A stretch of 44,496 nt of DNA, taken from positions 1-44,496 of the forward strand of contig JAJZFB010000090.1 of the NCBI GenBank assembly GCA_021805545.1. Reading direction: 5' to 3'. The position numbers and the translations under genes are program-made. The DNA comes from Pseudomonadota bacterium (GTDB lineage Bacteria; Pseudomonadota; Alphaproteobacteria; Acetobacterales; Acetobacteraceae). The notes under the pieces are model-generated. The model had not been told where the DNA came from. It did no database searches and saw nothing but the letters and a program-made list of their open reading frames with translations. This document shows positions 1 through 44,496 of the stretch, piece by piece (the first letter of the stretch is position 1; each line of letters starts with the position of its first letter).

Positions 1-1573
1 CATCGTGGCGGATACCCCCGGCCATGAGCAATACACGCGCAACATGGTCACCGGCGCCTCCACCGCCGACCTTGCCGTCATCCTCATCGATGCGCGCAAG
101 GGCGTGCTGACGCAGACGCGCCGCCACTCCTACCTGGCGCATCTCATCGGCATCCGTAACCTCGTGCTGGCCGTGAACAAGATGGATTTGATCGGCTACG
201 ATCACGCTAAATATGACGCGATCATCGCCGATTACCGCCAGTTCGCGAATTCCATCGGGATCAAGAATTTCACGCCGATGCCGATCTCGGGTTTCATGGG
301 TGACAATATCACCAATAAATCCGAGAACATGCCGTGGTATAATGGCCCGACGCTGATGCAGCATCTGGAGACGGTGGAGCTGGACGTGACCGCCGACCAG
401 GCCAAGAAGTTCCGCCTGCCGGTGCAATGGGTCAACCGCCCTAATCTCGACTTCCGCGGCTTCTCCGGCCTGGTGGCCACGGGCGTTATCAAGCCTGGCG
501 ATGCGGTGCGGGTTTTGCCCTCCGGCAAAACATCCACGGTCACGCGCGTCGTTACCTTCGATGGCGATTTGCCGAAGGCCGTGGCCGGCCAGTCCGTCAC
601 CCTCTGCTTTGCCGATGAAATCGACTGCTCGCGCGGCGATGTTATCACCAAGGCGGACGAGCCGGTGCAGGTGGCCGACCAGTTCGAGGCGAATCTGGTG
701 TGGATGTCCGACGAGGCGCTCACCCCGGGCCGCTCCTACTGGCTGAAGATCGGCACGCAGACCGTCTCTGCCAGCATTCACGCGCCCAAATATGCGGTGA
801 ACGTGAACACGCTGGAGCATACGGCGGTAAAGACGCTGGAGCTGAACGCCATCGGCGTAACCAACATCATCACCGACCGCGCGATTCCGTTCGAGGCTTA
901 TTCCGAGAACCGCGCGCTGGGCGGTTTCATCGTCATCGACAAGATGACGAATGCCACGGTTGCCGCCGGCATGATCAACTTCGCGCTGCGCCGTTCGCAG
1001 AACGTGCATTGGCAGGCGCTGGATGTGTCGCGCGAGACCCATGCGAAGCTGAAGAACCAGCAGCCCGCCGTGCTGTGGTTCACCGGCCTCTCAGGTGCCG
1101 GCAAATCCACCATCGCCAATCTGGTCGAGAAGAAGCTGGTGCGGATGAACCGCCACACCTTCCTGCTCGATGGCGATAATGTGCGCCATGGCCTGAACAA
1201 GGACCTCGGCTTCACCGATGCCGACCGTGTGGAGAATATCCGCCGCGTGGGCGAAGTGGCGAAGCTGATGACCGATGCCGGTCTGATCGTCGTCACCGCT
1301 TTCATCTCGCCGTTCCGGTCGGAGCGGGCGATGGTGCGCCAGATGATGAAGCCGGGCGAGTTCGTGGAAATCTTCATCGACACCAAGCTGGAAGAAGCCG
1401 AGAAGCGCGACGTGAAGGGGCTGTACAAGAAGGCCCGGTCTGGCGAGCTGAAGAACTTCACCGGTATCGACAGCCCGTATGAGGCGCCGGAAGATCCGGA
1501 GATCCACATCGACACCGCGAACATGACAGCGGAAGAGGCTGCGGATATGATTATCGCGCGGTTGATCCCGTGA
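1..1573 (+). CDS. cysNC: Bifunctional sulfate adenylyltransferase subunit 1 / adenylylsulfate kinase (CysNC), 5'-truncated by window edge
   Basis: The frame is open through the left window edge, so the start and the first GTPase motifs lie outside. Visible from the edge are the G3 motif DTPGH and, about 50 residues later, the G4 motif NKMD of an EF-Tu-like GTPase (CysN), followed by its beta-barrel domains. The last ~175 residues form an APS kinase with P-loop GLSGAGKST and the downstream DGDNVRHGL and FISPFRSER motifs. CysN with CysD makes adenylylsulfate from sulfate and ATP; the kinase half phosphorylates it to PAPS in the cytoplasm. The fusion is common in alphaproteobacteria. Its stop overlaps the GTG start of the next gene (GTGA), indicating translational coupling. 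The GTG at position 5 is not a real start because it lies inside the GTPase domain. Confidence 0.96.
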
Positions 1574-2313
1574 CGGCGCAAATGACCGATCTGGAGCTGG
1601 CGTCGCATATCGCCACGGTCGCGGGCAGGCTGCTGCTGGAGTTGCAGCAGTCAGGCCTGTTCTCCGAAAAGGCGCTCGGCAAGGCGGGAGACCGCGTTGC
1701 CAATGCCTTCATCATCGAGGCGCTGAAGCAGCAGCGCCCCGAGGATGGCATTCTCTCCGAAGAGGAGAAGGATAACCCGGAGCGGTTGAAGGCGGGCCGC
1801 GTGTGGATCGTCGATCCGCTGGACGGCACGCGCGAATATGGCGAGAAGCGCACGGATTGGGCGGTGCATGTTGCCCTCTCCATCAACGGCAAGCCAGAGG
1901 TGGGTGCGGTGGCGCTGCCGGGGCTTGACCTCACGCTTACCTCGCAGCCCCAGCCTCTGCCGCCCGTGGCGCATAGGCTGCGCGTGCTGGTAAGCCGCAC
2001 CCGCCCCGCGAAAGAGGCGGTGGCGGTGGCGGAGGCCCTGGGTGCTGAGCTGGTGCCCATGGGTTCCGCAGGTGCCAAAGCCATGGCCGTGCTGCGTGGC
2101 GAGGCGGACATATACCTGCACACGGGCGGGCAGTATGAGTGGGACAACTGCGCCCCCGCCGCTGTGGCCCTGGCCGCCGGGCTGCATGCCACGCGCGCCG
2201 ATGGCAGCCCGCTCGTGTACAACAATGCCGACCCGTATCTGCCGGATCTGCTGATCTGCCAGAAACATCTGGCCAAGGACGTTATGGACGCGCTGGCCAA
2301 GGCCGCCGTCTAG
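1570..2313 (+). CDS. cysQ: 3'(2'),5'-bisphosphate nucleotidase CysQ (inositol monophosphatase family)
   Basis: 247 aa. The inositol-monophosphatase metal-binding signatures are present: GILSEEE early, then [12 protein letters not shown], and EWDNCAPAA near the C-terminus. CysQ dephosphorylates PAP, the by-product of PAPS-using enzymes, to AMP and so recycles it and relieves feedback on sulfate assimilation. The GTG start overlaps the cysNC stop by four bases, so the two are one operon and the assignment to CysQ rather than a generic inositol phosphatase rests partly on that context. The TAG stop codon is itself part of a 106-bp palindromic repeat that begins at 2310, so that repeat may supply the operon's 3' end. 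Confidence 0.92.
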
Positions 2314-2415
2314 AGCATTTTCCGATCAATCGGAAACGCTCTAAATTTGCTTGGGCGAGCAATTTCATCCGATCAGCTTAAATCTTCGATTCAAGCTGAT
2401 CGGATATTGCTCTAG
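2310..2415. repeat. 106-bp palindromic repeat, copy 1
   Basis: This stretch is identical over 106 bases to 9292-9397. It contains two hairpins: a short one with perfect core TTTCCGAT-ca-ATCGGAAA, and a longer one whose arms share ATCCGATCAGCTT / AAGCTGATCGGAT plus an outer GAGCAAT / ATTGCTC. Both ends are CTAG. It starts within the last codons of cysQ and supplies that gene's TAG stop. It may act as a transcript-stabilising or terminating structure, or be a non-autonomous mobile palindromic element. Confidence 0.9.
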
Positions 2416-2477
2416 TGTGATGGTTCTGAAATTCGTGATGTGAAATATCGCGAATTTCAGAAGCTGGATCACACTAG
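2412..2477. repeat. Hairpin element bounded by CTAGTGTGAT / ATCACACTAG
   Basis: An inverted repeat with outer arms CTAGTGTGAT and ATCACACTAG and inner arms TTCTGAAATTCG / CGAATTTCAGAA. It shares its first CTAG with the end of the preceding 106-bp repeat. Its function is unknown. Confidence 0.85.
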
Positions 2478-2490
2478 CTTATTGATTTTT

Positions 2491-2539
2491 CTAGTGTCCC
2501 GGTTCTGAAATCCAACGGATGTCAGAACCGGGACACTAG
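2491..2539. repeat. Hairpin element, 18-bp perfect stem bounded by CTAG
   Basis: CTAGTGTCCCGGTTCTGA at 2491-2508 pairs perfectly with 2522-2539 across a 13-base loop. It shares the CTAGTGT ends and the GGTTCTGA segment with the preceding element, so the two seem related. No T-run follows, so a simple intrinsic terminator is unlikely. Confidence 0.85.
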
Positions 2540-2600
2540 CGCGATGGCTTGCGATGCGCTCGCTTTGCGAGCGATTCGAAAGTCTGAATCCGGCTCTAAC
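2538..2600 (-). repeat. REP-like repeat, inverted copy
   Basis: The reverse complement matches the elements at 4758-4829 and 40181-40252: a TTCAGACYTTCGAA block, a CGCTCGC-aaa-GCGAGCG hairpin and a terminal CATCGCGCT-like block. It lies about 120 bases before eno and completes the run of palindromes between cysQ and eno (2314-2717). No gene is visible in that interval. Confidence 0.8.
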
Positions 2601-2705
2601 CAAACCCGTTTCATCCGCCCGAAAAGATGCGCGCTCACCTCTTGGTGGGCGCGCTGCCGCTTGCCTCGTTCACGGCCCTGGGCTACCCCGCCCGGGAGCA
2701 GATAA

Positions 2706-3995
<1,290 letters not shown>

Positions 3996-4018
3996 CGCGC
4001 AGATGAGCTGATGCGCTC

Positions 4019-4068
4019 TGGCGGCCAGTGTATGGGGTAGCGGAAACCGTGATGGCAACTGGCCGCCA
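4019..4068. terminator. Inverted repeat between convergent eno and CMD-family gene
   Basis: TGGCGGCCAGT (4019-4029) pairs perfectly with ACTGGCCGCCA (4058-4068) around a 28-base loop. It sits in the 110-bp gap between two convergent genes, a typical terminator position, but there is no T-run, so it may only stabilise 3' ends. Confidence 0.45.
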
Positions 4069-4105
4069 TTGAATACGCCATGGCGGGCCGGGCGGTTTGG
4101 CGGCC

Positions 4106-4750
4106 TTATGGGGCTGGCGCGCCATATTCCCCGGCCAAGGCCAGAAGGTCTGGGTTGCGCTGTATGCCAACAGACCGCATAACGCCGGCAAGCATGACGT
4201 AACAGCCGACGGTGAAGAGGAAATCCAGCATTTGCTGGTTGTTCCATTCTTCCGCCAGCCCCTGCCAGCTTGTATCGCTCAGTTGCCGGTTTTCAACCAG
4301 CTCTTCGGTGGCGCGGATGATACGGCGCTCGAAATCGGCGAAATAGGGATCGTCAGCTCCTATTTGGAGCGGGCGGAACATATCGGGTTGCAGGCCTAAT
4401 AGCTGGCTGGTGTTGAGGTGGCTTGACCAAATATAGCTGGATTTGCATAGCCAGGCTGTACGCATAATCGCAATCTGGCGTTGTTTTACCGGCAGGCTGC
4501 TCGTGGTGAGCAAGTGGATGTTGAACTGTGAGAACAAGGCGGCAAGCTGCGGGTGGTGGGCGAATGTCATCAAGGGCGGATTTTTATCCGCGTCTTTGAA
4601 GAAACCGCCAGACCAATGCGCGAGGAAGGCTTGGGTTTCTGGCGTGAGATCCTGCGTGCGCCGAGGAGGGATGCGGGGTGGATGATCGGGCTTTAGCAAG
4701 GTTTTTATTCCTGTTTTGCAATATAAGGCGGTGCTGTCAGGGCCGCTCAT
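4106..4750 (-). CDS. Carboxymuconolactone decarboxylase (CMD)/AhpD-fold family protein
   Basis: 214 aa. The segment RQIAIMRTAWLCKSSYIWSSH matches the core helix pair of the CMD family, where related proteins read REIAILRTAWLC-x-YEW-x-H. The AhpD-type CxxC pair is not present; only one cysteine is seen (LCKSS), so a thiol-peroxidase role like AhpD is unlikely. Members of this subgroup are widespread and mostly uncharacterised; some accompany catabolic pathways. No clear ribosome-binding site precedes the ATG, and a REP-like repeat begins only eight bases upstream, so the start could lie further in. It converges on eno and has no obvious operon partner. Confidence 0.7.
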   Translation of the reverse strand: MSGPDSTALYCKTGIKTLLKPDHPPRIPPRRTQDLTPETQAFLAHWSGGFFKDADKNPPLMTFAHHPQLAALFSQFNIHLLTTSSLPVKQRQIAIMRTAWLCKSSYIWSSHLNTSQLLGLQPDMFRPLQIGADDPYFADFERRIIRATEELVENRQLSDTSWQGLAEEWNNQQMLDFLFTVGCYVMLAGVMRSVGIQRNPDLLALAGEYGAPAP

Positions 4751-4757
4751 GGCGCTA

Positions 4758-4829
4758 AATCAATGAAGTAGAGCGCGATTCAGACTTTCGAACCGCTCGC
4801 AAAGCGAGCGCATCTCAAGTCATCGCGCT
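4758..4829 (+). repeat. REP-like repeat, copy overlapping a stop codon
   Basis: 72 bases, closely matching 40181-40252 and, inverted, 2538-2600. It begins AATCAATGAAGTAGAGCGCG and contains the CGCTCGC-aaa-GCGAGCG hairpin. Its right end supplies the last codons and stop of the transglycosylase gene (stop at 4820-4822). Confidence 0.85.
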
Positions 4830-5230
4830 TGCCCAGTTTCAAACATTACACGCGCGCGCTGCTCCGCCAGTGCCAGATAGTGGCTGTTCAGCGCCGGGGT
4901 GTGTGAGTGATAATCGCCGATGGCGGGAAGCAGCGCACCGTTGGTTTCGTTAAGGTATGTGCGGAGGATAAGCGCGGCTGCGGCGATGTTGAAGCAGGGG
5001 TCGTTCACCAGCTGGTTTTTTGTGTCTTCCTCGGTAAGCCCGGCCCGCGTGGCCAGGGCTGGCACCCAGATGGTGTTAACCTGCATTACGCCCAAATCGG
5101 CCGTGCCGTTAGTGTTGGGATGCACCATTCCCGGTGCCCCGCCTTCCAGCGATTGGATGACCGGCAGCACGCGGGGCGGCAAACCGGTGGCGGCCGCGAC
5201 GACGAGCATGCATTTCAAGTATGGGATCAC
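4820..5230 (-). CDS. Lytic transglycosylase-like (SLT/VirB1 family) protein
   Basis: 136 aa. The soluble-lytic-transglycosylase fold is indicated by IQSLEGG with the probable catalytic Glu29, the TADLGVMQVN motif and the later GDYHSHTP and YLALAEQRAR segments. Such enzymes cleave peptidoglycan glycan strands and small members of this type open the wall for secretion or pilus assembly. The GTG at 5230 has GGAG about eight bases upstream; an ATG seven codons in is the alternative. The N-terminus is mildly hydrophobic but is not a convincing signal peptide. It diverges from gspG with a 76-bp gap, which suggests a link to the type II secretion parts here. Its last codons come from a REP-like repeat, so the native C-terminus may have been altered. 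Confidence 0.75.
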   Translation of the reverse strand: MIPYLKCMLVVAAATGLPPRVLPVIQSLEGGAPGMVHPNTNGTADLGVMQVNTIWVPALATRAGLTEEDTKNQLVNDPCFNIAAAALILRTYLNETNGALLPAIGDYHSHTPALNSHYLALAEQRARVMFETGQAR

Positions 5231-5306
5231 GCCCCAGGCTCCGATTTTTCTGGTAGAGGTTTTCCTGCTTTACGGGCGATGTTATAGCCGCGCCATACCA
5301 GGAGCA

Positions 5307-5783
5307 ATGCAGCCAGCCATGAGCGCCATGAAATTAACAAGCCAACGGGGGCGGTTTTCGGGAAAGGTGACGGGGGAGGAAGGTTTTACGCTGCTTGAGT
5401 TGCTTGTGGTCATCGTTATTCTCGGCCTGCTCATTGGGCTGGTCGCGCCCGCCGTGCTGCGCCAGCTGGGCCATGCCAAGGAGTCCATTGCCCGGCAATC
5501 GATTGCGCGGATTGGCTCGGTTCTCGACCTCTATAAACTTGATGCCGGAAGCTATCCCAGCACGCAGGACGGGCTGCAGGCCCTACTGACGAAACCCGAT
5601 GACGACCCTGACTGGGCCGGGCCATATATGAAGGGCGACCATTTACCGTTGGACCCGTGGGGGCATGAGTATCTGTATCAGTCGCCATCCACGCGCCCGG
5701 GTCTGGCGTATGATTTGTGCTCGCTTGGTCCCTCGGATAAGCCGGGACAGCCTGGTGATGCTGGGCTGATTTGTAATAAATAA
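5307..5783 (+). CDS. gspG: Type II secretion major pseudopilin GspG
   Basis: About 158 aa. A prepilin-type N-terminus is clear: GEEGFTLLELLVVIVILGLL, cleaved after Gly, with the conserved Glu at +5 of the mature protein and a hydrophobic helix. The C-terminal part has the GspG hallmarks YPSTQDGLQALL and a late LDPWGHEYLYQSP segment. It would polymerise into the periplasmic pseudopilus of a type II secretion system. Starts at 5307, 5319 and 5328 are in frame; GGAG at 5301-5304 is too close to the first, so 5319 is possible. The frame is open further upstream but that part is antisense to the transglycosylase gene. The TAA stop lies inside the 8-bp target duplication of the transposon that follows; the insertion left the protein intact. 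Confidence 0.9.
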   Translation: MQPAMSAMKLTSQRGRFSGKVTGEEGFTLLELLVVIVILGLLIGLVAPAVLRQLGHAKESIARQSIARIGSVLDLYKLDAGSYPSTQDGLQALLTKPDDDPDWAGPYMKGDHLPLDPWGHEYLYQSPSTRPGLAYDLCSLGPSDKPGQPGDAGLICNK

Positions 5784-5784
5784 A
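5777..5784 (+). repeat. Target-site duplication, left copy (TAAATAAA)
   Basis: TAAATAAA directly precedes the left inverted repeat and is repeated at 8648-8655 directly after the right one. Eight bases is the length known for the IS1595 family. Confidence 0.9.
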
Positions 5785-5809
5785 GGTAATTACCCCCTTG
5801 ACGCAGGTA
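5785..5809 (+). repeat. Left terminal inverted repeat of IS1595-family element
   Basis: It begins GGTAATTAC and ends CCTTGACGCAGGTA. It matches the reverse complement of 8623-8647 at 24 of 25 positions, with the only difference at base 9 (C against T). Confidence 0.93.
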
Positions 5810-5899
5810 AAGAGTCTTTCGCGCAAAGGTTGAAGTAAAATTTACGTGTTACACCTGAGCGCGATTCCCGTCAAAGAATCCTTGTGATAGGATTTTCCC

Positions 5900-7090
5900 A
5901 TGAACGCCACCAGCGCCTCAGCCGGCCTGCCATTCAACCCAGATATGCTGCTCTGGGCGCGGGAATGGCGTGGCCGCACTGTTGAGGAGGCGGCTGAAAA
6001 AATCGGAGTTGCGGAAGATAAGATTACTTCTTGGGAAGCGGGTCAGTCTATCCCCACCGTCCGGCAGGCTCGCAATCTGGCGTCGTTCTATGAGCGTCCT
6101 TTTCTTGAGTTCTTCCTGGCGAACAAGCCTACTATCCCGGACCTTCAGTCTGTTCCGGATTTTCGCCTTCATCGAGGCGCTCACGATCCACGAGCGGATC
6201 GTGAGATTCGGGCGATACAAGCTTGGGCCGAAGATACACGGCATAATGCCCTCGACCTATTCGCTATACTAGGAGAGCAGCTTCCGAAGCTACCCTCGGA
6301 ATTTCAGGCGTCGCTTGATACGAATCCAGAAAAAGCTGCGGGCGTCGCCAGGGAACTTTCCGACTTTCAGATAGGCGAACAGATTCACCTTAAAAGCGTA
6401 GAGAGAGGCAAGGTTAATAAATCTATTCGGCGCGCTATTGAGCGCATCGGAATCCTCGTGCTCAAAGATTCTGATCTCGGAAAATATGGTGTTCGCGGCC
6501 TAACAATTTCATTCGACACGCTGCCAATCATAATTTTTGGAAATGAATCTCCAGCAGCTCAGTCGTTTACGCTGGCTCACGAACTTGGTCATGTTGTTCT
6601 ACATCAAAGCGCCATCAGTGGTTCGGCGGCGGTGCGCAACATAGAAACAAACGAACAAAGAGCAGAGAAATGGTGTGATGAATTTGCAGCAGCCTTTCTG
6701 GTTCCTGCATCAGAACTCATAAAAATGTGGTCAAAGCCGAACCAACCAAATGAGCGTATCGATGATGTTCTTCTGCGAAATCTCGCAAATGAATTCTCGA
6801 TCAGTCAACATGCAATGCTTGTTCGGCTGGTTAATCTTGGGTACGTCGATGCCGAATATTATTGGTCTGTGAAGCGGCCGCAATTTCTTATGCAAGAGGC
6901 TGCATACAAAGGTGGCGGTAAATCACTATACTATGGCAGCAGATTTCGGAATTCCTTTGGCGATCTTTATACGGGCCTTGTTCTTGATGCATGGGGCTCA
7001 GGCCGTATCACGAATCATAATGCCGCAGAACTGATGGATATAAAAAGCATAGATCATCTCTTTGATATAAGAGAGCATTTTGTGGCGTGA
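5900..7090 (+). CDS. Xre-type HTH / ImmA-IrrE (M78) metallopeptidase family protein
   Basis: 396 aa. Residues ~15-65 form an Xre-like helix-turn-helix (EEAAEKIGVAEDKITSWEAG). A middle region precedes a zinc-peptidase motif HELGHVVLH near residue 230, with a downstream glutamate-containing helix (EKWCDEFAAAFLVP), the M78/ImmA-IrrE pattern. Family members cleave repressors or act as regulators, and the HTH-ImmA architecture is often the antitoxin or regulatory half of predicted toxin-antitoxin pairs. An AGGA motif precedes the ATG. The stop overlaps the GTG start of the PIN-like gene (GTGA), so the two are translated together. It is the first passenger gene of the transposon and has A+T-rich codon use. 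A role in transposon retention is inference. Confidence 0.85.
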   Translation: MNATSASAGLPFNPDMLLWAREWRGRTVEEAAEKIGVAEDKITSWEAGQSIPTVRQARNLASFYERPFLEFFLANKPTIPDLQSVPDFRLHRGAHDPRADREIRAIQAWAEDTRHNALDLFAILGEQLPKLPSEFQASLDTNPEKAAGVARELSDFQIGEQIHLKSVERGKVNKSIRRAIERIGILVLKDSDLGKYGVRGLTISFDTLPIIIFGNESPAAQSFTLAHELGHVVLHQSAISGSAAVRNIETNEQRAEKWCDEFAAAFLVPASELIKMWSKPNQPNERIDDVLLRNLANEFSISQHAMLVRLVNLGYVDAEYYWSVKRPQFLMQEAAYKGGGKSLYYGSRFRNSFGDLYTGLVLDAWGSGRITNHNAAELMDIKSIDHLFDIREHFVA

Positions 7091-7590
7091 AAAAATATTG
7101 CCTCGACACGTCAGGGCTCAGCAATCCTATTCAGAGCTTGCCTGAAGATATTCACGTGTCTCTCTGGTCGCAGGTTTGCGATAAAATAAAACAAGGAGTT
7201 TTTGCCGCAACAACAGAAATTTACGATGAGCTTGTACGCATTCCCGGTTCTGTGGGGCAGTGCCTTAAGGATCATCTAACTGAGATTAGACTTGAAGTTG
7301 GCGCCGGAGAATGGAACTACAACAGCTATATTAGCCACTTTAAAACACTTCATCCAAAATATCAGAAGTTCATCGCAGGCACGGGCGGAAGTAAGGCATC
7401 ACTTAGTATGCCTGATTTTTCCATAGTAATTCTTGGCAAGGCCCTGGCTCTCCCCGTGATAAGTATGGAATTACCTTGCGCTCAGAACCTGCACACTAAA
7501 AGCTGCAAGATTCCAGATGTATGCTCTGCGGAGGGTGTGCTACACATGACGTTCAATGAATTTCTCCGAGCGGAGGGGATTAAGACATAA
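7087..7590 (+). CDS. DUF4411 family PIN-like protein, putative toxin
   Basis: 167 aa. A PIN-like nuclease fold is suggested by the N-terminal YCLDTSGLSNP (first acidic residue), the TEIYDEL segment and the later MPDFSIVILGKAL with another aspartate. These match the DUF4411 branch, which has been assigned to the PIN-like superfamily and is usually encoded next to ImmA/IrrE proteins. PIN toxins are magnesium-dependent RNases; activity here is not shown. The GTG start overlaps the preceding stop, and its TAA overlaps the ATG of the next small ORF (TAATG), so the three passengers form a coupled operon. Like the preceding gene it is A+T rich. Confidence 0.78.
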   Translation: MKKYCLDTSGLSNPIQSLPEDIHVSLWSQVCDKIKQGVFAATTEIYDELVRIPGSVGQCLKDHLTEIRLEVGAGEWNYNSYISHFKTLHPKYQKFIAGTGGSKASLSMPDFSIVILGKALALPVISMELPCAQNLHTKSCKIPDVCSAEGVLHMTFNEFLRAEGIKT

Positions 7591-7778
7591 TGTTGACCCT
7601 ACGCCAAGCCATCGACGGAAACAGGATTTCCGAGTTTATAGCCCAAGAAGAAGCGCGCGGCATCGGTCCAGCCGATGAAGCGCCCTTCCTGGCCGTGGTG
7701 AAAGAGGCTGCTAAAGCGTCCCGATCAGAAGATCAAACATCGCATTCTCCATCTGGCGATGGTTCGACCGGAACGTGA
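7590..7778 (+). CDS. Small hypothetical protein, third passenger gene
   Basis: 62 aa. The first half (LRQAIDGNRISEFIAQEEARG) looks like an amphipathic helical segment; the tail is Ser/Gly rich (SPSGDGSTG) and probably disordered. The ATG overlaps the stop of the PIN-like gene, which argues that it is translated. Its last ~68 bases overlap the 3' end of the oppositely oriented transposase gene, so the tail is antisense to conserved transposase sequence. It may be a small accessory or antitoxin-like protein; I do not recognise the family with certainty. Confidence 0.5.
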   Translation: MLTLRQAIDGNRISEFIAQEEARGIGPADEAPFLAVVKEAAKASRSEDQTSHSPSGDGSTGT

Positions 7779-8583
7779 ACTCACCCAAATAGCGTTCCAT
7801 GTGCTTATGAGAAACGTGGATATGGGTTGAACGCACCGAGTTTTTGAACAGCTTCCAGAAGCCCTCCACGCTGTTCGTGTGGTGCTTTACGCCGTTAATG
7901 TCCTTCTTGGCCCATTGCTTGGCGCCATGCTTGACCGCACCATGCTTGAACCCATCACCCTCCAGTAAGCCATAGCTGTACAGCTCATCGGTGCTGACCG
8001 TGGTGCCGGGCTCGACATTGCGGATCACAACATCGCGCAGGGTCACAGTTTTGACGTTCGGGATCACCTCGGCATGGAGGCGGCCATCGCGCTCCTTCAG
8101 CCCCATGACGATGGTTTTGCCAGCCGCACCACGGCCGCGCTTGCCGGGGCGGTAGCCACCAACATAGGTTTCATCCGCTTCAATATGGCCCTGGAGCATT
8201 TCAAAGCCGTTCGCCTTGGACATGAGATCGCGGATTTGCTGGCCCATGCGATAGGCAGTCTTGTAGGTCACGCCCAGGGTGCGCTCCAATTCCTTGCCGC
8301 TCACGCCATGGCGCGTGGCTACGAACAGATAGATGGCGTAGAACCAGCTTTGCAGGCTGGTACGGCTGTCCTGAAAGATCGTGCCAGCGCAGGGGTAGAG
8401 ATGAGCGCCGCACTGTGAGCAGGAATAAGCCTTGCGGTTCTGGAGGCGATGAAACGTCGCTTCCTTGCCGCACTTGGCGCAGGCGTGCCGCATACCAAAC
8501 CGCACTTCCATGATGTGATCCAGGCAAGCGTCATCCGAGAGGAAACGCTCGAAGAACTGGCGGACGGTGAGGCGAGACGGCAT
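7711..8583 (-). CDS. IS1595-family (ISXO2-like) transposase
   Basis: 290 aa from the favoured start. It has an N-terminal zinc ribbon (CAKCGKEA...CSQCGAHL) and the catalytic core of the family: Asp in IEADETYVGG, Asp in VSTDELYSYG and Asn in HHTNSVEGFWK, the D-D-N pattern with following lysines. It cuts and joins the transposon ends. The frame is open to an ATG at 8604, but the ATG at 8583 has AGGAA about seven bases upstream and is the likelier start. That AGGAA sits in the loop of a 9-bp hairpin, so translation may be controlled. The codon use resembles the host more than the passenger genes. The gene seems intact, so the element may be active. Confidence 0.95.
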   Translation of the reverse strand: MPSRLTVRQFFERFLSDDACLDHIMEVRFGMRHACAKCGKEATFHRLQNRKAYSCSQCGAHLYPCAGTIFQDSRTSLQSWFYAIYLFVATRHGVSGKELERTLGVTYKTAYRMGQQIRDLMSKANGFEMLQGHIEADETYVGGYRPGKRGRGAAGKTIVMGLKERDGRLHAEVIPNVKTVTLRDVVIRNVEPGTTVSTDELYSYGLLEGDGFKHGAVKHGAKQWAKKDINGVKHHTNSVEGFWKLFKNSVRSTHIHVSHKHMERYLGEFTFRSNHRQMENAMFDLLIGTL

Positions 8584-8604
8584 GGGAGAATTCCTTTCTC
8601 CCAT
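8582..8604 (-). promoter_or_regulatory. Hairpin holding the transposase ribosome-binding site
   Basis: On the minus strand ATGGGAGAA (8604-8596) pairs perfectly with TTCTCCCAT (8590-8582); the loop AGGAA is the ribosome-binding site and the arm includes the first bases of the start codon. A long transcript entering from outside could fold this and block translation, whereas a transcript starting inside the left arm could not. Confidence 0.6.
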
Positions 8605-8605
8605 T

Positions 8606-8634
8606 TTTCTACCTAATCACCATACCTGCGTCAA
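8606..8634 (-). promoter_or_regulatory. Predicted transposase promoter within right inverted repeat
   Basis: Reading inward on the minus strand: -35 TTGACG (8634-8629), a 17-base spacer, then a weak -10 TAGAAA (8611-8606). The predicted start point near 8600 falls inside the first arm of the hairpin at 8582-8604. Confidence 0.5.
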
Positions 8635-8647
8635 GGGGATAATTACC
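8623..8647 (-). repeat. Right terminal inverted repeat of IS1595-family element
   Basis: Its reverse complement begins GGTAATTAT and matches the left end at 24 of 25 bases. It also carries the TTGACG hexamer proposed as the transposase -35 box. Confidence 0.93.
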
Positions 8648-8655
8648 TAAATAAA
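8648..8655 (+). repeat. Target-site duplication, right copy (TAAATAAA)
   Basis: Exact repeat of 5777-5784 on the outer side of the right inverted repeat. Removing the element and one copy restores gspG followed closely by the convergent GspC/N-like gene. Confidence 0.9.
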
Positions 8656-8678
8656 TCCGCATGGCGGCTTCGAGCCGC

Positions 8679-9266
8679 TTAAAAATTCTGTTCGAGATAA
8701 AGCGCCGGGTTAGAGCTGGGGGTTGCCGGTGGCAGGGGCTTGAGCGTGGTGGTGAAGCCTGGCGTAGGCCCCTGCGGCGCGACGGCGGGTGCCTGTGGGG
8801 CGGGGCTTGCCATGCTGGTGGCGGCACCCGTTACGGGGGTTGAGAATTGAGGGTGCACCAGCAATGGGCCGTCAGGGCTTTGCAGCTCTACCGCATCAGC
8901 GTTTACGCGCAGTAATTTGTCTCCGTTTATTTCGCTGCCAACGCCCAATAATTGGGGCTTTTGTCCCTTGGTGGAAAATATGGCCACGCGGCTATTGCCT
9001 GTGACGATGATGGCGGAGAGGCGGGGCAAGCCGCCTGAAGTATAGCCTGGGGCGGTGCCGGGGCGGCGGGCTGGCGCAAAAAGCGGGCGGGCCAGTGCCG
9101 TGGCGCCCCATTGTGCAACGGGGGCGGCTGGCATGCCGGTTGCAACAGAGGGTAGCGCGCCCGGCGCGATGCCATTGGTGGTGCCGGGAGCGGGAAGCAG
9201 CCATTCGCTAGCCAGAGCCAGAGCCAGAGCCAGAAGCCCAGCCAAACCGGGCAGGGCATGTGGCAC
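8679..9266 (-). CDS. Type II secretion GspC/GspN-like protein
   Basis: About 195 aa from a GTG start; the frame stays open to 9350. After a short lead there is one transmembrane segment (LPGLAGLLALALALASEW), then a Pro/Ala-rich linker with the motif ARPLFAPARRPG, typical of GspC/GspN proteins, and a small beta-rich domain (LPRLSAIIVTGNSRVAIF...DAVELQSPDG) like the GspC homology region. The C-terminus is Pro-rich. It would be an inner-membrane, periplasm-facing component linking the pseudopilus platform to the outer-membrane secretin. It converges on gspG; the transposon separates them. The 106-bp repeat ends 26 bases from the GTG, so the native promoter and start may have been replaced. The start is uncertain. 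Confidence 0.65.
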   Translation of the reverse strand: MPHALPGLAGLLALALALASEWLLPAPGTTNGIAPGALPSVATGMPAAPVAQWGATALARPLFAPARRPGTAPGYTSGGLPRLSAIIVTGNSRVAIFSTKGQKPQLLGVGSEINGDKLLRVNADAVELQSPDGPLLVHPQFSTPVTGAATSMASPAPQAPAVAPQGPTPGFTTTLKPLPPATPSSNPALYLEQNF

Positions 9267-9291
9267 GCAGGCAGTTGCAGCCTTTTGAAGC

Positions 9292-9397
9292 CTAGAGCAT
9301 TTTCCGATCAATCGGAAACGCTCTAAATTTGCTTGGGCGAGCAATTTCATCCGATCAGCTTAAATCTTCGATTCAAGCTGATCGGATATTGCTCTAG
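9292..9397. repeat. 106-bp palindromic repeat, copy 2
   Basis: Identical to 2310-2415 over its whole length, including the terminal CTAG. It lies immediately upstream of the GspC/N-like gene and 280 bases before the phosphoesterase. The remaining gap to 9673 has no convincing gene; it probably holds the phosphoesterase promoter. Confidence 0.9.
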
Positions 9398-9673
9398 AAA
9401 GAGCAGCATTAGGCTGCATCATGGCCCGCGGTAAGCTCATGGGAGGGCTGGTTAGCGGGTTCCTCCGGTTGATGGTAATGAAGCTTTTGCGTCAGCCATC
9501 ACCCATTACGGCTGATAGGCGGTGCTGTTATACGGGATGGCGAAGTGCGCATCGTATCAGGTTTGACAAGGAATGTGACCGTCTGAAACAAATCATAATT
9601 GCGTAACACGCAAACACTTCTGGCGCCATTAGACAGTTCGGCGATTAGCAAACTTAACAACAGGTGAACTCAC

Positions 9674-11350
9674 ATGAGCGTACGCCAATCCTTTTTCCGC
9701 ACGGCGCTATGCGCCTCCGCGGTTTTGATGGCCGCCGGGCCGGTGGCTCCCGCCAAAGCCGCAACGCCGGACGGGGGCAAGGCTCCGGTCAGTCTGGTTT
9801 GGGGAGAGATTGCGGTGAATAACATAAAGACCGCGACGCCGATCAAGCATCTTGTTATTATATATAACGAGAACGTTTCATTCGACCATTATTTCGCGAC
9901 CTATCCGGACGCGGCTAATCCGCCTGGCGAGCCTTCCTTCAGCGCGGCTGCGGGCACCCCGGCTGTCAACGGTCTGTCTGGCACATTGCTGACGAATAAC
10001 CCGAATTACACCAACACCGCCAATGGCGCTGGTGCGGTAAATCCGTTCCGCCTGGACCGTTCGCAGGCCGCCACGGCTGACCAGAACCATGGCTATACCG
10101 CCGAGCAGCAGGCCTATGATGATGGCAAGGCCGATCTGTTTCCCAAATATACGGGCAAAGGCACCTCCGGCGGCGCCGGCGCGTTTGGCACGACGGGCCA
10201 GGTGATGGGCTATTTTGACGGCAACACTGTGACCGCCATCTGGAATTATGCCCAGCACTACGCCATGAGCGATGCGGCCTATACCGATACGTATGGCCCC
10301 TCGACCCCCGGCGCGCTGGAAGTGGTGGCAGGCCAGACCAATGGCGTTGATCTGGTGGCCAGCAACCAATCCTATTACTACATCACCAACAGCGACGGCA
10401 GCAAAACGCTCATCAGCGACGTGGATCCTGGCCATGATGTTTGCTCTAACACGTCCAACCAGGTGATGATCAATGCCCATAATATCGGCGATCTGCTCAA
10501 CCTGGCGCATGTGCCCTGGGGCGGCTTTATGGGCGGCTTTACCCTGGGCGCAACGAATGCCAATGGCACCACCGGCTGTGCCCGCAGCAGGGTTTCAACC
10601 GTGGTAGGGCAGACGGTGGCGGATTATATTCCGCACCATAACTGGTTCCAGTATTTTGCCTCCACCGCCAACCCAACCCATGCCCGTGCGGCCAATATGC
10701 AGTCGGTTGGTTTCACCTTCGACCATAATGGCGCGGTTGACCCCGCCAACCATCAATATGGTCTGCGCGACTTCATGAATGTTGCGCGGCGGGGCTACCT
10801 GCCTGCGGTTTCCTACGTGAAGCTCACCGCCTATCAGGATGGCCATGCAGGGTATTCCGATCCACTCGATGAGCAGGCCGGCATCGTGAAGGTGGTGAAT
10901 ACGGTGATGCGGATGAAGGATTGGAAGAACACAGCCATTATCATTACGTATGATGACTCCGATGGCTGGTACGATCATGCATATACGCCACCAACCAACT
11001 CATCGTATAACGCCAGCGCGGATCAACTGAATGGTGCTGGCGTGTGTGGTACTGGTACGCCGCGCATAGGTGTTTCGCGCAAGCCGGTGAATGGCCGTTG
11101 CGGTCCCGGTACGCGCATTCCGTTCCTCGTCATCTCTCCCTGGGCGAAGCAGAATTACGTTTCTCATACGCTCATCAGCCAGGCATCGGTTGTGCACTTC
11201 ATCGAATATAACTGGCTGAAGGGGCGCAGCCTGGGCGGCGGCTCGTTCGATAGCAGCGCTGGTTCCATCTTGGATATGTTCGATTTCAGTGGGACGGGCA
11301 ATGCACCGAAGTTGATGCTGTACCCGAACACTGGCGAAGTGGCGCACTAA
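9674..11350 (+). CDS. Secreted phosphoesterase family protein (acid phosphatase/phospholipase C type)
   Basis: 558 aa. A signal peptide is evident (RTALCASAVLMAAGPVAPAKA). The mature protein starts a phosphoesterase-family domain with IYNENVSFDHYFATYP, the ENxSFDHYFG-like motif of AcpA and bacterial phospholipases C, followed by GPSTPGALEVVAGQTNG, TAYQDGHAGYSDPL and IITYDDSDGWYDH, which supply metal ligands in the family. It probably hydrolyses phosphomonoesters or phospholipids outside the cytoplasm. Enzymes of this family are frequent type II secretion substrates, which fits the neighbouring secretion genes. It is followed by a hairpin and then the peroxidase gene. The substrate cannot be told from sequence. 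Confidence 0.85.
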   Translation: MSVRQSFFRTALCASAVLMAAGPVAPAKAATPDGGKAPVSLVWGEIAVNNIKTATPIKHLVIIYNENVSFDHYFATYPDAANPPGEPSFSAAAGTPAVNGLSGTLLTNNPNYTNTANGAGAVNPFRLDRSQAATADQNHGYTAEQQAYDDGKADLFPKYTGKGTSGGAGAFGTTGQVMGYFDGNTVTAIWNYAQHYAMSDAAYTDTYGPSTPGALEVVAGQTNGVDLVASNQSYYYITNSDGSKTLISDVDPGHDVCSNTSNQVMINAHNIGDLLNLAHVPWGGFMGGFTLGATNANGTTGCARSRVSTVVGQTVADYIPHHNWFQYFASTANPTHARAANMQSVGFTFDHNGAVDPANHQYGLRDFMNVARRGYLPAVSYVKLTAYQDGHAGYSDPLDEQAGIVKVVNTVMRMKDWKNTAIIITYDDSDGWYDHAYTPPTNSSYNASADQLNGAGVCGTGTPRIGVSRKPVNGRCGPGTRIPFLVISPWAKQNYVSHTLISQASVVHFIEYNWLKGRSLGGGSFDSSAGSILDMFDFSGTGNAPKLMLYPNTGEVAH

Positions 11351-11367
11351 ACAACCCTTGTACCTGC

Positions 11368-11401
11368 CAGGCGCATCCAGCATTACAGGTGGATGCGCCT
11401 G
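11368..11401 (+). terminator. Hairpin after the phosphoesterase gene
   Basis: CAGGCGCATCC (11368-11378) pairs perfectly with GGATGCGCCTG (11391-11401). The T-rich tail is short (ATTTG), so termination strength is uncertain. Confidence 0.55.
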
Positions 11402-11484
11402 ATTTGCGGCGTGATGCCTGGTGATGGGGCGAGACACAAGCCCCGCTTGCAGCGTTTTGCCGGCGGGATGGAGGTTGAGGCGGC

Positions 11485-12879
11485 GTGCGCATTATTACAA
11501 TATTCGCCCTTGTGTTTGTGCTGGGCTTTAGTACGGCCATGGCCGTACTAATCCGCAGCCCTGTTCCGCTTTCGGGCTGGGCCGCCGACCCTGTTGCCGC
11601 CCTTGAACTGAGCCAGGGAGAAAACCCGGCACCCGTGCAATTGGTGCGCCCGGCGGTGCGGCCGCTTTCTGCCATGGCTCAGCTCGGCAAGGCGATTTTT
11701 TACGACAAAACATTATCCGCCTCTGGAGAAATGTCTTGCGCTTCTTGCCATAGCCCCGCGCATAGCTATGGCCCCCCGAATGATTTGCCAGCCCAGTTTG
11801 GCGGCCCCGCGTTAAAGAGCCAGGGTGTGCGTGCCGTACCCTCGCTGATGTATCTCAACGATCAGCCTAATTTTTCCATCGGCCCCGACCAGGCGGATAA
11901 CGATATGCCGGTGCCTCTGCCGCAGTTGGTTGCCGCCGCCAGAGCGGTAAAGCGTGTAACAAAAACCGCGCGGAGTACGGCGCAAAGTGCAGCCAATATT
12001 GTGCCGGAAGGCGGGCTATTTTGGGATGGCCGTGTAAATACGCTGCAAGCCCAGGCCATGGGGCCGTTGCTCAGCCCGTACGAGATGGATGGCGGCAGCG
12101 TGGCGGAGGTTGCGGTTAAGTTGCAGGCAGCACCTTATGCGCGTTATTTCCTGGAACTGTTTGGGCCCGATATTTTTCGTGACCCGCCGCTTGTTGTGTC
12201 GGAGGCCATGTTCGCCGTGGCGCGTTACCAAATTGAATCGCCGGATTTTCATCCATTCAGCAGCAAGTATGATGCCTGGCTGGAGGGAAAGGCGCGCCTG
12301 ACCAGGCAAGAAATGCGCGGCTATATATTGTTTAACGATCCCAACAAAGGGGATTGCGCGGCCTGCCATCTCAGCCAACCCTCGCCGGATGGGCGGCCGC
12401 CGCTATTTACGGACCACCAATACGAGGCGCTGGGTGTGCCGCGTAACCCGTATCTTGCCATAAACAATAATCCAAATTATTACGATTTAGGTATATGTGG
12501 CCCATACCGTGATGATCTTAGAAATCAGACGCAATATTGCGGTATGTTCCTTACCCCGACTTTGCGTAACAGCGCGCAGAGGCAGGTTTTTTTCCATAAT
12601 GGCGTGTTCCACACGTTGCAGCAGGTGCTGGATTTCTACAATTTCCGCGATACTGACCCGGGCCGCATCTACCCCAGGGGGAGTGACGGCAAGGTGCAAA
12701 AGTTTAATGATTTACCTGCGAAATATGTTGCGAATATAGATGATACCGATCCGCCACTTAACCGCAAGCTGGGGGAAAAACCCGCGCTGACCCATGCGGA
12801 GGAGGAGGACATTATCGCATTTATTAAAACGCTGAATGATGGCTATTATACACCGCAGGCGGAGCGGCCAGCGAATTAG
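11485..12879 (+). CDS. Di-haem cytochrome c peroxidase family protein (CcpA/MauG type)
   Basis: 464 aa. An N-terminal hydrophobic segment (IITIFALVFVLGFSTAMAVL) acts as signal or anchor. Two c-type haem motifs are present: CASCH near residue 88 and CAACH near residue 292, spaced as in bacterial cytochrome c peroxidases. LGKAIFYDKTLSASGEMSCASC and GLFWDGRVNTLQ are characteristic. Such proteins reduce hydrogen peroxide with electrons from small c-type cytochromes in the periplasm or oxidise protein or small substrates. The sequence is longer than classical CcpA and carries insertions around the second haem, nearer the broader MauG-like group. The GTG start follows a GAGG element. It lies between a secreted phosphoesterase and the prepilin peptidase, 39 bp before the latter. 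Confidence 0.88.
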   Translation: MRIITIFALVFVLGFSTAMAVLIRSPVPLSGWAADPVAALELSQGENPAPVQLVRPAVRPLSAMAQLGKAIFYDKTLSASGEMSCASCHSPAHSYGPPNDLPAQFGGPALKSQGVRAVPSLMYLNDQPNFSIGPDQADNDMPVPLPQLVAAARAVKRVTKTARSTAQSAANIVPEGGLFWDGRVNTLQAQAMGPLLSPYEMDGGSVAEVAVKLQAAPYARYFLELFGPDIFRDPPLVVSEAMFAVARYQIESPDFHPFSSKYDAWLEGKARLTRQEMRGYILFNDPNKGDCAACHLSQPSPDGRPPLFTDHQYEALGVPRNPYLAINNNPNYYDLGICGPYRDDLRNQTQYCGMFLTPTLRNSAQRQVFFHNGVFHTLQQVLDFYNFRDTDPGRIYPRGSDGKVQKFNDLPAKYVANIDDTDPPLNRKLGEKPALTHAEEEDIIAFIKTLNDGYYTPQAERPAN

Positions 12880-12918
12880 CAGGCTGGCCGCGAGGCGGGA
12901 GATGCGTTATTATACGCC

Positions 12919-13650
12919 ATGTTTCCGTCTGACTGGATGACCATTCTGGTTGCGCCGATCATCGGTAGCTGGCTTGGTGTGCTGGTGCGGCGCTGGCCGC
13001 AGGGGCGGCCCGTGGCATTTGCACGTTCAGCCTGCGAACATTGCGGGCACGTTCTTAACCCGCCGGACATGGTGCCATTGCTCAGCTTCATCTGGTTGCG
13101 CGGGCATTGCCGCTATTGCCGCGCGCCCATTGGGTGGTTTCATTTTGCCATAGAGCTTGCGGCGCTTGCTGTGGCTATTTTGGCTGTATGGGCCGGTGGC
13201 GGTGTGTGGCTGGTTTTGATGAATGCCGCCCTGGGCTGGGCGCTTCTAACGGCCTCCTGGATTGATGCCGAGACGTTTCGTTTGCCCGATCTTATCACCT
13301 TGCCCCTTATTCTGGCAGGGCTTTTGGTGTGCTGGGTGGAACAGCCCGCGGCCATTTACAACCACGCGGCGGCGGCGGCTTTGGGGTATATCTGCTTCCG
13401 TGTTGTGGATGCCGCCTATTACCGCCTGCGCCATAGGCATGGGCTGGGTGCGGGGGATGCCAAGCTCCTGGCCGCCGCTGGAGCGTGGCTGGGGCTGGCG
13501 GCTCTGCCCTACGTGGTGTTTGGGGGCGCCTTGGCGGGTATTGCCATGGCGCTGGTTGCCAAGCGCGGGCGCTTACATGCCGCGTTGCGTGTTCCTTTTG
13601 GCCCAGCCTTGGCGCTTGCCTTTTTCCTGCTACGCTTGGGGGGCGGATAG
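12919..13650 (+). CDS. gspO: Type 4 prepilin peptidase / leader peptidase GspO
   Basis: 243 aa, mostly hydrophobic with several membrane helices. The N-terminal cytoplasmic domain has the zinc-binding pairs CEHCGH and CRYCRAPIGW. The two catalytic aspartates of A24 peptidases are visible in WIDAETFRLPD and GLGAGDAKLLAA. The enzyme removes the leader peptide from pseudopilins after Gly and N-methylates the new N-terminus; GspG at 5307 is an obvious substrate. The gene follows the peroxidase gene closely and may share its transcript. Its position 7 kb from gspG, with unrelated genes between, shows a dispersed type II secretion locus. Confidence 0.93.
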   Translation: MFPSDWMTILVAPIIGSWLGVLVRRWPQGRPVAFARSACEHCGHVLNPPDMVPLLSFIWLRGHCRYCRAPIGWFHFAIELAALAVAILAVWAGGGVWLVLMNAALGWALLTASWIDAETFRLPDLITLPLILAGLLVCWVEQPAAIYNHAAAAALGYICFRVVDAAYYRLRHRHGLGAGDAKLLAAAGAWLGLAALPYVVFGGALAGIAMALVAKRGRLHAALRVPFGPALALAFFLLRLGGG

Positions 13651-13675
13651 AAGCAAAAAAACCCGCCGCCAGAAT

Positions 13676-13710
13676 AAAAAGAGCGCCCCCCGGAGAAAGG
13701 CGCTCTTGAG
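13676..13710 (-). terminator. Intrinsic terminator for the amidohydrolase operon (possibly bidirectional)
   Basis: GAGCGCC (13681-13687) pairs with GGCGCTC (13699-13705), and the stem extends by AA/TT. On the minus strand it is followed by TTTTTATT, a good intrinsic terminator for the gene ending at 13729. Confidence 0.8.
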
Positions 13711-13728
13711 TATGATGTTTGGCTTTTT

Positions 13729-15045
13729 TCAGGCTTCGGCGAGTATGTCGGCGTTGGACTTGAACATACCCATCATGTCGCCAGAGGTGATAGGGCGCTT
13801 GGTGCCATCATCTGGGCGGGCACCGCCAGAGGATTTTGGCGTCAGGTCGACGCCTTTGGCCTTGGCCTGGGTGCGCAGGGCAGCCACGGTCAGGTCTTCT
13901 TTTTTGTGGTGCTTGAACGGATCGAACCGGAACCATTTCATGGCGTTGAGATGCGTCACCTTGTCAATCTGCACCTCGGTCAGGTTCTTTACCGATTCCC
14001 ACAGATATTCAGGAACTTCTGGCCAAAGTGTATCGGAATGTGGGTAATCGCACTCATAGGCGATGTTATCCTCGCCGATCTCATCGATGTTCTTCAGGCC
14101 AAATTTGTCGTCTATGAAGCAGTTGAGAAAATGCTTCTTGAACATCTCGCTCGGCTTCACGTTTTGGAAGAGCGAATTGGTCCAGGTCTTGTGGCGCCAG
14201 TTGGAGAAGTCGGCGCGTTCCATGAAATAGGGTACCCAGCCGATGCTGCCTTCGGAAATTGCCACACGCATGTTGGGATACTTCCAAAGCGCCTCAAGCT
14301 GCAGCCAGTCTGCGGCGCCTATGGCGACGGACATTGGCATGGTGGAAATCCAGGCTTCGATGGGTGTTTCCATGGAGGCATGCGGCGCGGGATTGCCAGA
14401 GCCGATATGGATGCACACGGTGATGTCGAGATCAGCCAGAGCCTTGTACATCGGCGCCCAGTATGCGTTGTGGATGCTGGGGAGATCCTGTTTGGTTGGG
14501 TTGTCGTTGAGGTACACTGAGGTGCAGCCCTTGGCGGCGATGCGTGTAAGCTCCGCAACGGTAGCGTCCATGTCCCAGGTGGGCAAAATGCCGCAGGGAA
14601 TGAAGCGCCCAGGATAGGCCCCGCACCACTCGTCTATATGCCAGTCATTATAGGCCTGCATGTGGCGCAGGGCTAATTTTTTATCCGGTGCGCGGTGGAA
14701 GGTGGCGCCGTCGAAGCCGATGGAATTGCCAAAATTGAGCGAGGCGGCAACACCGTTCGCATCCATGTCGGCCACGCGGGCATGCACGTTATAGCAGCCG
14801 GCGCGGAGCTGATCGAGCGCGGTCGGCTCCATGCCATATTCCTCGAACGGGCGGCCAACGACGGCATTCAGGCCAACGGAGGGTTTTTTCATGCCCTGGT
14901 AGCTCCAGAAATTCTTACCGCGCTTGTCGGTCAGCAGTTTCGGCGCCGTGGCCAGCAGGTCTGCCGGGAGGTGCTTGTCGAACAGCTCGGGGGGTTCGCA
15001 AATATGATCATCGACACTGATGATCACCATATCTTCCATTTTCAT
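13729..15045 (-). CDS. Amidohydrolase-family (Amidohydro_2/ACMSD-like) protein
   Basis: 438 aa. The N-terminal ISVDDHICEPPELF resembles the metal-binding start of the amidohydrolase_2 family (SxDxHxxEP). Later motifs are VCIHIGSGNPAPH, the EGSIGWVPYFMERAD segment and YECDYPHSDTLWP with the conserved late aspartate. Relatives include ACMSD-like decarboxylases and hydrolases that open rings or cleave C-C bonds in catabolic pathways; the substrate is unknown. A strong AAGGAG precedes the ATG. It is the last gene of the minus-strand set (dioxygenase, LLM, SDR, amidohydrolase) and is separated from the SDR by 132 bp containing a hairpin, so it may have its own promoter. A terminator follows. Confidence 0.85.
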   Translation of the reverse strand: MKMEDMVIISVDDHICEPPELFDKHLPADLLATAPKLLTDKRGKNFWSYQGMKKPSVGLNAVVGRPFEEYGMEPTALDQLRAGCYNVHARVADMDANGVAASLNFGNSIGFDGATFHRAPDKKLALRHMQAYNDWHIDEWCGAYPGRFIPCGILPTWDMDATVAELTRIAAKGCTSVYLNDNPTKQDLPSIHNAYWAPMYKALADLDITVCIHIGSGNPAPHASMETPIEAWISTMPMSVAIGAADWLQLEALWKYPNMRVAISEGSIGWVPYFMERADFSNWRHKTWTNSLFQNVKPSEMFKKHFLNCFIDDKFGLKNIDEIGEDNIAYECDYPHSDTLWPEVPEYLWESVKNLTEVQIDKVTHLNAMKWFRFDPFKHHKKEDLTVAALRTQAKAKGVDLTPKSSGGARPDDGTKRPITSGDMMGMFKSNADILAEA

Positions 15046-15099
15046 AATCCGGCTCCTTGGATGAACCTGTTTGAATTTTAGCCGCTGCCAGCACTTTAG

Positions 15100-15122
15100 C
15101 CGCAGGCATTTGCTGCCTGCGG
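15100..15122 (-). terminator. Hairpin between SDR and amidohydrolase genes
   Basis: CCGCAGGCA and TGCCTGCGG pair perfectly around TTTGC. It lies between two genes of the same direction, so it could attenuate or process the operon transcript. No T-run is present. Confidence 0.4.
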
Positions 15123-15177
15123 GGTACTGCCCCGGTTATTATAGGCCGGTGCCCGGCGTTTAAGAACCCCCAATCTG

Positions 15178-16050
15178 TTAGTTTTTTTGGCGGGTGCGCA
15201 AATTTTCGTCCTGGGCGTCAAATTCATCAACAAAATCAAAGGCATCGTGCACGAGAGTCTGGTAGGTACGGATGAAAATGTCACGCATCTTGCCATCCGA
15301 GATCACCATCGGCTTGTTCGCGCGCACGGCCTTCAGGCAGAGCCGCGCCACCTCATCGGCGGGGCGGAAAATGAGCTTGTCATGCTCGATGAACGAGGAG
15401 GTGATACGCACTTCTTCGTCGGTTGGCCCGCCGAAGCGCTCTGGGCGGTAGCTCATGTTCTTCGCCTTCATGTTGCTCACAACGCCGCCTGGGCACAGCA
15501 CGGTGGCGCCCACGCCATATTCGGCAGCTTCCATGCGTAGATTCAGCATTAGCCCGATAATACCCATTTTCGCGCCGGAATAGGGGGCGTGGTAGGGAAT
15601 CCAATGCGGCATCAGCCCGGCGGTGGAGGCGGTTGCGAAAATATGCCCGTCGCGGGCCCTCGCCATATCCGGGTAGAAGGCAAGAATGCAGTTGGTCACC
15701 CCCATCATGTTCACATGGATGATCCAGTCTACATCGCGCTCGGTCATGTCTGTAACTTTTTCAAAAGACGTAGCCCCGGCATTGGCAAAAAGCAGAGAGA
15801 CGGGGCCTAGCGCCTTCGCGACCTCATCGCGCATGGCGTTCACGGAATCGCGTTCGATCACGTCACATTTCACGGGGTGCGCCTTACCGCCCGCGTCGCG
15901 TATCGCCTTGGCCACGGCAACGGCATTATCGTAGATAATATCGGCAACGCCCACAGCGGCACCTTGCGCCGCCAGTTCCAGCGCCAGGCCGCGGCCAATG
16001 CCGCTGCCCCCGCCGGTTACAACCGCTACCCGTCCCGCAATTTCCGTCAT
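15178..16050 (-). CDS. Short-chain dehydrogenase/reductase (SDR)
   Basis: 290 aa. A Rossmann nucleotide site TGGGSGIGRG near residue 12, an NAGA motif, and the catalytic YSGAK (Tyr-x3-Lys) preceded by a serine-containing strand (ATASTAG) mark a classical SDR. An acidic residue (ADI) at the end of strand 2 suggests NAD rather than NADP preference. The C-terminus is longer than the minimal fold. It probably oxidises an alcohol or reduces a carbonyl intermediate of the pathway encoded around it. It lies five bases downstream of the LLM gene, clearly in the same operon. Confidence 0.88.
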   Translation of the reverse strand: MTEIAGRVAVVTGGGSGIGRGLALELAAQGAAVGVADIIYDNAVAVAKAIRDAGGKAHPVKCDVIERDSVNAMRDEVAKALGPVSLLFANAGATSFEKVTDMTERDVDWIIHVNMMGVTNCILAFYPDMARARDGHIFATASTAGLMPHWIPYHAPYSGAKMGIIGLMLNLRMEAAEYGVGATVLCPGGVVSNMKAKNMSYRPERFGGPTDEEVRITSSFIEHDKLIFRPADEVARLCLKAVRANKPMVISDGKMRDIFIRTYQTLVHDAFDFVDEFDAQDENLRTRQKN

Positions 16051-16055
16051 GGTAA

Positions 16056-17114
16056 TTATCCTTTTATTTTTGGCAGCACCTTATCGGCAAAGCGCTTGAG
16101 CTGGCTGTAAACCAGATCGTAAGGCAATCCGCCGAAGCTGAAATTCGCCAGCATTTCGTAATCTCCCACCATTTCCTTACGGATATGGTGGTGCTCGATC
16201 AACGCCTCGGGCGTGCCAATCATGTTGCCGGAAATGTAATCGCGGTAAGCCTTGTCTGGTCCCCCCGCCTTCTCGGCCATGGCGCCCATATAGGCGTAGG
16301 TGGAGTAGGAGGGCAGGGATTTGAAATGATCGCTCATGAATTCATAATGATTTGCCACTGTGGCGAACATGCGGCTGAAATACTTGTCGCAATGCGCGGC
16401 CACTTCCTGCTGGCTGTCGAAGCATAGAACAAAATCCGAAATAATGAAGGGAGGTGCTTTGCTGTTGTGAAGCCGCTCGAACGTTGCGCGGTATTGATTG
16501 ATTTCGGGAATGGCGTTACGCCAGTCGCCTTGAGAGAAGCGCAGCGTTTTCAGCCCGAATTTCGCCGCCACCTCCACCGAGCTTGGCGACATACTCACCA
16601 TCACCGTGCGGTCCTTGAAACTTTTGAACGGACGCGGCCTTATCTCCGCGCGCGGCTGCTTGTACCACTTGGTGTCAGCCTCAACGATGCCTGTTTCCAA
16701 ACCTTGCATGATGATCTGCGCCGCCTCGTCGAACATCTCGCGGCTATCGGCCAAATCCACACGGAAAGGTTTGAACTCGCGCCGTGCGGCACCGCGCCCC
16801 ATGCCGAGAATAAGCCGGCCCCCGGAGAGAATATCGAGCATGATGGCTTGTTCCACTACGCGCAGAGGGTCGTTCCAGGGCAGAATTACCGCCGCGGTGA
16901 TGAGGTCGATCTTCGACGTTTTTGCTGCCACGTAAGAGAGCATTTGGAATGGGGCCGGGCAGGCGGCATAATCGGTGAAATGATGCTCCACAGGCCCTAC
17001 CATGTCGAAACCCATCGCTTCGGCCTCGATGGCTAGTTGAGTCTCCTTACGAAAGAACTCTTCGTCCGGTATGCCTTGCAGATTCTGATACCCCAGATGC
17101 AACCCAACGCGCAT
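16056..17114 (-). CDS. LLM class (luciferase-like) flavin-dependent oxidoreductase
   Basis: 352 aa. The bacterial-luciferase TIM barrel is indicated by the N-terminal VGLHLGYQNLQG, GPVEHHFTDY, ITAAVILPWNDPLRVVEQ and the strong RLILGMGRGAARREF segment. Family members use reduced FMN or F420 for oxygenation or dehydrogenation. EHHF is found in many true monooxygenases of the family, so an FMNH2-dependent monooxygenase is likely, which would need a separate flavin reductase not seen here. It is second in the minus-strand operon after the dioxygenase (gap 29 bp) and just before the SDR. It is only distantly similar to the two LLM proteins on the plus strand. Confidence 0.86.
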   Translation of the reverse strand: MRVGLHLGYQNLQGIPDEEFFRKETQLAIEAEAMGFDMVGPVEHHFTDYAACPAPFQMLSYVAAKTSKIDLITAAVILPWNDPLRVVEQAIMLDILSGGRLILGMGRGAARREFKPFRVDLADSREMFDEAAQIIMQGLETGIVEADTKWYKQPRAEIRPRPFKSFKDRTVMVSMSPSSVEVAAKFGLKTLRFSQGDWRNAIPEINQYRATFERLHNSKAPPFIISDFVLCFDSQQEVAAHCDKYFSRMFATVANHYEFMSDHFKSLPSYSTYAYMGAMAEKAGGPDKAYRDYISGNMIGTPEALIEHHHIRKEMVGDYEMLANFSFGGLPYDLVYSQLKRFADKVLPKIKG

Positions 17115-17143
17115 TTTGTGCTTCCCTCTGTTTTTCTTGTTTG

Positions 17144-17983
17144 TCAGGCGGCAGCCGAAACCGGCTCTTCGCCATTCAGCGTAAAACGGTGCAGCTTGCG
17201 GCCGCTTTCCTCGTCAAACGGCAATACACGGTGCATGGTACCTGTGTTGTCCCACATCAGCAGGTCGCCCATGCGCCATTTGTGCCGGTACACGTAACGC
17301 GGCTGCGTTGCATGCCACATCAGCCTGGTGAGCAGGTCCCGGCTTTCGGCCGGATGCATGCCCGCCACATGCGAGGCCGAAGTGCTTAGCACCAAAGATT
17401 TGCGTCCGGATTTATGGTGCCACACAAGCGGGTGCGCTCGCGCCGGGTAGGTACACCACAAGGCAAATTCTTCGGGCGAGCAATCGGGTTTTGCCGGAAA
17501 TAATGCGGCCTGCATGGTGTGCACCACCTTCAGCGTATCGAGCCGGAATTTTTCCTCCTGTGGCAGATCTTCATAGGTGGCGTAATTATTTACAAATTCC
17601 GTGTCGCCGCCTGTGTTGGCCAGCACGCGTGGTGTAAGCATGGTGGCGAAGGGCGGCACTTCCTCATACGTGCCATCCATGTGCCAGAGCTGGCTGCCGA
17701 AGAAGAATTTGGCATATTCAGGATTTTCCTTCTTGTCGAAGGTCACCTTCATCAACCCTTCCTCACCTTCCTTTTTTATGCCTCCCAGGCGTAAATCGCC
17801 CATGGTGCGTGCAAAATGCCGCTGCTCGTCATCGGTCAGGTACAAATCACGCATCACCAGCACGCCGCGCTGTACCAGCAGGGCGCGTATATCCAGGGCG
17901 TGCGCGCCGCTCAGCAGAGATTCCTTTGAGATTTTTAGTTCAGAGCCGATGCGCGGCTCCAATTCGAGCGATGTGAACGCCAT
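17144..17983 (-). CDS. TauD/TfdA family 2-oxoglutarate-dependent dioxygenase
   Basis: 280 aa from the ATG at 17983; the frame is open further upstream but that extension would cross the operator. The iron ligands are WHMDGTY (His-x-Asp) and a distal His in NTGTMHR, with the 2-oxoglutarate-binding Arg shortly after (KLHRF). Family members hydroxylate next to a heteroatom or cleave ether, sulfonate or sulfate-ester bonds using Fe(II), oxygen and 2-oxoglutarate. GGAACC precedes the start. First gene of the minus-strand operon; a palindrome shared with the regulator's own promoter lies ~86 bases upstream. The substrate is unknown. Confidence 0.88.
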   Translation of the reverse strand: MAFTSLELEPRIGSELKISKESLLSGAHALDIRALLVQRGVLVMRDLYLTDDEQRHFARTMGDLRLGGIKKEGEEGLMKVTFDKKENPEYAKFFFGSQLWHMDGTYEEVPPFATMLTPRVLANTGGDTEFVNNYATYEDLPQEEKFRLDTLKVVHTMQAALFPAKPDCSPEEFALWCTYPARAHPLVWHHKSGRKSLVLSTSASHVAGMHPAESRDLLTRLMWHATQPRYVYRHKWRMGDLLMWDNTGTMHRVLPFDEESGRKLHRFTLNGEEPVSAAA

Positions 17984-18067
17984 GCTGGTTCCGTCTCTAT
18001 TTGGGTTACAGTTTTGGGCAGCGCCATGCTTCGCGCCGGTATAAGCTATGTGCCGGCTTTCTTGTTT

Positions 18068-18081
18068 ATTTAGCACCTAAT
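18068..18081. promoter_or_regulatory. Putative TetR operator before the dioxygenase operon
   Basis: ATTTAGCACCTAAT at 18068-18081, a near-perfect palindrome (TTTAG-CAC-CTAA) matching the reverse complement of 18884-18897 over 13 of 14 bases. It lies in the gap between the regulator stop and the dioxygenase start. Confidence 0.65.
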
Positions 18082-18107
18082 TAGTTTCAATGGCAACGGG
18101 CGCTGCG

Positions 18108-18854
18108 TCAAATGCCTTGCGCGCCAGGTTTGCCTTGTTTTAGTGCCGCAACCTCAAGCATTTTGTCCACCAGCAGGGTCCGGAGCATTTTGTTTTCGCT
18201 GTGTTGTGAATCCGCATCCTCCATCCGCGGTATCAAACCATGCAGAAAAAGGTGCACGCAGTAGCGCGCGTGCTGGTCTATGGCCGCCTTATCTGGCACC
18301 GCCCCCCAGGCCGTTACTGTGGCCGGGCCACCCACCACCATGTGCAGAAAAGCCAGCGCCGCCTCGTTGCTGGCCGCCTCTTGCAAGCCCAGCCTCCGGC
18401 GCAGCAAGTCTGCCAGGTATGCAAGTGTGGGCGCTGTGCCTTTTTCATTGGTGTAGGCTCCAATTTCTGGCATTCTACCCGACTCGGCGTTGGTAATCCT
18501 GAGCAGCCGTAATCCCGCGGGGCTCATGATGTTGGTGAGCAGAATTTGCCCCACGCACAATAAGGTGGTTTCCAGATCCTTCATTTCCACCGCGCGTAGC
18601 CGTTCCACGGGTACAATCCATTCATTGATGGCGCGTTCAAGCGCGGCCTTGAACAAGGCGGTTTTGTCTTCGTAACGCATATAAACGGTGCGTTTAGCCA
18701 TTCCCGCGGCGGCGGTTATGGCATCCATGCTGGTGCGTTCAAAGCCCATTTCCAGAAACAGATCGAGCGCCTTGTCGAGCAGTTCCTCATTGCTCAGGCT
18801 TGGCCTGCCGGGCCGCCGCGCGGCTGTAGTGGTTTCGTCACCAAAGTGGTCCAC
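18108..18854 (-). CDS. TetR/AcrR family transcriptional regulator
   Basis: 248 aa. An N-terminal basic lead (RRPGRPSLS) precedes a TetR helix-turn-helix (FERTSMDAITAAAGMAKRTVYMRYEDK) at residues ~38-60; the C-terminal ligand-binding region is all-helical, longer than usual by a tail of ~30 residues. It likely represses until a pathway substrate or intermediate binds. The GTG start has GGGAG six bases upstream. It lies between the two catabolic gene sets, with the same palindrome upstream of its own gene and upstream of the dioxygenase, so it probably controls itself and both sets. Confidence 0.92.
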   Translation of the reverse strand: MDHFGDETTTAARRPGRPSLSNEELLDKALDLFLEMGFERTSMDAITAAAGMAKRTVYMRYEDKTALFKAALERAINEWIVPVERLRAVEMKDLETTLLCVGQILLTNIMSPAGLRLLRITNAESGRMPEIGAYTNEKGTAPTLAYLADLLRRRLGLQEAASNEAALAFLHMVVGGPATVTAWGAVPDKAAIDQHARYCVHLFLHGLIPRMEDADSQHSENKMLRTLLVDKMLEVAALKQGKPGAQGI

Positions 18855-18883
18855 AAAAACTCCCGGGCATATATTTAATCTGT

Positions 18884-18897
18884 TTTAGGTGCTAAAT
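18884..18897. promoter_or_regulatory. Putative TetR operator in the divergent regulator/LLM promoter region
   Basis: TTTAGGTGCTAAAT; its first 13 bases form a perfect palindrome with a 3-base centre (TTTAG-GTG-CTAAA). It lies 30 bases before the regulator's GTG and about 85 bases before the plus-strand LLM start. A second copy is at 18068-18081; I found no others in the window. Confidence 0.7.
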
Positions 18898-18980
18898 TGT
18901 GGGGCGTCAACCAGGGCTTGCCGTCACCCCGGCCGGGCCATTACAAAAGATTATCGCAAAGTCAGGAAACGGGAAAGAAA

Positions 18981-20072
18981 ATGGTGGAATTCTGGCGTGC
19001 CGGTGGTTCCGTCTCCGGCGGTTCGGCGGCCCAGGTGCAAGCGCAGGCGCAGGAACTGGAGGCCGAGGGCTGGGACGGACAGATGTTCATGGATAGCCAG
19101 TCTTTATCCGCGGATCCGTTCGTGCTGATGGGCGCCTGGGCCGTGGCGGCCAAAAATATCAAACTTTGCACCGGCGTTACCAACCCGGCCACGCGGCATC
19201 TGGCCGTGCTGGCCGCTAATATTGCCAGCGTGCAGTCTCTTTCTGGCGGCCGCGCCGTGCTGGGGATCGGGCGCGGTGATTCCGCGCTGGCTTATCTCGG
19301 CCATGCGCCAGTTACACTGCCGGCCTTCCGTAGGGCCTTGGTTACGTTGCAAACCCTGCTGTCTGGCCAAGAGGCCGAATTTGGCACGCGGCCGCTATTC
19401 GCCGAAGCCGCATCGGTGGAAAGCCTTGCCCTGGGCGCGCGCCCGGCCGCCATGCGGCTGAAATGGCTGCCCGCAGGTCTGCCTAAAGTCCCGCTGGATG
19501 TTGCCGCCACGGGGCCGAAGGTGATCGAGATGGCGGCGCAAATTGCCGAGCGCGTCACCTTCAGCGTTGGCGCCATGAAGGAGCGGCTGGCATGGGCGCT
19601 GGATTTGGCAAACAGGGCAGGAGGCGGGCGGCGCATTTCGTTTGGTGCGCAAATCATCGTCGTTTGCCACCCGGATATTGAGGCCGTGCGCGCAGCGGCC
19701 ACCAGCTTTGTTGCTCCTCTGGCACGCTTTCAGGTTATCCAGGGGCAGGCCGCAGGCCCGCAATCGGAAAGTGATGCGGCTAATTTCGCCGCTATTCGCG
19801 GTGCCTACGACATGACAAAGCATGACCATGTTATTGCCCATGACAAGCTGAAGGGGGCAGAACTCGATTGGGATTTCGTGCGGCACTTCGCCATTATCGG
19901 GCCGCCGGAGCATTGCATCGAGCGGTTATTGGAGCTCGCGGCCATGGGGATCGAGCGTTTCGTCGTCGTTGGCCCGGGTTTTCACCCCGAGGCCGGGCAG
20001 GGCGGGCGCAGCTTGTTCGCCACTGCGGTAATGCCCGCGGTGCGGGCGCGACTGTGTGGCCGGAACTCATAA
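18981..20072 (+). CDS. LLM class flavin-dependent oxidoreductase
   Basis: 363 aa from ATG 18981, chosen because of the purine-rich GGGAAAG just upstream and because the operator would otherwise lie inside or next to the coding region. Luciferase-like barrel features are WDGQMFMDSQSLSADPF, LCTGVTNPATRHLAVLAA and GGRAVLGIGRGDSALAYLG. This pattern resembles the methylene-tetrahydromethanopterin-reductase-like or F420-like branch; whether it uses FMN or F420 cannot be decided from sequence. First gene of the plus-strand set, transcribed divergently from the TetR gene. It probably oxidises a pathway substrate. Confidence 0.85.
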   Translation: MVEFWRAGGSVSGGSAAQVQAQAQELEAEGWDGQMFMDSQSLSADPFVLMGAWAVAAKNIKLCTGVTNPATRHLAVLAANIASVQSLSGGRAVLGIGRGDSALAYLGHAPVTLPAFRRALVTLQTLLSGQEAEFGTRPLFAEAASVESLALGARPAAMRLKWLPAGLPKVPLDVAATGPKVIEMAAQIAERVTFSVGAMKERLAWALDLANRAGGGRRISFGAQIIVVCHPDIEAVRAAATSFVAPLARFQVIQGQAAGPQSESDAANFAAIRGAYDMTKHDHVIAHDKLKGAELDWDFVRHFAIIGPPEHCIERLLELAAMGIERFVVVGPGFHPEAGQGGRSLFATAVMPAVRARLCGRNS

Positions 20073-20161
20073 CTCCGTCGTGTGTTCATAAGCACCTGGC
20101 ATTGCCGTTGCCGCAGGCCCGCGCCTAACCTGCCGGGTAAGTAAAACGCGAGCGGGATGGA

Positions 20162-21313
20162 ATGGACCAGGTTGACAGCTTACTGGCGCGAGCGCGCGGG
20201 CAGACAGGGCTGATTGAGTTCGGCGATGACGGGTTCATGGAGGGACTCCGCATATTTGTGCGGGCTCTGGACGCAGAAGCACGGCTGAACGAGATGGGCC
20301 GTGCCGCGAATGACGCGCAGATTATAATGCTGCTGAGTAACAGGCTGCAGGTTGAGGATTGGTACAGGCGCCACCCGGAAATAGATGAACAGCAGATAGC
20401 GGCACCGCTTATCGGGCTGGGGCTGCCGCGTACCGGCTCCACCGCGCTGGGCATTTTGCTGGGAGAAGACCCCTCTGCGCGAAGTTTGCGCAATTGGGAG
20501 GCGGTTTGGCCCTGTCCGCCACCCCAGGCCGCCACATATAACAGCGACCCGCGGATTGCGCTTATGGAGCAATCGATGGACCGCCGCGCCAAGCTTTTTC
20601 CGCGTATGAAGGCGATGTTGCCAAGCACCGCCACGTCGCCGACTGAATGCCAGACCATTATGGCGCTGGATTTCAAATCTCAACTTCTGCACGCTTTTGT
20701 GCATGTGCCCAGCTATGTGGAGTGGCTGAACCATAAGGCCAGCCTGGTGCCCACCTATGGTTACGTTAAACGTGTGCTGAAGCTGTTGCAATGGCGCTGC
20801 CCGCCTACAAATTGGCGCTTGAAGAATCCATCGCATATCATGTTCATCGATGCGCTTAACGAGGTATTTCCGGACGCGCGCTTTGTGATGACGCATCGGG
20901 ATATTGGTGCCGTCGCTCCCTCGGTGGCGGATTTGTATTACGAATTGCGCAAGGCTTACAGCGGCGCGGTGGATATGATCGCACTGGGCGATGAGATCAA
21001 AACATTCCTTGAACTCGGCATGCGCCGCATGATCGCTTTCCGGGATAGCGGCCATGAACATCGGTTTTTTGATATTTACTTCGCGCCGTTCCAGAAAGAT
21101 CCATTTCCCAGCCTTGAAGCCCTCTATGCCTGGATGGGCGAAACACTCTCAGATGTGGCGCGTGAGAACATGAAGCGCTGGTGGTATGAAACACCGCCGG
21201 AAGACCGCAGCTATGAGCGGACCAGCCCAGATAAATTCGGGCTGGATCCCGCCAAGCTGCGCGCGCGGTTTGGGTTTTATACCAGCCGTTTTGCGCCTGC
21301 GCGGGCAGCCTGA
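20162..21313 (+). CDS. Sulfotransferase-fold (Sulfotransfer_3) family protein
   Basis: 383 aa. The 5'-phosphosulfate-binding loop is visible as GLGLPRTGSTALG and the 3'-phosphate site as ARFVMTHRDIGAVAPS. These define the PAPS-dependent sulfotransferase family; the long form with an all-helical N-terminal ~75 residues is common in proteobacterial catabolic clusters, where its true reaction is mostly unknown. If PAPS is used, the product PAP would be cleared by CysQ, also in this window. Its stop overlaps the ATG of the following SDR (TGATG), so the two are coupled. Either it sulfates an intermediate or uses the same fold for another transfer; this is not settled by sequence. Confidence 0.82.
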   Translation: MDQVDSLLARARGQTGLIEFGDDGFMEGLRIFVRALDAEARLNEMGRAANDAQIIMLLSNRLQVEDWYRRHPEIDEQQIAAPLIGLGLPRTGSTALGILLGEDPSARSLRNWEAVWPCPPPQAATYNSDPRIALMEQSMDRRAKLFPRMKAMLPSTATSPTECQTIMALDFKSQLLHAFVHVPSYVEWLNHKASLVPTYGYVKRVLKLLQWRCPPTNWRLKNPSHIMFIDALNEVFPDARFVMTHRDIGAVAPSVADLYYELRKAYSGAVDMIALGDEIKTFLELGMRRMIAFRDSGHEHRFFDIYFAPFQKDPFPSLEALYAWMGETLSDVARENMKRWWYETPPEDRSYERTSPDKFGLDPAKLRARFGFYTSRFAPARAA

Positions 21314-22176
21314 TGAGTGAAGACGTAACACGCACCTCGCTTTGCCGCGACGATATATTGCTCTCCGGCAAAGTGGCCCTCATTACTGGCGGTGGCGCGG
21401 GTATTGGCCGGGGCATTGCCATTGGGTTTGCCGAATTTGGAGCCGATGTGGCGATTCTCGATGCCGATGCGGATGCCGCCAGTACAGTCGCGGATTTGGT
21501 TCGTGCCAAGGGCCGGAAAGCGCTCGCGATTTTGGCTGATGTTACCAACCGCGCCGCCGTGCGTGGCGCGGTTGCGCAGATTATCCGTGAGCTCGGGCGC
21601 CTGGATATTCTCGTCAACAATGCTGGTGGTACGCGCCCTTTGCCATTGCTCGACATGGTGGATAAGCAGCTGGATAAACGCATAGACCTTAACCTCACCA
21701 GCCTTTTTGTAACCACTCAGGCGGCAGCAAAGGCGATGGTAATGGCAGGGCAAGGTGGCGCCATTATCAATATTGCCAGCATCGAAGGATTGAGGGCCGC
21801 GCCTTATCATGCGGTTTATGCCGCATGCAAGGCCGGCATGGTCAATTTCACCCGCACCGCGGCGCTGGAATTGGGGGGGCATGGCATTCGCGTAAACTGT
21901 ATCGCGCCGGACGTGGTTTTTACCGAGGCAATGGCCCGTAATTCGCCATTCGCCCGCGCGCCGGAATTCAAAAAAGCCCATGCGCGCTACTTCCCGCTGG
22001 GCCGTGCGGGTAATTTTGATGATTGCGCTGGCGCCGCCGTGTTTCTCGCCTCTCCCATGGCATCTTACATCACTGGCACCACAATCAATGTGGATGGCGG
22101 CACTTTCGCTGCCAGCGGCTGGACGCGGGATAAGGATGATCATTGGCGCCTGTTCACGCGCAACCCCGAGGCCTGA
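21313..22176 (+). CDS. Short-chain dehydrogenase/reductase (SDR)
   Basis: 287 aa. A classical SDR: TGGGAGIGRG nucleotide-binding loop near residue 25, an acidic residue ending strand 2 (ILDAD, favouring NAD), the VNNAGG motif, the serine strand IINIASIEG, and the catalytic YAACK. The C-terminal TGTTINVDGGTF is the usual tetramer-interface strand. It begins within the stop codon of the sulfotransferase-like gene and is followed after 32 bp by an LLM enzyme. A second SDR sits in the minus-strand set, so the pathway seems to need two separate oxidoreduction steps. Confidence 0.9.
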   Translation: MSEDVTRTSLCRDDILLSGKVALITGGGAGIGRGIAIGFAEFGADVAILDADADAASTVADLVRAKGRKALAILADVTNRAAVRGAVAQIIRELGRLDILVNNAGGTRPLPLLDMVDKQLDKRIDLNLTSLFVTTQAAAKAMVMAGQGGAIINIASIEGLRAAPYHAVYAACKAGMVNFTRTAALELGGHGIRVNCIAPDVVFTEAMARNSPFARAPEFKKAHARYFPLGRAGNFDDCAGAAVFLASPMASYITGTTINVDGGTFAASGWTRDKDDHWRLFTRNPEA

Positions 22177-22208
22177 GCCTGGCGCCGCAATTCTGAAAGG
22201 ATACTGTA

Positions 22209-23120
22209 ATGAAATTCAACATCCCCTTACCCTTCGACCAGATTGAACCGGTGGATGAATTTACCACCATGGAGGCGGTGCGCGCAGTTGGCGCGGCGGT
22301 GGAGAAAGCGGGTTTCAATGCCGGGCTCGTCACGGACCATCCTTGCCCCACGGGCCGCTGGCTGGATGCAGGCGGGCATTACGCGCAGGGGCCGTTTGTG
22401 ATGCTCGCGCTGTTGGCGGCCCATACCACCAGGCTACGGCTGCAAACGGGTATTCTTGTTTTGCCGTATCGCAACCCCTTCACGGTTGCCAGAGATGTTG
22501 CCACACTCGACAAATTTTCCAATGGGCGTGTCACGGTCAGTGTCGGCGCTGGTTATCTCAAAGGCGAATACCGTGCCATGGGCGTGGATTTTGAGCAGCG
22601 CAACGAGCTGATGGATGAATATATGCGCGCGCTGAGGGGCTCTCTCACAGGCGAGGAATTCACCTTCGAGGGCACGGGCTATACGGCGTTTGGCAACCGC
22701 ATTCAGCCAGGCCCAGTGCAATCTCCGGTGCCGCTTTACGTTGGCGGCAATGCGCGCCGTGCCGTGCGCCGTGCCGTAGAGCTTGGTGATGGCTGGAATC
22801 CGTTTTTTACCTCGGGCGGTATAGATACCCGCACCACCCGCACGGCCTCGATGACGGGTGCGGATGATTTGCGGGATGGCATTGCATATATGAGGGAATA
22901 TTGTGAAAAGATTGGCCGCGCAATATTTCCGGATGTGGTGCTGGGCAGCATTTTCGCACCAGGGGAAGAACGTTCATTGCAAAAAACCTTCGACTATATT
23001 GGTGCCTATGATGAACTTGGCGTTACCGCCGTGGGCGCGCACATTCCTGGCCGTACGCGTGCCGAATGGTGTGAGAATGTGCAGCGTTTTGGCGAGGAGG
23101 TTATTGCAAAATGCAAATAA
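22209..23120 (+). CDS. LLM class (F420-type annotated) flavin-dependent oxidoreductase
   Basis: 303 aa. The barrel motifs are FNAGLVTDHPCPTGRW, LRLQTGILVLPYRNPFTVAR and NGRVTVSVGAGYLKGEY, and later VPLYVGGNARRAVRRAVELGDGWNP, which match the family usually named 'F420-dependent' LLM (TIGR03619-like). In organisms without F420 such proteins are thought to use FMN. It has a good AAAGGA before its ATG. It is fourth in the plus-strand set and overlaps the next gene by ten bases. With the LLM proteins at 16056 and 18981 it makes three flavin enzymes in one cluster. Confidence 0.87.
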   Translation: MKFNIPLPFDQIEPVDEFTTMEAVRAVGAAVEKAGFNAGLVTDHPCPTGRWLDAGGHYAQGPFVMLALLAAHTTRLRLQTGILVLPYRNPFTVARDVATLDKFSNGRVTVSVGAGYLKGEYRAMGVDFEQRNELMDEYMRALRGSLTGEEFTFEGTGYTAFGNRIQPGPVQSPVPLYVGGNARRAVRRAVELGDGWNPFFTSGGIDTRTTRTASMTGADDLRDGIAYMREYCEKIGRAIFPDVVLGSIFAPGEERSLQKTFDYIGAYDELGVTAVGAHIPGRTRAEWCENVQRFGEEVIAKCK

Positions 23121-24217
23121 GGGAGGCGCAATTGGGCCTAACAATTGAACAGATGACAAATGGGCTGACTCTGGAGCATGATTTCGTGTTTCCTTCATGC
23201 CCGCAAAACCCGGAAATGCGTGAAAGCACATCGGTTTGGTTGTATGATGAAAATGGCGAATTCGCTTTTCCTCGTGTGGGCATAGAGGCTGAGGCGCATG
23301 CATGGGATAACCGCCGCGTGCAGGGTAACTTTGCCTTCAAAAATGGCCGCATTCTCCATGGCCATTGCATGGGAAAAGCCCATTCACCGTTCGACGCGCA
23401 GGGCCGCCCCGCCATTCTTGGCGCGGGGCCTGCTTCGTTTCAGTGCATCGAGCCATTCTTCAAATGGCGCATGGCTTACGATGGCGATGCGGCCGATGGC
23501 ACGGTTGATGAGCAGATTGCGTGTAAGCTAAGCCCGGATAAGCGCGCCCGTGTGAAGTATGATGTTGAACTGACCATGGTTACACCGGCTTGGGTGCAGG
23601 ACAACACGCCGGAAGCCGTGGCGAAAATGTCGGGGGCAGATGCAATAGAGGCAGCCAATATGGGCATAGGCTGGCGCTATGAGCATCTCTTCCGCGCTGT
23701 GGGCTGGTTTGAGGTGGATGGCGAGAGGCGAGCCTTCAAAGGCACAGGCTTGCACGTAAAGCGTCAGAGTGTGCGCCCGCTTGCTGGTTTCCGTGGCCAT
23801 TGCTGGCAATCAGCCGTGTTCCCCGATGGCCGTGCCTTTGGCTATATTACCTATCCTCCACGCGAGAATGGGGTGGCCTATAACGAAGGCTATATTTTCC
23901 AAGATGGAAAAATGTATCCTGCCAAGGCCGTAAAAATTCCTTGGCTGCGCCGCATTATGGGGGCGGGAGATGATGTTTCGGTGGAGTTGGAATCCGCACT
24001 TGGCATTACCCGCATTGAAGCGGTCTCCGCATTCAACACATTCCGAATCGGTAACCCCGACCTGCAAGGGCTCAACCTCAACCAGGGCGGCGCGCGCTTT
24101 ATGTGGGATGGCCAGACTGCTTATGGCATGATGGAGCGTTCATCACCCTCAAGCCTTACGGTAATCTCCCCTGGGAATGAGGGAATTGATATGTTGCCCA
24201 AGATTGACCGCACCTGA
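23111..24217 (+). CDS. Conserved hypothetical protein, AttH/CrtC-lipocalin-like
   Basis: 368 aa, no signal peptide or membrane helix. Alternating short hydrophobic strands with many Trp/Tyr/Gly (ESTSVWLYDENGEFAFPRVGIE, GWFEVDGERRAFKGTGLHVKRQ, AFGYITYPPRENGVAYNEGYIF) suggest two consecutive beta-barrel halves, as in AttH/CrtC-like proteins and the DUF7064/DUF7065 group that occurs near LLM and sulfotransferase genes. The assignment is tentative. It may be an isomerase, hydratase or carrier for a hydrophobic intermediate. It overlaps the LLM gene by ten bases. An internal TTG with GGGAGG in front (near 23132) is an alternative start. Last gene of the plus-strand set. Confidence 0.6.
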   Translation: MQIREAQLGLTIEQMTNGLTLEHDFVFPSCPQNPEMRESTSVWLYDENGEFAFPRVGIEAEAHAWDNRRVQGNFAFKNGRILHGHCMGKAHSPFDAQGRPAILGAGPASFQCIEPFFKWRMAYDGDAADGTVDEQIACKLSPDKRARVKYDVELTMVTPAWVQDNTPEAVAKMSGADAIEAANMGIGWRYEHLFRAVGWFEVDGERRAFKGTGLHVKRQSVRPLAGFRGHCWQSAVFPDGRAFGYITYPPRENGVAYNEGYIFQDGKMYPAKAVKIPWLRRIMGAGDDVSVELESALGITRIEAVSAFNTFRIGNPDLQGLNLNQGGARFMWDGQTAYGMMERSSPSSLTVISPGNEGIDMLPKIDRT

Positions 24218-24265
24218 ATTTCGGAACTCCGTAAAACACTGTTTTTGGCCGGCTGGTTATTGTTG

Positions 24266-24282
24266 TCACCTCACTGAGGTGA
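24266..24282. terminator. Short perfect hairpin after the plus-strand catabolic set
   Basis: TCACCTCA-c-TGAGGTGA, eight paired bases with a single centre base. It lacks a T-run. It lies in the 173-bp gap between convergent genes. Confidence 0.35.
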
Positions 24283-24312
24283 GCCCAAGGCTCGTCATGC
24301 TATTGGCGCGAG

Positions 24313-24347
24313 AGGGAATGCGGCGCTGTAAAATCGTCGCATTCCCT
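24313..24347. terminator. Hairpin between convergent genes, downstream of ssb
   Basis: AGGGAATGCG (24313-24322) pairs perfectly with CGCATTCCCT (24338-24347) around 15 bases. It could end transcripts from both sides, though no strong T-run is present. Confidence 0.5.
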
Positions 24348-24390
24348 TGAATGATTGCGTTTGTTATTGACAACCGTGCACAGGTAATAA

Positions 24391-24882
24391 TTAGAACGGA
24401 ATTTCATCGTCCAGATCATTGCCCGGCCGTGTATCCCACCCGCCGGCGGCGCGTGCCGGGGCCGCGGTGCGCGCGGGCGCGGCGGACGCGCGGGGGACAA
24501 AATCCTCCCCGCCGCCCATGCCGCCGCCGCCGGCTTTATCCAGCAGTACCAGCTCGCCGCCAAAGCGGCCCAGTAATATCTCGGTGGTATAGCGTTCCTG
24601 CCCGCCCTGATCGGTCCATTTGCGCGTCTGCAATTTGCCTTCCAGATACACTTTAGAGCCCTTGCGCAAATATTTCTCGGCCACCTCGCCCAGCCGGTCA
24701 TTCATGATGACCACGCGGTGCCATTCAGTCTGCTCCTTGCGCTCACCGCTCACCTTATCGTTCCAGCTATCCGAGGTAGCGACGGTGAGATTCACGATTT
24801 TCATACCCGATTGGGCGTTGCGGACTTCGGGGTCTTTGCCCAGATTGCCCACCAGGATTACCTTGTTCACACTACCTGCCAT
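24391..24882 (-). CDS. ssb: Single-stranded DNA-binding protein
   Basis: 163 aa. The N-terminal OB fold begins [16 protein letters not shown] and includes the [22 protein letters not shown] segment. After about residue 112 a Gly/Ala/Pro-rich linker leads to the acidic tip DLDDEIPF, which docks partner proteins such as RecQ, RecO and PriA. It coats single-stranded DNA during replication and repair. AAGGAG precedes the ATG on the minus strand, and directly upstream of that are four 17-bp tandem repeats. Unlike in some bacteria it is not divergently paired with uvrA, though uvrA is 3 kb away. Confidence 0.97.
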
Positions 24883-24892
24883 TTCAGGCTCC

Positions 24893-24960
24893 TTGTCTTG
24901 GGATACTCGTTGTCTTGGGATACTCGTTGTCTAGGGATACTCGTTGTCTTGGGATACTCA
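24893..24960 (-). repeat. Four 17-bp tandem repeats upstream of ssb
   Basis: Plus-strand unit TTGTCTTGGGATACTCG at 24893, 24910, 24927 (one substitution) and 24944 (last base differs). On the minus strand the units read CGAGTATCCCAAGACAA and run straight into the ssb ribosome-binding site, so they lie in the leader or promoter. Confidence 0.9.
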
Positions 24961-25680
24961 TTATGTCCAGAAGGCGGTTTTTTGCCCGAATACGCCCCAA
25001 AGGCAATTACTGTTTTATTGGGTAAAAATTTTTCAGCACCCAAAAGCTGCCCGCTTATACCTGTGTAGCGGCCGCCGGCTTTTTCCTGAGCGGCATGTTC
25101 CAAAAATCCTTGCATCCGACTCGCCGTTGAACATTGTTTTACTACGCATGAACCAAACCGGTATATGCGATTAAAGAGGGTAAAAACCCGATATTGCGCG
25201 GATTAGGCCTTTGGCGCAAGTCGCCTTAACCCGCAAGTTGCGGAAAAGCTAAATTTTTCAACCTTTGGTAGAGGTCGCGCAACCATTCCCTGTTGCCCCA
25301 ATTCCGTGCCTGTTGCGCCAGCCACCGCGCATGGCGGGCACTGCCTGGCCTGGAAGCTGGGAAACGGACGCCCGGGTAAGGCATGGCGCGTACAAACCGG
25401 CGCGCATGGGTACTAAAAGCTGCAAAACCGTAATGTGCTACCAGCTATAATGGTGCTTTTTCGAATTAAAAATATCCGCGTCTAACACGTAGTTTGTTGA
25501 AAATCTTACCTCCGGAAAATTGGGGCATGGATATTGCCCGATTAAACGAAGCTCGGCCGGATATTTAATAATCAGTAATGGTTCCGTGGGTCGATTGAAC
25601 TCGCGAACCGGATTGCCACCTCTAGGGTGCCTTTATGAGTGAGGCTTGGTGTTTGCATTATTCGTGAGGAATATCGATAC
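24961..25680. other. Long intergenic region between ssb and the GH5-Hint gene
   Basis: About 720 bases with no supportable gene. It is more A+T rich than its surroundings and has short runs of T and A, consistent with promoters for both divergent genes. I checked for common riboswitch cores (cyclic-di-GMP, cobalamin) and saw no convincing match, and no LexA-type direct repeat was found. Confidence 0.6.
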
Positions 25681-27780
25681 ATGTCGCTAACGGTCAATGT
25701 TGTGGGGGGAACATTCAACACCCAGCCAGAAACGATTACCCCGGGCAGTTTTGCCATTGGCCTGAACGTCAGCGGAATGGAATATGGCGGTGCCGGGGCT
25801 GTCGCCAACTACAATTATGTCGTTCCAACGCTCAGCGAGCTGCAATATTATCACTCCCAGGGGCAAAATCTCATCCGTTTGCCAATTTCCTGGACGACCT
25901 TGCAGCCCGCTCTCAACGGACCACTGGATGCGCCGTATCTTACGAATATCGAAAATGTCGTCAGTAACGCTGCATCACTTGGCATGAAGGTGATTATCGA
26001 CCTGCATGATTACGGTGCCTATAATGGCAACGATATTGGCGGCGGGGCGGTTACAGATGCCGATTTTGCTGGTTTCTGGAAACAATTAGCCGGTGCGTTA
26101 GCTGGCAAGCCCGGTGTTGGCGGCTACGATTTGATGAATGAGCCGAACAATATGCCCAGCGCCACGGCATGGACAAGTGCTGCCCAGGCCGCCATTACGG
26201 CAATACGGACCGTCGATATGTCCACGCCGATTTATGTCGAGGGCAATCACTGGGCCAATTCCTATGATTGGAGTCAGGTTAATCCAGGCTTTACGACGCT
26301 GTATGATCCAGCGAATAATCTGATTTTCGAAGCGCATGTTTATCTCGACAGCAATGATAGCGGCACGAATTTCGATTGGGCGCAGCAGGCAAGCCTGGGT
26401 GTAACAACGGATACAGGTGTGCAGCGCCTGCAGAATTTTGTTACCTGGCTGCAGCAGAATCATCTGAAGGGAATGGTCGGCGAGGTTGGTGTTGGCAACA
26501 ATAATTCAGATTGGCTCACGGCCCTCGACAACACGCTGGCCTATGCGAAAGCAAATAATCTCGAAACAACCTACTGGGCAGCCGGGCCATGGTGGGGCAG
26601 CTACCCAATGTCTGTGGAACCGCAAGGCGGTGTAAGTGCGCCGCAGATGGCGGTGCTTGATAAATATAGCGGCAATTACCCCACAGTTTCCACCGCCACG
26701 CTAACAGGCACAGCCGCTGCCGGGTCGGCTGTTTATTTGAGCGAGAATGATGTGCTTCTGGCCACAACAACGGCAAATTCCGCGGGTGATTGGTCTTACA
26801 CGCTAACGGGTTTGCGTAATGGTGTTCATGTCATCGTCGCGGGCAACACACCGCCAGGCGTAGATGGAACCATAAGCGCGACAGTGTTCAACCTGGCTTC
26901 TGGCCAGCAGCAGGATCCTCTCTGCTTTACGCCCGGCACACGGATTCTCACTCCGCTGGGAGAAATGGCGGTTGAAAAGCTGAAGATTGGCGATAAAGTC
27001 AGAACGCTGCACGGCGGAGACCATAAGATTAAATGGATCGGGCGCAGTGATTATGCAGGTCATTTCATCAAAGGCCATGTATTGAGGTTGCCTGTATGCA
27101 TCGCTAGAGATGCGATTGCCGATGGCGTTCCGGCGCGTGATCTCACAGTCTCTCCCGGGCATGGACTCTATATCGACGGCGTGCTGGTGCCTGCGTGGCG
27201 GCTTGTTAATGGCGCAACAATAACCCAGGCGCAGAGCGTGGAGTCCGTAACCTATATTCACCTGGAGCTGGAGGAACACGAAATTCTGTTGTCTGAAGGT
27301 TGCCCCACCGAGAGTTTCCTGGATATTGGCAACCGCCACCAGTTTCATAATGCGCCGCAATTATCCGGTGTGGCGGAGCACACATATCCATGTGTACCCC
27401 GCGCGGAGGAAGGGTTTTTGCTGCAAGCCATTCAGCACCGGTTGATGTGCCGGGCCGGACTCGCCATAGCGCGGGAGTTTGCGGGGCCGTTGCGGGGGTA
27501 TGTTGATGCCGCGGGGCCGGATTGGGTGCAGGGCTGGGCGCAGTGCAGCAAGGCCCCGGATACACCCGTCAGCGTGGATGTAATTGTGGGCGGCCGCCGC
27601 GTTATGCGCTTGCTGGCAAATGCTTACCGTGCCGATTTGCGTGAGGCGGGCTTGGGGAGCGGCTGTTGCGCATTCTCGGCCCGGCTGCCAGAGGGTGTTT
27701 CCGGCAGGGTGGAGGTACGGCGCTCCATTGACCAGGCATTATTGCCGGAAACGCCGAGACTGCTTGCGCTGGCTGGGTAG
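25681..27780 (+). CDS. GH5 glycosidase (endoglucanase-like) fused to a Hint domain and a C-terminal GWA-type module
   Basis: 699 aa from ATG 25681 (GAGGAA upstream). Residues ~20-330 are a glycoside hydrolase family 5 barrel with the acid/base Glu in YDLMNEPN, the nucleophile in GMVGEVGVG, and WAAGPWWGSY. A beta-rich linker follows. From Cys415 (LCFTPGTRILTPLGEMAVEKL) a Hint domain of the Hint_2 type runs to about 560, with the TVSPGHGLYIDG block. The last ~95 residues carry GYVDAAG...VQGWAQCSKAP...ANAYRADLREAGLG, a module I associate with Rhodospirillales surface and glycosyltransferase proteins. There is no N-terminal signal peptide, so export would be by another route such as type I. The Hint part may cleave or cross-link the enzyme. 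Monocistronic. Confidence 0.88.
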   Translation: MSLTVNVVGGTFNTQPETITPGSFAIGLNVSGMEYGGAGAVANYNYVVPTLSELQYYHSQGQNLIRLPISWTTLQPALNGPLDAPYLTNIENVVSNAASLGMKVIIDLHDYGAYNGNDIGGGAVTDADFAGFWKQLAGALAGKPGVGGYDLMNEPNNMPSATAWTSAAQAAITAIRTVDMSTPIYVEGNHWANSYDWSQVNPGFTTLYDPANNLIFEAHVYLDSNDSGTNFDWAQQASLGVTTDTGVQRLQNFVTWLQQNHLKGMVGEVGVGNNNSDWLTALDNTLAYAKANNLETTYWAAGPWWGSYPMSVEPQGGVSAPQMAVLDKYSGNYPTVSTATLTGTAAAGSAVYLSENDVLLATTTANSAGDWSYTLTGLRNGVHVIVAGNTPPGVDGTISATVFNLASGQQQDPLCFTPGTRILTPLGEMAVEKLKIGDKVRTLHGGDHKIKWIGRSDYAGHFIKGHVLRLPVCIARDAIADGVPARDLTVSPGHGLYIDGVLVPAWRLVNGATITQAQSVESVTYIHLELEEHEILLSEGCPTESFLDIGNRHQFHNAPQLSGVAEHTYPCVPRAEEGFLLQAIQHRLMCRAGLAIAREFAGPLRGYVDAAGPDWVQGWAQCSKAPDTPVSVDVIVGGRRVMRLLANAYRADLREAGLGSGCCAFSARLPEGVSGRVEVRRSIDQALLPETPRLLALAG

Positions 27781-27983
27781 TTTACGCCCCTGGCCAGGCC
27801 CGTCTGGTTGGTGGCTGTGCCGGGAAAATGGCGTGGCGCGCGCCGTGCCGTTACAGCCCAACCTTGGGGCTCGTGGAATTTTTGATGAATCAATTTTTAA
27901 TTGCAAAAATGGCGTAAGGTATCAGTCAAAAAATAACCGGCGTTAAGCATTTGCTTTATGCCGCAACACCCCATATCCTGGCG

Positions 27984-27998
27984 GAACATTGCAGGAAC
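27984..27998 (+). promoter_or_regulatory. LexA (SOS) box, alphaproteobacterial direct-repeat type
   Basis: GAAC-ATTGCAG-GAAC, a perfect GAAC-N7-GAAC (the reverse of GTTC-N7-GTTC). It lies 14 bases before the uvrA ATG, a position suited to repression by LexA. A frame start at 27958 would place the box inside the coding region, supporting the start at 28012. Confidence 0.8.
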
Positions 27999-28011
27999 AT
28001 TTGAGGCGGAT

Positions 28012-30866
<2,855 letters not shown>

Positions 30867-30870
<4 letters not shown>

Positions 30871-31583
30871 TAACGCTGCGCCGGGGCATTGGCACCATCA
30901 TCGCCCGTTTCCTCACCCAAGAGGTTGAGGTGGAGCCAGCCCTGCCGTTGAACCTCAGCACCCTTACGCAGTTGCTGCACACGGGCGATGTTATTCTCGT
31001 GGAAGGGCATTTCCGCATCTCTTCCGTCATAAAATACCTCACCCAATCCACATGGTCCCACGCCGCGCTTTATGTTGGCGGCGGTACGTGCATCGAGGCT
31101 GATATTCTCGCAGGCGTGCAGCGCTTCCCGTTAAGCGAGTTGACCCCCTACCGCATCCGCATCTGCCGCCCCATCAGCCTTACGCCGGAGGACACTGAGC
31201 GCGTCATCGCCCACGCCGTCTCGCGCCTTGGCGCCAGATACGATTTGCAGCATGTCTTCGACCTCGCGCGTTACCTCGTGCCGCTGCCCATGCCGCGCAG
31301 TTGGCGCCGCCGCGCCATCGCGCTAGGCTCGTCGGACCCCACGCGCGCCATCTGCTCCACCCTCATCGCGGAATCCTTCCAGGCGGCGGGCTATCCCATA
31401 CTGCCCGAAATCCCGCCTTTGCCACATGATATTGCGACAGGGCGTTCCGTTTTGGAAATTTACCACATCCACAATACCGGCCTCTTCACCCCGCGCGATT
31501 TCGACCTCTCCCCCTTCTTCCACGTTATCAAGCCAGACATGCCGCGCCCCTTCGACCATCACAATCTCGTCTGGGTTCCATGA
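30867..31583 (+). CDS. YiiX/YebB-like permuted NlpC/P60 family cysteine peptidase
   Basis: 238 aa. The circularly permuted papain-like order is apparent: GDVILVEG, then [15 protein letters not shown] with the catalytic His, then [15 protein letters not shown] with the catalytic Cys near residue 163. Members act on peptide or amide bonds, some on lipids or cell-wall peptides. No signal peptide is obvious. It is translationally coupled to uvrA (ATGA) and to the DUF2459 gene after it (ATGA). Why a peptidase of this kind shares the SOS-controlled transcript is unknown; co-expression after DNA damage is inference. Confidence 0.75.
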
Positions 31584-32221
31584 GGGCGTGGCTTGCCCTT
31601 TGCCTGCTGCTTACCGCTTGCGCCACGCCTACACCGCAGCCTGTGCCGCGCGGCCCTATCGCTATCGCCGTCGCCCAGCGCGGCTGGCATACGGAAATCG
31701 GCATTCCCGCCTCATCTCTCACCGGCCCGCTCAGCCATCTTGGCCCCGCCAGCCTGCACCGCGCTTACCTGCTCATCGGCTATGGCGCGCGCAATTTCTT
31801 CACCAACCCTAAAGCCGGCGCCGGCACAGCGTTCGAGGCCCTGTTCCCCGGCCCGGCTGCCATAAACCTCGCCGCCTTCAACAATCTGGATGATGCGTCA
31901 GACGGCCACATAGTCTGGCTCTACGTCACACAGGAGGACATCAACCAGATGCTTGCCTTCATCTGGTCCTCCATGCCGCATACGGGCGCCGTGCCGAAGT
32001 CCATCGTCACCGTCAATAATGCCAGTATGTTCTACACGGCCAAGCCCGATTACGATGCACTCTACAACTGCAACAACTGGGCCGTGGACGCATTGCGCGC
32101 CGCCGGCCTGCCCTTCAGCAACGCGGGCGTGCATTTCTCGTCAGACGTTCAGGCGGAAGCCAGGCGCATCGCCAGGGCGCAGCGTTATTCGCATATGCTC
32201 CCGGGCTTCACCTCGCCATAA
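31580..32221 (+). CDS. DUF2459 (TIGR02117) family lipoprotein
   Basis: 213 aa. A lipoprotein signal is clear: WLALCLLLTAC with the lipobox LTAC, so it should be anchored in a membrane facing the periplasm. The DUF2459 signatures are QRGWHTEIGIP, IGYGARNFFTNP and YNCNNWAVDALRAAGLP; the His, and the Asn/Cys region suggest a papain-like fold related to NlpC/P60, but the function is not known. It is third in the uvrA operon, following another permuted papain-like protein, which may mean the two work together. Its 3' end overlaps the convergent coq10-like gene by 37 bases. Confidence 0.75.
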   Translation: MRAWLALCLLLTACATPTPQPVPRGPIAIAVAQRGWHTEIGIPASSLTGPLSHLGPASLHRAYLLIGYGARNFFTNPKAGAGTAFEALFPGPAAINLAAFNNLDDASDGHIVWLYVTQEDINQMLAFIWSSMPHTGAVPKSIVTVNNASMFYTAKPDYDALYNCNNWAVDALRAAGLPFSNAGVHFSSDVQAEARRIARAQRYSHMLPGFTSP

Positions 32222-32658
32222 ACCTTGGCCGCGCGTTTCAAAAACGCCCCCACCATAACATGCACAGCCTCGCCGAACACCGCCCCTATGGCTTTTTGCA
32301 GCACAATATTGCGGAATTCGAAATCGACGAAGAAATCCACCGCACTGCCTTGTTCCTGTGGCGCGAACATCCAGCTATTTTTCAGGTATTTGAAAGGCCC
32401 GTTCTCGTACGAAACCAGAATCGAGCACGGCCCATTCTCCCCCTCCGGCGGGTTCAGCGTCACCCGGCTGGTAAAAGTCTCGCGGAATACCTTGAACCCG
32501 ATCGTGAGGTCCGCCACCATCTCCCGCCCGTCATTCTTGCGCACGCGCGCGCCCACGCACCAGGGCAGAAAGCGCGGATACGCCCCCACATCCGCCACCA
32601 AAGCATAGAGCTGCGATGTGCTGAACGGCACAATCCGCTGCTCTACATGCTTGGGCAT
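32185..32658 (-). CDS. Coq10/RatA family START-domain protein (ubiquinone-binding)
   Basis: 157 aa. The polyketide-cyclase/START-like fold is indicated by the RIVPFSTSQLYALVADVGAYPRFLPWC opening, VADLTIGFKVFRETFTSRV and FVDFEFRNIVLQKAIGAVF, a pattern found throughout the Coq10/RatA group. In alphaproteobacteria it usually follows lipA, as here (gap 3 bp), and is thought to bind ubiquinone and help respiration; a RatA-type toxin role is less likely in this context. It is the last gene of the long pdh-lpd-lipA run and overlaps the convergent lipoprotein gene at its 3' end. Confidence 0.88.
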   Translation of the reverse strand: MPKHVEQRIVPFSTSQLYALVADVGAYPRFLPWCVGARVRKNDGREMVADLTIGFKVFRETFTSRVTLNPPEGENGPCSILVSYENGPFKYLKNSWMFAPQEQGSAVDFFVDFEFRNIVLQKAIGAVFGEAVHVMVGAFLKRAAKVYGEVKPGSICE

Positions 32659-32661
32659 GGT

Positions 32662-33615
32662 TCAGGCCGCCAGTTTTTTGGCCCGCGCCGCGCGCAAAGC
32701 CGCGAAATCTGCATCGGCATGGTAGCTGGAGCGCGTAAGCGGCGTGGCGGAAACCTGCAGGAAGCCCTTGGCCCGTGCCATGGAGGCCAGTTCCTCGAAT
32801 TCCTCGGGCGTCACAAACCGGTCCACCGCCGCGTGCTTTACGGAAGGCTGCAAATACTGCCCGATGGTGATGAAATCCACATCGGCAATGCGCAGATCAT
32901 CCATCACCTGGCCAATCTCCGCCTTGGTTTCGCCCAGGCCCACCATCAGGCCCGATTTGGTGAATATGGACGGGTCCACCTGCTTCACCCGGTCCAGCAG
33001 CCGCAGGCTCTGATAATAGCGTGCCCCTGGCCGGATGGTGGGGTAAAGCCGCGGCACGGTTTCCAGATTATGGTTGAACACATCAGGCCTTGCCGCCGCC
33101 ACATGCTCACCCGCGCCCGGCTTGCGTAAAAAATCCGGCGTCAGAATCTCAATCGTCGTCTGTGGTGCCGCTGCCCGCACGGCCTCTATCACCGCCACAA
33201 AATGCGCGGCTCCGCCATCCGCCACATCGTCGCGGTCCACCGAGGTAATCACCACATGCCGCAGCCCCAGCGTGGCCACGGCCTCCGCCACGCGCCGCGG
33301 CTCATCTGCATCCAGCGGTGCTGGCACGCCGGTGGAAACGTTGCAGAACGCACAGCCCCGTGTGCAGATCTCACCCATAATCATCATGGTGGCGTGCTTT
33401 TGCGACCAGCATTCCCCAATATTCGGGCAGCTCGCCTCCTCGCACACGGTGGAGAGGTTTTTCTCCCGCATCAGCGCCTGCGTCTCACGGTAGGTAGCGC
33501 TCGTTGGCGCCTTCACCCGTATCCAGCTTGGCTTGCGCTGGATGGGGTGATCCGGCCGTCCGGCTTTTTCCGGGTGGCGGATACGGTGGTCAATCTCTAT
33601 GCGGGTGCTGCTCAT
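32662..33615 (-). CDS. lipA: Lipoyl synthase
   Basis: 317 aa. A radical-SAM enzyme that inserts two sulfurs into octanoyl groups on lipoyl domains. The auxiliary cluster cysteines are in [12 protein letters not shown], the radical-SAM CxxxCxxC is CTRGCAFC, and the C-terminal serine ligand is in RSSYHAD. Its targets, the lipoyl domains of PdhB and PdhC, are encoded upstream in the same direction. Twenty bases separate it from the lpd stop and three from the coq10-like gene, so it belongs to the same operon. Confidence 0.98.
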
Positions 33616-33635
33616 TGTTTGGCTCTCATGGGCGG

Positions 33636-35030
33636 TCAGAAATGGATAACCTGGCCATAAGCGTCAAGCACGGATTCATGCATGGCTTCCGAGATGGTTG
33701 GGTGCGGGAACACGGTTTCCATCAACTCGGCCTCGGTGGTCTCTAATTGCCGTGCAATTACAAAGCCTTGGATCATCTCCGTGACTTCAGCCCCCACCAT
33801 ATGCGCACCCAGCAGCGCGCCGGTTTTGGCGTCGAATACGGTTTTTATCAACCCTTCCGGCTCGCCCAGCGCAATGGCCTTGCCATTGCCGATAAACGGG
33901 AACCGCCCAATACGCACCTCATGCCCGGCCTCCTTGGCCTTGGCCTCGGTCAGCCCCACGCTGGCCACTTGCGGGCGCGCATAGGTGCAGCCGGGTATGT
34001 TCCCGGTCTTGAAGGGGTGCGGGTTCTTGCCCGCGATATGCTCCACGCACACCACACCCTCATGGCTGGCCTTATGCGCCAGCCAGGGTGGCCCGGCCAC
34101 ATCGCCAATGGCGTACACGCCAGGTTCACCCGTGCGCCCAAACCCATCCACCACAATATGGGTGCGCTCCACCTTCACTTTGGTACCTTCCAGCCCCAGA
34201 TTCTCGACATTCCCGACAATCCCGACAGCCGAGATCACCTTCTCCACCTCAAAAACCTGCTCCTTGCCACCGGCCTCAACCGTCACCTTCACAGAGGCAG
34301 CGCCCTTCTCGGCCTTCTTCACCGTGGCGGAGGTGAGGATCTTCATCCCCTGCTTCTCGAAGCTCTTGCGCGCCAGCGCGGAAATTTCCGCATCCTCCAC
34401 GGGCAGAATCCGGTCCAGCATCTCCACCACAATCACCTCCACCCCAAGGTCGCGGTAGAAGCTGGCAAATTCGATGCCAATGGCGCCCGAGCCCATGATG
34501 AGCAGCGATTTGGGCAGCGTTTCCGGCACCATCGCCTCGAAATACGAGATGATCTGTTTGCCATCCACTTCCAGCCCCGGAATCTGCCGTGGCCGCGCGC
34601 CCGTGGCCAGAATAATATGCGGCGCCTGCAACTGCGCCACGGGCTTGCCGTCCTTGCTCACCTCCAGCCTGCCGCCGCCCGCCAGCTTGCCGTAACCGTC
34701 ATACACGGCCACCGTGTTCTTCTTCATCAGGTGCCCGATACCGCCGGAAAGCTGCTTTGCCACACCGCGCGAGCGCGCCACGATCTTCTGCAAATCCACC
34801 TGAATATTCTCGGCGGAAAACCCGTAATCCGGCAGGTGGTCCAGCATATGCTTCACCTCCGCCGAACGCAGCAGCGCCTTGGTGGGAATGCAGCCCCAGT
34901 TCAGGCAAATCCCGCCCAGATGTTTGGCTTCCACCACGGCCACTTTCAGCTTGAGCTGCGCGGCGCGGATGGCGGCCACATATCCGCCCGGTCCGCCGCC
35001 GACTATGATCACGTCGAATGTGTCTGCCAT
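33636..35030 (-). CDS. lpdA: Dihydrolipoyl dehydrogenase (E3)
   Basis: 464 aa. An FAD-binding start [15 protein letters not shown], the redox disulfide [15 protein letters not shown], a second nucleotide-binding [11 protein letters not shown], and the C-terminal HPTISEAM with the active-site His-Glu. It reoxidises dihydrolipoamide with NAD in the pyruvate dehydrogenase complex. AAGGGA precedes the ATG. A 107-bp gap with a hairpin separates it from pdhC upstream. Confidence 0.97.
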
Positions 35031-35103
35031 GGTTTTGGTCCCTTTTCCGCCGCTATTTTATAAAAAGCAGCGCCAAGCAAATTTTATCCTGTTCTACACC
35101 GTC

Positions 35104-35127
35104 ATGCCCGCGCAAGCGGGCATTTTT
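35104..35127 (+). terminator. Hairpin between pdhC and lpdA
   Basis: ATGCCCGC-gcaa-GCGGGCAT with TTTTT after it on the plus strand. On the transcribed minus strand no T-run follows, so it is more likely a processing or stabilising structure than a terminator for the pdh operon. Confidence 0.5.
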
Positions 35128-35137
35128 GGCTGTGCTG

Positions 35138-36406
35138 CTAAAGCAGCAATCCCAGCGGCTGCTCCAAAATCATCTTCAGCGTGGCCAGAAATTCCGCCCC
35201 CAGCGCCCCATCCACAACGCGGTGGTCGCAGGAGAGCGTCGCGCTCATCATCGTGGCGATGGCAAGCTGGTCGTTTTTCACCACGGCGCGCTTCTCTCCT
35301 GCGCCCACGGCCAGAATACAGGCCTGCGGCGGGTTGATGATGGCGGAGAATTCCGAAATCCCGAACATCCCCAAATTAGAAATCGAGAACCCGCCACCCT
35401 GATACTCTTCAGGCTTCAGCTTGCCCGCCTTCGCCCGCGCGCCAAGGTCTTTCATGCTGTTGGAAATCGCCGCAAGCCCCAGCGTGTCCGCCTTGCAGAT
35501 AATCGGCGTAATCAGCCCGTCTGGAATCGCCACCGCAATGGAAATATCCACGTCATCATATTGAAGAATCGCCTCGTCGGTCCAGCTTGCATTCACATTC
35601 GGATGCCGCCTCAACGCCACCGCGCAGGCTTTAATAATCAAATCATTTACCGAGAGTTTGAACGCTCCAGCACCATCTTTTGGTGCCGTGGCATTCAGCT
35701 TGGCGCGCAGTTCCAGCAGGGCATCCAGCTCTATAGTCACGGTCAGATAAAAATGCGGCACGCTCTGTTTCGATTCCAGAAGCCGCTTCGCAATCACCTT
35801 TCGCATGGAAGAATTCGGCACCTTCGTATGTGCGCCGAAAATCGCGGGCGGCTGCGCCGCGGGCTTGGGCGCGGGTGCCGCAACAGGGGCGGGGGCGGCA
35901 GCCGGTTTCGGCGCTTCGGCCTTCACCCCGTCCAAATCTGCCTTTACAATCCGCCCATTCGGGCCAGAGCCTTTCACGCGCGCCAGATCAATCCCCGCCT
36001 GTTTGGCAATACGCTTGGCCAGAGGCGAGGCAAAAATATGCTCCTCCTGGGCAGGTTGCTGTACCGCCGGCGCCACCGGCGCGGCAGCAGCCGCCGGGGC
36101 AGGGGCGGGCGCCGCCGCCACGGGGGCTGGCGCAGCCTTGGCGGGGGCGTCCACCTTCTCGCCTTTTTCAGCCGTCAGCACCCCAATCACCGCATTCACC
36201 GCCACGCCCTCGGTGCCATCCGGCACCACAATTTTGGCGAGGTAGCCTTCATCCACTGCCTCCACCTCCATGGTGGCCTTGTCGGTCTCAATCTCTGCCA
36301 GCACATCGCCGGATTTCACCTCTTCCCCCTCGGTCTTGAGCCAGCGGGCGAGCTTGCCTTCCGTCATGGTGGGCGAGAGGGCGGGCATCAGAATGTTAAT
36401 GGACAT
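35138..36406 (-). CDS. pdhC: Pyruvate dehydrogenase E2 (dihydrolipoamide acetyltransferase)
   Basis: 422 aa. One lipoyl domain at the N-terminus with the modified lysine in [12 protein letters not shown], an Ala/Pro-rich flexible linker, a peripheral subunit-binding domain (FASPLAKRIAKQAGIDL...GPNGRIVKADL), a second Ala/Pro linker, and the catalytic acyltransferase domain ending with SCDHRVVDGALGAEFL, where the His is catalytic. It moves acetyl groups to CoA and forms the core of the complex. Sixteen bases downstream of pdhB. Confidence 0.97.
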   Translation of the reverse strand: MSINILMPALSPTMTEGKLARWLKTEGEEVKSGDVLAEIETDKATMEVEAVDEGYLAKIVVPDGTEGVAVNAVIGVLTAEKGEKVDAPAKAAPAPVAAAPAPAPAAAAAPVAPAVQQPAQEEHIFASPLAKRIAKQAGIDLARVKGSGPNGRIVKADLDGVKAEAPKPAAAPAPVAAPAPKPAAQPPAIFGAHTKVPNSSMRKVIAKRLLESKQSVPHFYLTVTIELDALLELRAKLNATAPKDGAGAFKLSVNDLIIKACAVALRRHPNVNASWTDEAILQYDDVDISIAVAIPDGLITPIICKADTLGLAAISNSMKDLGARAKAGKLKPEEYQGGGFSISNLGMFGISEFSAIINPPQACILAVGAGEKRAVVKNDQLAIATMMSATLSCDHRVVDGALGAEFLATLKMILEQPLGLLL

Positions 36407-36422
36407 TGTCGCTTCCCCAGGC

Positions 36423-37751
36423 TCAAAAGAATTTCTTTACCGCCTCCACAACCCATTCGGGCTGCGGCAGCGCCAGTTTTTCCAAATTCGCCGCATAGGG
36501 CATGGGCACATCAATCCCGGCCACGCGCGCGGGCGGCGCGTCCAGCCAGTCAAAACAATGTTCCACCACCACCGCGATCATCTCAGCGCCGATACCGGCA
36601 AACGGCCAGCCCTCCTCAACGCTCACCACGCGGCTGGTCTTCTTCACACTGGTTGCAATCGTTTCAATATCAAGCGGCCTGATGGTGCGCAGATTAATCA
36701 CCTCCGCGCTCACCCCGAGCTCCGCCAGCGCATCCGCCGCCTTCATCGCCACATCCACCATGATGGAGAAGGCGATGATCGTCACATCCGTACCCTCACG
36801 CTCCACCTTGGCCTTGCCGAGCGGCAGAACGAAATCTTCTGAAACCGGGCACTCGAAGCTGTGCCCGTACAGAATCTCATTTTCCAGGAAGATCACCGGA
36901 TTCGGGTCGCGTATCGCCGCGCGCAGCAGCCCCTTGGCGTCGGCGGCACTCCATGGCGCCACCACCTTCAACCCTGGGCAATGCGCGTACCAGCTTGCAT
37001 AGCATTGGCTATGCTGCGCCCCCACGCGCGCCGCTGCCCCATTCGGGCCGCGGAACACAATCTGCGCCCCCATCTGCCCGCCAGACATATACAGCGTTTT
37101 GGCGGCGGAATTGATAATCTGGTCAACCGCCTGCATGGCGAAGTTGAAGGTCATGAATTCCACAATCGGCTTTAGCCCGTTCATCGCCGCGCCCACGGCC
37201 ATGCCGGTAAAGCCATGCTCGGTAATCGGCGTGTCGATCACCCGCTTAGGCCCGAACTCATCCAGCATACCTTGGCTTATTTTATAGGCGCCCTGGTACT
37301 GCGCAACTTCCTCGCCCATCAGGAACACATCCCCATCCGCGCGCATTTCCAGCGCCATCGCCTCGCGCAGCGCCTCGCGCACCGTCATGGGCCTGGTCTC
37401 ACCCCATCCGGCCTCGGGTATTTCCGTAACGGTTTTATGCACCGCCGCTGGCGTTGCTGGCGTTGCTGGCGCGGGCGCTGGGGCGGGGGGGTCTGGCTGG
37501 GCCGCCGGCGCATTCTCGCCACCCATGCGCGCAATCACCGTATTCACGGCCACGCCCTCCGTGCCTTCGGGCACTAGAATCTCCTCCAGCTTGCCCTCAT
37601 CAACCGCCTCCACCTCCATGGTGGCCTTGTCGGTCTCAATCTCGGCAATCACATCGCCAGATTTTATCTCATCCCCCGGCTGCTTCAGCCACTTGGCCAG
37701 TTTGCCCTCGGTCATGGTGGGAGAGAGGGCGGGCATCAGAATATCGACCAT
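36423..37751 (-). CDS. pdhB: Pyruvate dehydrogenase E1 beta with N-terminal lipoyl domain
   Basis: 442 aa. Unlike most E1 beta subunits it starts with a complete lipoyl domain ([24 protein letters not shown]), then an Ala/Pro linker, then the E1 beta transketolase fold ([49 protein letters not shown]). This fusion is typical of alphaproteobacteria. With PdhA it decarboxylates pyruvate using thiamine diphosphate. The first ~75 residues are nearly the same as the lipoyl domain of PdhC, so a duplication gave rise to both. Five bases after pdhA. Confidence 0.97.
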
Positions 37752-37756
37752 CAGGA

Positions 37757-38785
37757 TCAGCCCTCCACCAGCACGTCGGTATAAAGTTCACCCGGCTCCG
37801 GCTCGGGCGAGCTTTGCGCGAAATCCGCCGCCTCCTGCACGCGGGCCTTCACACCATCATCGATCTTCTTCAATGCGGCCTCATCCATTCCCAGTTCAAT
37901 CAGCCTGGCCTTGGCGTGGTCCAAACTGTCATGCTCGGCGCGCATTTTCTGCACCTCCTCGCGCGTGCGGTATTTGGCGGGGTCAGACATTGAATGTCCC
38001 CTGTACCGGTACGTCTTCATTTCCAGCAGAAACGGCCCCTTGCCGGCGCGGCAATGCGCCACGGCTTCCTCGCCCGCGGCCTTCACCGCCAGCACATCCA
38101 TCCCATCCACCGCCATGCTCGGCATACCCCAGGGCACGCCGTTCAGCGATAAATCCCGCGAGGCCGAGGCCCGCTCCACGCTTGTGCCCATGGCGTAACG
38201 GTTGTTTTCAATAATATAGACCACGGGCAGCTTCATGAGGTTGGAGAGGTTGAAACTCTCATAAACCTGGCCCTGGTTGGCCGCGCCCTCGCCGAAATAA
38301 GTCAGCGAAACCCGGTCATTTCCCCTGTACCAATTAGAAAACCCAAGCCCTGTGCCCAGGCTTACCTGCGCGCCCACAATGCCATGCCCTCCAAAAAACC
38401 CCTTCTCTTTGGAGAACATGTGCATCGAGCCGCCCTTGCCCTTGGAATAGCCGCCGGAGCGCCCGGTCAGCTCGGCCATCACGCCTTTCGGGTCCATGCC
38501 CGCCGCCAGCATGTGCCCATGGTCGCGGTAAGAGGTAATCACCTCGTCCCCGTCTCCGGTACAATGCTGCATCCCCACCACCACGGCCTCCTGCCCGATA
38601 TAAAGATGGCAGAACCCGGCAATCAGCCCCATGCCGTAAAGCTGCCCGGCTTTTTCCTCAAAGCGGCGGATGAGCAGCATGGTGGAGTAAGCCTTCAGCA
38701 ACTCGTCACGGTCCATCGAATCGGCGGGCTTGCGGGGTCTGCGAGATTTGTCGGGGGCGGCTGCCATGGCGCGTTGTTCCTGCAT
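37757..38785 (-). CDS. pdhA: Pyruvate dehydrogenase E1 alpha
   Basis: 342 aa. The thiamine-diphosphate motif is visible as [18 protein letters not shown] followed by IIENN, and the phosphorylation-loop-like [15 protein letters not shown] is conserved. First gene of the pdhA-pdhB-pdhC-lpdA-lipA-coq10-like operon. The first ATG (38785) lacks a clear ribosome-binding site, whereas AGGA lies about ten bases before a second ATG at 38767, so the protein may start six residues later. The 218-bp A+T-rich gap up to ftsB probably holds the operon promoter. Confidence 0.97.
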
Positions 38786-39003
38786 GGTTATCGCGCAAAC
38801 TTTTGCCCAACACGGCGGCTCTTACAAGGGGAATTTGTTAAATCTTATATATATTACAGTGAAGTTTCAAATTAACCAAAAATAAGTTAATTTCCACTTT
38901 CTGGCGCCAGCTCAGTTCTGGGCGGCGCAATAAAATTACAAACAGCCCGCGCTGGCAGCATTCATTGTCTACATTGCGGGTAAAAATAAAATGATAATTT
39001 GAA

Positions 39004-39327
39004 TTATTGCGCGGCTTTTGGCGTGCTCAGGTCAATGACCAGATCACTCGGATTGGCCAGATTCAGCACGGCGCGGGCCTGCTCATCCAGCATATCGCGG
39101 TGGATCGACTGGCTGCTGAGATCGGCAATCTTCGTCTGCCAAGCCGCCTGCTCCGCGGCCACGGCATCATTCCGGGCAATGGCCTGGGCCAGCTCCCGCT
39201 TTTGCACGCGCTGCATCTCCAGCCCGCTTTGGCCATGAACCGCGTTCCACCCGAAATAATAGGTGATGGCCAGCAGAAGTATGGGCGGCACGGCGGCACG
39301 AAGCTGATTGCGAATGGCGCGAAGCAC
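39004..39327 (-). CDS. ftsB: Septum formation initiator FtsB/DivIC family protein
   Basis: 107 aa. A short cytoplasmic lead, one membrane helix (VPPILLLAITYYFGWNAVHG) and a coiled-coil region (MQRVQKRELAQAIARNDAVAAEQAAW) are the FtsB/DivIC layout. Such proteins join FtsL and FtsQ at the division site. The position just before pdhA is the usual alphaproteobacterial one; eno, the usual upstream neighbour, is elsewhere in this window. Confidence 0.88.
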   Translation of the reverse strand: MLRAIRNQLRAAVPPILLLAITYYFGWNAVHGQSGLEMQRVQKRELAQAIARNDAVAAEQAAWQTKIADLSSQSIHRDMLDEQARAVLNLANPSDLVIDLSTPKAAQ

Positions 39328-39454
39328 AAAATTTCCCTTGATTTCACCGAAAATGCCAGACTCACGCTCGATTCTATGTCCACTCGCCTGGGTTTCGCAA
39401 GCAGAAATGTTAATACGGTTCTGATTCTAAATAAATTTAATTTTTACCTGTGTA

Positions 39455-39495
39455 ATACCAACGATAAAGGATGACTCATCCTTTATCGTTGGTAT
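39455..39495. repeat. Hairpin element with ATACCAACG ends, copy 1
   Basis: ATACCAACGATAAAGGAT pairs perfectly with the mirror arm at 39478-39495 around GACTC. The outer nine bases are shared with the element at 39541. Confidence 0.9.
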
Positions 39496-39540
39496 CGCGC
39501 GTGGGGCTGGCGGGGCGGCCACGCGCCAAGCATAAGCCAT

Positions 39541-39573
39541 ATACCAACGGTCATGCTCAATGACCGTTGGTAT
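39541..39573. repeat. Hairpin element with ATACCAACG ends, copy 2
   Basis: ATACCAACGGTCAT-gctca-ATGACCGTTGGTAT, a perfect 14-bp stem. It is flanked on both sides by AAGCCAT, possibly a small target duplication. Together with copy 1 it fills most of the 332-base gap between ftsB and the next gene. Confidence 0.9.
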
Positions 39574-39659
39574 AAGCCATCTTTCGGCCCTGTTTCGGGC
39601 ATGGTTTGGCCATGGGGTTGCGTTATAGTGGTTGCTGCAAAGTCTAACGGGAGACCCCG

Positions 39660-40091
39660 ATGCGTATAAAAGCCCTTATTCTCGGCGCCGCCCTGGCGGG
39701 CGGCTTGGCGCTCTCCACCGGCCCGGCGTGGGCCGATTGGGGGGGCGACCATGGCGGTGATTGGCACGGCGGCCCAGGCCCAGGCTGGCACGGCGGCCCA
39801 GGCCCAGGCTGGCATGGCGGCCCAGGCCCAGGCTGGCATGGCGGCCCAGGCCCAGGCTGGAACGGCCATGGCTGGGAAGGACATCAAGACTATCATGACT
39901 GGCATGGCCATGGCTGGTGGGGGGCGGATCATGTCTGGCACTGGTACCCTGGCTGGGGGCCTGGCTATGGCTATATCGGCCCCATGCCTGTCTGGGCGCC
40001 GCCGCCGGTTTATTACGCTCCGCCCCCTGCGATTGTCGTGCCGCCGCCCTCCATCGTTATCACTCCTGGCGGTGTCGGCATCACGCCATAA
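39660..40091 (+). CDS. Secreted Gly/His/Trp-rich repeat protein, function unknown
   Basis: 143 aa. A signal peptide (ALILGAALAGGLALSTGPAWA) is followed by four exact WHGGPGPG octapeptides, then a His/Trp-rich stretch (GHGWEGHQDYHDWHGHGWW) and a Pro/Val-rich tail (PPPVYYAPPPAIVVPPPSIV). The many His residues suggest metal binding, and Gly/Pro repeats suggest an extended surface or periplasmic protein. Similar proteins in proteobacteria are annotated only as hypothetical or YXWGXW-like. It stands alone; hairpins lie on both sides. Confidence 0.7.
   Translation: MRIKALILGAALAGGLALSTGPAWADWGGDHGGDWHGGPGPGWHGGPGPGWHGGPGPGWHGGPGPGWNGHGWEGHQDYHDWHGHGWWGADHVWHWYPGWGPGYGYIGPMPVWAPPPVYYAPPPAIVVPPPSIVITPGGVGITP
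39762..39857 (+). repeat. Four 24-bp in-frame tandem repeats
   Basis: Units at 39762, 39786, 39810 and 39834 differ only by C/T in one His codon (CAC, CAC, CAT, CAT). Each encodes WHGGPGPG. Near identity suggests recent expansion by slippage. Confidence 0.92.
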
Positions 40092-40134
40092 ACATCTGCA
40101 ATCCGGGGGTAACCCTCTGTTTTTGGTGCCGTAT

Positions 40135-40164
40135 CCGGGCGGTGGTGCAATATCCACCGCCCGG
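40135..40164 (+). terminator. Hairpin after the Gly/His-rich gene
   Basis: CCGGGCGGTGG and CCACCGCCCGG pair perfectly around an 8-base loop, 44 bases after the stop. No T-run follows. Confidence 0.45.
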
Positions 40165-40180
40165 GGATAATCCGGCTCTC

Positions 40181-40252
40181 AATCAATGAAGTAGAGCGCG
40201 CTTCAGACCTTCGAACCGCGCGCCAAGCGAGCGCCTCGCAAGCCGTCGCGCT
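40181..40252 (+). repeat. REP-like repeat, third copy
   Basis: Same 72-base layout as 4758-4829 with scattered substitutions, several in the hairpin arms (CGCGCGC-caa-GCGAGCG). It lies just after the end of hemF on the facing strand. Confidence 0.82.
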
Positions 40253-40284
40253 CCAGGCGTTATTTTGAAAGAAATTTCAAGCCG

Positions 40285-41139
40285 TTATGGCCATTTCACC
40301 GCAGGCGGCATGGACATCAAAATCGCCTCGATATTTCCCCCTGTTTTCAGTCCGAACATCGTTCCACGGTCATAAAGCAAGTTGAACTCCACATACCGCC
40401 CGCGCCGCACAAGCTGCGCCTCGCGCTCCTCGGCCATATAAGGTTCTGCGAAGCGCCGCCGGGCAATGGGTAGATAAGCAGCGCAGAACGCCTCTCCCAC
40501 ATCGCGCGTAAAGGCAAAATCCGCCGCGGCATTGCCCGTGTCGAGATAATCGTAGAATATCCCGCCCGCCCCGCGCGGCTCGTTTCTATGCGGCAGATAA
40601 AAATATTCATCGCACCATTGCTTGAATTTTTCGTAATAGGCGGGGTCATGCCGGTCGCACGCTGCCTTGTAGGCGGCATGAAAATGCGCTGCGTCCTCCG
40701 CCGCTTCCGCCGTGCCTGGCTGCAGCGGGGTCAGGTCGCCGCCACCGCCAAACCAGCCCTTGGCCGTCACCAGCATCCGCGTATTCATATGCACAGCGGG
40801 CAGTTTTGGGCTGCGCGGATGCGCCACCAGCGATATTCCCGCCGCCCAGAATTCAGCCCCCGCTGCGGTGCCTGGCATACGTGCCGCGAAATCGGGCGAA
40901 AATTGCCCCTCCACGACGGAAATATTCACCCCCGCTTTTTCAAATACCTGGCCGTGGATGACTGCGCGCGTACCGCCCCCGCCACCGGGCCTGTCCCAGC
41001 TCGTGCGCTCAAACCGGCCGGGATTTGGCCCGGCCAGGTCTTCTATCGCCTCGAATTCGGCGCAGATACGGTCGCGCAGCCGGGTAAACCAGTGTGCAAC
41101 CTCGGTTTTAAGGGCATGGTGCGGGGCGGAGAAGCTCAT
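40285..41139 (-). CDS. hemF: Oxygen-dependent coproporphyrinogen III oxidase
   Basis: 284 aa. Family signatures include [46 protein letters not shown], the [17 protein letters not shown] segment and [16 protein letters not shown], all near-invariant in HemF. It turns coproporphyrinogen III into protoporphyrinogen IX with oxygen, supplying haem. The ATG at 41139 has GGAG five bases upstream and is preferred over an in-frame start at 41175. It diverges from petABC with a 100-bp gap, a sensible pairing of haem supply with a cytochrome complex. Confidence 0.96.
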
Positions 41140-41239
41140 ACGCGCTCCATACGCAAAACATGCCATTTCATCCACTCTTGAAATTTTCTTCCATTGCCGT
41201 CATGGCTGTATCCAGGAGTTTAGCTCCGGGGGAGACGAA

Positions 41240-41794
41240 ATGGCTGAACCAACAGCATCACATGCGCCAGGAGAATCCCGGCGCGATTTCCTGACCATTC
41301 TGGCGGCAGCCACCGGCGCTGTGGCGGCAGGTGCCATTCTATGGCCCGTGGTCGACGCCCTGAACCCGGACCAGGCCGCCGAAGGCACAGGGCAACTCAT
41401 TGTCAACGTGTCCGACATTGCGGAAAACACCGCCAAAACGGTGCAATGGGGCGGGCTGCCGGTCACCATACGCCGGCTCTCCGCGGCTGATATAGCGGCC
41501 AACCAGGACGAGCTGGTGGTACCCTCCACCTTGCCCGCCCCGGCCGATTTCGCCAGCCGCGTAAATGCGGGCTACCCGTCCTTCGTGGTGGTGGTGGGGC
41601 TGAACACAGCCACGCCCTGCGCGCTGGAGGGCGATTCCCCCAGCGAACCGCGCGGCGATTATAATGGATGGGTCTGCCCCTGCGATGGCAGCCAGTACGA
41701 CCCTCTGGGCCGCGTGCGCAAAGGCCCGGCCAAGAGGAATCTCGCCATTCCGCGCTACACATTCATCAATCCGTCGCAAATCCGGCTGGGCTGA
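41240..41794 (+). CDS. petA: Ubiquinol-cytochrome c reductase Rieske-type subunit with missing cluster ligands
   Basis: 184 aa. A Tat-type lead (SRRDFLTILAAATGAVAAGA) and membrane anchor precede the Rieske domain. The usual box 1 CTHLGC reads CALEGD, and box 2 CPCHGS reads CPCDGS, so both ligand histidines and one disulfide cysteine are missing, while the surrounding fold (GDYNGWVCPCDGSQYDPLGRVRKGPAKRNLAIP) is well kept. A normal histidine-ligated [2Fe-2S] cluster cannot form. The frame is clean, with a purine-rich site (GGGGGA) before ATG 41240. It is followed 11 bases later by petB. The frame is open upstream, but that part is antisense to hemF. Confidence 0.88.
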   Translation: MAEPTASHAPGESRRDFLTILAAATGAVAAGAILWPVVDALNPDQAAEGTGQLIVNVSDIAENTAKTVQWGGLPVTIRRLSAADIAANQDELVVPSTLPAPADFASRVNAGYPSFVVVVGLNTATPCALEGDSPSEPRGDYNGWVCPCDGSQYDPLGRVRKGPAKRNLAIPRYTFINPSQIRLG

Positions 41795-41805
41795 GGGGGC
41801 ACGAC

Positions 41806-42924
41806 ATGACCGCACAGACCAATCAATCCTGGGCCGCTTCGCGCCTGCCATGCCTGGCCTCGCTTTGCGCCTGCCTTAATGCCAGAACCATGGCCCCCGG
41901 CGGCTCCTACTTTGCCGCGTTTCCGTTCCTCATCGCCGTGTTGGCGGCCTTCCTGAGCCTTTCGGGCATCGTGCTGGCGGTTTTCTACAACCCCTGGCAT
42001 GCATTCGCTTCCGTGCAGTTCATCAACCGCGACGTGAATCAGGGCTGGCTCATCCGCACCTACCATGCCACGGGCACCACACTCATTTTTGCCCTGGCCT
42101 ATCTGCATCTGTTCCGCTCCATCCTCATCCGCGCCTACCGCGCCCCGGCTGAATTTTCCTGGCTGATGAGCGTGAAGCTGCTGCTGGTGCTGCTGCTCAC
42201 CGGCTGGCTGGGCTTTGTGCTCACCGGTGGCGCGGCGGGGCATTTATCGCTGGTCAACGCCGCCAATGCCGCGCTCTCGCTGGGCGGGCTGCCGGGGGCT
42301 GTGGGCTTGTGGTTCCTGGGCGGCCCGGCGGGCCAAGGCACGCTGGCACGGCTGGAAGTGTTCCACGCCTTGCTTGGCATTTCGCTGCTGCTGGTGGTGT
42401 GGGCCTACTTCGCCAGCCGCAAAGCTGCGGCCCAAGTGGAGCCTGCCAAGGCGGTTGCCTTCTATCCTTATTATCTGGCGCAATATTTCGCGGCGCTGGC
42501 CGTGCTGGCCTTCATCTTCGTGCTGCTCGGCTTTTACGCGCCGGGTGTAAGCGGGGTTGCGGCCAACCACATCCCGGCGGGCGGGCTGGCTCTACCGCTG
42601 GGTGCTGGCGTGCCCTGGTATCTGGCCCCCGCCGCTGGGCTGCTTGGCGTGTTTCCCACCGCCAAGCTGGCCGTGGCCGCCGCCATTGTGGCGGTGGTGC
42701 TGCTCTACGCGCTGCCCTGGCTGGACCGCTCGGGGCCTGACGGCGCCAAGGGCAAGGTTTATTGCTTTTTCACCTGGGTGCTGGCGCTCGATGTTCTGGG
42801 GCTGGGCCTGGCGGCTGCTGGTGTGCTTCCCTTCTCGCCCGTCCTGGCCGTTTTGTTCACTGGCTGGTTCTTCTTCCATTTTCTGGTCCTCACCCCGGTG
42901 GTGACGGCGATGGAGGCCAAATAA
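41806..42924 (+). CDS. petB: Cytochrome b subunit of bc1-like complex, divergent
   Basis: 372 aa with about eight or nine hydrophobic segments. The family layout is clear: INRDVNQGWLIRTYHATG...AYLHLFR on helix B keeps both His, 14 apart; helix D (TLARLEVFHALLGISLLLVVWAYF) keeps the first His but has Tyr where the second is expected. The Qo-site PEWY becomes VPWY (AGVPWYLAP), losing the catalytic Glu, and the LPWGQMSFW loop is replaced by LTGGAAGHLSL. Later FYPYYLAQ, HIPAGGL and LPWLDRS align with the normal protein. So haem bL might still bind, haem bH would be incompletely ligated, and normal quinol oxidation is doubtful. Start 41806 has GAGGGGG in front. TAATG overlap with petC. Confidence 0.88.
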   Translation: MTAQTNQSWAASRLPCLASLCACLNARTMAPGGSYFAAFPFLIAVLAAFLSLSGIVLAVFYNPWHAFASVQFINRDVNQGWLIRTYHATGTTLIFALAYLHLFRSILIRAYRAPAEFSWLMSVKLLLVLLLTGWLGFVLTGGAAGHLSLVNAANAALSLGGLPGAVGLWFLGGPAGQGTLARLEVFHALLGISLLLVVWAYFASRKAAAQVEPAKAVAFYPYYLAQYFAALAVLAFIFVLLGFYAPGVSGVAANHIPAGGLALPLGAGVPWYLAPAAGLLGVFPTAKLAVAAAIVAVVLLYALPWLDRSGPDGAKGKVYCFFTWVLALDVLGLGLAAAGVLPFSPVLAVLFTGWFFFHFLVLTPVVTAMEAK

Positions 42925-43610
42925 TGCGCCGCGTTTTTGCTCTCACCGCCATCCTCACCATTCTTGGCATCGCCAATGCCCATGCCGAGGACACGCTCTC
43001 GCCCCTGCATTTCCAAAGCCAGGGGCCGCTCGGCACCATCGACAAAGCCGCAGCCCAGCGCGGGTACGAGGTGTATAAAAGCGTTTGTGCCGGGTGCCAT
43101 TCGCTGGGCAAGGTGCATTACCGCGACCTGGAAGCCCTGGGCCTGACACCTGCCCAGGCCGCCGGCGAGGCGCTGGCCGCGGGCGGCACGCTCAATTCAC
43201 CCATTAAAGGTGCCGCGCCGCTCAACATGGGGGGCGCCATCCCGCCCGATCTCTCTTCCATCGCCGCGCAGCGCCCTGGCGGGCCGAATTATATCTATAA
43301 CTACCTCACCGGCTTTGGCCCCGCCCCGGCTGGTGTCACGCTGCTGCCCGGCCATAACTACAATGCCGCCTTCCCCGGCGGGCAGACAGCCATGCCGGAC
43401 GTGCTGCACGATGGCGCGGTTACCTATCAGGATGGCGTACAGCCCACCAAGGCGCAGGAAGCGGCGGATGTAGCCGAATTCCTGGCCTGGGCGGCTGACC
43501 CCAACCTGGATGCGCGGCACCAGATTGGCTTCCGCGCCATCATCTTCTTCGCATTCCTGACCATCATCGCCGTGGCCTCCAAGCGGAAGGTATGGCGCAC
43601 ACAGGCATAA
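42924..43610 (+). CDS. petC: Cytochrome c1 subunit
   Basis: 228 aa. A signal peptide (FALTAILTILGIANAHA), the haem motif CAGCH in YKSVCAGCHSLGKVHYRDL, the axial methionine in QTAMPDVL, and a C-terminal membrane helix (IGFRAIIFFAFLTIIAVA) followed by basic residues are all present. PPDLSSIAAQRPGGPNYIYNYLTG is characteristic of c1. It is shorter than many homologues in the region after the haem. Unlike PetA and PetB it shows no loss of cofactor ligands, so the operon still seems to make a haem c electron carrier. It starts inside the petB stop and overlaps the next gene by 19 bases. Confidence 0.92.
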   Translation: MRRVFALTAILTILGIANAHAEDTLSPLHFQSQGPLGTIDKAAAQRGYEVYKSVCAGCHSLGKVHYRDLEALGLTPAQAAGEALAAGGTLNSPIKGAAPLNMGGAIPPDLSSIAAQRPGGPNYIYNYLTGFGPAPAGVTLLPGHNYNAAFPGGQTAMPDVLHDGAVTYQDGVQPTKAQEAADVAEFLAWAADPNLDARHQIGFRAIIFFAFLTIIAVASKRKVWRTQA

Positions 43611-44179
43611 CCCCGCTCGATACGCTGGCAGCGGCGGCGCGGGGCTGTACGCTCTGCGCCGCCGCTCTGCCTTTAGGGCCAAGGCCGGTTTTCCGTGTCT
43701 CGCCCACGGCGCGGCTCCTTGTTATCTCGCAAGCGCCGGGCACCAAGGTTCATGCTTCCGGCCTGCCGTTTGACGACGCATCCGGCGACCGGCTCCGCGG
43801 CTGGATGGGGATAGGCCGCGCCACCTTCTACGACGCCACGAAAATTGCCTTCCTGCCCATGGGGTTCTGTTACCCTGGCCGGCTGCCCAATGGCGGCGAT
43901 GCCCCGCCCCGCCCGGAATGCGCGCCGGCCTGGCACGGTAAATTCCTAGCCCTGTTGCCAGCCGCCGAGTTGATCCTGCTGGTGGGTGGCTACGCGCAGC
44001 GCCGCTATCTAGGTAAGGGCAGCATGACAGCGCATGTGCAAAGCGGGGCAGGGGAGCGCTTTATGCCTTTGCCGCACCCATCCTGGCGCACCACAGGGTG
44101 GGAGACGAAGAACCCCTGGTTCGCGGATAAGGTTCTTCCGCGGCTGAGGGCCGAAATTGCCCGCCTAACCTATCCGTAA
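43592..44179 (+). CDS. Uracil-DNA glycosylase superfamily protein
   Basis: 195 aa. The superfamily fold is suggested by LLVISQAPGTKVHASGLPFDD (a GEAPG-like motif 1 followed by G-x-PF), a middle ELILLVGGYAQRRYL strand, and the late motif LPHPSWR with WETKNPWFADKVLPRLRAEIARL. Four cysteines (CTLC near the N-terminus and two around 90-110) could hold an iron-sulfur cluster as in family 4 enzymes, though their spacing is unusual. It may remove uracil from DNA or belong to a group with altered activity. It starts inside petC and shares its transcript. A strong terminator follows. Confidence 0.8.
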   Translation: MAHTGITPLDTLAAAARGCTLCAAALPLGPRPVFRVSPTARLLVISQAPGTKVHASGLPFDDASGDRLRGWMGIGRATFYDATKIAFLPMGFCYPGRLPNGGDAPPRPECAPAWHGKFLALLPAAELILLVGGYAQRRYLGKGSMTAHVQSGAGERFMPLPHPSWRTTGWETKNPWFADKVLPRLRAEIARLTYP

Positions 44180-44235
44180 ATTACCGGGCCTGCCGAATCG
44201 CGAGCAAGGGGAGCTTCTACCCGCCCATAATGAAA

Positions 44236-44267
44236 AACCCCCGGCAGTTGCCTGCCGGGGGTGTTTT
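44236..44267. terminator. Bidirectional intrinsic terminator
   Basis: CCCCCGGCAG-ttgc-CTGCCGGGGG with TGTTTT after it on the plus strand and AAAAA before it, which gives a T-run on the minus strand. It ends both the petABC-UDG transcript and the convergent OmpA-family gene. Confidence 0.88.
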
Positions 44268-44288
44268 GCCAAAGCCTGGGCTTGGGCT

Positions 44289-44496
44289 TTACTGCAGTAC
44301 GATTTCCACGCGCCGGTTCTGCGGCTCGCGCACACCCGGGCCGGTGGGCACCAGCAGGTGGGTTTCGCCATAAGCATGGATTTCGATGGCCGATTCAGGC
44401 ACGCCATCGGCCACGAGCTGCGCGGCGACAGATTTCGCGCGGCGCTCGGACAGGCCCATGTTATACTTCGCGGTGCCCGAGGTGTCGGTGTACCCG
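44289..44496 (-). CDS. OmpA-family C-terminal domain protein, partial
   Basis: Only the last ~68 residues are in the window; the gene runs off the right edge. The minus-strand frame ending with TAA at 44291-44289 reads GYTDTSGTAKYNMGLSERRA, then AKSVAAQLVADGVPESAIEI, then GYGE-like AYGETHLLVPT and REPQNRRVEIVLQ. This is the OmpA/MotB peptidoglycan-binding fold, with the conserved NxxLSxxRA and NRRVEI motifs. It would tie an outer-membrane or lipoprotein component to the cell wall. The N-terminal part needed to name the protein is not visible. Confidence 0.88.
   Translation of the reverse strand, partial: GYTDTSGTAKYNMGLSERRAKSVAAQLVADGVPESAIEIHAYGETHLLVPTGPGVREPQNRRVEIVLQ

Follow-up and report, generated by a model that had tools for sequence, protein, structure and literature searches.

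The window analysed here is a stretch of 44,496 nucleotides. It corresponds to contig C75 in a genome of 2.79 Mb (96 contigs, completeness 97.75), and its source is taken to be Acidocella. The genes petA, petB and petC lie in this order, and two genes flank them.

40285–41175, minus strand: coproporphyrinogen III oxidase gene, flanking petABC (domain search)
41240–41794, plus strand: petA, Rieske subunit of 184 aa, predicted to be without a usable [2Fe-2S] site (profile match, alignments)
41279–41290, plus strand: Tat twin-arginine motif RRDF, residues 14–17 (sequence; TIGR01409 and UCR_Fe-S_N matches; Arg15 invariant among 30 aligned sequences)
41603–41620, plus strand: box 1 NTATPC, residues 122–127, replacing CTHLGC (alignment)
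41675–41692, plus strand: box 2 CPCDGS, residues 146–151, replacing CPCHGS (alignment)
41806–42924, plus strand: petB, cytochrome b of 372 aa (profile match, alignment)
42924–43610, plus strand: petC, cytochrome c1 of 228 aa with an intact CAGCH heme site (profile match, alignment)
43592–44179: uracil-DNA glycosylase superfamily gene, flanking petABC

The petA product scores 122.1 bits against TIGR01416, 'ubiquinol-cytochrome c reductase iron-sulfur subunit' (cut-off 97.4), and lies below the cut-off for the Pfam Rieske domain (18.6 bits against 20.3). The 184-codon frame on the plus strand is intact, as an earlier sequence-only reading of this DNA had stated. That reading proposed a search for a second, canonical petABC in the genome. 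Protein searches of the own genome at E 0.001 gave a single match each for petA, petB and petC, and thus no second petABC was seen. The genome has 13 PF00355 matches; the window gene is not among them, and none of them matches the petA protein at E 0.001.

An open frame at 39660–40091 of the window shows four near-identical GGPGPGWH-type repeats of Gly, Pro, Trp and His after a signal-like start. It gave no Pfam match at E 0.01.

Cluster site of the Rieske protein

The window protein was aligned with 23 canonical Acetobacteraceae sequences and the solved chain 2yiu_C, and the roles of the ligand and disulfide residues were taken from the yeast protein (PMC3119413). In box 1, the canonical segment ICTHLGCIPLGN aligns over LNTATPCALEGD of the window without a gap, and CTHLGC corresponds to NTATPC. 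The sequence-only reading had placed CALEGD at box 1. This assignment is in the wrong register and was rejected, as NTATPC stands at that place in the ungapped alignment to the canonical relatives. Its box 2, CPCDGS replacing CPCHGS, agrees with the alignment. At the ligand positions, Cys and His of box 1 are replaced by Asn122 and Ala124, His of box 2 is replaced by Asp149, and Cys146 remains. Three of the four cluster ligands are replaced, and the set of two Cys and two His is incomplete. Both cluster histidines are missing, as had been noticed earlier. One disulfide cysteine had also been regarded as lost, but Cys127 and Cys148 of the disulfide pair are both present (the bond itself is predicted); the lost cysteine is the ligand replaced by Asn122.

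The window protein shares with canonical bc1 Rieske proteins (TIGR01416; 2yiu_C, 9fks_c) the profile, the Tat anchor, the disulfide cysteines, the operon position, and the G-S-x-Y-D and GRVRxGP-like segments. It differs from them in the three replaced ligands, and no cluster would be expected. Judged from the residues at the site, the [2Fe-2S] cluster is almost surely absent from the window Rieske protein.

The Acidocella set consists of 35 sequences, the window and L039–L072; L076 and L077 were excluded as repeats of L065 and L066 (identical match figures). The four ligand columns of petA show Asn in 35, Ala in 6 or Gly in 29, Cys in 23 or Ser in 12, and Asp in 35 sequences, whereas both disulfide columns show Cys in 35/35. 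Three cluster ligands are missing in 23/35 and all four in 12/35. An overlapping set of 30 Acidocella sequences gives the same ligand pattern. The question raised earlier, whether the pattern is conserved across a clade, is answered by Asn, Ala/Gly and Asp in all 35. Chance and a sequencing error were rejected on the basis of these 35/35 sequences, the latter also because of a petA copy in another assembly (L039), which is 97% identical to that of the window.

The family search covered 299 genomes, 40 of them without a match. Of the 252 family genomes with a match outside the genus, 43, taken from the better-scoring matches, were examined in two batches, the canonical set of 23 and 20 more. 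All four ligands are kept in 43/43, and the boxes read CTHLGC and CPCHGS in 42. The other sequence, L115 (group g120), is an unusual but ligand-complete Rieske protein with CPHRGC and CPCHGA. As a guess, it is perhaps the Acidisoma intermediate named by Degli Esposti et al. (2023; PMC10715153).

A tree of petA and petB was calculated from 57 rows, 34 Acidocella (L072 dropped) and 23 canonical sequences. A branch with full support separates Acidocella from the canonical sequences. The change of Cys146 to Ser requires at least five changes on this quick tree, in which 16 of the 54 inner branches are weak.

Partner subunits, selection and genome context

The window cytochrome b keeps the heme bL histidines, His87 and His187. 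The heme bH pair is broken, with the helix B His kept and Tyr in helix D, and the Glu of the PEWY motif is Pro270. The protein therefore does not have the bH bis-histidine pair and PEWY Glu of a functional bc1 complex. Across the 35 Acidocella cytochromes b, the bL histidines are present in 35/35 and 34/35, and the pair is kept in 34/35. In contrast, the bH positions hold His in 9/35 and 10/35 and both together in 0/35, even with a tolerance of two columns in helix D; the two positions vary among 12 and 10 residue types, of which His is one. Glu of PEWY is replaced by Pro in 35/35 with Trp and Tyr kept in 35/35, and the PWGQ segment has other residues for its Pro and Trp in 35/35. The CxxCH heme-attachment site of cytochrome c1 is present in 34/34.

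Pairwise dN/dS values were obtained by the NG86 count, leaving out rows L051 and L072. In the class of pairs with dS up to 0.6, the median values of Acidocella are 0.166 for petA (22 pairs), 0.254 for petB (24 pairs) and 0.165 for petC (19 pairs), and those of the canonical relatives are 0.266 for petA (68 pairs) and 0.268 for petB (81 pairs). For pairs with dS of 0.6–1.5, where these GC-rich genes are near saturation and the values are rough, the medians are 0.295, 0.446 and 0.253 in Acidocella, and 0.234 (petA) and 0.175 (petB) in the canonical relatives. The values of both classes indicate purifying selection on the Acidocella petA, as on the canonical genes. As the two classes differ in opposite directions (0.166 vs 0.266; 0.295 vs 0.234), petA shows no clear relaxation or tightening relative to the canonical genes. 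The petB gene is faster than in the canonical kin only in the wider class.

No stop codon was found within petA, petB or petC in any listed genus match. Contig ends truncate the petA of L072 and the petC of L051, the short contig of L054 carries no petC, and the petB match in L045, L055, L060 and L066 begins 7 to 53 residues in. The conserved scaffold under purifying selection described in the sequence-only reading is thus supported by the conserved positions and by dN/dS well below 1; of the counter-evidence that it named, frameshifts are absent from this copy, and petA shows no clear relaxation. The new role that it drew from this selection may exist. A pseudogene was rejected, with the pattern in 35/35 sequences and no stops in the genus matches.

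With L072 dropped as partial, 34 petA positions are invariant in both groups (34/34 Acidocella and 23/23 canonical). The residue is identical at 29 of them. The other five are fixed to a different residue in Acidocella: Ser to Ala40, Arg to Leu80, Cys to Asn122, Pro to Leu129, and His to Asp149. Two cytochrome b positions are switched likewise in at least 34/35, Glu to Pro270 and Gly to Ala230. In contrast to the variable heme bH ligand positions, these replacements look like a new fixed state rather than free drift. Fixation of Asn122 and Asp149 hints at something beyond a structural remnant, a point against the structural role favoured below.

In the genus, petB is found in 36/38 and petC in 35/38 genomes, and both are present in 23/23 genomes with a completeness of 90% or more and a contamination of 5% or less. 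The petA gene is found in 34 of 37 genomes (the own genome plus the genus), and the three genomes without it are 77 to 85% complete. CtaD is above the cut-off in 26/38 genus genomes, the own genome included; the other 12 give fragments or weaker matches. All 38 genus genomes have a NuoH (PF00146) match, which is weaker and paralogue-like in G036, G033 and G029. For NuoD, G029 has a strong match, and G036 and G033, both of which keep the deranged petABC, have only weak PF00346 matches. The genes flanking nuo in the own genome, which we take to encode a Lon-like and an RNase J-like protein, have weak or no match in G036 and G033, and both are present in the control G034. Because these flanking genes are also missing, the apparent absence of Complex I from G036 and G033 is likely an assembly gap, and the two genomes were rejected as Complex I-less holders of petABC that would contradict the published Complex I idea. 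As a Complex I match is found in 38/38, co-occurrence does not discriminate for this idea.

Second, weaker NuoH-like and NuoD-like matches lie close together at G000:C2 13552–14454 and 17278–17733. We guess that this pair probably belongs to a hydrogenase-type or similar membrane complex.

Role of the petABC complex

The core finding, the loss of cluster ligands from the Rieske protein of Acidocella, has been known since 2023. Degli Esposti et al. (2023; PMC10715153) described the deranged petABC/bc1 of Acidocella: three or four cluster ligands of the ISP are missing and the disulfide cysteines kept, the heme bH histidines of cytochrome b are lost, and c1 is intact. They also proposed a structural role for the deranged complex, in support of Complex I. 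The window operon has both the deranged ISP and the petABC with a bH-less cytochrome b; the genus, the operon and the losses are the same as those given in that main text, and there is no difference in kind. Compared with the main text of PMC10715153, the present analysis adds the five fixed-residue sites, the repeated loss of the last ligand, the fixed Glu-to-Pro change in cytochrome b, and a His-less gammaproteobacterial Rieske protein. That main text, the supplement apart, does not use the words asparagine, aspartate, purifying or PEWY. Among the best-ranked literature results, PMC10715153 was the only paper on natural Rieske proteins without cluster ligands, and a search for 'degenerate Rieske' gave no paper. 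PMC5322542 has no bearing on such proteins.

A structural role of complex III has long been argued from supercomplex studies. From the computed ligand losses, conservation, frames, dN/dS below 1 and co-occurrence, we infer that the operon probably encodes a disulfide-held apo-Rieske protein; the bc1 complex that contains it would be assembled but non-catalytic, and would be retained because of a structural role. The Rieske subunit would be exported via the Tat route. Its head would be folded and held by the Cys127–Cys148 disulfide without a [2Fe-2S] cluster, and the apo protein would be part of an assembled petABC complex of the bc1 type. Because the cluster ligands, a complete pair of heme bH ligands and the Glu of the Qo-site PEWY are all gone, a Q cycle should not be possible by the known mechanism. 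The retained parts, namely the bL ligands, the c1 heme, and the anchor, fold and disulfide cysteines of the Rieske protein, are those that would be expected for building the complex. The hemes that are kept would be the ones that assembly of the complex requires. The complex III scaffold may support other respiratory complexes, either Complex I, or cytochrome oxidase docking through c1, or both. A structural function is most likely, though the kept heme bL ligands and c1 could instead mean retained electron transfer.

Two results on cluster-less complexes bear on the apo form. In yeast, failed cluster insertion into the ISP leads to impaired assembly and protease sensitivity (PMC3119413). Assembly of the Acidocella apo form is thus not a given, because the yeast ISP without the cluster assembles poorly. 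In addition, bc1 complexes without the cluster are reported to be proton permeable (PMC3119413), and for this reason the Glu-to-Pro change may help to close a proton path in an acidophile. The Cys146 still present in 23/35 is a point against the apo form.

It is also conceivable, though unlikely, that cytochrome c1 is the reason for keeping the complex. In this case, petA and petB would hold a membrane-anchored c-type cytochrome that connects periplasmic cytochromes to cytochrome oxidase. CxxCH in 34/34, the low dN/dS of petC (0.165) and CtaD above the cut-off in 26/38 genus genomes, the own genome included, are consistent with this idea, and iron oxidation has been argued to feed c-cytochromes in these taxa (PMC10715153). 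However, the fixed residues of the Rieske head and the kept bL ligands are left unexplained, and for the 12 genomes with CtaD fragments or weak matches, absence and fragmented assembly are not separable.

Rather improbable is a new non-redox site in the cluster pocket, where Asn122 and Asp149, with Cys146 or Ser146, would form a fixed hydrogen-bond network or a binder of a single metal or ligand, and would have a new job in the complex. The five positions invariant within each group yet different between them (34/34 vs 23/23), Asn122 and Asp149 included, point to such a site, the more so as the bH ligand positions vary so widely. On the other hand, the fixation may merely stabilize empty loops, and the adjacent former His position is just Ala or Gly.

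As one of two options, the sequence-only reading had considered a cluster bound by Cys, Cys and the new Asp; a different iron-sulfur centre on these residues falls under the same idea. Asp149, fixed in 35/35, and Cys146, in 23/35, would suit such a centre. However, in the alignment the disulfide pair falls on Cys127 and Cys148, and the partner cytochrome b is also without the full heme bH pair and the Qo Glu. The centre is very unlikely, because the box 1 ligand Cys is also gone and the sole remaining ligand Cys is Ser in 12/35 (at least five changes on the quick tree). A decaying pseudo-operon heading for loss is hardly credible and fails as it stands, since the only sign of it, a petB dN/dS above the canonical value in the rough dS 0.6–1.5 class (0.446 vs 0.175), is not seen at dS up to 0.6 (0.254 vs 0.268), and it is opposed by zero stops within the listed genus matches, by petA and petC values well below 1, and by petB and petC in 23/23 genus genomes at least 90% complete.

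Under the preferred reading, an apo-Rieske protein in a structural bc1 complex, Acidocella is of wider use. Where a respiratory complex keeps its parts but not its catalytic cofactor sites, nature offers a clean test of what complex III does structurally; here the structural question is separable from bc1 catalysis, which is probably absent. Concrete residues to probe are given by the fixed replacements.

His-less Rieske paralogue in gammaproteobacteria

A stand-alone Rieske paralogue was found at three gammaproteobacterial loci, one of which is named as OM182 clade.

L073, 1632–2159: stand-alone Rieske paralogue
L074, 8001–8528: stand-alone Rieske paralogue
L075, 1240–1767: stand-alone Rieske paralogue

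In all three, the boxes read CTLLSC and CPCDGS; both histidines are replaced, and the four cysteines are kept. No cytochrome b or c1 gene was seen beside the paralogue at these loci, and the literature search gave no paper on an OM182 Rieske protein. In two of the three genomes, a canonical petA (CTHLSC and CPCHGS; TIGR01416 204–205 bits) is also present (L101, L102). The paralogue resembles the Acidocella Rieske protein in the replacement of both histidines, with His to Asp in box 2. It differs in that all four cysteines are kept, in standing alone, and in the canonical petA present in 2/3 of the genomes. This His-less Rieske protein is thus distinct from the Acidocella case.

A bolder reading joins the two cases. 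The pocket would have been rebuilt in the Acidocella ancestor, where Asn122, Leu129 and Asp149 were fixed together with the Glu-to-Pro change of cytochrome b; this would give a sealed two-heme (bL, c1) complex that does not run the Q cycle and has a new job, in which the Rieske head would be redox-inert and serve as a module for docking or binding. On this view, the same His-to-Asp change would have come about a second time, by an independent conversion, in the gammaproteobacterial (OM182) paralogue. We regard this proposal as doubtful. Because all four cysteines are kept, the gammaproteobacterial paralogue may hold an all-Cys or Asp-ligated cluster.
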